40,967 bases of DNA from Geothrix sp. (GTDB taxonomy: Bacteria; Acidobacteriota; Holophagae; Holophagales; Holophagaceae), in assembly GCA_030681515.1 (NCBI GenBank), contig JAUXSE010000044.1:1-40967 (forward strand), in the 5' to 3' direction. Under the pieces are notes generated by a model. It searched no databases and was not told the DNA's origin. It was given only the letters and a program-made list of their open reading frames with translations. Positions 1-40,967 of the stretch are shown in pieces; position 1 is the stretch's first letter, and every line of letters starts with the position of its first letter. The translations under genes were made by a program, and so were the position numbers.

Positions 1-185
1 GGCGCCCTTGCGCGCAGGCGCGCCAGGGCTGTCACCCCGCTGGGGGCACTGCCCTCCGGGTATCGCAAGCGTTGCTTGCTCCCGCTCGCTGGGGCTCGCG
101 GACCCGGAGCCTCTCCCCAGACCCCCGCCACGTGGTGCCCACGAGCGTATTGGATGATCCAGCCATTTCGCGCGGGCACCACTAG
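1..185 (-). repeat. CTAGTG...CACTAG structured element, copy A (partial, runs off the left edge)
   Basis: Read on the minus strand from 185 down, this starts CTAGTGGTGCCC. It folds into a first hairpin (GTGGTGCCC paired with GGGCACCAC, loop of about 33 nt containing CGAAAT), then has the conserved words CACGTGGC, GGGGGTCTGGGG and GGGGTGACAGCC, then a GC-rich hairpin followed by GGCGCC at the window edge. The same words in the same order occur at 10120-10322 and 36669-36876. Copy A differs by an extra arm of roughly 55 bp in its second hairpin (about positions 60-115), which is itself self-complementary. The TAG at 184-182 is the stop codon of the glycosyltransferase gene. The 3' part with the last hairpin lies outside the window. 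Family unknown to me. Confidence 0.75.
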
Positions 186-1369
186 ATGCATCCGGTCTGG
201 GCCCGGACGGCCGAAGGGGAGACGGACAGGCGCATCAATAGCTGTTCCGTGTTCCTGGCCAGGGCCCCCACGCTGAAGAGGGAGCAGACGCGCCTGCGCA
301 AAGCCTCGGTCCGGAAAGCCCGCTCCTGTGGGGATTCCTGCATGAGCGTGGAAAGGGCCTCGGCGATGGCCCGGTCATCCCCGGGTTCCACGACGATTCC
401 CGAGGGGCCCACCAGAACCTGCGCATCGCCCACCCGGGTGGTGACGCAGGGGATCCCGCAGGCCATGGCCTCGCCCAGGACATTGGGAAATCCTTCGTCA
501 GTCGAGGAAAGCACAAGGATGGACAGGGCGTTGTAGGCGGCGGGCATTCCATCGCAGTTGCCCGGGAACTGCACCCGATCCCCGATGCCCAGGGATGTCG
601 CCCTATCCATGAGGGAAGCCCTGTAGGCTACCGGCCCATCCCCCACGCAGATGAACCTTGCCGTGGGCCATTGCCGGGCCAGGCGGGCGGCCGCGCGGAG
701 GAAGGTGGAATGGTCCTTCACCGGGTTCAGCCGCCCCACGATGCCAATCAGGGGGGCGCCGGAAGGAACCCCCCATACATCCCGCTGGGCGGCCCCCAGA
801 GCCGGATCCGGACTGAATCGGGTCACGTCGAACCCATTGGCCACCACCTCCATGCGCGGCGCCTTCATGCCCATGGCCATGTGGTTGGCGCGGCCGGCCT
901 CGGAATTGAAAATGATGAGGTCCGCGAACCTGGAGAGCCTGACCGTCACCCGGAGAAGCTGCCGGGATAGGCGATCCAGCTTCGTCAGATCCTGGCTGGT
1001 GCGCCGGATGCCCCAGACCACCGGTATTCGCAAGATGCGCCCCAGCAAAAGGATGGGGAGATTGCCATCCATGTATCCATGCACCACATCGGGCCGAACG
1101 CGACGCAGCAGGGACAGAAGCCTCGGGAGGGCGGACAGGTGGCCCAGGGCACCCCGGCGCTTGTGCAGGCAGTGCAACGAGATGCCCGGCAGGGCGGCCA
1201 TCTCGGACCAGAGTTCCCCCTGGTTCCCGGTTCCGGGGCCGTAGAACACCGCCACATGGATCTCGAACCTGTCTTTGTCCATGTGCCGGACAAGCTCGTA
1301 GAGCTGCCGCTCCGCCCCATGGGCGACCAGGGAATGGATCAGGAACAAGACGCGCATCCGGGGAGCCAT
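182..1369 (-). CDS. Glycosyltransferase family 4 (GT-B fold)
   Basis: A 395-residue retaining glycosyltransferase that likely adds a sugar to a lipid-linked or surface polysaccharide intermediate in the cytoplasm. The N-terminal acceptor domain starts with a hydrophobic strand and the glycine-rich segment HGAERQLYEL. The C-terminal nucleotide-sugar domain has GIVGRLNPVKDHSTF (about residue 210), the E-x7-E type motif in DEGFPNVLGEAMACG (about 300) and GIVVEPGDD. Length is normal for GT4. The start ATG lies three bases after the stop of the upstream beta-helix gene, so the two are probably co-translated; a second ATG four codons in is possible. The stop codon is the first TAG of element A. Sugar and acceptor cannot be read from sequence. 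Confidence 0.9.
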   Translation of the reverse strand: MAPRMRVLFLIHSLVAHGAERQLYELVRHMDKDRFEIHVAVFYGPGTGNQGELWSEMAALPGISLHCLHKRRGALGHLSALPRLLSLLRRVRPDVVHGYMDGNLPILLLGRILRIPVVWGIRRTSQDLTKLDRLSRQLLRVTVRLSRFADLIIFNSEAGRANHMAMGMKAPRMEVVANGFDVTRFSPDPALGAAQRDVWGVPSGAPLIGIVGRLNPVKDHSTFLRAAARLARQWPTARFICVGDGPVAYRASLMDRATSLGIGDRVQFPGNCDGMPAAYNALSILVLSSTDEGFPNVLGEAMACGIPCVTTRVGDAQVLVGPSGIVVEPGDDRAIAEALSTLMQESPQERAFRTEALRRRVCSLFSVGALARNTEQLLMRLSVSPSAVRAQTGCI

Positions 1370-1372
1370 GGT

Positions 1373-2596
1373 TCAGGGAGCCCTCCCATTTCCATAGACG
1401 GTGTTCCCGCTGAGGGTGGCTCCGCTCCCCGCGACATTGTGGATCCCATACCCGCCATTCCCGGTGGCGGTGTTGGAGGAAACCACCGAACCGGCGCAGT
1501 CCTCCAGATAGATGCCGTCCACCGAGTTCTGGGTGGCCGTGTTGCCCGAGACGGTCGTATGGGTGGCCTGGGATCTGAGGACGATGCCGTTCCCTGCGGT
1601 GGTGGACACGATGTTGTTCGACACCGTGGTCCCATCGCAGGCGGAGACGCCCACGCCGACGCCATCGGAAGGGTTGATGCCACCCACCCCGTTGCCCGCG
1701 AAGGTATTGCCCGTGATCAGGAGCTGCGTCACAAAGGCGGAGGCCCTGTTCACGAAGGCGGGGCCCGCCGCCAAGCCCCCCCCCGCGTTGCCTGTGAATG
1801 TGCAGCCGGAGATGGTGATATGGGAGACGGTTTCCCCGGGGTTGGGCTCGATATCAATGCCGTATTCAGGGAGGATCCCCCCCGTGTTGGAAAACGTCGA
1901 ATCCTTGACCAGGATTCCCGTGCCGCCAACGATTGACATGCCCTGGCGGCGATTGTGGTCGGCCCCGACCCGACAGAAGGTCACGTCCGTATTGGTGTTG
2001 GTGATGTAGAAACCGTCACTCCGGCATTCCCTCGCCAATACCCCCTGGACCACGATGTGCTGGGAGTCCTGGATCTGGATACCCATGCCCCCTTCACCCG
2101 CCGTCCCGATGTGGGTGCTCCGGTCCCCCTCCAGGGTGCCCCCGACGATGTTCACATGGCTGACGGACGTAACCGCAAGCAGGGTATACGACTGGGCGGA
2201 ATTGGGAATGACCTTCAGGACCGCCCCCCCGGACAGCCTGAGGGTCATGTTATTCCTGAGGACGATGCCGTTGCGGCCGCTTTGAGCCAGGGCGTTCACC
2301 AGGTAGATCCCATCGGGCACCTGCACGGTGCCGCCCTTGCCCCCCACGGCATCCACGGCTTTCTGGATGGCCTTCGTGTCATCCGTGACCCCATCCCCTT
2401 TGGCGCCAAACAGGGCATCCTTCACATTCGCGATGAGGGTGGACGAAGGCACCGGAGCGCACGGATCCGAGACCTGGGGAGGCGTGGAAGGAATGGGGGA
2501 AAGGGCGTGTTCACCTCCCCCTCCACACGCCGAAATGACCAGGATGCATAGGCCGGCTAGTCCAAGCTTCCTGCCGCGCAGGGGCGTAATAGGCAT
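1373..2596 (-). CDS. Right-handed beta-helix lipoprotein (pectate lyase-like fold)
   Basis: About 407 residues. The start ATG at 2596 is chosen because GAGAGG precedes it and it gives a short lipoprotein signal (LAGLCILVISAC, lipobox Cys about residue 24, then a Gly run). The mature part opens with the N-terminal signature of pectate lyase superfamily/GH28-like proteins (FGAKGDGVTDDTKAIQKAV). It continues as parallel beta-helix coils, visible as repeated S-x-N-x-x-x/GNT-type turns (GNTF, SNNIV, GNTAT, SSNTA, GNTVY). It probably binds, cleaves or epimerises a polysaccharide outside the inner membrane. It sits between an acyltransferase and a glycosyltransferase gene, consistent with a glycan locus. 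Lyase, hydrolase, epimerase or non-catalytic roles cannot be separated. Confidence 0.85.
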   Translation of the reverse strand: MPITPLRGRKLGLAGLCILVISACGGGGEHALSPIPSTPPQVSDPCAPVPSSTLIANVKDALFGAKGDGVTDDTKAIQKAVDAVGGKGGTVQVPDGIYLVNALAQSGRNGIVLRNNMTLRLSGGAVLKVIPNSAQSYTLLAVTSVSHVNIVGGTLEGDRSTHIGTAGEGGMGIQIQDSQHIVVQGVLARECRSDGFYITNTNTDVTFCRVGADHNRRQGMSIVGGTGILVKDSTFSNTGGILPEYGIDIEPNPGETVSHITISGCTFTGNAGGGLAAGPAFVNRASAFVTQLLITGNTFAGNGVGGINPSDGVGVGVSACDGTTVSNNIVSTTAGNGIVLRSQATHTTVSGNTATQNSVDGIYLEDCAGSVVSSNTATGNGGYGIHNVAGSGATLSGNTVYGNGRAP

Positions 2597-2631
2597 CACA
2601 GCCTCTCGAAGTGGATTCAACACAGGATCCC

Positions 2632-3216
2632 TCAACGCGTCTGGCCGGGAATGGTCCCGCTGGCCGCATCCCGCTCCCCCCGGTGAACCCGATTCGACGG
2701 GGAACCCCGCATGTGGAACTTCATCAGGAATGCCTTCTTGTTATGGCGGTACTCCTCTTCGTCGTAGTCAGGGGTGGCGGCGAGGGCCCATTCCGCGTAC
2801 TGGTGGATGGTCATGACGGGTTTCGCGGGGTTGCCCGCGGCAAGGACGCCCGGGGGCACATTCCGGGTCACCACCGATCCGGCGGCAACAATGGAATCCG
2901 GCCCGATGGTCACGCCGGGGAGGATGATGACCCTCTGCCCGATGACGCAATTGTCCCGTATCGTGATCCGGCCGTACTTGATCACGCTCTTGTAGCGCTC
3001 CAGGTTCCGGAAGACGTGGGTGCCGCCATCGTGGGTGACGAAGGATACGTCCCTGGCCATGGCGACATGGTGCCCGATGGTGATCAGGTACGGCTCGGAT
3101 CCAAAATGGGGAAGGCTCGCCATCCTGCAATCCGCAGCGATGGTCAGCCCCGCTTTGCGGAGGCGCCAAAGGCGGAATTGAAAATAGATTGTTGTAAACC
3201 AATTAATGATTGACAT
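2632..3216 (-). CDS. Left-handed beta-helix (hexapeptide repeat) acyltransferase
   Basis: 194 residues resembling sugar O-acetyltransferases of the serine/maltose acetyltransferase type. Hexapeptide repeats are visible (YGRITIRDNCVIGQRVIILP, then VTIGPDSIVAAGSVVTRNV). The coenzyme-binding end is PPGVLAAGNPAKPV, typical of this family. A likely catalytic His lies in FVTHDGG. The C-terminal tail is charged (DYDEEEYRHNKK). Probably it transfers an acetyl or other acyl group to a sugar of the surface glycan. It is the first gene of a leftward unit with the beta-helix lipoprotein and the glycosyltransferase. Its promoter must lie in the 3217-3477 intergenic region shared with the rightward acyl carrier protein operon. 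Confidence 0.88.
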   Translation of the reverse strand: MSIINWFTTIYFQFRLWRLRKAGLTIAADCRMASLPHFGSEPYLITIGHHVAMARDVSFVTHDGGTHVFRNLERYKSVIKYGRITIRDNCVIGQRVIILPGVTIGPDSIVAAGSVVTRNVPPGVLAAGNPAKPVMTIHQYAEWALAATPDYDEEEYRHNKKAFLMKFHMRGSPSNRVHRGERDAASGTIPGQTR

Positions 3217-3329
3217 TGAGAATTCCCTACGGATGCGAACCGACTCTCGTGAAGGAACCAGGTTGCAGTGTTGGGCTCAGCCCCGATCTTTCGCCTTCAG
3301 TTGCAAGTGATGAATTCGGATGGTACATC

Positions 3330-3360
3330 AAACGATGGACTAGCACTAGCATCGTTTTTT
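3330..3360 (+). terminator. Intrinsic terminator-like hairpin upstream of the acyl carrier protein gene
   Basis: AAACGATG (3330-3337) pairs with CATCGTTT (3350-3357) around a 12-nt loop, and the 3' arm runs into a T tract (3355-3360) on the plus strand. There is no rightward gene immediately upstream, so it would act on a short leader transcript or on antisense transcription from the leftward operon. The loop contains CTAG twice. An attenuator is possible; sequence alone does not show which. Confidence 0.5.
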
Positions 3361-3365
3361 CAATA

Positions 3366-3388
3366 GCCTATGATATGGAATCATAGGC
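3366..3388. promoter_or_regulatory. Perfect 9-bp dyad in the divergent intergenic region
   Basis: GCCTATGAT (3366-3374) and ATCATAGGC (3380-3388) form a perfect inverted repeat with a 5-bp spacer, ninety bases before the acyl carrier protein start and 150 bases before the leftward acyltransferase start. This geometry suits a dimeric repressor or activator site, or an RNA hairpin in the leader. No regulator gene is adjacent. Confidence 0.4.
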
Positions 3389-3477
3389 CAAGTAGGACAG
3401 CCTGCCCACTTTTAAATACCTGCGGGTTGTTTGCACTTGGGTTCCTTTCTGAGAAAGACGCACCGAGGAGATCTTCA

Positions 3478-3747
3478 ATGGCACTGGACATGAGCTCCGT
3501 AACCCCCGAGATCCGTGGCTTCATCTCGCGGAATTTCCTCTTCAGTGACAAGGGGTTCCAGTACGGTGACGACGCGTCCTTCCTCGAAGAGGGCATCATT
3601 GATTCCCTGGGGATCATGGAACTGGTGGCCTTCGTGGAGAAGCAGTACAACATTTCCGTTGCCGACCACGAGCTCCTGCCTGGCAACTTTGATTCCGTGA
3701 GCAAACTGAGCTCGTTCATCGCCAGCAAATTGGTCAACGGTTCCTGA
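3478..3747 (+). CDS. Acyl carrier protein (stand-alone carrier domain)
   Basis: 89 residues. The ATG at 3478 is preceded by GAGGAG at 3465-3470, and the protein has carrier-protein length; upstream in-frame codons lack such a site. The phosphopantetheine attachment motif is EGIIDSLGIMEL, with Ser in D-S-L at about residue 42. Following residues fit helices II-III of an ACP. It is the first gene of the rightward cluster and is separated by 11 bases from an AMP-forming ligase, so the ligase probably loads it. This pairing resembles the acyl carrier protein plus AMP-ligase pairs found in exosortase-associated exopolysaccharide loci and in small natural-product clusters. The cargo (fatty acyl, amino acyl or hydroxy acyl) is unknown. 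Confidence 0.92.
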   Translation: MALDMSSVTPEIRGFISRNFLFSDKGFQYGDDASFLEEGIIDSLGIMELVAFVEKQYNISVADHELLPGNFDSVSKLSSFIASKLVNGS

Positions 3748-3758
3748 CGGGGCCCTGG

Positions 3759-5276
3759 ATGCTCGTTCACGAGTTCCTGACCCGTTCAGCCTCCCGCCTG
3801 CCGCGGAAGGTCGCCTTGGTCTGCGGCGAGCGACGCTGGACCTATGCGGAATTGGACGAGATGACAAACCGCCTCGGCAACGCCCTGGCCACTGGAGGGG
3901 TGCGGCGTGGCGACCGCGTGGCCATCCATCTCCCCAACTCCATCGAAGCCGTGGTCGGAATCTTCGCGGTGCTGAAGGCTGGCGGAACCTTCGTGCCCAT
4001 CAACGCGTCAACCAAGCCCGAAAAGCTGACCTACATCCTGAACAATTGCCGCGCCAAGGCCGTACTGATGGAAGCCCGGACCAGCGGGCGCCAGGATCTG
4101 TGGGAAGGGGTTCCTTCTCTTACCCTCGGCGTCCTGTGTGGCCCCAAGGGGGAGAGCACGGATGCCCGCCTGCGACACTTCGAGGACATCCAGTCCAATG
4201 TTCCGGCGACACCCCTGCCCCTCGTCAACATTGACCTGGACCTGGCCTGCCTGATCTACACCTCGGGAAGCACCGGCGAGCCCAAGGGTGTGATGTGCGA
4301 CCACAGCAATGTGGACTTCGCCAGCACATCCATCATGGCCTACCTGGAGACCCGGGAAGAGGACATCGTCCTGAGCGTCCTGCCCCTCTCCTTCGATTAC
4401 GGACTGTACCAGCTCCTGATGACCTTCAAGGCGGGCGGAACCCTTCTGCTGGAACGGTCCTTCATGTTCCCCGCCCTGATCCTCCAGCGGATCCAGGAGG
4501 AGCGACCCACGGGATTCCCCGGGGTTCCGACCGTTTTCGCCATGCTGCTCGAGAAAGACCTTCGCGCTTTCGATCTCTCCAGCCTCCGCTACATCACCAA
4601 CACCGCGGCCACCCTTCCGCCCAGCCAGATCCTCGCGCTTCAGGCGGCCTTCTCCGGGGCCACTCTTTATTCAATGTACGGACTCACAGAGACCAAGCGC
4701 ACGCTCTACCTTCCACCCGGCCAACTGGCCACCAGGCCCGGATCCGTGGGGATCCCCATTCCCGGCACCGAGGCCTGGATTGAAGATGAATCCGGGCACC
4801 GCCTGGGCCCAGGAGAGACAGGCGAGCTGGTGGTGCGTGGCCGGCACGTGATGCGAGGGTACTGGGAATCCCCGGAGGCCACCGCCCGCCGTTTCCGCCC
4901 CGGCTCCATACCGGGGGAGCGGATTTGCTATTCCGGGGACCTGTTCCGCCTGGACGAGGAAGGGTATTTCTATTTCATCAGCCGGAAGGACGACATCATC
5001 AAAAGCCGTGGAGAAAAGGTGGCACCCAAGGAAGTGGAGAACGTCCTTCACATGCTTCCCGGGGTCACGGCGGCGGTGGTGGGAGTGCCCGATCCCACCG
5101 CGGGAGAGGTGGTGAAGGCGTTCATCGTGTCCCACGGAGCCCCGTTGACGGAATCCGAAGTGATCGCCCATTGCCGGGCGCACCTGGAGGATTTCATGGT
5201 CCCGAAATACATCGAATTCAGACACGAATTGCCCATGACGCCCTCTGGAAAGATCAGCAAGCTCGGTTTGCGCTAG
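3759..5276 (+). CDS. AMP-forming acyl/aminoacyl ligase (ANL superfamily)
   Basis: 505 residues with the full ANL set: the P-loop-like motif LIYTSGSTGEPKGVM (about residue 165), the adenine motif YSMYGLTETKR (about 305), YSGDLFRLDEEGYFYF with the hinge aspartate region SRKDDIIKSRGEKVAPKEVE (about 410), and the C-terminal catalytic lysine motif MTPSGKISK (about 495). It should adenylate a carboxylic acid and pass it to a thiol, most likely the adjacent carrier protein. It resembles acyl-CoA ligases of exosortase A-associated loci as well as free-standing adenylation domains. Substrate specificity cannot be called. Starts 11 bases after the carrier protein stop. Confidence 0.92.
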   Translation: MLVHEFLTRSASRLPRKVALVCGERRWTYAELDEMTNRLGNALATGGVRRGDRVAIHLPNSIEAVVGIFAVLKAGGTFVPINASTKPEKLTYILNNCRAKAVLMEARTSGRQDLWEGVPSLTLGVLCGPKGESTDARLRHFEDIQSNVPATPLPLVNIDLDLACLIYTSGSTGEPKGVMCDHSNVDFASTSIMAYLETREEDIVLSVLPLSFDYGLYQLLMTFKAGGTLLLERSFMFPALILQRIQEERPTGFPGVPTVFAMLLEKDLRAFDLSSLRYITNTAATLPPSQILALQAAFSGATLYSMYGLTETKRTLYLPPGQLATRPGSVGIPIPGTEAWIEDESGHRLGPGETGELVVRGRHVMRGYWESPEATARRFRPGSIPGERICYSGDLFRLDEEGYFYFISRKDDIIKSRGEKVAPKEVENVLHMLPGVTAAVVGVPDPTAGEVVKAFIVSHGAPLTESEVIAHCRAHLEDFMVPKYIEFRHELPMTPSGKISKLGLR

Positions 5277-5308
5277 GGTCTGTTTTCAAAGTGGAATTAG
5301 GAGCCTGG

Positions 5309-7315
5309 ATGTGCGGCATCGTCGGAATCTGCGGGCTCAAGGGCGAGCATCCCACGGAGGCCTCGACGGTCCGCCGGATGCTGGGGATGATCCGCCACAG
5401 GGGCCCCGACCAGTTCGGAATCTACCTGGACGACCAGGCGGCTCTGGGAAACGCGCGGCTCAGCATCCTCGATCTGAATACGGGCCAGCAGCCCATCTCC
5501 AACGAGGACGGCACCCTCTGGATCGTATTCAATGGGGAGATCTTCAACCATCCCGAACTCCGGAAGGAGTTGGAAGCCCGGGGGCACCGGTTCTCCACCA
5601 CCTGCGATACCGAAACCGTGCTTCATGCCTACGAGGAGTACGGCACGGGCTGCCTGTCGAAGTTCAACGGCCAGTTTGCCATCGCCATCTGGGACTCCCG
5701 GAACCGCACGTTGTTCATGGCCCGGGACCGCCTGGGGGTGAGGCCCCTGTTCTATACGATTCTGGATGGCGCCCTGGTGTTCGGTTCCGAGATCAAGGCC
5801 ATCCTGGCCTGCCCCGGAGTCAAGGCGGCCGTGGATCCCGTGGCACTGGACCAGATTTTCACCTTCTGGAGCCCCCTTTCACCCCGGTCCTGCTTCCAGG
5901 GAATCGTGGATTTCCCCCCCGGCCATTTCATGTTGCTGAATGATGGCCGGATCACGATGAAGCCGTTCTGGGAGCTGGCATTCCCCGAGAGTGGCGCCAC
6001 GCCCATTCGCGCCAAGGATCAGTACGCGGCAGAGCTGAAGGAGCTGCTGATAGACGCCACCCGGATCCGCCTCCGGGCCGATGTCCCCGTGGGTGCGTAC
6101 CTGAGCGGAGGCCTGGATTCCTCCGCCATCGCCGCGATCATCCGCCACCACACGACGAATGCCCTGGAAACGTTCTCGATCTCCTTCGCGGACCCGGGCT
6201 TCGATGAAAGCGGCTTCCAGACCCGGATGGCACGGCATCTCGGCACCGCTCACCACGTGGTGCACGCCACCCATGCCGATATCGGCAGGGTGTTCCCCGA
6301 GGTCGTCTGGCACACGGAAACACCCATCCTCAGGACTTCTCCCGCGCCGATGTTCCTGCTTTCCGGACTGGTGCGGGAAAAGGGGTTCAAGGTCGTGCTC
6401 ACGGGCGAAGGGGCTGATGAATTCCTGGCCGGTTACGACATCTTCAAGGAGGCCAAGATCCGGCGGTTCTGGGCGGCACAGCCCGATTCCAGGCTCCGCC
6501 CGGCCCTGTTCAGCCGCATCTACCCATGGATCTCCGGGTTGACCCAGGGCGGTTCGGATTACGCATCGGCCTTCTTCGGCATGGGACTCGGGGACACGGA
6601 ATCGCCGGGCTACTCCCACGCAATCCGGTGGCGGACCACAGGCAGGACCAAGCGGTTCTTCAGTGAAGACCTGGTTCACAGGATCAAGGCCGCGGGGGTT
6701 CCGGCCGGCCTCGCACCCGCCTGCCCCGACGGATTTGAACGGTGGGATCCCCTCCATCGCGCGCAGTACCTCGAGATCTCGATTTTCCTGTCCCAGTACC
6801 TGCTGTCGTCCCAGAGCGACCGGATGGCGATGGGCCATTCCGTCGAGGGAAGGTTCCCCTTCCTGGATCACCGGGTGGTGGACTTCTGCAACCAGCTTCC
6901 CCCCACCTTGAAGCTCCACGGACTCACCGAGAAATACCTGTTGAAGGAGATCAGCCGCGAATGGCTTCCATCGGAGATCATTGACCGCCCCAAGCAGCCC
7001 TTCCGGGCCCCGATCCATCGCGCCTTCTTCAACGACACGCCCCCGGAGTACCTGGAGGAACTGCTTTCTCCGCCGGCCATCGAGGCAGCCGGGTTCTTCA
7101 ACCCCAGGGCCGTGGACCAGCTGACCACCAAGCTCAGACAGGGCCAAGGCCTGACTGAAACCGACGACATGGCCCTGGCCGGCATCATTTCCACCCAGCT
7201 GGTGGACCGGCAGTTCGTGTCTGGCTTTGTTTTTTCAACTCCCCTGGACGCTTCCGACGATGTGAAACTCGTCACCAGGCAGGGGGCTTCCATCGGGGAA
7301 CGGCCATGCCCGTGA
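5309..7315 (+). CDS. asnB: Glutamine-dependent asparagine synthase-like amidotransferase
   Basis: 668 residues. The start is fixed by MCGIVGICG: Cys2 becomes the N-terminal nucleophile of the class II glutaminase after Met removal. Glutaminase residues follow (RHRGPDQFG, NGEIFNH, GDTET-like CDTETVLHAYEEYG). The synthetase domain has the ATP-pyrophosphatase loop LSGGLDSSAIAAI (about residue 265) and GEGADEFLAGYDIF (about 365). Longer than E. coli AsnB (about 550), closer to the amidotransferases encoded in exopolysaccharide/exosortase loci. In this setting it may amidate the carrier-bound acyl group or a sugar carboxylate rather than make asparagine. It overlaps the next gene by 10 bases, suggesting translational coupling. 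Codons upstream of 5309 in the same frame belong to the ligase region and are not coding. Confidence 0.9.
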   Translation: MCGIVGICGLKGEHPTEASTVRRMLGMIRHRGPDQFGIYLDDQAALGNARLSILDLNTGQQPISNEDGTLWIVFNGEIFNHPELRKELEARGHRFSTTCDTETVLHAYEEYGTGCLSKFNGQFAIAIWDSRNRTLFMARDRLGVRPLFYTILDGALVFGSEIKAILACPGVKAAVDPVALDQIFTFWSPLSPRSCFQGIVDFPPGHFMLLNDGRITMKPFWELAFPESGATPIRAKDQYAAELKELLIDATRIRLRADVPVGAYLSGGLDSSAIAAIIRHHTTNALETFSISFADPGFDESGFQTRMARHLGTAHHVVHATHADIGRVFPEVVWHTETPILRTSPAPMFLLSGLVREKGFKVVLTGEGADEFLAGYDIFKEAKIRRFWAAQPDSRLRPALFSRIYPWISGLTQGGSDYASAFFGMGLGDTESPGYSHAIRWRTTGRTKRFFSEDLVHRIKAAGVPAGLAPACPDGFERWDPLHRAQYLEISIFLSQYLLSSQSDRMAMGHSVEGRFPFLDHRVVDFCNQLPPTLKLHGLTEKYLLKEISREWLPSEIIDRPKQPFRAPIHRAFFNDTPPEYLEELLSPPAIEAAGFFNPRAVDQLTTKLRQGQGLTETDDMALAGIISTQLVDRQFVSGFVFSTPLDASDDVKLVTRQGASIGERPCP

Positions 7316-8304
7316 ACGCGCGAATCCTTGATATCAATGCCGCGGCCGAGACGGACCGGATCGTCCGATGGCTGCGGGAGAACATGCGGGAACTGCACCG
7401 GAGCGGCGCGGTGCTCGGCATCAGCGGAGGGATTGATTCCTCGGTGTGTCTCGCCTTGTGCGTCGAGGCCTTCGGCCCCGAGCGGGTGGTGGCCCTTCTG
7501 TTGCCTGAAAAGGATTCGGATCCGGCCTCCGAGGATCTGGCCCGGATGCTGGCGGCCCACTACGGCGTCACTCCGTTGCTGGAGGTCATCACACCGGCCC
7601 TGGATGGGTACGCATGCTACGAACGCAGGGACGAAGCCATCGCACGGGTGTTCCCGGAGTATGACGCCCAGGCGGGTTACACGGCGAAGATCGTCCTTCC
7701 CCCGGGCCTGCTTGAACAGGGCACCATGAATGTCTATTCCCTGACGATCATCACGCCCGGCGGACAGGAAAAGAGCGCCCGCCTGCCGCCCGCGGAATTC
7801 GCGCAGATCGTGGCCGCCTCCAATTTCAAGCAGCGGACCCGGACGGCCATGCTCTATTACCACGCGGAACTCCGCAACTTCGCCGTCATCGGAACTCCCA
7901 ACAAGAACGAACACGATCAGGGTTTCTTCGTGAAGTACGGCGATGGCGGCGTGGACCTGAAGCCCATCGTCCACCTGTACAAGACCCAGGTGTACCAGCT
8001 GGCCCGGCATCTGGACGTGCCCGAGGTCATCCAGCAGCGCACGCCGACTTCCGATACCTACAGCGCTCCGGCCACCCAGGAGGAGTTCTTCTTCCGTCTT
8101 CCCTTCAAGATCATGGACCTGCTCTGGTACGCCCAGGAGAACCAGGTTCCCTTGGCGGAAACAGCGGAATCGCTGGGCATGACCCCCGGCCAGGTACGCA
8201 ACGCCTTCGACGATTTCACCCGGAAAAAGCGGTCCACCCACTACCTTCGGACCCCCCCCCTGGACATGGCTTCCCTGGGAAGCCCAGTGCCCGCGAGCCG
8301 TTGA
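7306..8304 (+). CDS. nadE: NAD synthase-like ATP-pyrophosphatase
   Basis: 332 residues of the ammonia-dependent NAD synthetase family, which adenylates a carboxylate and converts it to an amide. Visible: P-loop LGISGGIDSSVCLAL (about residue 38), NFKQRTRTAMLYYHAE (about 175), GTPNKNEHDQGFFVKYGDG (about 200) and the substrate-binding end KKRSTHYLRTPP. No nitrilase/glutaminase domain is attached, so ammonia or a partner must supply nitrogen. It overlaps the end of the AsnB-like gene by 10 bases, and the two may share a pathway. It is longer than E. coli NadE (about 275) and lies in a glycan-type operon, so a tailoring role on a sugar or acyl acid is possible. Ordinary NAD synthesis is the alternative. 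Confidence 0.85.
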   Translation: MPVNARILDINAAAETDRIVRWLRENMRELHRSGAVLGISGGIDSSVCLALCVEAFGPERVVALLLPEKDSDPASEDLARMLAAHYGVTPLLEVITPALDGYACYERRDEAIARVFPEYDAQAGYTAKIVLPPGLLEQGTMNVYSLTIITPGGQEKSARLPPAEFAQIVAASNFKQRTRTAMLYYHAELRNFAVIGTPNKNEHDQGFFVKYGDGGVDLKPIVHLYKTQVYQLARHLDVPEVIQQRTPTSDTYSAPATQEEFFFRLPFKIMDLLWYAQENQVPLAETAESLGMTPGQVRNAFDDFTRKKRSTHYLRTPPLDMASLGSPVPASR

Positions 8305-8355
8305 CACGAGGCCGGCCCAGCCCGGGCCATCCCCACCCAGCTCAAGGAGAATGCC

Positions 8356-9303
8356 ATGACCTTGAATCGCTCCGGTCCAACCCGCCAGCCACTCCCCCTA
8401 TCCACACCCACCGCCCAGACCCGGGGAAGACTCATGGCGGGGCTTGCGGCCCTCGTTCTCGCCTCCTGCGCCAGGACCGCGGCCCCGGGCGTTCAGGATT
8501 CCAAGGAGCATGCCATGCCGCGATCGGCCGGAACTGAACGGATCGTCCTCCTGCACCACAGCACGGGGCAGATCGTCTGGAGGGGGGGCGTCCCCCAGTT
8601 CATCCGCGCCTGGAATGCAGCCCATGGCACCGCATACCAAATCACGGAATTGACCTATCCGAGTGCTGCGGGAGGGCATACGCTCCTGAACAGGATCCTT
8701 CCCTCTCAGACTTTCAAGAAGCTGGTCAGCGAACGCTACCCTTGGGACAACTACCCCTACGACTACTGGAACCTCTGGGTCGCCCATACCGGTGAGCACC
8801 GGGACAGGGCCGAGCTGAACCTCGATGATCTCGCCCGGTCCTACGATGTCATCGTCTTCAAGCACTGTTTCCCGGTGAGCCGGATCAAGGCCGACGATGG
8901 ATCCCCCAGCGTGTCCTCCCCGAAGCAGACCCTGGCCAATTTCAAGCTGCAATACCAGGCCCTCAAGCCGCGCATGCGCCAGTTTCCGCAGATCCGCTTC
9001 ATCGTGTGGACCGGCGCGGCGCTGACCCAGGCCTCCTCCAACCCCGAAGACGCGGAACGCGCACGGCAGTTTTCCACCTGGGTGAAGGAAAGCTGGGACG
9101 AGAAGGGGGACAACATTTTCGTATGGGATTTCCGTGGACTGGAGACGGAAGGCGGGCTCTTCCTGAAACCGGAAAACGCCCATAGGCCGAACAATTCCCA
9201 TCCGGCCAAGGAATTCGCGGAACAGGTCGCCCCCTTCCTGGGACGGCGCATCGTGGATGTCATCGAGGGGCGGGGTGACAGTTCCGGCCTGACGGGGCGG
9301 TGA
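8356..9303 (+). CDS. SGNH-hydrolase-like lipoprotein
   Basis: Up to 315 residues. AAGGAG precedes the ATG at 8356; a second in-frame ATG at 8434 would give a shorter signal peptide (MAGLAALVLASC). Both place the lipobox Cys at the same residue (38 of the longer form). The mature protein starts with RIVLLHHSTGQ, where the Ser fits the nucleophile position of the SGNH/GDSL-like fold. It ends with a conserved-looking NNSHPAKEFAEQVAPFL, where His would be the catalytic base. An O-acyl esterase or acyltransferase acting on a cell-surface polymer is the most natural reading. It is the fifth gene of the rightward operon, four bases before the methyltransferase. Family assignment comes from these two motifs only. 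Confidence 0.65.
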   Translation: MTLNRSGPTRQPLPLSTPTAQTRGRLMAGLAALVLASCARTAAPGVQDSKEHAMPRSAGTERIVLLHHSTGQIVWRGGVPQFIRAWNAAHGTAYQITELTYPSAAGGHTLLNRILPSQTFKKLVSERYPWDNYPYDYWNLWVAHTGEHRDRAELNLDDLARSYDVIVFKHCFPVSRIKADDGSPSVSSPKQTLANFKLQYQALKPRMRQFPQIRFIVWTGAALTQASSNPEDAERARQFSTWVKESWDEKGDNIFVWDFRGLETEGGLFLKPENAHRPNNSHPAKEFAEQVAPFLGRRIVDVIEGRGDSSGLTGR

Positions 9304-9307
9304 GGAC

Positions 9308-9970
9308 ATGGACCCCGGCCGGCTGCGCTTCCTGGGTGTGGATCTCCTGGCGAAGGAGGGCGTGCTGGCCCCCCGGGAGGAGACGGAAATCCTGGGCAGG
9401 GAGGTTCTCGCCATCCTTCAGGCCCTATCGCTTGAGGATCCGGAGCGGGAACTGCGGATGATTGACATGGGGTGCGGATCGGGGAATCTCGCCTGCGCCG
9501 CCGCCGTGGCTGTCCCTCAAACGAGGGTCTGGGCCTCGGATATCACCACCTCCTGTGCCGAGCTGACGCGCGCGAATGTGGCTCACCTGTCCCTGCAGCG
9601 CCGGATCGAGGTCACGCAAGGCGATCTTTTCGCGCCCCTCAAGGATCGGGGACTCGAAGGCACCATGGATGTCGTGGTGATGAACCCTCCCTACATACCC
9701 TCCACATCGCTCGAGACAACCCACGCTGAACTGCTCCGCCATGAACCGAGGGAGGCCTTCGACGGTGGCCCCTACGGCATCTCGATCCTCACCCGGCTCC
9801 TGCAGGAGGCGCCGCCTTTCCTGAAGGAAGGAGGACACCTTCTTTTCGAGTTCGGCCTGGGGCAGTCGAGGATCGTCCAATCGCTCGTGGAGCGGAAGAA
9901 ACTCTATTCCGGGGTCAGGTTTGTCCCGGATACCAACGGTGAAGCCAGGGCAGTGGTTCTCAGGAGGTAG
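9308..9970 (+). CDS. PrmC/HemK-like SAM methyltransferase
   Basis: 220 residues. It has the PrmC-type lead motif LAPREETEILG (compare PRPETE in PrmC), the SAM-binding loop IDMGCGSGNLACAAAV (about residue 52) and the amide-methylation motif VVMNPPYIPS (about 125), where NPPY positions a glutamine or other amide nitrogen. PrmC itself is about 280 residues with an N-terminal helical release-factor-binding domain; that domain is missing here. This is therefore probably not the release factor enzyme but a tailoring N-methyltransferase. Neighbouring amide-forming enzymes make an amide substrate attractive, as inference only. Last gene of the operon, four bases after the SGNH-like gene. Confidence 0.8.
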   Translation: MDPGRLRFLGVDLLAKEGVLAPREETEILGREVLAILQALSLEDPERELRMIDMGCGSGNLACAAAVAVPQTRVWASDITTSCAELTRANVAHLSLQRRIEVTQGDLFAPLKDRGLEGTMDVVVMNPPYIPSTSLETTHAELLRHEPREAFDGGPYGISILTRLLQEAPPFLKEGGHLLFEFGLGQSRIVQSLVERKKLYSGVRFVPDTNGEARAVVLRR

Positions 9971-10119
9971 TCCTCCGAATCAGGACAGCCCAGGGCGCTG
10001 GCTACGCCTGCGGCTGAAGATCCGTACCCGCTCCCGGACCGGAGGTCCCGCGGCGGTGGGTTTTCTGAAGGGTTCCGCCTGGATCTGAATTTAGGAATTC
10101 CCGGCCATCTGTTCAGACA
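9971..10119. other. Non-coding stretch after the glycan operon
   Basis: No open reading frame with a ribosome site is seen. A short hairpin, GGACC-GGA-GGTCC (10036-10048) with outer CCGC/GCGG pairing, is followed 12 bases later by TTTT (10061-10064); this is a weak candidate terminator for the operon. Otherwise nothing is recognised before element copy B begins. Confidence 0.35.
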
Positions 10120-10322
10120 CTAGTGGTGCCCATCCGAAATACTCGCAACAAACGAATGCAGGTGGGCACCACGTGGCAGGGGTCTGGGGGCATGGCAGTG
10201 CCCCCAGGGGGGTGACAGCCAGGACACGCATCGCGTGCCCTGGCGCCAGAGGGGCTATGCCCCGATGGAAGTGCACCCCGCGGAGATGCATTGGTACATG
10301 TTCTTCTGGCGGGGTGCACTAG
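10120..10322 (+). repeat. CTAGTG...CACTAG structured element, copy B (complete, 203 bp)
   Basis: Bounded by CTAG at 10120-10123 and 10319-10322. Hairpin 1: 10123-10134 with 10161-10172 (12 pairs, one wobble). Hairpin 2: CTGGGGGCA/TGCCCCCAG, 10184-10207. Conserved GGGGTGACAGCC at 10209-10220. Hairpin 3: 10219-10243, CCAGGaCACGC against GCGTGcCCTGG. Hairpin 4: GGGGC-TAT-GCCCC at 10251-10263. Conserved GATGGA. Hairpin 5: 10270-10280 with 10310-10320. The same plan occurs in copy C with different stem sequences. Loop 1 AATGCA (10155-10160) is complementary to loop 5 TGCATT (10287-10292). It contains no protein gene; an open frame entering the aromatic hydroxylase gene crosses hairpin 5 but lacks a ribosome site there. 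Role unknown. Confidence 0.8.
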
Positions 10323-10347
10323 GATTGGAGGAGCCCCGGAGGCCGGC

Positions 10348-11940
10348 TTGACGCCCACCCAGATCCCCAGCCCTTCCCCCACCCGGCGCGCCATCGAGCG
10401 CCTGCCCGCGCATCTGCGGCGCTATGTGGTGGACCAGGACCACGGGGCGTACACGGCGCGGGACCACGCGGTCTGGCGGCACATCCTCCGCGAGCTGACG
10501 GACCGCCTGAAGGATACGGCCCATTCCAGCTACCTCTCGGGGCTGGCGGCCACGGGCATCGGGCTCGAACGCATCCCCAGCCTGGACGAGATGAACGAGA
10601 AGCTCGAAGCCCTGGGCTGGTCCGCCGTGGGCGTGCGGGGCTTCATCCCCCCGGCGGTATTCACGGAGCTGCAGTCCCTGGGCGTGCTGGCCATCGCCGC
10701 GGATATCCGCAGCCACGAGCACATCGAGTACACCCCGGCGCCCGATATCGTCCATGAAAGCGCGGGCCACGCACCCATTCTGGGGGACCGGCGGTTCGCG
10801 GACTATCTGAAGCGCTGCGGTGTGGCGGGGTTCCGCGCCATCGCCTCGGTGGAGGACCAGGCCGTCTACGAAGCCATCCGCAACCTCAGCGTGGTGAAGG
10901 AGGATCCCGCGGCCACGGAAGATGAAGTCCGCCTGGCTGAGGAGCGCCTCCGGGCCGCCTCCGCCAGCCGCCGCTACGTGAGCGAAAGCACCAGGGCGAG
11001 CCGCCTCTACTGGTGGACCGCCGAATACGGACTGGTGGGCGACCTGGCGGATCCGAAGCTCTACGGCGCAGGCCTGCTCAGCAGCCTGGGCGAGGCGGCC
11101 CACTGCCTCACCCCCGCGGTGAAGAAGGTGCCCCTCAGCCTGGTCTGCGCGGACACGGAGTACGACATCACGCGGATGCAGCCCCAGCTCTTCGTGGCCC
11201 GCGATTTCGACCACCTGTTCGAGGTGCTGGAGGCCTTCGAGGCCACCCTCGGGTGGCGGCGCGGCGGGGATCACGGCCTGGAGGAGGCCCTGCGCGCCCG
11301 CACGGTGAACCATCTCCGGCTGGATGGCGATCTCGAGCTCACGGGCAAGGTGGTGGCCCGGATCCCCGCCCGGCACGAGCTGGCACCTGACCTTTCCACC
11401 GCCCTGGCCCGGGTGGAGGGCCCCATCCAGATTTCGCGGAAGGGGAAGGCCGAAGGCCGTCCCTGGCCCGGCGAGGCCGTGGTGGCCTTCGGAACCGGGA
11501 GCCTGCCCCATCGCGGAGCCTTCAGTCTGGACCTGCCCTCGGGCCTCTTCCTCACGGGCTTCCGCGTGGGCGAGCACGAGGTCATCAACCTGCGCGGCCA
11601 CCAGGATGGCCGCCCCCTGGATCTGCCCAGCTGGGCCCTGCTCTTCCTGAGTGGAGGCCTGCCCTCGGTGGCTGGCGGACCCGCGGACCCCGGGGCCTGG
11701 GATGCCTGGTTCGGCGATCAGTCCGCCGTGGCGGAAGGGGAAGCCGAGGCCCAGGCGCGCGAGCGCAAGGCCTCGGCGCTGCCCGGGGCGGTCGCGGCAC
11801 TCTATGCCGAGGCCAGGGCCCTGAGGGAGGGCGGAGCGATGGACCAGGACCACCTGCGGACCCTGCGCGGCCGGGCGGCGGACTATCCCGGCGAATGGCT
11901 GCTGCTGGCAGAGCTGGCGGAACTGGAGGCGATGCGATGA
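10348..11940 (+). CDS. phhA: Aromatic amino acid hydroxylase (phenylalanine 4-hydroxylase family, long form)
   Basis: Tetrahydrobiopterin- and Fe(II)-dependent mono-oxygenase, probably converting phenylalanine to tyrosine. The start is taken as TTG at 10348 (GGAGG five bases before), giving 530 residues; the frame is open further upstream but only through element B. Iron ligands are visible: the two His of PDIVHESAGHAPIL (about residue 132) and the Glu of WWTAEYGL (about 219). The catalytic domain ends near residue 330. About 200 further residues form a C-terminal extension, as in the long hydroxylases of Bacteroidetes and Acidobacteria rather than the roughly 270-residue Pseudomonas enzyme. 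The stop overlaps the pterin dehydratase start (ATGA), so cofactor recycling is translationally coupled. Confidence 0.92.
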   Translation: MTPTQIPSPSPTRRAIERLPAHLRRYVVDQDHGAYTARDHAVWRHILRELTDRLKDTAHSSYLSGLAATGIGLERIPSLDEMNEKLEALGWSAVGVRGFIPPAVFTELQSLGVLAIAADIRSHEHIEYTPAPDIVHESAGHAPILGDRRFADYLKRCGVAGFRAIASVEDQAVYEAIRNLSVVKEDPAATEDEVRLAEERLRAASASRRYVSESTRASRLYWWTAEYGLVGDLADPKLYGAGLLSSLGEAAHCLTPAVKKVPLSLVCADTEYDITRMQPQLFVARDFDHLFEVLEAFEATLGWRRGGDHGLEEALRARTVNHLRLDGDLELTGKVVARIPARHELAPDLSTALARVEGPIQISRKGKAEGRPWPGEAVVAFGTGSLPHRGAFSLDLPSGLFLTGFRVGEHEVINLRGHQDGRPLDLPSWALLFLSGGLPSVAGGPADPGAWDAWFGDQSAVAEGEAEAQARERKASALPGAVAALYAEARALREGGAMDQDHLRTLRGRAADYPGEWLLLAELAELEAMR

Positions 11941-12182
11941 CCTGGGTTGAAGCGGACGGCACGCTGGTGCGGACCTTCAAGACCCCTGATTTCATGACAG
12001 CCTTCCACCTGGTGAGCGCCGTGGTGGACCCGGCCGAGGCCCTGAACCACCACCCGGACCTCGCCTTCGGCTGGGGCTATGTCCGCATCACCCTCACCAC
12101 CCACGACGCGGGCGGCGTCACAGAGAAGGACCATCGCCTGGCCCAGGCCATTGACGCGGCAGTTAAGCCCTTCGGCCTATGA
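11937..12182 (+). CDS. phhB: 4a-hydroxytetrahydrobiopterin dehydratase
   Basis: 81 residues. It dehydrates the carbinolamine left by the hydroxylase so the pterin can be reduced and reused. The family core is clear: ALNHHPDLAFGWGYVRITLT with the paired His and the later Asp-His (TEKDHRLAQAID). The ATG at 11937 overlaps the upstream stop as ATGA; upstream in-frame codons lie inside the hydroxylase gene and are not needed for a complete domain. Length is slightly short but within the family range (about 95). Confidence 0.93.
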   Translation: MTWVEADGTLVRTFKTPDFMTAFHLVSAVVDPAEALNHHPDLAFGWGYVRITLTTHDAGGVTEKDHRLAQAIDAAVKPFGL

Positions 12183-12252
12183 AGATGACCCGTTTGTGAC
12201 CTTTCTCTACACTGGAAGGTCCGATAATCTGGACTGTCCATCGAGGAGTCCC

Positions 12253-12945
12253 TTGCCGAACCCGCCCATCCTCCCCTCCCGTTCACGTTTCTTGCCGCTG
12301 AGAAAATCGCTGCTGCTCAGTGCCGGGCTGCTGGGCCTGAGTCTCGGCTGCAGGTCGGACCAGGTTTCCCACTACCGCGTGCCCAAGGAGGCCGCGGCCG
12401 CCCATCCGGACCACCCCGGCCATGCCGAAGAGGGGATGCCCGCTTCGGGAATGCCCTCCCAGGGGATGCCCCCCGGGGCAGGTCCGGGCCCGGACGCCGC
12501 GTCCAGTGTGCCGCCGCCACCCACTTCCAAGGGTTCCCTGAAGTGGTCCCTGCCCAAGGGCTGGAGCGAGCTCCCCGGCGGCGGCATGCGCTTCGCCACG
12601 TTCAAGTCGTCCGTCCCCGGCCGCCTGGAAGCCACCGTGGTGGTCCTGCCGGGCGCCGCGGGCGGGGAACTGCCCAATGTGAACCGCTGGCGGGGGCAGA
12701 TCGCCCTGCCCCCCCTCGACGAGGCCGGGCTCGCCACGGCCCGCACGATCCTCAAGACCAAGGCTGGCGCCCTCAATATCTACGACTTCACCAGCGACGG
12801 CCAGGCCAAGAGCCGCATGGTGGTTGGCTATATCTCCACCCCGGATGGGAACACCTGGTTCCTCAAATTGACCGGGGACGAAGGTCCCGTGGCCAAGGCC
12901 AAGCCTGATTTCATGACCATCCTGGGGAGCCTCCGCCTTGATTAA
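12253..12945 (+). CDS. Lipoprotein of unknown function, first gene of the cytochrome c maturation unit
   Basis: About 230 residues from TTG at 12253 (GAGGAG four bases before); a TTG at 12292 is an alternative. Signal: LRKSLLLSAGLLGLSLGC with the lipobox Cys at 33. Next comes a low-complexity Met/Gly/Pro segment (GMPASGMPSQGMPPGAG), then a compact domain of about 140 residues starting SLKWSLPKGWSELPGGGMRF and ending in a helix-like FMTILGSLRLD. I do not recognise the domain. The Met-rich segment might bind copper or another soft metal, which is speculation. Its stop codon overlaps the ResB start, so it is probably co-translated with resB. A GACCTT/AAGGTC dyad with 12-bp spacing (about 12199-12222) lies just upstream. 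Confidence 0.75.
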   Translation: MPNPPILPSRSRFLPLRKSLLLSAGLLGLSLGCRSDQVSHYRVPKEAAAAHPDHPGHAEEGMPASGMPSQGMPPGAGPGPDAASSVPPPPTSKGSLKWSLPKGWSELPGGGMRFATFKSSVPGRLEATVVVLPGAAGGELPNVNRWRGQIALPPLDEAGLATARTILKTKAGALNIYDFTSDGQAKSRMVVGYISTPDGNTWFLKLTGDEGPVAKAKPDFMTILGSLRLD

Positions 12946-14098
12946 GCTAATCGCCTCCCGCATCCGGGCTTTCTTCAAGTCCTTCCAGCTCACCATCACC
13001 CTGCTCGTCCTCCTCATGTGCCTCGTGGTGCTCTGCACCCTGGCCCAGGTGGAGATGGGCACCGCCGGCGCAGTGAACGCCTACATGCGCAGCTTCTTCG
13101 TATGGCGGCAGTTCGCGGCCCTGCCCTTCCCCCTCCCGGTGTTCCCCGGCGGCGCCCTGGTGGGCCTGCTGCTCACGATCAACCTCATCGTCAAGACCAT
13201 GGACATCAAGCTCATCTGGTCCAGGGCCGGCATGTGGCTGATCCATGTGGGCCTGGTGGTCCTGTTCGCCGGCGAATTCGTGGCCGGCATGATGCAGGTG
13301 GATACCAACATGTCCATCGAGGTGGGCCAGACGGTCAACTATGTCCAGAGCTACAAGCACATGGAGCTGGCCGTCATGGATGTCACCGATCCCGCCTGGG
13401 ACGAGGTCTACTCCGTGCCCGACACCCTGCTGGCCAAGGGGGGCGCCATCGCCATCCCCGGCACGCCCATCACCCTGAAGGTGAAGCGGTACTTCCCCAA
13501 CGCCGAGCTCACCACCCTGGTGCCCGGCGCGGCACCCTCCATGGCCACCGCGGGCGTGGGCATCAATGCGTCCGTCGTCGAGGCGCCCGTGGTGAGCGCC
13601 GACAACGACATGAACCAGACCTCGGCCTTCATCGAACCCATGGCCGGGGGCCGCAGCTACGGGACCTGGCTGGTCTCCGTGGCCCTGGGCGCGCCCCAGT
13701 CCTTCACCCATGAAGGCCGCACCTACGCGCTGTCCATGCGCCTGCGCCGCGAGTACCTGCCCTACGCCTTCACCCTGAAACAGTTCCGCCACGATCTGTA
13801 TCCCGGCACCGACATCGCCAAGAATTTCTCCAGCCTGGTCCAGGTGGTGAATCCTTCCCAGAAGGAATCCCGGGAGGTGCTCATCTACATGAACCAGCCG
13901 CTGCGGTACGAAGGCAAGACGTTCTACCAGGCGAGCTTCGGCAAGAACGACACCCTTTCCATCCTTTCCGTGGTTGAAAATCCCGGCTGGCTGCTCCCGT
14001 ATGTGTCCTGCGTGCTGGTCTCCCTGGGCCTGCTCGTGCACTTCGCCATCGTCCTGCGCCGCTCGCTGAAGCGGCGCCAGGACCAGAAGGAGAGCTGA
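12938..14098 (+). CDS. resB: Cytochrome c maturation protein ResB (Ccs1)
   Basis: 386-residue integral membrane protein of System II cytochrome c biogenesis. With CcsA it exports haem and attaches it to CXXCH apocytochromes outside the membrane. Membrane segments: residues about 15-37, 60-80 and 88-108 near the N-terminus (including SRAGMWLIHVGLVVLFAGEF), a large periplasmic domain (about 115-345) with ResB-type FYQASFGK, and a last segment about 350-373. Start TTG at 12938 overlaps the lipoprotein stop. It is followed two bases later by ccsA, the expected partner. Confidence 0.9.
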   Translation: MIKLIASRIRAFFKSFQLTITLLVLLMCLVVLCTLAQVEMGTAGAVNAYMRSFFVWRQFAALPFPLPVFPGGALVGLLLTINLIVKTMDIKLIWSRAGMWLIHVGLVVLFAGEFVAGMMQVDTNMSIEVGQTVNYVQSYKHMELAVMDVTDPAWDEVYSVPDTLLAKGGAIAIPGTPITLKVKRYFPNAELTTLVPGAAPSMATAGVGINASVVEAPVVSADNDMNQTSAFIEPMAGGRSYGTWLVSVALGAPQSFTHEGRTYALSMRLRREYLPYAFTLKQFRHDLYPGTDIAKNFSSLVQVVNPSQKESREVLIYMNQPLRYEGKTFYQASFGKNDTLSILSVVENPGWLLPYVSCVLVSLGLLVHFAIVLRRSLKRRQDQKES

Positions 14099-14100
14099 AC

Positions 14101-15873
14101 ATGAAATTCCTGACCAAGTATCTCGCCTGGGGGACCGGGGCCCTGGCCCTGCTCATCGCGCTCCTCGTCACCCTGCCCGGCGGCAAGGCCCGCGGCTTCG
14201 ACGTCAACGGCTTCGGCAGCCTGCCGATCCTGGAAGGCGGTCGCGTCAAGCCGCTGGATTCCGTGGCCCGCAACTCGCTGCTGATCATCCACAGCCGCCA
14301 GGGCTTCCGCCACGAGGGCCGCATGGTGGGCCCCGATGAATGGCTGCTCGACGTGCTGTTCCGGCCCCAGGTGGCCGATCAGCAGCCCATCTTCGTCATT
14401 GACGATCTGGATGTGCTTGGCCTCATCGGCGCCAAGCAGACCAAGAGCCGGAACTACTTCAGCTTCACGGACCTTTCCACGCATCTCGACGAGATCCAGA
14501 AACAGGCGATGGCCGCCCAGCCCATCTCGGCCCAGAAGCGCACCCGCTTCCAGGGCGCCATCGTGAACCTGTTCGACCGCGTCTACCTCTACTACAAGCT
14601 GCGCAACACCATGCAGCTGGCCGGTTCCCCTGGCATCGGCTGGGAGATCCAGTCCCTCGGCACCCCGGATGCGGCCATGCGCCACCAGGACCTGACCCAG
14701 TTGGCCCACTTCCGCATCCTGCCGCCCCCGGCCGGGGCGGGCCCCGATGCCTGGCAGAGCGTGGGCCAGGCGCTCAGCGCCGCGAACGCGGGAGGCGGGC
14801 TGCACCCCGGCCTGGTGCCCCTCGCCAAGCTGAACGCCGCCTACGTCGCCAACGATCCCGCCAGCTTCAACCAGGCCCTGGCCGAGATGAAGGGCGTGGT
14901 ATCCACCCTGAAGCCCGCCGCCCTCGGCCACGCATCCAACGAGATCGCCTTCAACCGGGCCCAGCCCTTCTTCGTGGGCCTCACGATCTACTTCGCGGCC
15001 TTCATCGTGCTCTGCATCTCCTGGATCTGGAAGCCGGAGCTTCTGCGGCCCACCGCCTACTCCCTGCTCGCCGCCGGCGCCATCGTCCACACCCTGGGCC
15101 TGGCCGCCCGCATCATCCTGATGGGGCGTCCCCCGGTCACCAATCTATACTCCTCCGCCGTGTTCGTGGGCTGGGGCGCGGTGATCCTCGGCCTCATCAT
15201 CGAGCGGATGTACCGCAAGGGCTTCGGCACCGCCGTGGCCGCCGCCGCCGGTTTCGCCTCCCTCATCGTGGCCCAGAACCTGGGCACCGAGGGCGACACC
15301 ATGGGCATGATGGTGGCCGTGCTGGATTCCAACTTCTGGCTGGCCACCCACGTGGTGACCATCACCATCGGCTACTCCGGCACCTTCCTCGCGGGCACCC
15401 TGGCCATCGCCTACGCCCTGCGCAAGCACATCGCCACCAAGGTGGATGTGGAGACCGACAAGGCCCTGGCGGACATGGCCTACGGCATCATCTGCTTCTC
15501 CCTCTTCTTCAGCTTCGTGGGCACGGTGCTGGGCGGCATCTGGGCCGATCAGTCCTGGGGCCGCTTCTGGGGCTGGGATCCCAAGGAGAATGGCGCCCTG
15601 CTGATCGTGCTGTGGAACGCCATCATCCTCCACGCCCGCATGGCCGGCTATGTGCGCGATCGGGGCCTCATGGTGATGGCCATCTTCGGCAACATCATCA
15701 CCGCCCTTTCCTGGTTCGGCGTGAACATGCTCGGCGTGGGCTTGCACTCCTACGGTTTCATGGACAAGGCCTTCTGGGCGCTGACCGGCTTCATCGCCAG
15801 CCAGCTGGTCCTCATGGGCATCTGCTACGCCCCGGCGCGCTTCTGGGCCTCCAGGCCCGGCGCTAAGACATAG
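14101..15873 (+). CDS. ccsA: Cytochrome c maturation haem lyase CcsA (ResC)
   Basis: 590 residues. N-terminal signal anchor (residues 8-28), a non-membrane region of about 260 residues, then a C-terminal block of eight hydrophobic segments. The tryptophan-rich haem-handling motif is ADQSWGRFWGWDPKENGA (about residue 482), preceded and followed by His in membrane loops (THVVTITIGYSG, ILHARMAGY). Classical CcsA is about 320 residues; the long N-terminal part is seen in delta-proteobacterial and acidobacterial versions. It begins KARGFDVNGFGSLPILEGGR and may be an extra periplasmic domain. The unit ends with the strong terminator at 15883. Confidence 0.9.
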   Translation: MKFLTKYLAWGTGALALLIALLVTLPGGKARGFDVNGFGSLPILEGGRVKPLDSVARNSLLIIHSRQGFRHEGRMVGPDEWLLDVLFRPQVADQQPIFVIDDLDVLGLIGAKQTKSRNYFSFTDLSTHLDEIQKQAMAAQPISAQKRTRFQGAIVNLFDRVYLYYKLRNTMQLAGSPGIGWEIQSLGTPDAAMRHQDLTQLAHFRILPPPAGAGPDAWQSVGQALSAANAGGGLHPGLVPLAKLNAAYVANDPASFNQALAEMKGVVSTLKPAALGHASNEIAFNRAQPFFVGLTIYFAAFIVLCISWIWKPELLRPTAYSLLAAGAIVHTLGLAARIILMGRPPVTNLYSSAVFVGWGAVILGLIIERMYRKGFGTAVAAAAGFASLIVAQNLGTEGDTMGMMVAVLDSNFWLATHVVTITIGYSGTFLAGTLAIAYALRKHIATKVDVETDKALADMAYGIICFSLFFSFVGTVLGGIWADQSWGRFWGWDPKENGALLIVLWNAIILHARMAGYVRDRGLMVMAIFGNIITALSWFGVNMLGVGLHSYGFMDKAFWALTGFIASQLVLMGICYAPARFWASRPGAKT

Positions 15874-15882
15874 ATTCCTTCC

Positions 15883-15925
15883 GGCTCCAAAAAGCCCCCG
15901 GGGTTTCCGGGGGCTTTTTGGAGCC
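15883..15925. terminator. Bidirectional intrinsic terminator between ccsA and murD
   Basis: A 19-bp perfect stem runs from GGCTCC (15883) to GGAGCC (15925), loop GGTTT. Stem ends are A-rich on the left and T-rich on the right (AAAAAGCCCCC / GGGGGCTTTTT), so it can stop transcription from both converging genes. Confidence 0.93.
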
Positions 15926-15937
15926 ATGGAACGGCCT

Positions 15938-17263
15938 TCAATCAGCCCAATCCCTCACCAGCGCCTCGAACCGCTTGCCCCGCTGCTCGAAGTTGTCGAA
16001 CTGGTCGAAGCTGGCGCAGGCGGGGCTGAGCAGCACCTGATCGCCGGGCCGCGCGAGGGCCAGGGCGGCCCTGACGGCGTCGTCGAAGACCGGGGCCACG
16101 TCATGCGGCAGGTCGCCGAGATCCCGCGTGAGCTGGGGGATGGCCTCCCCCAGGAACATGAGCCGGTGCAGCTTGCCAGCCAGGGCCTCGCGCAGCGGTT
16201 CATAGCTGGCGCCCTTGTCGGTGCCCCCGAGCAGCAGCACCAGCGGCCCGGGCAGGGCGCGGATGGCGGTCACCGTGGCGTCCACATTGGTGCCCTTGGA
16301 ATCGTTGTAGGCCCGCACCCCGGCCTTCTCGCCACAGAAGGCGATGCGGTGGGCCAGCCCGGGGTAGCTCCGGAGCCCCTCGCGGAGGCCCTCGGTCGAA
16401 GCGCCGGCCTGCCTGGCCAGAAGACCCGCCGCCAGGGCGTTCTCCACGTTGTGATCGCCGGGGATGCGCAGCTCCGAGCGGTGCAGGAGCGGCTCACCGT
16501 AGAGGTGCAGATCTCCGGAACCCTCGCACCAGGCCTCGCATTCCGACCATCCGAACCGGGCCGTGCGGCCTTCTCCCGGGGCATCCTGCCACCACTCGGG
16601 ATGGGCGAGGGGAACCACCCGGAGATCGTCGGCGGTCTGCCCTGCGAAAATCCGCAGCTTGGTCCGGTGGTAGGCCTCCATGGTCCCGTGGCGGGCGAGA
16701 TGGTCGGGCGCCAGATTCAGGAAGGCCGCGCCTTCGGCGTGGAAAGACAGGACCGATTCGAGCTGGTAGCTGCTCAGTTCCACCGCGAAGGCCGTGCCCG
16801 CGGGCGCGGCCTGCACCGCCTCGATGACCGGAGTGCCCAGATTGCCGCAGGCGACGGCGGAGATCCCCGAAGCCCTCAGCAGGTGTGCGACCAGATCCGT
16901 GGTGGTGCTCTTGCCGTTGGTGCCGGTCACCGCCAGCACCCGGCCGCAATCCCGCCGGTCACGGATCAGACGGTGGGCCAGTTCTACCTCCCCGATGACC
17001 GGGATGCCCCGGCCGAGGGCCTCGGTCACGAAGGGCGCGGAGCGGGGAATGCCCGGGCTGATCACGAGCTCGCCGCAACCCTCCAGCAGCACGGAAGGAT
17101 GGCTGCCCCACACGCCCGGGATGCCGGCTTTCGCCAGATCCAGCTCAAGGGCGGGCCCGGGTCCGGGGCGGTTGTCCGTCAGCACCACGGAACGTCCCTG
17201 GGATGCGAGGAAGCGGGCCGCCGCCAGTCCTGAACGCCCTGCCCCCATGACCACGGTGTGCAT
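15938..17263 (-). CDS. murD: UDP-N-acetylmuramoylalanine--D-glutamate ligase
   Basis: 441 residues. Cytoplasmic ATP-dependent addition of D-Glu to UDP-MurNAc-L-Ala. The N-terminal Rossmann start is VVMGAGRSGLAAARFLA. The Mur ligase ATP loop is AVTGTNGKSTTTDL (about residue 112). The central motif ELSSYQLE and the C-terminal NDSKGTNVDATVTA (about 318) are all in place. Length is typical. It is the last leftward gene of the cell wall cluster, cut off from mraY by an EAL-domain gene on the opposite strand, so it needs its own promoter in the 105-bp region before 17263. ftsW, murG and murC do not follow; the ccsA terminator does. Confidence 0.95.
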   Translation of the reverse strand: MHTVVMGAGRSGLAAARFLASQGRSVVLTDNRPGPGPALELDLAKAGIPGVWGSHPSVLLEGCGELVISPGIPRSAPFVTEALGRGIPVIGEVELAHRLIRDRRDCGRVLAVTGTNGKSTTTDLVAHLLRASGISAVACGNLGTPVIEAVQAAPAGTAFAVELSSYQLESVLSFHAEGAAFLNLAPDHLARHGTMEAYHRTKLRIFAGQTADDLRVVPLAHPEWWQDAPGEGRTARFGWSECEAWCEGSGDLHLYGEPLLHRSELRIPGDHNVENALAAGLLARQAGASTEGLREGLRSYPGLAHRIAFCGEKAGVRAYNDSKGTNVDATVTAIRALPGPLVLLLGGTDKGASYEPLREALAGKLHRLMFLGEAIPQLTRDLGDLPHDVAPVFDDAVRAALALARPGDQVLLSPACASFDQFDNFEQRGKRFEALVRDWAD

Positions 17264-17368
17264 ACCACCTCCCCCTCAAGCGTAGCGGGGACAGGAGGTC
17301 TTTGGCGCGATACGAGGGGCCGGGCGCGATACACTGCTACCGGGTCCCTTGATCGGAGCGGAGTGGAC

Positions 17369-18157
17369 ATGCCCAAGGGCTTCCTCGAAAGCATGCTGAG
17401 TGGTGAAGGCGCCATCGTGCCTCATGTGCAGCCCATGTACCGCCTGAGCGACAACCGGCTGGTGGCGCGGGAGTACCTTGCGCACCATCTCGACGCGGAC
17501 GGTACCGCCCACCCGGTGGGACCGATCCTTCAGGATCCCGCCCTGTCCCTGGAGGACCGCCTCGTCCTGGATCTGCGGTTCCTGGAAGCGACCTTCCGCG
17601 CCCTGGTCCGCGATGGCGACGCCAGCCACCTCCATTTCGTGAACCTGGAGCCCGTGAGCCTCGAAGCGCCGGGGTTCTGGGACTCCCTGCCCCGTTGGAT
17701 GGAGGCCCTGCCCTTCGACCCCGGATGCGTGGTGATGGAGTTCACGGAATCCCAGGGGGTCCACGACCTCGAAGCCCTCCAAGGCTACGCCAATCGCCTC
17801 CGTGGTCTCGGCCTGCGCGTGGCCGTGGATGACCTCGGCGCGGGGGTCGCCAGCCTGACCCACGTGGCGCGGCTGGCGCCGGATTTCATCAAGGCCGACC
17901 GCAGCCTGGTGGAGCAGGTGCATCGCCGTCCCTATCAGGCCGCCCTGCTCAACGCCCTGGCGCATTTCGCGAGCGCCCTGCGCATCGGCTTCATCGCCGA
18001 AGGGATCGAAACCCTGGAGGAGCTGGAAGCGGTCATGGACGCGGGCGTGCCCTGGGGCCAGGGCTACATCCTGGGCCAGCCGTGGCCCACGCGGCCAAGG
18101 CCCATCGCGGGGCGCCCGAATACTTGGACAGACCCTAGCGCAACTTCAGGGAGCTGA
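17369..18157 (+). CDS. EAL-domain protein (cyclic-di-GMP phosphodiesterase family)
   Basis: 262 residues, essentially one EAL domain. ATG at 17369 has GGAG upstream. Motifs compared with active enzymes: EYL in place of EAL, NLEP (metal-ligand Asn), EFTES (usual ELTE), DDLGAG (usual DDFGTG), IKADRSLV (usual IKID) and AEGIETLEE with GQGYILGQP. Metal and catalytic acids look present, so activity is plausible despite divergence; the altered DDFGTG loop could weaken dimerisation. No GGDEF or sensor domain is attached. It lies antisense between mraY and murD, and its last 23 bases overlap the mraY 3' end. The upstream region has GGCGCGATAC twice, about 20 bp apart, which might be a regulator site. 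Confidence 0.85.
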   Translation: MPKGFLESMLSGEGAIVPHVQPMYRLSDNRLVAREYLAHHLDADGTAHPVGPILQDPALSLEDRLVLDLRFLEATFRALVRDGDASHLHFVNLEPVSLEAPGFWDSLPRWMEALPFDPGCVVMEFTESQGVHDLEALQGYANRLRGLGLRVAVDDLGAGVASLTHVARLAPDFIKADRSLVEQVHRRPYQAALLNALAHFASALRIGFIAEGIETLEELEAVMDAGVPWGQGYILGQPWPTRPRPIAGRPNTWTDPSATSGS

Positions 18158-19223
18158 GCGCCAGGATCGAGCACACGATGGCGGTGATCCACAGGCGGAT
18201 GACGACCTTGGTCTCCTGGAGGCCACCCAGTTCCAGATGGTGGTGGAAGGGCGCCATGCGGAAGATGCGCTTGCCCCCGCGCAGCTTGAAGCTCCCCACC
18301 TGGAGGATCACGCTCACCGCCTCCAGCACGAAGAGGCCGCCCGCGATCACCAGCAGCACTTCCTGTTTGATGATGACGGCCACGGTGCCCAGCGCACCGC
18401 CCAGGCCCAGCGCGCCCGTGTCGCCCATGAACATTTCCGCGGGGTGGGCGTTGTACCAGAGGAAGCCCAGGCAGGCCCCGGCCATGGCGCCCATGAACAC
18501 GGAGAGTTCGGCGCCGCCGGGCACATGGGGCACCACCAGGTAGGCGGCGATCTTCGCGTGGCCCACGATGTAGGCCAGGATCGCGTAGGTGAGGGACACG
18601 ATCAGCGTGCCGCCGATGGCCAGGCCATCCAGGCCGTCCGTGAGGTTCACCGCGTTGCTGGTGCCCACCATCACCAGCCAGATCCAGGGGATGAGGAGCA
18701 CGCCCACGTCCGGCCGGAAGTTCTTGAAGAAGGGCACCGACAGCTGGCTCGTGGCGTTTCCGCGCAACCCGAAATGCAGGATCAGCCAGGCCACCAGCAG
18801 CGAGATGGCCGTCAGCAGGGCCATCTTCTGCCAGCTGGACAGGCCGAGGTTCTGCTTCTTGAGCAGCTTCTGCGCGTCATCATAGGCGCCCACCGTGCCG
18901 AAACCCAGCAGGGCCATCAGGGCGACCCAGATGGCGCCGCTCTTGAGGTCGCACCAGAGCAGCGTGGACACGGTGATGACCATCAGGATGAGAATGCCGC
19001 CCATGGTGGGTGTCCCCGCCTTCTTCTGGTGGTGCTCGGGCCCGGCGTCGCGGATGTGCTGGCTCATCTTGAGGGCGGTCAGCGTGCGGATCACCCAGGG
19101 CCCCAAGACCAGGCTGAGCACAAAGGCCGTGGCCGCCGCCAGGGCCGTGCGGAAGGTGACATAGCGGAAGACCGAGAAACCCGGAACCACATCGCGGAAG
19201 GGGTAGAGAAGCCAGGGCAGCAT
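18135..19223 (-). CDS. mraY: Phospho-N-acetylmuramoyl-pentapeptide transferase
   Basis: 362-residue integral membrane enzyme that moves phospho-MurNAc-pentapeptide to undecaprenyl phosphate (lipid I). Ten hydrophobic segments fit MraY. Family motifs: KAGTPTMGGI (about residue 67), the aspartate cluster TDGLDGLAIG (about 190), the third motif with MGDTGALGLGG (about 262) and the His loop FRMAPFHHHLELGG (about 320). It starts 10 bases after the murF stop. Convergent overlap of 23 bases with the EAL gene at its end. Confidence 0.96.
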   Translation of the reverse strand: MLPWLLYPFRDVVPGFSVFRYVTFRTALAAATAFVLSLVLGPWVIRTLTALKMSQHIRDAGPEHHQKKAGTPTMGGILILMVITVSTLLWCDLKSGAIWVALMALLGFGTVGAYDDAQKLLKKQNLGLSSWQKMALLTAISLLVAWLILHFGLRGNATSQLSVPFFKNFRPDVGVLLIPWIWLVMVGTSNAVNLTDGLDGLAIGGTLIVSLTYAILAYIVGHAKIAAYLVVPHVPGGAELSVFMGAMAGACLGFLWYNAHPAEMFMGDTGALGLGGALGTVAVIIKQEVLLVIAGGLFVLEAVSVILQVGSFKLRGGKRIFRMAPFHHHLELGGLQETKVVIRLWITAIVCSILALSSLKLR

Positions 19224-19233
19224 GAGAATCCGT

Positions 19234-20634
19234 TCAAGAACCTGAAGACCGAAGACCGAAGACCGAAGACTGAAGACTGAAGACTGAAGACTGAAGAATC
19301 CATTCCACGGCGCGCTCGGCGCCCCAATACCGGCTTCCCTTCACCAGGATACGGGCTCCGGGCGGGATTGCGGAGAGCCCCGCCGCGTCCTCGCGCAGGG
19401 CCTCGAAATCCGGGAAGGCCACGGCCCGCAGACCAAAGCCCTCGGCCAGATCCCCGGCGAATTCACCGTAGGCCCAGAGCCGGGAGATCCCCAGGCCCTT
19501 CAGGGCCGCGCCGGTCTCCCGGTGGATCCGCGGGGCCTCCGGTCCCAGCTCCCGCATGGATCCCAGCACCGCCACGGACTCGCCCCCCGGCAGCAGCGAA
19601 AGGGCGCGGGCGCAGGCCAGGATGGAATCGGGGCTGGCGTTGTAGGTCTCGTCCAGCAGGCAGCCACCGCCCGCCAGGGCATGGATCCGTCCGCGCCCAG
19701 CCTCGGGCACCACGGTGCCGAGGCCCTCGGCCACGCGGCCCGGGTCGAATCCCATGCGGATGGCGAGGGCCGCGGCCAGGGCGGCGTTCCGGATCTGGTG
19801 CTCCCCGGGAAGCTGGAGGCGGATGGGGATCCGTCCACGCGGCGTCCGCAGATGGAAGGCTCCCCCCGAGGCGCCGAGGGATTCCACCGCTTCCCAACCG
19901 AAGGCCTCGCCATCCCCCACGGGCAGCGCCTCCGCGTGGCGGGCCCAGGGCTGTTCCGCGATCCAGCGGCACCAGGGATCCGAGGCCAGGTGCGCCCATG
20001 CGCCGCCGCGGTTCAAGCCGGCCACCAGTTCGCCCTTGGCTTCGGCGATGCCCTGCTGGCCATGCTCGAAATGCTCGATGTGGGCCGTGCCCACCAGGGT
20101 GATGAGGCCCGCGTCCAGGGGGGCGATTTCCGTGAGCCGCCGGATCTCTCCGGGCGTGCTCATGCCCAGCTCCAGCACCGCGGCGCCCAGGCCCTCGGGC
20201 AGCGTCGCCAGGGCCTCGGGCAGCCCGAGGGTGTTGTTGCGGTTGCCCGGAGTCTTCCATCCGCCCACGGCCGCGGCGAGAAGCTCCTTGGTGCTGGTCT
20301 TCCCCACGCTCCCGGTGACACCGAACACCGTCCCCGGTCGCACCGCCGCCAGCCGGGCCTGGCCCCAGCGCTGGAGGGCGGCCAGCGTATCCGGCACCAC
20401 CCATTGGGGACAATCGCTGTCCATCGGATGATCCACCAGGAGAGCCACGGCGCCCTTCTCCACCGCCTGGATCGCGAAATCGTGCCCGTCCCGCCCGGCC
20501 CGCAGCGCCACGAAGCAGGCACCAGGCTGGATCGTCCGGGTATCCATCGAGAGCGAGGAAGGCACCACCGCGCCATCGCCCAGGATCTCGCCGCCCACCT
20601 GGGAGGCGGCCTGGAACAGGGACCATGGGTTCAA
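19234..20634 (-). CDS. murF: UDP-N-acetylmuramoyl-tripeptide--D-alanyl-D-alanine ligase
   Basis: 466 residues from TTG at 20634, which has GGAGG at ideal spacing and begins NPWSLFQAAS; longer upstream frames are not supported. MurF features: MDTRTIQPGACFVALRAG (uridine-binding domain), ATP loop FGVTGSVGKTSTKELLA (about residue 112), NRNNTLGLPEAL, and DETYNASPDSI (about 330). The domain ends at about RAVEWI. The last 20 residues (three turns of a 7-residue cycle LQSSVF-S/G) are encoded by the 7-bp tandem array at 19242-19297, so the C-terminus is repeat-derived and its length and frame depend on copy number. The start overlaps the stop of a small upstream ORF. Confidence 0.93.
   Translation of the reverse strand: MNPWSLFQAASQVGGEILGDGAVVPSSLSMDTRTIQPGACFVALRAGRDGHDFAIQAVEKGAVALLVDHPMDSDCPQWVVPDTLAALQRWGQARLAAVRPGTVFGVTGSVGKTSTKELLAAAVGGWKTPGNRNNTLGLPEALATLPEGLGAAVLELGMSTPGEIRRLTEIAPLDAGLITLVGTAHIEHFEHGQQGIAEAKGELVAGLNRGGAWAHLASDPWCRWIAEQPWARHAEALPVGDGEAFGWEAVESLGASGGAFHLRTPRGRIPIRLQLPGEHQIRNAALAAALAIRMGFDPGRVAEGLGTVVPEAGRGRIHALAGGGCLLDETYNASPDSILACARALSLLPGGESVAVLGSMRELGPEAPRIHRETGAALKGLGISRLWAYGEFAGDLAEGFGLRAVAFPDFEALREDAAGLSAIPPGARILVKGSRYWGAERAVEWILQSSVFSLQSSVFGLRSSGS
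19242..19297. repeat. 7-bp tandem array inside the murF 3' end
   Basis: Eight head-to-tail copies of CYGAAGA on the plus strand (first CTGAAGA, three CCGAAGA, four CTGAAGA). Because 7 is not a multiple of 3, the murF frame reads a 7-residue cycle. The array has no stop in any frame, and murF stops six bases beyond it. Confidence 0.95.
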
Positions 20635-20840
20635 ACGGCACCTCCGCCGGACACGCGCAGCGCGCGTTCCCGCTCGCTGCGCTCGCGGCGTCGGAGCCTC
20701 CCTGTGCCGCACCCTTCATTCGGCCCATCCTGGGCCTCACCCCTTCGGGGCCGGACAAATGTCCGGTGGCGCTCGGCTCCTGCCTCGCGCTCGGGCTTCG
20801 GCTGCGCCAAAGTGGCACTTCGCTCCTGCTTCGTGCTCAT
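20631..20840 (-). CDS. Small Arg/Glu-rich ORF coupled to sua5 and murF
   Basis: 69 codons beginning MSTKQERSATLAQ, with a strongly charged tail (RLRRRERSERERALRVSG). Its ATG overlaps the sua5 stop (ATGA) with GGAG at good spacing, and its TGA overlaps the murF TTG start (TTGA). The frame is thus perfectly fitted between two genes. The DNA itself looks like repeat material: GCGAGCGCAGCGAGCGGG and a CCGGACAAATGTCCGG palindrome. Part of it (20660-20702) resembles the extra arm in element copy A. It may be a real small protein, or inserted repeat DNA tolerated because it keeps ribosomes running from sua5 into murF. I recognise no domain. Confidence 0.4.
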   Translation of the reverse strand: MSTKQERSATLAQPKPEREAGAERHRTFVRPRRGEAQDGPNEGCGTGRLRRRERSERERALRVSGGGAV

Positions 20841-21823
20841 GGCGTCTCCTTCGTGGAAGCCCGCCGCAGCCGGTCCCGGAGGGCCAGCCAGGCCTCGTCC
20901 TCCGGCGGGCGCTCCAGTACGACCCGATCGAAGCCCGCATCGTCCAGCTCGTGCAGCAGCGCGTAGATCCGGGCGCCCACCGCCTCGGCATCCAGGGGCA
21001 GCAGGATGCCGCGGACGCCTTCGGGCAGCGGCGGAAGGGTGCCGAGGCCCACGTAGGCCACGCGGCCGGAGGCCTCCCGGAGCCCGGCGCCCCGGGCCAC
21101 CAGGTCCAGCCGCGCCCGGGGGGCGTAGTGGCGTTCGGCCATGCCCGGCGCCGCCTGAAGCTCCCCGGCGGTCACGGCGCCCTCCCACAGCTCCACCGGG
21201 CCGATGATCGCGGCGAGATCCGCGGGCGCGATGGGGCCGGGACGCAGAATCCGGGCGTGGGCTCCGCTCAGGTCGAGGATGGTGGATTCGAGTCCCGCGG
21301 CCGTGGGACCGCCGTCCAGGATCAGATCCACGGCCTCGCCCAGGCTGGAGGCCACATGCCCGGCGCAGGTGGGCGACAGGTGCTGGCTGCGGTTGGCGCT
21401 GGGCGCGGCCAGGGGCCGCCCCGCCGCGCGGATCAGGGCCAGGGCCACCGGATGGGCCGGGCAGCGCAGGGCCACGGAGGGGCCACCGGCCCGGACGATG
21501 GAGGGCACCGCCGCCGAGGCGGGCAGCACCAGCGTCAGCGGCCCGGGCCAGAACCGGTCCGCGAGGATCTGGGCTTCGGCCGGCCACTGGGATGCGAGGG
21601 CCTGCGCGGAGGCCACACTGTCCACATGGAGGATCACGGGATTCGTGGCGGGCCGGCCCTTGACAGCGTAGATGCGCGCCACGGCCTCGGGATTCAGCCC
21701 GTCGGCCCCCAGGCCGTAGACCGTTTCCGTGGGGAAGGCCACCAGGCCACCGGAAAGGAGGATCCCCGCCGCCTCAAGAATGGCCGCATCGTCGGGGCCA
21801 GAAACCTGGAGGAGACGCGTCAC
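20837..21823 (-). CDS. tsaC: L-threonylcarbamoyladenylate synthase (Sua5/YwlC)
   Basis: 328 residues. Makes threonylcarbamoyl-AMP from threonine, bicarbonate and ATP for the t6A37 tRNA modification. The YrdC-like domain is clear: GGLVAFPTETVYGLGADG (about residue 25), KGRPATNPVILHV with the conserved KRP-type lysine, PAHPVALALI, APSANRSQHLSPT (about 140) and STILDLSG. The C-terminal Sua5 domain follows after RILRPGPI, making this the long Sua5 type rather than the short TsaC. GTG at 21823 is chosen because it starts just before the conserved domain with AGGGG upstream; the frame stays open into the palindromic region but that part is not protein-like. Lying between murE and murF is unusual. 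Confidence 0.9.
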   Translation of the reverse strand: MTRLLQVSGPDDAAILEAAGILLSGGLVAFPTETVYGLGADGLNPEAVARIYAVKGRPATNPVILHVDSVASAQALASQWPAEAQILADRFWPGPLTLVLPASAAVPSIVRAGGPSVALRCPAHPVALALIRAAGRPLAAPSANRSQHLSPTCAGHVASSLGEAVDLILDGGPTAAGLESTILDLSGAHARILRPGPIAPADLAAIIGPVELWEGAVTAGELQAAPGMAERHYAPRARLDLVARGAGLREASGRVAYVGLGTLPPLPEGVRGILLPLDAEAVGARIYALLHELDDAGFDRVVLERPPEDEAWLALRDRLRRASTKETP

Positions 21824-21842
21824 CTGGGGCCCCTGAAAAGCG

Positions 21843-22211
21843 GAACACAGAGGACACAGAGTGCCGCAGAGGACACAGAGAAAAACGCTGGACACGGAAG
21901 ACACGGAAAACGGCAGGAAGACACGGAAAAGGACAGGGGCATCCGCCCCGAAAGCACGGGCAGTAACCCGGGGGCGCCTGATCCGCGTCCCGAAAGCGCG
22001 GTCCAGGCGCCCCCGGGTTCCCTTCCGGCAAAGCCGGAAGCCGCCTTCGGCGGGCCTGTGCGGCGAGCGCCACGGCCCCTTCCGTGTCTTCCGTGGAATT
22101 CCGTGTCTTCCGTGACCAGCCAAGGCACTTGAGCACTTGCGGGGGCCACCGATGGAACCATCACCATGCAGTTCTCTGTGTCCTCTGCGGCACTCTGCGT
22201 CCTCTGTGTTC
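21843..22211. repeat. Nested palindromic element between murE and sua5
   Basis: Outer arms: 21843-21882 and 22171-22210 are inverted copies matching at 39 of 40 positions and built from CAGAGGACA-type words. Middle arms: 21890-21932 and 22076-22117, built from GGAAGACACGGAA words. Inner hairpin: AACCCGGGGGCGCCTG (21965-21980) with CAGGCGCCCCCGGGTT near 22004-22019. Then two small hairpins (CTTCCGGC-AAA-GCCGGAAG and CCGCC-TTC-GGCGG). The whole 412-bp gap holds no convincing gene; open frames across it are repeat translations. The GACACAGAG and GACACGGAA word families also occur as intergenic repeats in unrelated bacteria, from general knowledge. Confidence 0.9.
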
Positions 22212-22235
22212 CTGCTTTTCCTGCTTTGAAAACCA

Positions 22236-23702
22236 TCACAGCTTCCCCCCGGCCTGTCCCAGCGCCGCTTCCACGGCGGCACGGTCGCTGTAGGGATGCT
22301 TCACGCCGTGGATTTCCTGGTAGGGCTCGTGGCCCTTGCCGGCCAGCAGCAGCAGGTCGCCGGGGCGGCAGTCCGCGAGGGCCTGGCGCACGGATTCCCG
22401 GCGGTCGGCATTGCGGTGGTAGCGGGCGGCGTCCGCGCGGAGCGTCGCGGGGATGCCGGGCGCGGCGTCCTCCAGAATGCGCTCCGGATCTTCGGTGCGC
22501 GGATTGTCGCTGGTGTGCCACAGCACGTCCGCGCCCGCCGCCACCGCCGCGGCCATGAGGGGGCGCTTCATGCGGTCCCGGTCCCCCCCGCAGCCGAAGA
22601 GCACGTGCAGGCGGCTGCCCGGGGACAGCAGGCGCCGGCCCTCGGCCAGCAGTTTCTCCAGGGCATCCGGCGTGTGGGCGTAGTCCACCATCACGCCGAA
22701 GGCCTGTCTGCAGTCCACACGCTCCAGACGGCCCGGCGCGCCCATCACCATCGGCACCGCGGGCACCAGGCGGTCCAGATCGAAACCGGCCTCGGCGCAG
22801 GCGGCCAGGGCCGCCAGCAGGTTGTAGACATTGAAGCGGCCCAGCAGCGGGCTGCGCACCTCCCAGCTCCCCTGGGCGGAGTGGAGCGTGAAGCGCGTCC
22901 CCGTGGGGCCCAGTTCCAGGCCGTGGGCGCGGTAGCAGGCAGGGCGGTCCAGGGCGTAGCTGGCGTGGCCCTCCCGCTCCAGCAGGCCGCGGCCCCAGGC
23001 ATCGTCGGCGTTCACCAGGAACCTCGCGCTCTGCGGGATGAGCCGGCACTTGGCTTCGAAATAGGCCTCCAGAGTGCCGTGGTAGTCCAGGTGGTCCTGG
23101 GTGAGGTTGGTGAAGACACCCACCTGGAACCGGGCCCCATGCACCCGGCCCAGGCAGAGGGCGTGGCTGCTCACCTCCACCGCCGAGGCCGCGTCGCCCG
23201 CCTCCACGCCGCGCCGCAGCCAGCGGTAGAAGGTGGGGCTTTCCGGCGTGGTGCGGACGGCCTCTTCCTCGATATCGCCCGCGGCGTTCAGAACGGTCCC
23301 CACGAGCCCGCAGCCGATGCCCGCGCCCCGCAGCAGCTGGCGGATGAGCGTGGTGGTGGTGGTCTTGCCGTTGGTGCCCGTGACGCCGATGAGGGCCAGA
23401 TGCTCGTCCGGGGTGCCGTGCAGCCTGCGGGCCAACTCGGCCATGCGCGATCTTGGGTCACCCAGGAAGGTGCAGGTGGCCGTGGGCTCTGGCGTGGTCG
23501 CGCCAGAGGCAGAAAAAATCACACTGGCGCCCTGCGCCAGTGCCTGAGGCACGAATGAAAGACCGTCAGTCTTCTCGCCCTTCAGGGCCAGGAAGGCCCA
23601 GCCCGGACGCACCTCGCGGCTATCACTGGTGAGGTCCACCACCTCCACGTCGGGGCCGGAGAGCCGCAGGGCGATGCCCTGGATGAGCGCGTCGAGCTTC
23701 AT
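22236..23702 (-). CDS. murE: UDP-MurNAc-tripeptide synthetase, meso-diaminopimelate-adding
   Basis: 488 residues. Adds the third stem-peptide residue. MurE features: DLTSDSREVRPGWAFLALKG (N-terminal uridine site), IGVTGTNGKTTTTTLIR (ATP loop, about residue 105), EVSSHALCLGRV, and the specificity motif HTSDNPRTEDPE (about 405). DNPR marks meso-diaminopimelate rather than lysine enzymes, so the organism likely has DAP-type peptidoglycan. The ATG overlaps the ftsI stop (ATGA). A palindromic gap, not a gene overlap, follows it before sua5. Confidence 0.96.
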   Translation of the reverse strand: MKLDALIQGIALRLSGPDVEVVDLTSDSREVRPGWAFLALKGEKTDGLSFVPQALAQGASVIFSASGATTPEPTATCTFLGDPRSRMAELARRLHGTPDEHLALIGVTGTNGKTTTTTLIRQLLRGAGIGCGLVGTVLNAAGDIEEEAVRTTPESPTFYRWLRRGVEAGDAASAVEVSSHALCLGRVHGARFQVGVFTNLTQDHLDYHGTLEAYFEAKCRLIPQSARFLVNADDAWGRGLLEREGHASYALDRPACYRAHGLELGPTGTRFTLHSAQGSWEVRSPLLGRFNVYNLLAALAACAEAGFDLDRLVPAVPMVMGAPGRLERVDCRQAFGVMVDYAHTPDALEKLLAEGRRLLSPGSRLHVLFGCGGDRDRMKRPLMAAAVAAGADVLWHTSDNPRTEDPERILEDAAPGIPATLRADAARYHRNADRRESVRQALADCRPGDLLLLAGKGHEPYQEIHGVKHPYSDRAAVEAALGQAGGKL

Positions 23703-25840
23703 GGCATCCCCGCCTTGATCGTCACCACGGTGCCCTGCTCCAGGGGCGCGCCGGGTTCGGGGCTCTGGCCCAGCACCCGCGTGGCCGTGGTTCCCGGCGA
23801 CGATTCCACCCGGGGCGTGCCACCCACCAGCACCACGCGATGGATGGCGGCCTTGAGGCTGAGGCCCTGGAGATCAGGCACCCGGCCCCGTTCCACATGC
23901 ACGGTGGCCTCATCGGTTTCGCTCACGGACCAGTCCCGGAGGGACAGGGTGAGATCCTTTTCGCGATCGGAATCCGGCGTGGTCAGCCGGAACCGGAGGA
24001 TCCCGTCGCCGATGCGCTTGAACAGGGGCGCCGCCACATCCCCGCCCGTGGTGTCTCCCGCTGGATCGTCCAGCATCACCAGCACGCCGTACTGCGGCTT
24101 GTCCGCGGGGAAGAAGCCCATGAAGGAGGCGAAATGGCGCTTGGGGTCATATTTCCCGTCAATGAGCTTGCGGCTGGTGCCGGTCTTGCCGAAGGCCTCG
24201 ACGCCATTGTCGAGCCGCGCCTTCCTGCCGGTGCCCTGGATCAGGACGCCCTTGAGGGCCTCCTTCATCAGGCCCGCGGTCTCCTCGCTCAGGACCTGGT
24301 TCCGGACCGTGGGCTTGAACTCCTTCAGCAGTGACCCCTTGTCGTTGTAGATGCGCTGCACGAGGATCGGCTGCATCAGCTTGCCGCCGTTGGCCAGGGC
24401 GCAGCCCGCCATGAGGACCTGGAGGGGCGTGGCGCTGAGGCCATAGCCGTAGGAGAAGGTGTACTGGGTGGGCACGCTCCACCGGTCCGGCGCGATCATG
24501 CGGCCCTGGCTTTCGCCGGGGAAGTTCAGACCGGTGGCGTCGCCGAAGCCGAACCTGCGCAGGTACTGGTAGTGGATGGAGGGATCGAGGCGGATGCCCA
24601 TCTTGGCGGCGCCGATGTTGGAGCTCTGCCAGAGGACTTCCTCGAAGGTGATGACCCCGTGGCGATGGGTATCCGTGATGGGCGGCACCTTCGGGCTGTA
24701 CTGCCAGCGCCCGTCCAGGCAGTCAATGCGCTCGCCCAGGCGCACCTTGCGCTCCTCCAGGGCGATGGCGGCGGTGAAGATCTTCATGGTGGAACCGGGC
24801 TCGTAGACATCCTCCACGGGGTGCACCTTGCGCGCCGCCTTCTGGCGCTCCAGCTCCCGGCGCAGTTCCTCCCGCTCGCCCGCCGACAGCTCGGACTCGG
24901 CGCGGTTGCGGAACTTCTTCGGCAGGATGTGGTTCGGATCGAAGGTGGGCGTGCCGGCCATGGCCAGGATTTCGCCCGTCTGGGGATCCACCACCACCGC
25001 GTAGGCCGTGCGGGGCCGCGAAAGACGCATCCCCTCCTCAAGTACATTCTCGACGATGTGCTGGATGGAGGCGTCGAGACTGAGCTGGAGCGATGCGCCA
25101 TTGACGGGCATCTGGCTGTAGTTCTCCTGGAGGATGAGCAGCTTCCCGTGGGCATCGCGGGGGGCGATCAGTTCGCCCTTCACGCCCGCCAGCTGCCGGT
25201 CGTAGGTCTGCTCGATGCCGAGCTGGCCCAGGCCGTCAATGTTCGTGAAGCCGATGATCTGCGCCGCCAGGCTGCCGCGGGGGTAGAAGCGGCGGCTTTC
25301 GGGCTGGAACTCGATGCCGTCCAGCTCCAGGGCGCGGATCGTGCCGGCCTTCATGGGCGCGAGGTGGCGCTCCAGGTAGACGAAGGTCTTCTTCCGCAGG
25401 AGCTTGTCCAGCACCTGGCCCTTGGTCTGTTCCAGGATCGGGGCCAGCTTTGCGGCGACCTCCGCGGCCGCTTTCCGGTCCGGGTTCCCCCATTGACGCT
25501 CCTCCCCCCGCGTCGCCTTGTAGTCGGGGTAGAACACGCGGGGATCGGCGAACAGGCTTTCCACCTTGATCGAGATGGCCAGGGGTTCGCCCCGGCGGTC
25601 CCGCAGTTCCCCGCGGATCGGCGGCACGGGCACCACCGTGGTGTGCTGCTGCTCGGCCTTGGCCCGGTAGCGCTCGTGCTCCACGCCCTGCAGCCAGAGC
25701 AGCCGCAGCAGGATGAGCAGGGCCCAGAAGGCCATGCTGCCCATGATCCAGGGCATGCGCCGGCTCAGCAGATCCTGGGGATCCTGTCGGCCCAGCAGGC
25801 GCCGGGGAATGCGGGGTTCAGTGGCGTAGCGGAGGGACAC
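23699..25840 (-). CDS. ftsI: Division transpeptidase FtsI (class B PBP) with C-terminal PASTA domain
   Basis: 713 residues. Cross-links septal peptidoglycan. A cytoplasmic tail and one membrane segment (about residues 30-50, WIMGSMAFWALLILLRLLWL) are followed by the PBP dimerisation domain (RGELRDRRGEPLAIS). The transpeptidase has the three penicillin-binding motifs: YEPGSTMKIF (Ser-x-x-Lys, about 350), WQSSNIGAAK (SxN, about 405) and FGKTGTSRKL (KTG, about 550). The last 65 residues form one PASTA domain (GRVPDLQGLSLKAAIHRVV), as in Firmicutes and some Acidobacteria. Starts 20 bp after the 25861-25909 tandem array; translation is coupled to murE by ATGA. Confidence 0.95.
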   Translation of the reverse strand: MSLRYATEPRIPRRLLGRQDPQDLLSRRMPWIMGSMAFWALLILLRLLWLQGVEHERYRAKAEQQHTTVVPVPPIRGELRDRRGEPLAISIKVESLFADPRVFYPDYKATRGEERQWGNPDRKAAAEVAAKLAPILEQTKGQVLDKLLRKKTFVYLERHLAPMKAGTIRALELDGIEFQPESRRFYPRGSLAAQIIGFTNIDGLGQLGIEQTYDRQLAGVKGELIAPRDAHGKLLILQENYSQMPVNGASLQLSLDASIQHIVENVLEEGMRLSRPRTAYAVVVDPQTGEILAMAGTPTFDPNHILPKKFRNRAESELSAGEREELRRELERQKAARKVHPVEDVYEPGSTMKIFTAAIALEERKVRLGERIDCLDGRWQYSPKVPPITDTHRHGVITFEEVLWQSSNIGAAKMGIRLDPSIHYQYLRRFGFGDATGLNFPGESQGRMIAPDRWSVPTQYTFSYGYGLSATPLQVLMAGCALANGGKLMQPILVQRIYNDKGSLLKEFKPTVRNQVLSEETAGLMKEALKGVLIQGTGRKARLDNGVEAFGKTGTSRKLIDGKYDPKRHFASFMGFFPADKPQYGVLVMLDDPAGDTTGGDVAAPLFKRIGDGILRFRLTTPDSDREKDLTLSLRDWSVSETDEATVHVERGRVPDLQGLSLKAAIHRVVLVGGTPRVESSPGTTATRVLGQSPEPGAPLEQGTVVTIKAGMP

Positions 25841-25860
25841 GGGAGGACCGGGAAAGGTGG

Positions 25861-25909
25861 GCTTCAGGCTTCAGGCTTCAGGCTTCAGGCTTCAGGCTTC
25901 AGGCTTCAG
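25861..25909. repeat. 7-bp tandem array upstream of ftsI
   Basis: Seven exact copies of GCTTCAG on the plus strand, ending 20 bp before the ftsI start. The unit differs by one base from the CTTCAGT reading of the murF array (complement of CTGAAGA units). Confidence 0.95.
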
Positions 25910-25983
25910 GAAAGAATCCTGGTGGTTCCAACGGGCGCACATCAAGCCGTGAACGGCTTCCTCGATCTGAACGCCCCCCCTGG

Positions 25984-26109
25984 AGCCTACAGCCTAGAGC
26001 CTAGAGCCTAGAGCCTAGAGCCTAGAGCCTAGAGCCTAGAGCCTAGAGCCTAGAGCCTAGAGCCTAGAGCCTACAGCCTAGAGCCTAGAGCCTAGAGCCT
26101 ACACCCTAC
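25984..26109. repeat. 7-bp tandem array downstream of ftsL
   Basis: Seventeen copies of AGCCTAG (a few end in AC instead of AG) plus one degenerate unit. The ftsL stop codon (26108-26106, minus strand) lies in the degenerate unit, so the array begins exactly at the end of ftsL. Together with the GCTTCAG array it makes up most of the 265-bp ftsL-ftsI gap; the 70 bp between the two arrays hold nothing recognisable. Confidence 0.95.
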
Positions 26110-26474
26110 AACCCATCCGAGGACACGGGGCGCAGCTTGGCGATGCGCTGGTCCTCGGGGGTGAAGGCCCGGCGGATCAGATGGCCCTGCTTCCGCGGTT
26201 CGAGCCCCGCCTTCTGGGCGTAGACCTGGACCTCTTCGTCGCGCTGGTAGCGGCTGCGCTCAAGCATGAGCTTGCGCTGGATCTCCTCCTCCTTGCGGAT
26301 GCGCTCCTTGATCTCCCCCATGGCATAGCTGAGGCGCGTGCTCTGGACCTTCAGGTAGGCGAGGGTGCCCAGGGGCATGGCCAGGGCCAGCGCCAGCAGC
26401 AGCATGCGCAGGATGCCCTCGCTCTCCACCCTGCGGGTGGAAGCGGTGGGACTCGGCAGGGTTCCGGCGGCCAT
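26106..26474 (-). CDS. ftsL: FtsL-like cell division protein
   Basis: 122 residues. Short cytoplasmic tail, one membrane segment (about residues 22-41, LRMLLLALALAMPLGTLAYL), then a heptad-rich periplasmic coiled coil (about 42-85: EIKERIRKEEEIQRKLMLER) and a short tail. Position between rsmH and ftsI and this architecture identify the FtsL/FtsB-type divisome scaffold; sequence similarity in this family is always weak. Starts 11 bases after rsmH ends. Confidence 0.82.
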   Translation of the reverse strand: MAAGTLPSPTASTRRVESEGILRMLLLALALAMPLGTLAYLKVQSTRLSYAMGEIKERIRKEEEIQRKLMLERSRYQRDEEVQVYAQKAGLEPRKQGHLIRRAFTPEDQRIAKLRPVSSDGL

Positions 26475-26485
26475 GGGGACCTCGT

Positions 26486-27451
26486 TCAGGCGATCCGTTC
26501 CGCCACGCGCAGGCGGGCGGAGCGGGAGGGGGGATTGGCGGCGGCCTCGGCCTCGCTGGGTGGGATACCGCCGGCAGGGATGAGTTTCAGGATCCTGGGG
26601 AGTACCACCGGCGCCGTGCGGCCCGGGCCGTCGTAGATGCCAGCGAGGCGGCGCAGGGTCTGCTTGACGATGCGGTCCTCCAGGCTGTGGAAGCTGATGA
26701 CCGCGAGGCGCCCGCCGGGGCGCAGATGGGATACGGCGGATTCCAGGGAGGCGGCCAGCTGGGCCAGTTCCCCATTCACGGCGATGCGGATGGCCTGGAA
26801 GGTGCGGGTGGCGGGATCGCTGTGCCCCTTCCGCTTGGCCGGTTCCCGGGGGATCACCCGGTAGACGGCCCGGGCTAGGTCGTGGGTGGTGTCCAGGTGC
26901 CCTTCATGCAGGGCCTGGAGGATCGCCCGGGCGATGGGACGGCTGGCCCGCTCCTCGCCGTACTGGTAGATCGCGTCCGCCAGGCTTTCGTCGGTCTGTC
27001 CGGCGATCCAGTCCCGGGCGGACAGGCCATGTTCTGGATCCATCCGCATGTCGAGGGGGCCCTCGTCCCGGAAGCTGAAGCCGCGTTCCGGCGTGCGGAG
27101 CTGGAGGGTGGACACGCCAAGATCCGCCAGAATGCCGTCGAAACCTTCGGGCGCCTGCGCGGCGCGCCAGGCGAGGAAGCCGGGATCGTCCCAGAGATCC
27201 TCATAGGCGCAGGCCAGGATGCTGAGGCGGGCATCGGAACCCAGGCGCTGCCGGGCCAGGGTCCGGGCCTCGGGGTCGCGGTCCACGCCCAGGTAGCGGG
27301 CCTCGGCATCCGCACGGGCCAGCAGGGCCTCGGCGTGGCCCCCCAGTCCCAGCGTGAGATCGAGGATCCGGGCCGCCGGGGGCAGCACCAGGGCGTCCAG
27401 CACTTCCTGGAGCAGGACAGGGACATGGACCGGAAGAGGAATCGTCATCAT
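26486..27451 (-). CDS. rsmH: 16S rRNA (cytosine1402-N4)-methyltransferase
   Basis: 321 residues. SAM-dependent N4-methylation of C1402 in 16S rRNA. It starts TIPLPVHVPVLLQEVLDAL. SAM site LDLTLGLGGHAEALLAR (about residue 30) departs a little from the usual DGTxGxGGH. Then GILADLGVSTLQLRTPERGF (about 105), where most relatives have DLGVSS-QLD, and the C-terminal RPGGRLAVISFHSLEDRIVK (about 255). The ATG at 27451 overlaps the mraZ stop (TGATG); a second ATG follows directly. Confidence 0.95.
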   Translation of the reverse strand: MMTIPLPVHVPVLLQEVLDALVLPPAARILDLTLGLGGHAEALLARADAEARYLGVDRDPEARTLARQRLGSDARLSILACAYEDLWDDPGFLAWRAAQAPEGFDGILADLGVSTLQLRTPERGFSFRDEGPLDMRMDPEHGLSARDWIAGQTDESLADAIYQYGEERASRPIARAILQALHEGHLDTTHDLARAVYRVIPREPAKRKGHSDPATRTFQAIRIAVNGELAQLAASLESAVSHLRPGGRLAVISFHSLEDRIVKQTLRRLAGIYDGPGRTAPVVLPRILKLIPAGGIPPSEAEAAANPPSRSARLRVAERIA

Positions 27452-27915
27452 CAGATCCCCAGATCCGCGAGCTGGGCCAGATCCTCGGCGCCGAGGGGTT
27501 CGGCCGCCAGGCGGCGCTCGAAGCCGGCCTTGTTCCACAGGGCCAGGTGATCCATCTGCCCCAGCACCGCCACCTCGCCCGTCAACAGGGCGGCCTCGCG
27601 GAGGATGGGCGGAATGACGAAGCGGCCCTGGGCGTCGGGCTCCACTTCGCTGCCGAAGTAGGCGGTGGTCTCCAGGAACTTGCGCTTGGCGGGGCTGGTG
27701 GAAGGCAGGGCCGCCAGCCGGGCCTCGATGGCCTCCCAGACCGGCATGGGATAGAGGCGGGCCGACCGGCCATCCAGCGAGGTCAGGTAGTGCCGCAGGG
27801 CTCCGCCCCCCTCGCCCAGGGCGAAGGTTTCCAACTCGGCCTTGAAGGATGAGGGGAGCTTGAGGCGCCCCTTCTCATCCACCGTGGCTGGTGAGTTTCC
27901 GCGGAATCGAAGCAC
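27451..27915 (-). CDS. mraZ: Transcriptional regulator MraZ
   Basis: 154 residues, first gene of the division and cell wall cluster. Two AbrB-like SpoVT motifs: ATVDEKGRLKLPSSFK (about residue 11) and EVEPDAQGRFVIPPILRE (about 90). Start is GTG at 27915 with GAAAGG upstream. MraZ forms ring oligomers and binds short direct repeats in its own promoter; five such boxes lie at 27968-28012. The C-terminus is longer than E. coli MraZ only by a few residues. Confidence 0.95.
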   Translation of the reverse strand: MLRFRGNSPATVDEKGRLKLPSSFKAELETFALGEGGGALRHYLTSLDGRSARLYPMPVWEAIEARLAALPSTSPAKRKFLETTAYFGSEVEPDAQGRFVIPPILREAALLTGEVAVLGQMDHLALWNKAGFERRLAAEPLGAEDLAQLADLGI

Positions 27916-27967
27916 TTGTATCGCCTTTCAATCAGCAACCCAAAAGGAGGATGGAATCGGAGTGAGA

Positions 27968-28012
27968 CCACTTTGATCCACTTCTAACCACTTTTCTCCA
28001 CTGAGAGCCACT
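27968..28012 (-). promoter_or_regulatory. MraZ operator: five AGTGG boxes at exact 10-bp spacing
   Basis: On the mraZ strand AGTGG occurs at 28012-28008, 28002-27998, 27992-27988, 27982-27978 and 27972-27968, i.e. every 10 bp, the helical repeat. Known MraZ boxes are short G-rich direct repeats with 10-bp period upstream of mraZ (usually three or four). The cluster ends 53 bp before the mraZ GTG. No clear -35/-10 pair could be fixed. Confidence 0.9.
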
Positions 28013-28195
28013 TCAAAGTCTAGAAAGGCGCCGCTTTTCAACAAGCGGAAATAAAAGCGAAATTATGGAGTCGTTTTCGTCATGAATGAGGGCTGATAGC
28101 AATTTCGATATTTTCCGATTAATCTAAACTAGTCATCATTCCGTTTGCCGGCCCGGGAACCCCCGGGTCCTGGCCACGGGGAAAGGTGGATCGGC

Positions 28196-28594
28196 ATGGC
28201 GGAGGATCTGCGGGCTCTGGTGGAGCGATTGAAGGCGGTGTCGCATCCGCTGCGACTCCGGGTGCTGGCGCTTCTTGAATCGGGGGAGCTGTGCGTGTGC
28301 CAGGTGGCCGAGGTGCTTCAGGTGCCCCAGTCCTCGGTGTCCGAGGCCCTGCGGGAGTTGCGGCGGGCTGGCTTCGTGGTGGAGCGGAAGGAGGGGCGCT
28401 GGGTCTTCGTGTCCGTGGTGCCGGAGAAGGATGCCCCGCCCCTGCTCAAGGGCCTTCTCGCCGGGGCCGGATCGCTGGCCGAGGTCCAGCAGGATCGCGC
28501 CCGCGCCCAGGAGGTAAGAGCCATCTCCCTTCCGGTGCTGTGTTCCAAGGTCCAGAAAGCAGTCCCCGTGGAGCACGAGGCCGGTCGTGCGTGA
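28196..28594 (+). CDS. arsR: ArsR/SmtB family arsenite-responsive repressor (first copy)
   Basis: 132 residues from ATG 28196 (GGTGG upstream); the longer frame is unsupported. Winged helix with SHPLRLRVLALLESGELCVCQVAEVLQ: the ELCVC pair is the classical As(III) site of ArsR. Then the recognition helix PQSSVSEALRELRRAGFV and the wing ERKEGRWVFVSV. About 30 C-terminal residues extend past the core and include another Cys (PVLCSKVQ). Its stop overlaps the permease start, so it probably represses an arsR-permease-thioredoxin operon. Confidence 0.9.
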   Translation: MAEDLRALVERLKAVSHPLRLRVLALLESGELCVCQVAEVLQVPQSSVSEALRELRRAGFVVERKEGRWVFVSVVPEKDAPPLLKGLLAGAGSLAEVQQDRARAQEVRAISLPVLCSKVQKAVPVEHEAGRA

Positions 28595-29633
28595 GTCTCT
28601 CGTCCGGCCCGCCTTCTTCCGCCGGGGTGGCTGGCTGCTCGTGGCCCTGCCCCTGTGGATCACGCTCTATGCCGTGAACCACCCGGCGTCGGAATGGCTC
28701 ACCTTCCGCCTTCTCGGGCTCACACCCAAGTCGCACCTGGGCGACGCCGTGGCCTTCCTCTTCTACGACACGCCGAAGGTGCTGCTGCTGCTCACGCTGG
28801 TGGTCTTCATCGTCACCTTCCTCCAGACCTTCGTGAGCCCGGCCAGGGTCCGGGATGCCCTCTCCGGGCGGCGCCCCGGCCTCGGCAACGCCCTGGCCTC
28901 GCTGTTCGGGATCATCACGCCCTTCTGCTCCTGCTCGGCGGTGCCGCTGTTCATCGGCTTCCTGCGGGCGGGGGTGCCCCTGGGCGTGACCTTCAGCTTC
29001 CTGGTGGCCGCGCCCATGGTCAATGAGGTCGCCCTGGGGATGCTCTTCGCGATGTTCGGGTGGAAGATCGCCCTGCTCTATGCCGGCACCGGCGTGGCCA
29101 TCGCCTTCGGATCTGGGCTCATCCTTGGACAACTGCGCATGGAGCGTCACCTGGAGGGCTGGGTCCAAGAGGCCCTGAACGCCCCGTCCCTTGGCGAAGC
29201 CGAGGAGGAATCGTTCACCCTTCCGGTCCGTCTCGACCTGGCGGTCCAGGGCGTGAAGGAGATCGTGGGCAAGGTGTGGCCCTACATCCTGGCGGGCATC
29301 GCCGTGGGCGCCTTCATCCATGGTTACGTGCCTGAAAGCTTCATGGCAGGCCTGCTTGGCAAGAACCACTGGTACAGCGTGCCCCTGGCGGTGCTGATCG
29401 GTGTGCCCCTCTATTCGAACGCGGCGGGCGTCATGCCCATCGTAGAGGCCCTGCTGGGCAAGGGCGCGGCCCTGGGCTCCACCCTGGCTTTCATGATGGC
29501 CGTCATCGGGCTTTCGCTGCCTGAAACCATCATCCTCCGCAAGGTCATGCGCCCCCGGCTCATCGCCACCTTCGTCGGAGTGGTCGCCCTCGGCATCCTG
29601 CTGGTGGGCTATCTCTTCAACGCCATCCTCTAG
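28587..29633 (+). CDS. Permease of the ArsP/DUF318 family
   Basis: 348 residues, about eight to ten membrane segments. GTG start at 28587 overlaps the arsR stop. The family signature is GIITPFCSCSAVPLFIGFLRAG (about residue 110; Cys-Ser-Cys) followed by VAAPMVNEVALG. The second half repeats the pattern without the cysteines (GVPLYSNAAGVMPIVEALL). Members near arsenic genes export trivalent organoarsenicals (ArsP) or are of unknown specificity. Since the converging operon encodes ArsM, methylarsenite export is a reasonable guess. A thioredoxin-like gene follows eight bases downstream. Confidence 0.88.
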   Translation: MRESLVRPAFFRRGGWLLVALPLWITLYAVNHPASEWLTFRLLGLTPKSHLGDAVAFLFYDTPKVLLLLTLVVFIVTFLQTFVSPARVRDALSGRRPGLGNALASLFGIITPFCSCSAVPLFIGFLRAGVPLGVTFSFLVAAPMVNEVALGMLFAMFGWKIALLYAGTGVAIAFGSGLILGQLRMERHLEGWVQEALNAPSLGEAEEESFTLPVRLDLAVQGVKEIVGKVWPYILAGIAVGAFIHGYVPESFMAGLLGKNHWYSVPLAVLIGVPLYSNAAGVMPIVEALLGKGAALGSTLAFMMAVIGLSLPETIILRKVMRPRLIATFVGVVALGILLVGYLFNAIL

Positions 29634-29641
29634 GAGATCCC

Positions 29642-29875
29642 ATGCTCATCGAAGTCTTCGGCCCCGGTTGCGCCAAGTGCCAAACCCTGGAAAAGCACGC
29701 CAAACACGCGGCGGAGCAGTCCGGTGGCAATCACCAGGTGGTGAAGGTCTCCGACTACGCGGTCATGGTCGCCCGGGGCATCCTCAGCACCCCCGCCCTG
29801 GCGCTGGACGGCCACATCAAGTTCCAGGGCAAGGTGGCCAGTTCCGATGAAATCCTGACCCTGCTCAAGGTTTGA
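29642..29875 (+). CDS. Small thioredoxin-fold protein (redox-active disulfide type)
   Basis: 77 residues with [18 protein letters not shown]-x-x-C at residues 10-13, and cis-Pro in [10 protein letters not shown]. This matches the mini-thioredoxins (MTH895/TM0996 type) that often follow DUF318 permeases. It may reduce the permease cysteines or arsenate reductase. GGAGATCCC precedes the ATG. Its last 11 bases overlap the 3' end of the converging arsC gene. Confidence 0.92.
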
Positions 29876-30287
29876 GATGCGACTCGCCCTTCCACTGCTC
29901 CAACCGCCGACGGATCTCATCCCGACCTGCGCGAAAGCGTGTCCGTAGATCTTCAGGTGTGAGGCTCGGATCGTCGCTGGCGGGATCGGGGATGGGCCAG
30001 TGCAGGCGCTCGGCCTTGCCCAGGAACAGGGGACAGACTTCTTCGGCGCAGAGGGTAATCACCAGATCCACCGTGGCCGGGTCAATGTCCTGAACGCTCT
30101 TTGAGCGGTGGGCGGTGGCGTTGATCCCCTGTTCCGCCAGCACCTCGATGGCGTAGGGATTCACGCGGCTCGGACGGCTGCCGGCACTTTGGATGCGCAG
30201 CGTCGGGAACATCTGCCGGGCGATGCCTTCCGCCATCTGGGAGCGGGCGCTGTTGGCCACGCAGAGGAACAGGATGGAGCGCGGCAT
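29865..30287 (-). CDS. arsC: Arsenate reductase, thioredoxin-coupled (LMW phosphatase fold)
   Basis: 140 residues. Reduces arsenate to arsenite. The P-loop is [15 protein letters not shown] (catalytic Cys 9, C-x5-R). The resolving pair sits in [14 protein letters not shown] (Cys about 80 and 85), and DPASDD follows. These extra cysteines separate it from plain protein tyrosine phosphatases. It is the last gene of the leftward unit arsR-arsM-acr3-arsC, starting three bases after acr3. Confidence 0.92.
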
Positions 30288-30290
30288 GGT

Positions 30291-31388
30291 TCACCTCTTG
30301 TCGGGTTCGACCGCGGGGCAGCAGGTGACTTCGGAGACTTCTTCGGCGCTGCCCGGATACCACTTCCCTTTCAGCCACAGGGACACGCTCACCAGGCCGA
30401 TCAGCACCGGCACCTCCACCAGCGGCCCGATGACGGCGGCGAAGGCCGCCCCATGGGCGATGCCGAAGGTGGCCACGGCCACGGCGATGGCCAATTCGAA
30501 GTTGTTGGAGGCGGCGGTGAAGCTCAGCGTCGCGCTTTGCGGGTAGGTGGCGCCCACCTGCTTCGACATCCAGAAACTCACCAGGAACATCACCACGAAG
30601 TAGATCAGCAGCGGAATGGCGATGCGGATCACATCGAAGGGCAGTTTCACGATGGTGTCGCCCTTGAGGCTGAACATCACCACGATCGTGAACAGCAGCG
30701 CCAGAAGCGTGAGCGGGCTGATCTTCGGCACGAAGACCCGGTGATACCAGTCCAGCCCCTTGAGCTTCCCGAGGATGAAGCGGGTGAGGAAGCCCGCGAT
30801 GAAGGGAATCCCCAGGTAGATGAAGACGCTCTCGGCGATCTGGCCGATGGTGATGTTTACCACGGCGCCCTGAAGGCCCAGCTTCGCCGGCAGAACGGTG
30901 GCAAAGAACCAGGCGTACACGCTGAAGAAGAGCACCTGAAAGATCGAGTTGAACGCCACCAGGCCCGCGCAGTACTCCGTATCCCCCTTGGCCAGATCAT
31001 TCCACACGATGACCATGGCGATGCAGCGGGCCAGTCCGATGAGGATCAGGCCGATCATGTACTCCGGTTTATCCCGCAGGAACAGCACGGCCAGAGCGAA
31101 CATGAGCAGGGGCCCGATCACCCAGTTCTGGACCAGCGAAAGCCCGAGCACCTTTTTGTTTTGAAACACGAGGTGCAGTTCCTCGTACTTCACTTTCGCC
31201 AGGGGCGGATACATCATCAGGATCAGGCCTGCGGCCAGCGGCACGCTGGTGGTGCCCACGTTCCAGAGATTGATCGCGTGGTTGAAGCCGGGCACGGCGA
31301 AGCCCAGCAGGACACCGAGACCCATGGCCAGGAAGATCCAGAGGGTCAGGTACCGATCGAGGAAGGAGAGGCGTTTGGGGGCGTTCAT
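30291..31388 (-). CDS. acr3: Arsenite efflux transporter ACR3
   Basis: 365 residues, ten hydrophobic segments of the BART superfamily. Characteristic sequences: [20 protein letters not shown], the essential Cys in [18 protein letters not shown] (about residue 138), [16 protein letters not shown], and [20 protein letters not shown] (about 310). Exports As(III) produced by ArsC. The short C-terminus ends [12 protein letters not shown] with adjacent cysteines that might sense or bind arsenic. It follows arsM by 13 bases. Confidence 0.94.
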
Positions 31389-31401
31389 GGCGACCCTCGC
31401 T

Positions 31402-32235
31402 TCAGGCCGGTTTGCGGGCGGCGATGATCAGGCTGGTGATGTACTCCGAGGGCAGGGTGCCCTCCGGCAGCAGCCCCAGGAGGTGGTCGGTCATCGGGTC
31501 ATCCGCGAGAAGCATGGCCTCCACCGCCTCTCCCTTGGAGGTGAGGGTCAGGTCTACGAGACCCGACGCCTGCACCATGTCGCGAAGATCATCCACCAGG
31601 GCGGCCCCCGCGATGCAGCCCACCAGGGCCTCGACGCTTTGCCGCAGGGCCTCCGGCAGCGGCTTCAGCAGCACCATGTCGGAGATGGACACCCGCCCGC
31701 CGGGCTTGAGCACGCGGGCGATCTCCTTCCAGACCGTGGCCTGGTCGGGGCTCAGGTTCAGCACGCAGTTGGAGAGCACCACGTCCACCGAAGCGTCGGG
31801 AAGGGGGATCGCCTCGATCTGCCCCTGGTGGAAGACCACGTTGTCCAGGCCGGTGCGGCGGCGAAACTCCGTAGCGTTGCGGCGGGCCTTCGCGACCATC
31901 TCGGGGGTCATGTCCACGCCGATGACCTTGCCTTCGGCACCCACCCGCTGGGCCGCCAGGAACACATCCAGACCCGCGCCACTGCCCAGATCCAGCACCG
32001 TCTCGCCGGGTTTCAGTTCAGCCAGGGCCGTGGGGTTTCCACAGGAGAGACCGAGGTTGGCGCCCTCCGGAAGCGTCGCCAGTTCCGTGTCCGAGTAGCC
32101 GACGCCCTGGGCGACCTCCCCTGCCCGACCGCCCCCGCAGCAGCCGGACTGGGGGCCGCAGCAGCCGCCGATACGGGCGATCCTGCCGTAGGCGTCCTGG
32201 ATCTTGAGGTGGGTGGGATGGGTGATCGGTTCCAT
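31402..32235 (-). CDS. arsM: Arsenite S-adenosylmethionine methyltransferase
   Basis: 277 residues from ATG 32235 (AAGGAG at ideal spacing). It methylates As(III). The N-terminal cysteine pairs [14 protein letters not shown] (about residue 24) are typical of bacterial ArsM. The SAM loop is [16 protein letters not shown] (about 78). Metal-site cysteines lie in LSCGNP (about 62), [11 protein letters not shown] (about 150) and VGCIAGA (about 200). Located between arsR and acr3. Its upstream in-frame TTG overlaps the arsR stop but lacks a ribosome site. Confidence 0.93.
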
Positions 32236-32249
32236 GGGGGCTCCTTGGG

Positions 32250-32573
32250 TCAAGGGCAGTGGGGGATCCGGCAGCCGCCGCCGCAGCAGTCCTGCCAGAG
32301 ATACTCGGTGAGGGCCTGGAGGTGATCGAAGCGGGCCGCATAGCGGATGGTGGTGCCCTGCCGCATGGCCACCAGCAGACCGGCCCCCGCCAGATCGGAC
32401 AAGTGGTGGCTCAGCGTCGAGCCCGGCATGGCGAGCCGCGCCTGGATCTCTCCCGCCGGCGTCCCCTCCATGGGCCCCTGCACGACGAGACGCACGATGG
32501 ACAACCGCGCCGGATGGCCCAATGCCTTCAGGCGCTGGGTCATGAGCCTGAGCAGTGGGTCGGAGGGGGTCAT
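32250..32573 (-). CDS. arsR: ArsR family repressor (second copy), probably leaderless
   Basis: 107 residues from ATG 32573. Winged helix: LKALGHPARLSIVRLV, recognition region MPGSTLSHHLSDLAGAGLL, wing MRQGTTIRYAARF, then a Cys-rich tail WQDCCGGGCRIPHCP that likely binds As(III). It lacks the ELCVC site of the first ArsR, so it belongs to a different ArsR subtype with a C-terminal site. An in-frame ATG at 32582 overlaps the -10 element and is unlikely to be transcribed. The -10 box ends eight bases before 32573, so the mRNA should begin at or next to this ATG. Confidence 0.9.
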   Translation of the reverse strand: MTPSDPLLRLMTQRLKALGHPARLSIVRLVVQGPMEGTPAGEIQARLAMPGSTLSHHLSDLAGAGLLVAMRQGTTIRYAARFDHLQALTEYLWQDCCGGGCRIPHCP

Positions 32574-32580
32574 GGTTAAC

Positions 32581-32608
32581 ATTCTAATTTCTAGAAAAAT
32601 AGAATCAA
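32581..32608 (-). promoter_or_regulatory. Promoter with embedded ArsR operator
   Basis: On the minus strand TTGATT (32608-32603) and TAGAAT (32586-32581) form a -35/-10 pair with a 16-bp spacer (4/6 and 5/6 consensus matches). The dyad ATTCTA-N13-TAGAAT (32581-32605, centred on CTAG) exactly fills this promoter, so a bound ArsR would block polymerase. There is no ribosome site before the ATG at 32573. Confidence 0.8.
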
Positions 32609-32682
32609 GCCCCTAATGTTCATCCTCCGGCATATCCCTTTTCTTTTCGGACGGGACCCGGCGCTCCAGACTTGCGGCGGGT

Positions 32683-33018
32683 TCAGCGGCCTGATGCGTC
32701 CTTGTGGGTCACATCCCGGACCCAGGTGAAGGCCGCGACCGTGGCGGGCATGCCCAGGGTGCCGGCGGCGAGGGCCACCACCTGCTCCAGTTCCTCGATG
32801 GTGATCCCCATGTCCAGGGCCTTGCGGGCGCTGGCGTGGACGGCCCCTTCCCGGAGGGCGCCGATGGCCACGGCCAGCTTCACCAGGCGCTGGGTCTTGG
32901 CATCCAGGGGGCCCGTGGCGCCCGCTTCGTGGATCGAATCCCAGGCTTCGGCCAGCTTGGGGAACCGGGTGGTGAACTCCTTGTACTTCTTCGGGGGTTC
33001 GGTCTGCATGCGGGTCAT
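32683..33018 (-). CDS. Carboxymuconolactone decarboxylase/AhpD-like protein
   Basis: 111 residues. The family core is KTQRLVKLAVAIGALREGAVHASARKALDMGITIEELEQV (in two runs around residues 42-80). The position usually holding C-x-x-C in AhpD is E-G-A-V-H here, so peroxidase-reductase redox chemistry is unlikely; the His remains. Function unknown; related small proteins near arsenic genes are common. GGAG precedes the ATG. The 74 bp between it and the ars promoter hold nothing recognisable. Confidence 0.85.
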   Translation of the reverse strand: MTRMQTEPPKKYKEFTTRFPKLAEAWDSIHEAGATGPLDAKTQRLVKLAVAIGALREGAVHASARKALDMGITIEELEQVVALAAGTLGMPATVAAFTWVRDVTHKDASGR

Positions 33019-33068
33019 GGGGGGCTCCTTGGCGTGGGGTGGGGTGGAAACGGGCGTGGCCGCCCGGG

Positions 33069-33416
33069 CTACAGGCAGAGTTTCCCGCCCAGGGGCTTTC
33101 CCCCCAGCAGGTGGAAGTGCAAGTGGAATACCGTCTGGCCGGCATCGGCGCCGTTGTTGCTGAGCAGGCGCCAGCCGCTGGCCTGGACGCCGTGATCCAC
33201 TGCCAGCTTCGCGGCGACCTGGGGGATGCGGGCGGCGGCGGCGGCGATTTCCGGCGTCAGATCCGCCAGGCCTTCGCAGTGGGCCTTGGGAATGATGAGC
33301 AGGTGCACCGGCGCCTGGGGGAAGATGTCCTGGAAGGCGAGCAGGGTATCGTCTTCATACACCACCGCGGCGGGGATCTCCTTCCGCGCGATCCTGCAGA
33401 ACAGGCATTCACTCAT
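33069..33416 (-). CDS. HIT family nucleotide hydrolase (HinT-like)
   Basis: 115 residues. MSECLFCRIARKEIPAAVVY opens with the zinc-type Cys pair found in many HIT proteins; the active-site triad is QTVFHLHFHLLGGK (His-x-His-x-His, about residue 100). Hydrolyses purine nucleoside phosphoramidates and aminoacyl-AMP by family knowledge. The start at 33416 has GGAGGGG upstream; codons further up the frame run through the divergent trmL gene and are not real. Only 13 bp separate its start codon from that of trmL. Confidence 0.93.
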   Translation of the reverse strand: MSECLFCRIARKEIPAAVVYEDDTLLAFQDIFPQAPVHLLIIPKAHCEGLADLTPEIAAAAARIPQVAAKLAVDHGVQASGWRLLSNNGADAGQTVFHLHFHLLGGKPLGGKLCL

Positions 33417-33429
33417 CGGGGCCCCTCCC

Positions 33430-33885
33430 ATGTTCCACATCATCCTGCACCAGCCGGAGATTCCGCAGAATACCGGAAGCATCGGCCGGCTCTGCGTGAA
33501 CAACGGGGCGAAACTGCACCTGATCCATCCCCTGGGCTTCGAAACCACGGACTACTACCTGCGCCGGGCGGGGCTGGACTACTGGGAAAAACTGGAGCCC
33601 ATCCACTACGACGACTGGAACGACTTCCTGGCCCGGAATCCCGCCCAGCGGCTGTGGTTCTTCAGCACCAAGGGCGCCAAGCGGCACACCCAGGTGCCCT
33701 GGGCCTACGGCGACGGGCTCGTCTTCGGCCGGGAGACGGCCGGGCTCCCCGAGGACATCCTGGCCGCGCATCCCGGCAACCTCGTACGCATCCCCATGCT
33801 GGGCGACCACCACCGCAGCCTGAATCTGGCCCAGGCGGCAGCCATTGGTCTTTACGAAGCGCTGCGGCAGACTGAAGGCTGGTAG
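33430..33885 (+). CDS. trmL: tRNA (cytidine/uridine-34-2'-O)-methyltransferase
   Basis: 151 residues, SPOUT fold. Methylates the wobble ribose of tRNA-Leu by family knowledge. MFHIILHQPEIPQNTGSIGR (N-terminal catalytic Arg region), FFSTKGAKRHTQV, LVFGRETAGLPEDIL (motif 2) and IPMLGDHHRSLNLAQAAAI (motif 3 in the trefoil knot). Length equals E. coli TrmL. It diverges from the HIT gene with a 13-bp gap and has no clear ribosome site. Confidence 0.94.
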   Translation: MFHIILHQPEIPQNTGSIGRLCVNNGAKLHLIHPLGFETTDYYLRRAGLDYWEKLEPIHYDDWNDFLARNPAQRLWFFSTKGAKRHTQVPWAYGDGLVFGRETAGLPEDILAAHPGNLVRIPMLGDHHRSLNLAQAAAIGLYEALRQTEGW

Positions 33886-33903
33886 CCGTCCCCGGAGTTC
33901 CCC

Positions 33904-34302
33904 ATGAATCCAGCGCCCATCCGCGTCGTCATCGCCAAGCCCGGCCTCGACGGGCATGACCGCGGCGCCAAGGTCGTGGCCCGGGCCCTGCGCGATGCCG
34001 GCATGGAGGTGATCTACACCGGCCTGCGGCAGACGCCCCAGCAGATCGTGGCGGCCGTGGTACAGGAGGACGCCCAGGTGCTCGGCATGAGCATCCTCAG
34101 TGGCGCCCACAACCAGATCTTCCCCGAGGTGCTCCGGTTGCTGAAGGCGCAGGGCGCGGACGACGTGCTGGTCTTCGCCGGCGGCATCATTCCCGACGAC
34201 GATGTGCCCGCCCTGAAGGCCCAGGGCATCCGCGAGATCTTCCAGCCCGGCACGAACACCGATGACATCGTGGCCTTCATCCGGCGAGAGACCGGCGCCT
34301 AG
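33904..34302 (+). CDS. B12-binding subunit of methylmalonyl-CoA mutase type
   Basis: 132 residues, a stand-alone cobalamin-binding domain. [15 protein letters not shown] holds the D-x-H-x-x-G motif whose His replaces the dimethylbenzimidazole ligand; GMSILSGAH and [11 protein letters not shown] complete the Rossmann-like site. Matches the small subunit or C-terminal domain of mutases (methylmalonyl-CoA, or related acyl-CoA mutases); the large catalytic subunit is not in this window. GGAG upstream. Overlap-free, one base before radA. Confidence 0.9.
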
Positions 34303-34303
34303 C

Positions 34304-35668
34304 ATGGCCAAGACCAGCCCCCTCTTCGAGTGCACGGCCTGCGGCGCGCGGCATCCCAAGGCCATGGGAAAGTGCACGGGCTGCGGCGCCTGGGACACCG
34401 TCCAGGAGGTCCGCGGTTCGCTGAAGCGCGACCTCCAGCGGGCCGGCTCCGCCTACGCGCAAAGCCACTACTCCGGCCCCGTGGCGCTGCCGGATGTGGA
34501 CGTGACGGATACCCAGCGCTGCCCCACCGGCATCGTCGAGCTGGACCGGGTGCTGGGCGGCGGCGTGGTGCCGGGCATGGTGGTCCTGCTGGGCGGCGAA
34601 CCGGGCATCGGCAAATCCACGCTGCTGCTTCAATGGGCCGCCACGACGGAAGGCACGGTGCTCTACGCCAGTGGCGAGGAAAGCGAGCGCCAGATCAAGC
34701 TGCGGGCCCAGCGCCTGGGCGCCGAAAACCCCGGCATCCACCTGCTGGCGGAAACGGACGTGCGCCGCATCATCGAGGAGGCCGAGCGCATGAAGCCCGG
34801 CCTGCTGCTGGTGGACAGCATCCAGACCCTCTTCGATCCCGATTTCGAAAGCAGCGCGGGCAGCGTGAGCCAGGTGCGCGGATGCGCCGCCATGCTCACC
34901 CGCTGGGCCAAGACCACGGGCACGCCCCTGGTACTGGTGGGCCACGTCACCAAGGACGGCAGCCTCGCGGGCCCCAAGGTGCTGGAGCACCTGGTGGACA
35001 CGGTGCTGGCCTTCGAGGGCGACCGCCACCATCACCATCGCCTGCTGCGGGCCCTCAAGAACCGCTTCGGCGCAGCCTTCGAGCTGGGCGTCTTCGCCAT
35101 GACCGAAAAGGGCCTGGTGCCCGCCGAAGGCAATCCCTTCTTCCTGGATGCCGAGCCGCGGCCGGGATGTGCCGCCACGGTGGTGCTCAGCGGCACCCGG
35201 CCCATGGTGGTGGAGATCCAGGCCCTGGTGGCCTCCGCGGGCCTGGGCATCCCCCGCCGCACGGCCCTGGGCATTGAGGGCCCCCGGCTGGCCATGCTTT
35301 GCGCCGTGGCCGAGCGCCGGGGCGGCGTCCAGCTCCACGATCGCGATGTCTACCTGAACGTGGCCGGTGGCCTGGAGATCGAGGATCCCGCCGCCGATCT
35401 CGCCGTCATCGCGGCCCTTTGCAGCAGCGCCGGCGGCCGCCTGCTGACCGAGAAGTGCCTCTTCATGGGCGAGGTCGGATTGACCGGCGAGGTCCGCCCC
35501 GTGGCCCAGCTCCCCCTGAGGCTCCAGGAGGGCGCCCGCCTCGGCTTCGCCGCCGCCGTCGTCCCCCGCCTGGGCCTCGAAGGGAAAAGCCCCCTCGACC
35601 TCTTCCCCGAAACCAGCGTCGAGCGGCTGCGGAGCAAGGCGTGGTTGAAGGGCGTGGTGGAGGAGTAG
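34304..35668 (+). CDS. radA: DNA repair protein RadA
   Basis: 454 residues. DNA branch-migration ATPase in recombinational repair. Zinc finger FECTACGARHPKAMGKCTGCG at residues 8-28 (four Cys), Walker A LLGGEPGIGKSTLLL (about 98), Walker B LLLVDSIQTL, the RadA-specific KNRFG in ALKNRFGAAFELG (about 250), and a C-terminal Lon-protease-like domain (GGLEIEDPAADLAV, FMGEVGLTGEVRPV). ATG at 34304 is two bases after the preceding stop. Confidence 0.96.
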   Translation: MAKTSPLFECTACGARHPKAMGKCTGCGAWDTVQEVRGSLKRDLQRAGSAYAQSHYSGPVALPDVDVTDTQRCPTGIVELDRVLGGGVVPGMVVLLGGEPGIGKSTLLLQWAATTEGTVLYASGEESERQIKLRAQRLGAENPGIHLLAETDVRRIIEEAERMKPGLLLVDSIQTLFDPDFESSAGSVSQVRGCAAMLTRWAKTTGTPLVLVGHVTKDGSLAGPKVLEHLVDTVLAFEGDRHHHHRLLRALKNRFGAAFELGVFAMTEKGLVPAEGNPFFLDAEPRPGCAATVVLSGTRPMVVEIQALVASAGLGIPRRTALGIEGPRLAMLCAVAERRGGVQLHDRDVYLNVAGGLEIEDPAADLAVIAALCSSAGGRLLTEKCLFMGEVGLTGEVRPVAQLPLRLQEGARLGFAAAVVPRLGLEGKSPLDLFPETSVERLRSKAWLKGVVEE

Positions 35669-35706
35669 GGGCCCATCAGCCCCCGATTCGGTCCTATGCT
35701 CAATCC

Positions 35707-36672
35707 ATGACCTGGAAACCCAGTCCCCGCATGGAGGTGGATCCCTTCGCCCTGCCCCTCGACGCCCGGCAGGGCTACCTGCTGTCCCGCCTGGATGGAA
35801 CCCTGGATGTGCCGACCCTCGCCGTCCTCATGAACCTGGATGAGGAGCAGATGGCCGTCATGCTGGCTGAGCTCGTGGCCCTGGGCGCGGTGGCGCCGGA
35901 AGCGCCCGCGGCGGCGCCGGCGACACCGCCCGGGCCGGAGCCAGGACCGGAACCCACCGGTGCCGAGGAGGACGCCCCCACGGCCTCGGCCAGGGCCGCC
36001 ACCCACCGCGCGTTCTTCGAGCAGCACCTGCACAAGCGCCCGGTGGACGAGCGGGTGGCCCAGGCGCGGATGGCGGTCGAGCCCGATTTGAGCGCCTTCT
36101 GCTTCGACCCCGCGGCCGAGGTCATCCGCGCCGTGCTGGAGAACCCGCGAGTGGGCGGCGCCCAGGCGCGTCTCATCGCGGCCCACCACCGGACGGCCGC
36201 GGGCCTGGAGGCCCTGGGCGCGCGCACGGCCTTCACGAACGATGGCGGCGTGCGCCGCGTCCTGCTGCAGAATCCCCTCCTGCCGCCCAGCCTCTACCGG
36301 CGCCTCTGGTCCCCCCGTCGCCTGCTGGAACAATACCTCGTGGCCACCACCCGGGACGCGCCGGAGCAGATCCGCGCCATGGCCCGGGACCTGCTGCGGG
36401 CCAGCTTCAACCAGCGCACCGGGGAGGAGCGGGCGGAGATCATCCTCACCACCGAGGGCCGCTGCCTCGCGAGCCTCGTGGGCCTCACCATTGACGGGCA
36501 CACGACGGCCATCCTGTGCCGCCGCACCTACGTCTCCACCCTGCTCATCCAGAACCTTGCCCGCTGGAGTGCGGCCCCGCCCCAGCTCATCGCTCATCTC
36601 AGGCGGCAGGATGTGGTGAAGCGCAATGCGGCGCTGCGGCAGCTGCTGGAGCGGCACCCGAACGCCAGCTAG
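35707..36672 (+). CDS. Uncharacterised protein with Pro/Ala linker and helical repeat-like C-terminus
   Basis: 321 residues. N-terminal part (1-62) reads like a small helical domain (LDARQGYLLSRLDGTLDVPT, then LMNLDEEQMAVMLAELVALG), similar in style to domains in acidobacterial and myxobacterial signalling proteins. A Pro/Ala/Glu linker follows (about 62-98). The rest is amphipathic helices suggestive of HEAT-like repeats (AEVIRAVLENPRVGGAQARL, VRRVLLQNPLLPPSLYRRLW). No catalytic motif seen. The stop codon TAG is the first TAG of element copy C. Starts 38 bases after radA without a clear ribosome site. Confidence 0.8.
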   Translation: MTWKPSPRMEVDPFALPLDARQGYLLSRLDGTLDVPTLAVLMNLDEEQMAVMLAELVALGAVAPEAPAAAPATPPGPEPGPEPTGAEEDAPTASARAATHRAFFEQHLHKRPVDERVAQARMAVEPDLSAFCFDPAAEVIRAVLENPRVGGAQARLIAAHHRTAAGLEALGARTAFTNDGGVRRVLLQNPLLPPSLYRRLWSPRRLLEQYLVATTRDAPEQIRAMARDLLRASFNQRTGEERAEIILTTEGRCLASLVGLTIDGHTTAILCRRTYVSTLLIQNLARWSAAPPQLIAHLRRQDVVKRNAALRQLLERHPNAS

Positions 36673-36876
36673 TGGCGCGTCCCCGAAGTGTCTTGAATAG
36701 TTTCGGCACTCCGAGACGCGCCACTTGCCGGGGGTTCGGGGGCGCGGCATGGCGCCCCCGAGGGGTGACAGCCCGAAAAGCATGGCTTTTCGGGCGCCAA
36801 AGGGGGCTTGCCCCCATGGAAGTGCGACATCCCCAGCAAAAGGTTAATTCAAGGAACTCAGGGGATGTCGCACTAG
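36669..36876 (+). repeat. CTAGTG...CACTAG structured element, copy C (complete, 208 bp)
   Basis: Bounded by CTAG at 36669-36672 and 36873-36876. Hairpin 1: 36671-36681 with 36715-36725, with an inner CCGAA/TTCGG pairing. Hairpin 2: 36736-36745 with 36752-36761. Conserved GGGGTGACAGCC at 36762-36773. Hairpin 3: 36772-36781 with 36785-36794 (10 pairs, loop ATG). Hairpin 4: GGGGGC-TT-GCCCCC at 36802-36815. Hairpin 5: 36821-36834 with 36861-36874 (14 perfect pairs). Compared with copy B, nearly every stem differs in sequence but pairs fully. Loop 1 CTTGAAT (36692-36698) is complementary to loop 5 ATTCAAG (36847-36853). Both end TAGs are stop codons of the converging neighbours. Confidence 0.8.
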
Positions 36877-38600
36877 GCGTAGACCCGCTGCAGACCGGGA
36901 TCCTGGGTCAGCTCCTCGATGAGGTCCCGGACGCTCACCAGTTCGCGGAGCTTGGCGCCGTTGCTGCCGGTGAAGAAGAGGCCGCTCTCCTCGTTGCCCT
37001 GCATGGCGTCGGCCAGGCGGTCGGCGATGCAGTAGCCCACCGCCATGGCGCCCTTGCCGTGGCCGCAAGGCGAAAGGCAGTTGCTCACGCAGCGGATCTG
37101 GGGCGCGGTGCCGGCCTCGATGCGCCGGTGGAGGCTGGTGCGCACCCCCCGGGCAGGCAGGCCCACGGGGGATTTCATGAGGCCGATGTCCTCGGCCCTG
37201 GCCCGGAGGATGACCTCCTTGAAGATCGGCGAGGCATCGCACTCGAAGGTGCCGATGAAGCGGGTGCCCATCTGCACGCCGTCGGCACCCAGGGCCAGGA
37301 AGCGCTGGATGTCCGCGTGATCCCAGACACCGCCCGCCACCAGGATGGGGAAGTCGCCCCACCTGTCCCGCTCCTCGATCACCTCGGGCAGGATGTTCTC
37401 CAGGGTGTGGGCGGGATCCTCGCAGCCTTCGTGGCTGAAGCCCTGGTGGCCGCCGCTTTCAGGCCCCTCCAGGACGACCGCGTCCGGCAGGCGGTTGTAT
37501 TTCCGCTGCCACTGCTTGCAGATCACGCTGAGTGCCCGGCCGGAAGACACGATGGGCACCAGAGCCACGTCCGCGTCACCCACGTAGCCCGGCAGAGCCA
37601 GGGGCAGGCCCGCGCCGGACACGATCATCTGGGCGCCGCCCGCGAGGGAGGCCCGCACGGCGGCCTCGTAGCCCTCGATGGCGCAAAGGATGTTCACGCC
37701 CACGGCACCGTGCCCCTCGGAGCGCTCCCGCGCCGCCCGGACGATCCATTCCAGGGCCTTGGGCGGGTTCAGCGCATCGGTGCCATCGGGGCGGCCGAGG
37801 CGCATCTTGGGGTTGGCCGATCCGTGGTAGCCCGTGCCGATGGCAGAGACCAGGCCCACGCAGCCGGCCCTGGCCACGGCGCCCGCCAGACCTTCCCAGG
37901 AGACGCCCACACCCATGCCGCCCTGCTGGATGGGGTAGGCCAAGTCCAGATTGCGGATGCGCAGGCGCGGCAGGGTGCAGGCGCCGCGGCGCACGAAGGC
38001 CTGGGCCATGGAATCCAGGCCAGCCATGAGGCGGGTCCGGAAAGCGGCCAGGGGAGAGGCATCCAGCATCGAGGGCGTGCGCGGCTGCAGTCCGATGGCG
38101 CCATCGGCCATGGCCTGCTTCGCTTCGGCCTCGGTATCGGCCATGGCCATCACGGGCAGGCCCAGGAAGCGCAGGGCCGCCACATCACAGGCCCGGGCGA
38201 GCAGGGCAGACGCCCCCCCGGCCTTGGCCCGGGCGCCTTCTTCGGGATTCTGCACGGCCACGAGGCGGGGCAGGTTGGCGTGGCGCAGCATGGCCAGGGA
38301 AGGCGGCAGTTCCGCCGTGTGCAGCAGGAAGGCCACACCGGCCTCGCGGGCGGCGGCCATCACGCTGTCCGCACTATCGCGGAGACCGCGCAGATCCAGG
38401 CCGATCTTCGCCCCTTCACGCATGGAGGCCTTGAGCTCTTCGAGCCGCGCGCGAAGCTTGGCCGCATCCGGAAAGGCATCGGTGCGGGGTAAGGCCCAGC
38501 CCCCGGCCCGCAGGAAGGCGGCCTGGAAGTCCAGGGAACCCGGCGCCTGCCAGCCCTGCAGGGTGGGCGAGGTCGCTGTGTTGAAGAAGGACTCGGCCAT
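36873..38600 (-). CDS. Nitronate monooxygenase/FabK-like flavoprotein with N-terminal extension and Cys cluster
   Basis: 575 residues from ATG 38600 (GGAGG at ideal spacing). The first 200 residues form an extra barrel-like region (LRGLRDSADSVMAAAREAGV, AVQNPEEGARAKAGG). The main FMN barrel starts RNLDLAYPIQQGGMGVGVS (about 222) and has GGAQMIVSGAGLPLALP, the flavin phosphate/His region EGPESGGHQGFSHEG (about 385), VAGGVWDHADIQRFLALGAD and GTRFIGTFECDAS. Near the C-terminus CVSNCLSPCGHGKGAMAVGYC holds four cysteines that could ligate a metal or Fe-S cluster. Ordinary enzymes of this family are 310-360 residues. It may oxidise nitronates or reduce enoyl thioesters. The stop codon comes from element C. 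Confidence 0.85.
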   Translation of the reverse strand: MAESFFNTATSPTLQGWQAPGSLDFQAAFLRAGGWALPRTDAFPDAAKLRARLEELKASMREGAKIGLDLRGLRDSADSVMAAAREAGVAFLLHTAELPPSLAMLRHANLPRLVAVQNPEEGARAKAGGASALLARACDVAALRFLGLPVMAMADTEAEAKQAMADGAIGLQPRTPSMLDASPLAAFRTRLMAGLDSMAQAFVRRGACTLPRLRIRNLDLAYPIQQGGMGVGVSWEGLAGAVARAGCVGLVSAIGTGYHGSANPKMRLGRPDGTDALNPPKALEWIVRAARERSEGHGAVGVNILCAIEGYEAAVRASLAGGAQMIVSGAGLPLALPGYVGDADVALVPIVSSGRALSVICKQWQRKYNRLPDAVVLEGPESGGHQGFSHEGCEDPAHTLENILPEVIEERDRWGDFPILVAGGVWDHADIQRFLALGADGVQMGTRFIGTFECDASPIFKEVILRARAEDIGLMKSPVGLPARGVRTSLHRRIEAGTAPQIRCVSNCLSPCGHGKGAMAVGYCIADRLADAMQGNEESGLFFTGSNGAKLRELVSVRDLIEELTQDPGLQRVYA

Positions 38601-38752
38601 GAAGGCCTCCGGAACGATCCGCGCGGAAAGCCCGGACCGTAGGCCATTGTCGCCCGGAATGGCTGTGACCGGGAGCAAGGATCTTACCCAGGGTCAAACC
38701 ATGCATTTGTGCCCTTTGCGGCGGCCCGGCCACAATCGGATCAGGAGTCCCC

Positions 38753-39628
38753 ATGCGTTCCATGACCGCCTTTGCCGAGGCCGTCCGGCCCCTGGCCGCC
38801 GGACAGCTCCGGCTCACCCTTCGCAGCGTCAACTCCAAGGCCCTGGATCTGAGCCTGCGCCTGCCCCCCGCCCTGTTTCCGCTGGAGGCCGGGTTGCGGG
38901 CCCAGGTGCGGGAGGCCGCCCAGCGCGGCAAGCTCGACCTCACCATCGAGGTGCAGGACGAGCCCTCGCTGGAACCCCGCATGAACCGGGCCCTGCTGCG
39001 GGCCGTGGCCAAGGCCTGGCAGGAGGACGCGGAATGGCTGAACCTGCCCCCCCTTACCGCCGAAGCCTTCTTCCGCCTGCCCGGCGCCTTCCAGTCCCCC
39101 GCCTCGGATCTCGGCGAACGCATGGAGGCCCCCGTCCGCGAGGCCCTGATGGCCCTGCTGGAAACCTGGAATGCAGGACGGACCCGCGAGGCCGAGCGCC
39201 TTCGCCCCTTCTTCGAAGATGGCCTGGCCCGGCTGAAATCACTCCGCGAAGGGCTCCAGGCCGAGGCCCAGGCCCAGGCCACCGAACTGCCCGGCCTCTA
39301 CCACCAGCGCATCGAGCAGCTCCTGGAGGACGCCCGCCTGGCGGGCCAGCTGCCCGCCGAGCGCGTGCTGGCGGAAGCCGGCGTCCTCGCCGAGCGCCAG
39401 GATGTGCGCGAGGAATTGATCCGCCTCGGGGCCCACCTGGACGATTTCGCAGAACGGCTGGCCCAGGGACGCGTCGAGGGCAAGGCCGTGGATGTCTGGT
39501 GCCAGGAAGTGCTGCGGGAGCTCAACACCACCGGCAGCAAGTGCAAACGCCTCGCCATGACCCGCACCGTCATGGAGGCCAAGGGCGTGCTGGACCAGAT
39601 CAGAGAGCAGGCCGCGAATCTGGAGTGA
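38753..39628 (+). CDS. yicC: YicC/YloC family endoribonuclease
   Basis: 291 residues. Starts MRSMTAFAEA with RSVNSKALDLSLRLP (N-terminal domain, about residue 24) and ends with the conserved DVWCQEVLRELNTTGSKCKR (about 250) and EAKGVLDQIREQAANLE. E. coli YicC is 287 residues and degrades small RNA such as RyhB; that is family knowledge. GGAG six bases before the ATG. The first 150 bp downstream belong to the end of an IS remnant. Confidence 0.93.
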   Translation: MRSMTAFAEAVRPLAAGQLRLTLRSVNSKALDLSLRLPPALFPLEAGLRAQVREAAQRGKLDLTIEVQDEPSLEPRMNRALLRAVAKAWQEDAEWLNLPPLTAEAFFRLPGAFQSPASDLGERMEAPVREALMALLETWNAGRTREAERLRPFFEDGLARLKSLREGLQAEAQAQATELPGLYHQRIEQLLEDARLAGQLPAERVLAEAGVLAERQDVREELIRLGAHLDDFAERLAQGRVEGKAVDVWCQEVLRELNTTGSKCKRLAMTRTVMEAKGVLDQIREQAANLE

Positions 39629-39639
39629 GCCCGGATTTT

Positions 39640-40330
39640 TATGGCAGGCGGCATTAAGTTCCAGGTGCAACAAGGTTAAGGTCCACCGCCCCGAATGGGC
39701 TCGGAGAAGGTAATCTTCAATGACGGTGGATGGATCGATGTCCTTGTCGTGAACCGCCCGGTATTTCTTGGACAGTGGGTTGAGTGTATTCACGCGGCGG
39801 CTCCGGTGCCAAGGAGGTCCTGACGGATCTGGGCGGGAGACCGGTGGTTGTGGCGTTCGATGAGCCACTGATGGTTGTAGAGATCACGGAATTGCTGGAG
39901 GGCCTGGTTGAGATCCTCGATGTTGGCGAAGGTGTGGATCCAGAGAAGCTGTTCCTTAAGGGTGCGCCAGAAGCGCTCGATGCAGCCGTTGCCTTCGGGG
40001 GCACGGACGAAGGAGGGGCTGGAGTCCATGCCAAGGAAGCGCAACTCGGCCTGGAAGGCTCGGGAGATGAACTGACTGCCGTTGTCATGGCGCAGTTTCA
40101 AGCCCGCTGCGATGGCCTTCCCAACGCCGCCGAAGGAGGCCCGACAGGCTTGGTGGAGCGGGACGATGGCCTCGTAGCGAGTGGCCTCGAGGGCAGCGTG
40201 GATGCCGAGCAGCTCGCAGGTGCAGTGGTCGTAGATGCCAAAGATCGTGGCCTGCTGGCCGTCGAGCAGCATGGTCGCGGTGGCGTCCGTGCCCCTCCCG
40301 CCAACGCCTTGCGTCGTCGGGAGTCTAAGG
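39640..40330 (-). mobile_element. IS3-family insertion sequence remnant, 3' part only
   Basis: Leftward C-terminal portion of an OrfB transposase (about 39790-40325) plus its 3' flank up to about 39640. The integrase core is present: RGTDATATML (first Asp), LRHDNGSQFISRAF (second Asp, about 40090), RAPEGNGCIERFWRTLKE (Glu, about 39970), then NHQWLIERHNHRSPAQIR and the stop at 39790. The N-terminal half of OrfB, all of OrfA and the left terminal repeat are absent. At about 40325 the sequence switches to an unrelated gene end. The region after the stop contains GGACCTTAAC-type sequence on the minus strand, often seen at IS3-family termini; I could not fix the exact end. Confidence 0.82.
39790..40325 (-). 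pseudogene. Truncated IS3 OrfB transposase
   Basis: About 178 residues of rve-type integrase domain with all three acidic residues of the DDE triad but no start or N-terminal DNA-binding region. Upstream in-frame sequence (before GGRGTDAT) is out-of-frame reading of the neighbouring gene. Probably inactive by itself. Confidence 0.8.
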
Positions 40331-40967
40331 TCACATCTCGTCGGGGGTCTCCACGCGCAGCACGCGCTCGTTGTCCACGGTGGCGCCGAGATCCTGCACG
40401 CGGTCGTCCCAATCCGCCATGGGCGCGCCCTCATAGGCGACGATGGCTTCGTCGCTGCCCAGTTTCGTGTCAATGGTGACCAGCTTTCCATTCAGGCCCA
40501 GGCTCGCGAAGGCCACGGGCTTGCCTTCATCATCCCCGCTGATCACGGCATGGCCAATCCAAGGGTACACAGGCATCACGCCGTGCTGGTGGGAAATATC
40601 GTTCGTCGCCACCACGCTGCCATTACCGGGGTAGTAGCCTTGGTATTTGCGGCTAAAGCGCGCCAGCTGGGCTTCGGTGATTCCCTGGGCTGCGGCCTCG
40701 TTCGTGAAGGCCTGGCGCCAGTTGGGCGCGGAAAGGATCTTCATGCCCGCGAGGCGCCAGATCACGCCGAGGTAATCCCCGGCACTGCCCAAACCCGAGG
40801 GCAAACCGAAGGTGCTCACGCCGGTCGTGGTCTTGCCGATGCTGGAAGACATCAGCAGCTTCGGTGCGCCGTTGGCATCCAGGGATCCTGCATCCCCGGT
40901 GATGTCATAGGCCCAAATCGTCGAATTCGTGATGTAGTTTGTGGCCCCTTGTTGGTTTTGGACATTG
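40331..40967 (-). CDS. Partial gene, C-terminal 211 residues of a probable secreted or surface protein
   Basis: The open frame enters from the right edge with no start in the window and stops at 40331. The visible part begins NVQNQQGATNYITNSTIWAYD and includes PSGLGSAGDYLGVIWRL, RKYQGYYPGNGSVVATNDIS and DTKLGSDEAIVAYEGAPMAD. Rich in Asn, Thr, Gly and aromatic residues with few lysines, like beta-rich exported proteins such as pilus-associated or outer surface proteins. It ends 6 bp before the IS remnant, so the natural C-terminus may have been cut by that insertion. No domain recognised. Confidence 0.6.
   Translation of the reverse strand, partial: NVQNQQGATNYITNSTIWAYDITGDAGSLDANGAPKLLMSSSIGKTTTGVSTFGLPSGLGSAGDYLGVIWRLAGMKILSAPNWRQAFTNEAAAQGITEAQLARFSRKYQGYYPGNGSVVATNDISHQHGVMPVYPWIGHAVISGDDEGKPVAFASLGLNGKLVTIDTKLGSDEAIVAYEGAPMADWDDRVQDLGATVDNERVLRVETPDEM

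What the first reader, a model, noticed from the sequence alone, without database searches (positions are those of the whole stretch)
36669..36876. Undescribed structured repeat element with covarying hairpins, three copies in 41 kb
Copies A (1-185, minus), B (10120-10322) and C (36669-36876) share ends (CTAGTG...CACTAG), length (203 and 208 bp in the complete copies), and conserved words in fixed order: CACKTGSC, GGGGT, GGGGTGACAGCC, GGCGCC, ATGGAAGTGC. Between these words lie five hairpins. Their stems differ: hairpin 3 is CCAGGaCACGC in B, CCCGAAAAGC in C and another GC-rich sequence in A, and hairpin 5 is AGTGCACCCCG in B but AGTGCGACATCCCC in C. Every stem still pairs. Conserved unpaired words plus compensatory stems are what a selected fold looks like. 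I cannot match it to group I or II introns, IscB/TnpB guide RNAs, REPs or attC sites.
Basis: seen in the sequence. Interest (0 to 1): 0.88.

Follow-up and report, generated by a model that had tools for sequence, protein, structure and literature searches.

The report
Hairpin-built mobile element with conserved core
A gene-less DNA element of about 204 bases, folded into five conserved hairpins, has spread to at least 24 places in this Acidobacteriota genome, and its folded core recurs next to tRNA genes in unrelated bacterial phyla, which suggests an undescribed mobile element whose moving enzyme is still unknown.

Summary
The window has three copies of a ~204-bp element (one cut by the contig end), and the genome has 24. 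Five hairpins covary strongly: 27 of 52 pairs change on both sides, score 0.297 against 0.115 shuffled and at most 0.093 slid. Nothing reaches an Rfam gathering score.

It is a mobile, non-coding element. For copy C a congener has the empty site, gap-free with one CTAG where the window has CTAG-element-CTAG. Presence is patchy within the genus (0-24 copies). Ends are imperfect inverted repeats, each a hairpin. The outer bases of CTAG vary independently, so TA is the duplicated core; 43 of 49 sites are CTAG, often stop codons of flanking genes.

A homologous folded core occurs in Omnitrophota, Elusimicrobia and a MAG labelled Actinomycetota. There most copies lie just 3' of tRNA genes, duplicate the tRNA 3' end, and carry an arm complementary to that tRNA's T-arm.

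Resident Y1 and IS110 enzymes were not found in the window's genome; its one IS630 has different ends; reverse transcriptases do not track copy number. The mobilising enzyme is unidentified.

Verdict: a new, structured, MITE-like family of unusual breadth. RNA/structure-guided integration is not excluded, but untested.

The parts
36669..36876 (+). Copy C, complete element (208 bp including CTAG at both ends), C subfamily
   Evidence: empty site in congener G163
36669..36672 (.). Left CTAG of copy C; TAG is the stop codon of the upstream ORF ending at 36672
36672..36724 (+). Hairpin 1 of copy C: arm GTGGCGCGTC (36672-36681) with GACGCGCCAC (36715-36724)
   Evidence: covariation of helix 1
36736..36761 (+). 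Hairpin 2 of copy C: TCGGGGGCGC (36736-36745) with GCGCCCCCGA (36752-36761), preceded by conserved GGGGT
36762..36770 (+). Conserved unpaired word GGGGTGACA
   Evidence: invariant columns
36771..36795 (+). Hairpin 3 of copy C: GCCCGAAAAGC with GCTTTTCGGGC
   Evidence: 8 of 11 pairs change on both sides
36797..36819 (+). Hairpin 4 of copy C: CCA..GGGGG with CCCCC..TGG
36821..36874 (+). Hairpin 5 of copy C: AGTGCGACATCCCC (36821-36834) with GGGGATGTCGCACT (36861-36874)
36873..36876 (.). Right CTAG of copy C; on the minus strand TAG is the stop codon of the convergent nitronate monooxygenase gene 36873-38678
10120..10322 (+). Copy B, complete element (203 bp), between a methyltransferase gene (9308-9970) and an aromatic amino acid hydroxylase gene
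1..185 (-). Copy A, truncated by the contig end; carries an extra hairpin inserted in stem 2

Best explanation
This is a non-autonomous, gene-less mobile element that works like a MITE but has a conserved folded core. SHOWN: about 204 bp; imperfect terminal inverted repeats, each of which folds into its own hairpin; a three-hairpin core with invariant unpaired words; five covarying stems; insertion at TA, usually inside CTAG, leaving TA (CTAG) on both sides; patchy presence and near-identical copies at different sites, so it has moved recently; a homologous core in other phyla lying at tRNA 3' ends. INFERRED: a recombinase supplied in trans recognises the hairpin ends and the folded core, joins the ends through TA (circle or direct transposition) and inserts at TA. 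Landing on CTAG, often the shared stop codon of convergent genes, spares both genes and lets copies accumulate. In the tRNA class the left end carries or restores the tRNA 3' end, and the left inner arm pairs with the T-arm, so the end hairpin doubles as a target match. The enzyme is unknown.
For: 24 copies in the genome, control 0. Empty site for copy C in G163: 178/200 identical, no gap, a single CTAG. Copy numbers of 0 to 24 within one genus. Near-identical full copies at different loci, 1-5 differences. Covariation in the full element and in the core of 41 elements from other phyla. Outer bases of CTAG vary independently (GTAG, TTAG, CTAA), so TA is the common core; 43 of 49 sites are CTAG, against 6.8% of TA sites in the window. 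Left and right loops match as inverted repeats, mean score 8.35 against 5.2 shuffled. Tandem copies share one CTAG (L051, L054, L061). 33 of 43 elements examined from other phyla have a same-strand tRNA ending within 110 nt upstream, with arms matching their own tRNA better than others' (0 of 2000 permutations).
Against: No transposase with matching ends was found, and no recurrent gene sits next to the copies. The tRNA class duplicates roughly 16-32 bp rather than TA, so the two classes may not share one insertion chemistry. Only one insertion site was checked for an empty allele. Tandem copies could also arise by one copy inserting into the CTAG at another's end. The permutation test on tRNA arms is helped by several elements sharing the same tRNA.
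Confidence: 0.6

Rival explanations
1. An ordinary IS630/Tc1-mariner MITE (like RUP or Correia): a resident IS630 transposase moves it by its terminal repeats, and the hairpins are incidental.
For: TA duplication and strong CTAG preference are IS630 hallmarks (PMC2170065 reports TA duplication and cites Tenzen and Ohtsubo on CTAG). TA-flanked structured MITEs are known (PMC2229807). G000 has one DDE_3 gene.
Against: That IS630 has inverted repeats CTAAACATAGCGTC..., unlike the element's. High-copy G180 (98% complete, 18 matches) has no DDE_3 match. A MITE would not need covarying end hairpins or a core conserved in tRNA-linked elements of other phyla.
Confidence: 0.2
2. An RNA- or structure-guided integrating element: the folded core is a scaffold bound by an unknown recombinase and the inner arms are guides that choose the target.
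For: Inner arms covary with the outer arms and match the T-arm of their own tRNA. The core is conserved while ends and targets differ between lineages. G-T mismatches are tolerated somewhat more than A-C on the strand as read, which suggests a single-strand fold.
Against: No IS110 in G000 or G206. In the CTAG class the inner arms match the element's own ends, not the target. The G-T signal is modest (52 observed against 92 shuffled; A-C 22 against 70). No transcript evidence.
Confidence: 0.15
3. A site-specific element moved by a tyrosine or serine recombinase, with the hairpins as inverted-repeat core and arm sites, as in tRNA-targeting integrative elements.
For: Insertion in the tRNA T-loop with restored tRNA 3' ends, tandem arrays, and a near-palindromic junction GGGGTGCACTAGTGGTGCCC.
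Against: Only 2-4 bp shared at CTAG sites, which are scattered; no integrase next to any copy. The families are too common to test by presence, and this was not tested.
Confidence: 0.15
4. A REP/RAYT or IS200-type palindromic MITE moved by a Y1 transposase.
For: Tetranucleotide plus hairpin at both ends resembles a REPIN (sequence).
Against: No Y1_Tnp (PF01797) in G000 (99.5% complete), G180, G157, G163, G179 or G183; no obvious strand bias.
Confidence: 0.03

Closest known systems
TA-flanked bacterial MITEs (Correia/NEMIS, RUP, ERIC, CIR)
   Same: Under or about 200 bp, no transposase gene, mostly inverted-repeat ends, TA at the termini, stable long stem-loops (PMC2229807).
   Different: Five covarying hairpins with invariant unpaired words; each end is its own hairpin; the core recurs in several phyla; relatives sit at tRNA genes; no matching IS found.
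IS630 / IS870 type elements
   Same: TA duplication with CTAG preference (PMC2170065). IS870 is remembered, not tested, as using CTAG to gain a stop codon.
   Different: No gene; ends differ from the resident IS630.
REPINs with RAYT transposases
   Same: Tetranucleotide next to a hairpin at both ends in inverted orientation.
   Different: CTAG rather than GTAG, a ~100-nt structured middle, no Y1 transposase found in the genome.
IS110 bridge RNA elements
   Same: A structured non-coding part whose arms match element ends or target; a 2-bp core.
   Different: Bridge RNA uses internal loops pairing with both DNA strands (PMC11208160); here apical hairpins; no IS110 recombinase found in G000.
tRNA-targeting integrative elements
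   Same: Insertion in the tRNA 3' part with the gene restored.
   Different: About 200 bp, no integrase gene.

Membership tests
MITE (general) | Short, non-coding, multiple copies | tested here: met
   about 204 bp, 24 copies, no gene within or recurrently beside it
MITE (general) | Terminal inverted repeats | tested here: met
   imperfect ~33 nt: CTAGTG plus GAAATAnCTGGATCA at both ends; mean 8.35 against 5.2 shuffled
MITE (general) | Target duplication shown by an empty site | tested here: met
   one site, copy C against L157; CTAG once when empty, twice when filled
MITE (general) | Ends match an autonomous IS in the genome | tested here: inconclusive
   the one IS630 found has different ends; other IS families not surveyed
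IS630/Tc1-mariner MITE | TA duplication, CTAG preference | tested here: met
IS630/Tc1-mariner MITE | Resident IS630 transposase in high-copy genomes | tested here: not met
   none in G180; none found in incomplete G157, G163, G179, G183
REPIN/RAYT | Y1 transposase in the genome | tested here: not met
IS110 bridge RNA element | DEDD recombinase in the genome | tested here: not met
   none in G000 or G206
Retron / group II intron-like | Reverse transcriptase tracking copy number | tested here: not met
   none found in G157, G165, G179, G188
Known Rfam RNA family | Score above gathering | tested here: not met
   best weak match terC, 19 bits against 39.9, other strand
ISfinder element | Match to a catalogued IS or MITE | not testable with these tools
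   ISfinder not available
Expressed structured RNA | Discrete transcript | not testable with these tools
   no RNA-seq

The most novel reading that the evidence does not exclude
The folded core is a scaffold, RNA or single-stranded DNA, for an undescribed recombinase, and the flanking arms are guides. Changing the arms retargets the element, so the same core serves TA/CTAG sites in Acidobacteriota and tRNA T-loops or a 5S rRNA gene in other phyla: a new nucleic-acid-guided mobile system.
Probability: 0.15. Interest if true: 0.92.

Novelty: new variant of a known kind. Interest (0 to 1): 0.68.

Why it matters
A folded core conserved across several phyla is not expected of a MITE, whose middle is normally free to drift. 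It implies that something binds the fold. Finding the enzyme could reveal a recombinase that recognises structure, possibly with programmable targets. The family also inserts in tRNA and 5S rRNA genes while restoring them and uses CTAG stop codons as near-neutral landing sites, so it bears on how small elements spread without harm. It is a ready-made family for Rfam or a MITE catalogue.

Tried and rejected
Rfam at gathering and permissive levels: nothing. Y1 transposase: not found. IS110: not found in G000 and G206. Reverse transcriptase: no correlation. IS630: the one in G000 has different inverted repeats. Search for a recurrent neighbour gene by all-against-all BLASTP of ORFs near the copies: only conserved tRNA-neighbour genes and spurious frames. 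Phages, plasmids and IMG/VR: no match. Replication-strand bias from 20-kb GC skew: mixed signs, no conclusion. Strand of the fold from G-T against A-C: only suggestive. First end-detection scripts were poor and were replaced. MAFFT misaligns the left ends of a few divergent elements in A3, which lowers rather than raises the helix 1 counts. Literature searches found no description of this family. The weak Omnitrophota hits near E 0.001-0.01 proved to be CTAG-class elements on inspection, so they were kept.

Full report
1. Observation. Copies B (10120-10322) and C (36669-36876) are as described, and copy A (1-185, minus strand) is a real but truncated copy with an extra hairpin in stem 2. B and C fold at z = -7.3 and -7.0 against dinucleotide shuffles; truncated A at -1.65. 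The word GGGGTGACAGCC occurs 22 times in the 3.2-Mb genome and its reversed control 0 times. A covariance model of the core (R1, 95 positions) adds loci on C1 and C54, so with the two truncated contig-start copies the total is 24. They fall into a few subfamilies with different stems.

2. Structure. On 27 full-length elements (A3), 91.7% of cells pair, 27 of 52 pairs have changes on both sides, and the covariation score is 0.297 against 0.115 for shuffles (0 of 500) and at most 0.093 for slid versions. In 41 elements from other phyla the core gives 26 of 29 pairs with double changes and a score of 0.295 against 0.105; that alignment was fitted to the model, so the count leans towards the structure, but the slid controls reach at most 0.067. 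G-T pairs (52) are less depleted relative to shuffles (92) than A-C (22 against 70), which weakly points to a fold of the strand as read. Between the stems stand conserved words: GGGGT, GGGGTRACA, GCGCCAnAGGGG, TGGRAGTG.

3. Mobility. A 604-base query made of the two flanks of copy C joined by one CTAG matches G163 of the same genus, contiguous and gap-free, with a single CTAG (89% over 200 bp). G161, G186 and G168 have the same gene pair with other short spacers and no element. Within the sampled genus, presence is patchy: many near-complete genomes have none, while G000 has 24, G180 18, G157 16 and G179 10. Full copies at different loci differ by as few as 1-5 bases. Tandem copies share one CTAG (L051, L054, L061). 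Internally deleted copies occur in G180.

4. Ends and target. The left end (CTAGTGGTGCCCACTCGAAATAGCTGGATCA) and the reverse complement of the right end (CTAGTGCACCTCGCCTGAAATACCTGGATCA) are imperfect inverted repeats. The outer bases vary independently: 43 CTAG, 3 GTAG, 2 CTAA, 1 TTAG among 49 sites, whereas CTAG is 6.8% of TA sites in the window (that window count includes the elements' own CTAGs and a tandem array). So TA is the duplicated core and CTAG the preferred context. In copy C the left TAG is the stop codon of the upstream ORF and the right CTAG the stop codon of the convergent nitronate monooxygenase gene; the empty site shows that the two genes overlapped at that CTAG. Several copies in G000 and G180 also sit on a TAG that ends a long open frame with coding-like third-position GC.

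5. Relatives. A 24-base two-part pattern hit 54 stretches in GTDB-scale genomes: mostly Holophagaceae, also other Acidobacteriota, Omnitrophota, Elusimicrobia, and MAGs labelled Actinomycetota and Myxococcales. The Myxococcales record is probably a mis-binned contig, since its element equals a G000 subfamily and the 9.8-Mb genome holds one copy. The model finds the core in 20 of 145 sampled Omnitrophota genomes and 3 of 199 in the Elusimicrobia sample. Of 43 elements examined from these phyla, 33 have a same-strand tRNA ending within 110 nt upstream. The 3' part of that tRNA is repeated after the element, commonly 16-32 bp, and the arm before the core is complementary to the T-arm of the same tRNA, up to 15 nt; own-tRNA matches average 8.3 nt against 5.4 for other tRNAs, with 0 of 2000 permutations as high. 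One element lies antisense in a 5S rRNA gene with a ~38-bp repeat ending near the gene's end (L154). G001 holds both classes: L124 and others have CTAG ends like those of the window. So the hairpin that opens the element starts at the insertion point in both classes; in the tRNA class its loop contains the restored tRNA end. This architectural reading is inference.

6. Mechanism. No gene recurs next to the copies. Resident Y1 transposase and IS110 recombinase were not found in G000. Reverse transcriptases do not track copy number. G000 has one IS630, but its inverted repeats (CTAAACATAGCGTC) are unlike the element's, and G180, with 18 matches, has no DDE_3 match. I therefore commit to a non-autonomous, MITE-like element mobilised in trans by an unidentified recombinase that probably recognises the end hairpins and the folded core (0.6). 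An ordinary IS630 MITE (0.2), a guided system (0.15) and a tyrosine/serine recombinase element (0.15) remain; they are partly sub-cases of the first, so these figures overlap.

7. Known kinds. It works like TA-flanked bacterial MITEs such as Correia, RUP, ERIC and CIR (PMC2229807), and its target preference is that of IS630 (PMC2170065). It fails the tested defining features of REPIN/RAYT and IS110 bridge RNA elements. It differs from known MITEs by its covarying five-hairpin architecture, its cross-phylum core and its tRNA-linked relatives. No paper in the searched library describes it, but most subscription journals, preprints and ISfinder were not searched. I rate it a new variant of a known kind, with a real though minority chance of being a new mechanism.

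Noticed in passing
L005 and L009 (G000 C17 and C34): Two copies share a 194-bp left flank (1 mismatch) but have different right flanks; one contig ends there. A segmental duplication, an assembly artefact or co-mobilised flank.
   Followed up: partly
L241, G000 C3:52770-53887: A single IS630 element with TIR TAAACATAGCGTC..ATGCCGCATAA lies inside what looks like a type I restriction specificity gene.
   Followed up: partly
window 25979-26101: Tandem array of CCTAGAG, 17.6 copies; further heptamer arrays at 19242-19297 and 25860-25910.
   Followed up: no
window 21842-22212: 41-nt inverted repeat, 98% complementary, 289 nt apart, built of GGACACAGAG-like repeats.
   Followed up: no
L146 upstream of the element: Group I intron-like sequence within what looks like a tRNA gene just before a tRNA-class element.
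   Followed up: no
L065 (Omnitrophota): DNA methyltransferase and a possible nuclease gene lie next to the tRNA-Lys element but not at the related site L028.
   Followed up: no
L002, L008, L011, L013, L022 and others: Optional extra hairpins inserted in stem 2 (~57 nt) and after stem 4 (~36 nt, CCCATAGATCCTGGCC...), recurring across subfamilies like modules.
   Followed up: partly
L132/L153 (Omnitrophota G079): Elements alternate with tRNA-Met and tRNA-Val; the right end GAGCGAACGAC abuts the 5' end of tRNAs in several genomes.
   Followed up: partly
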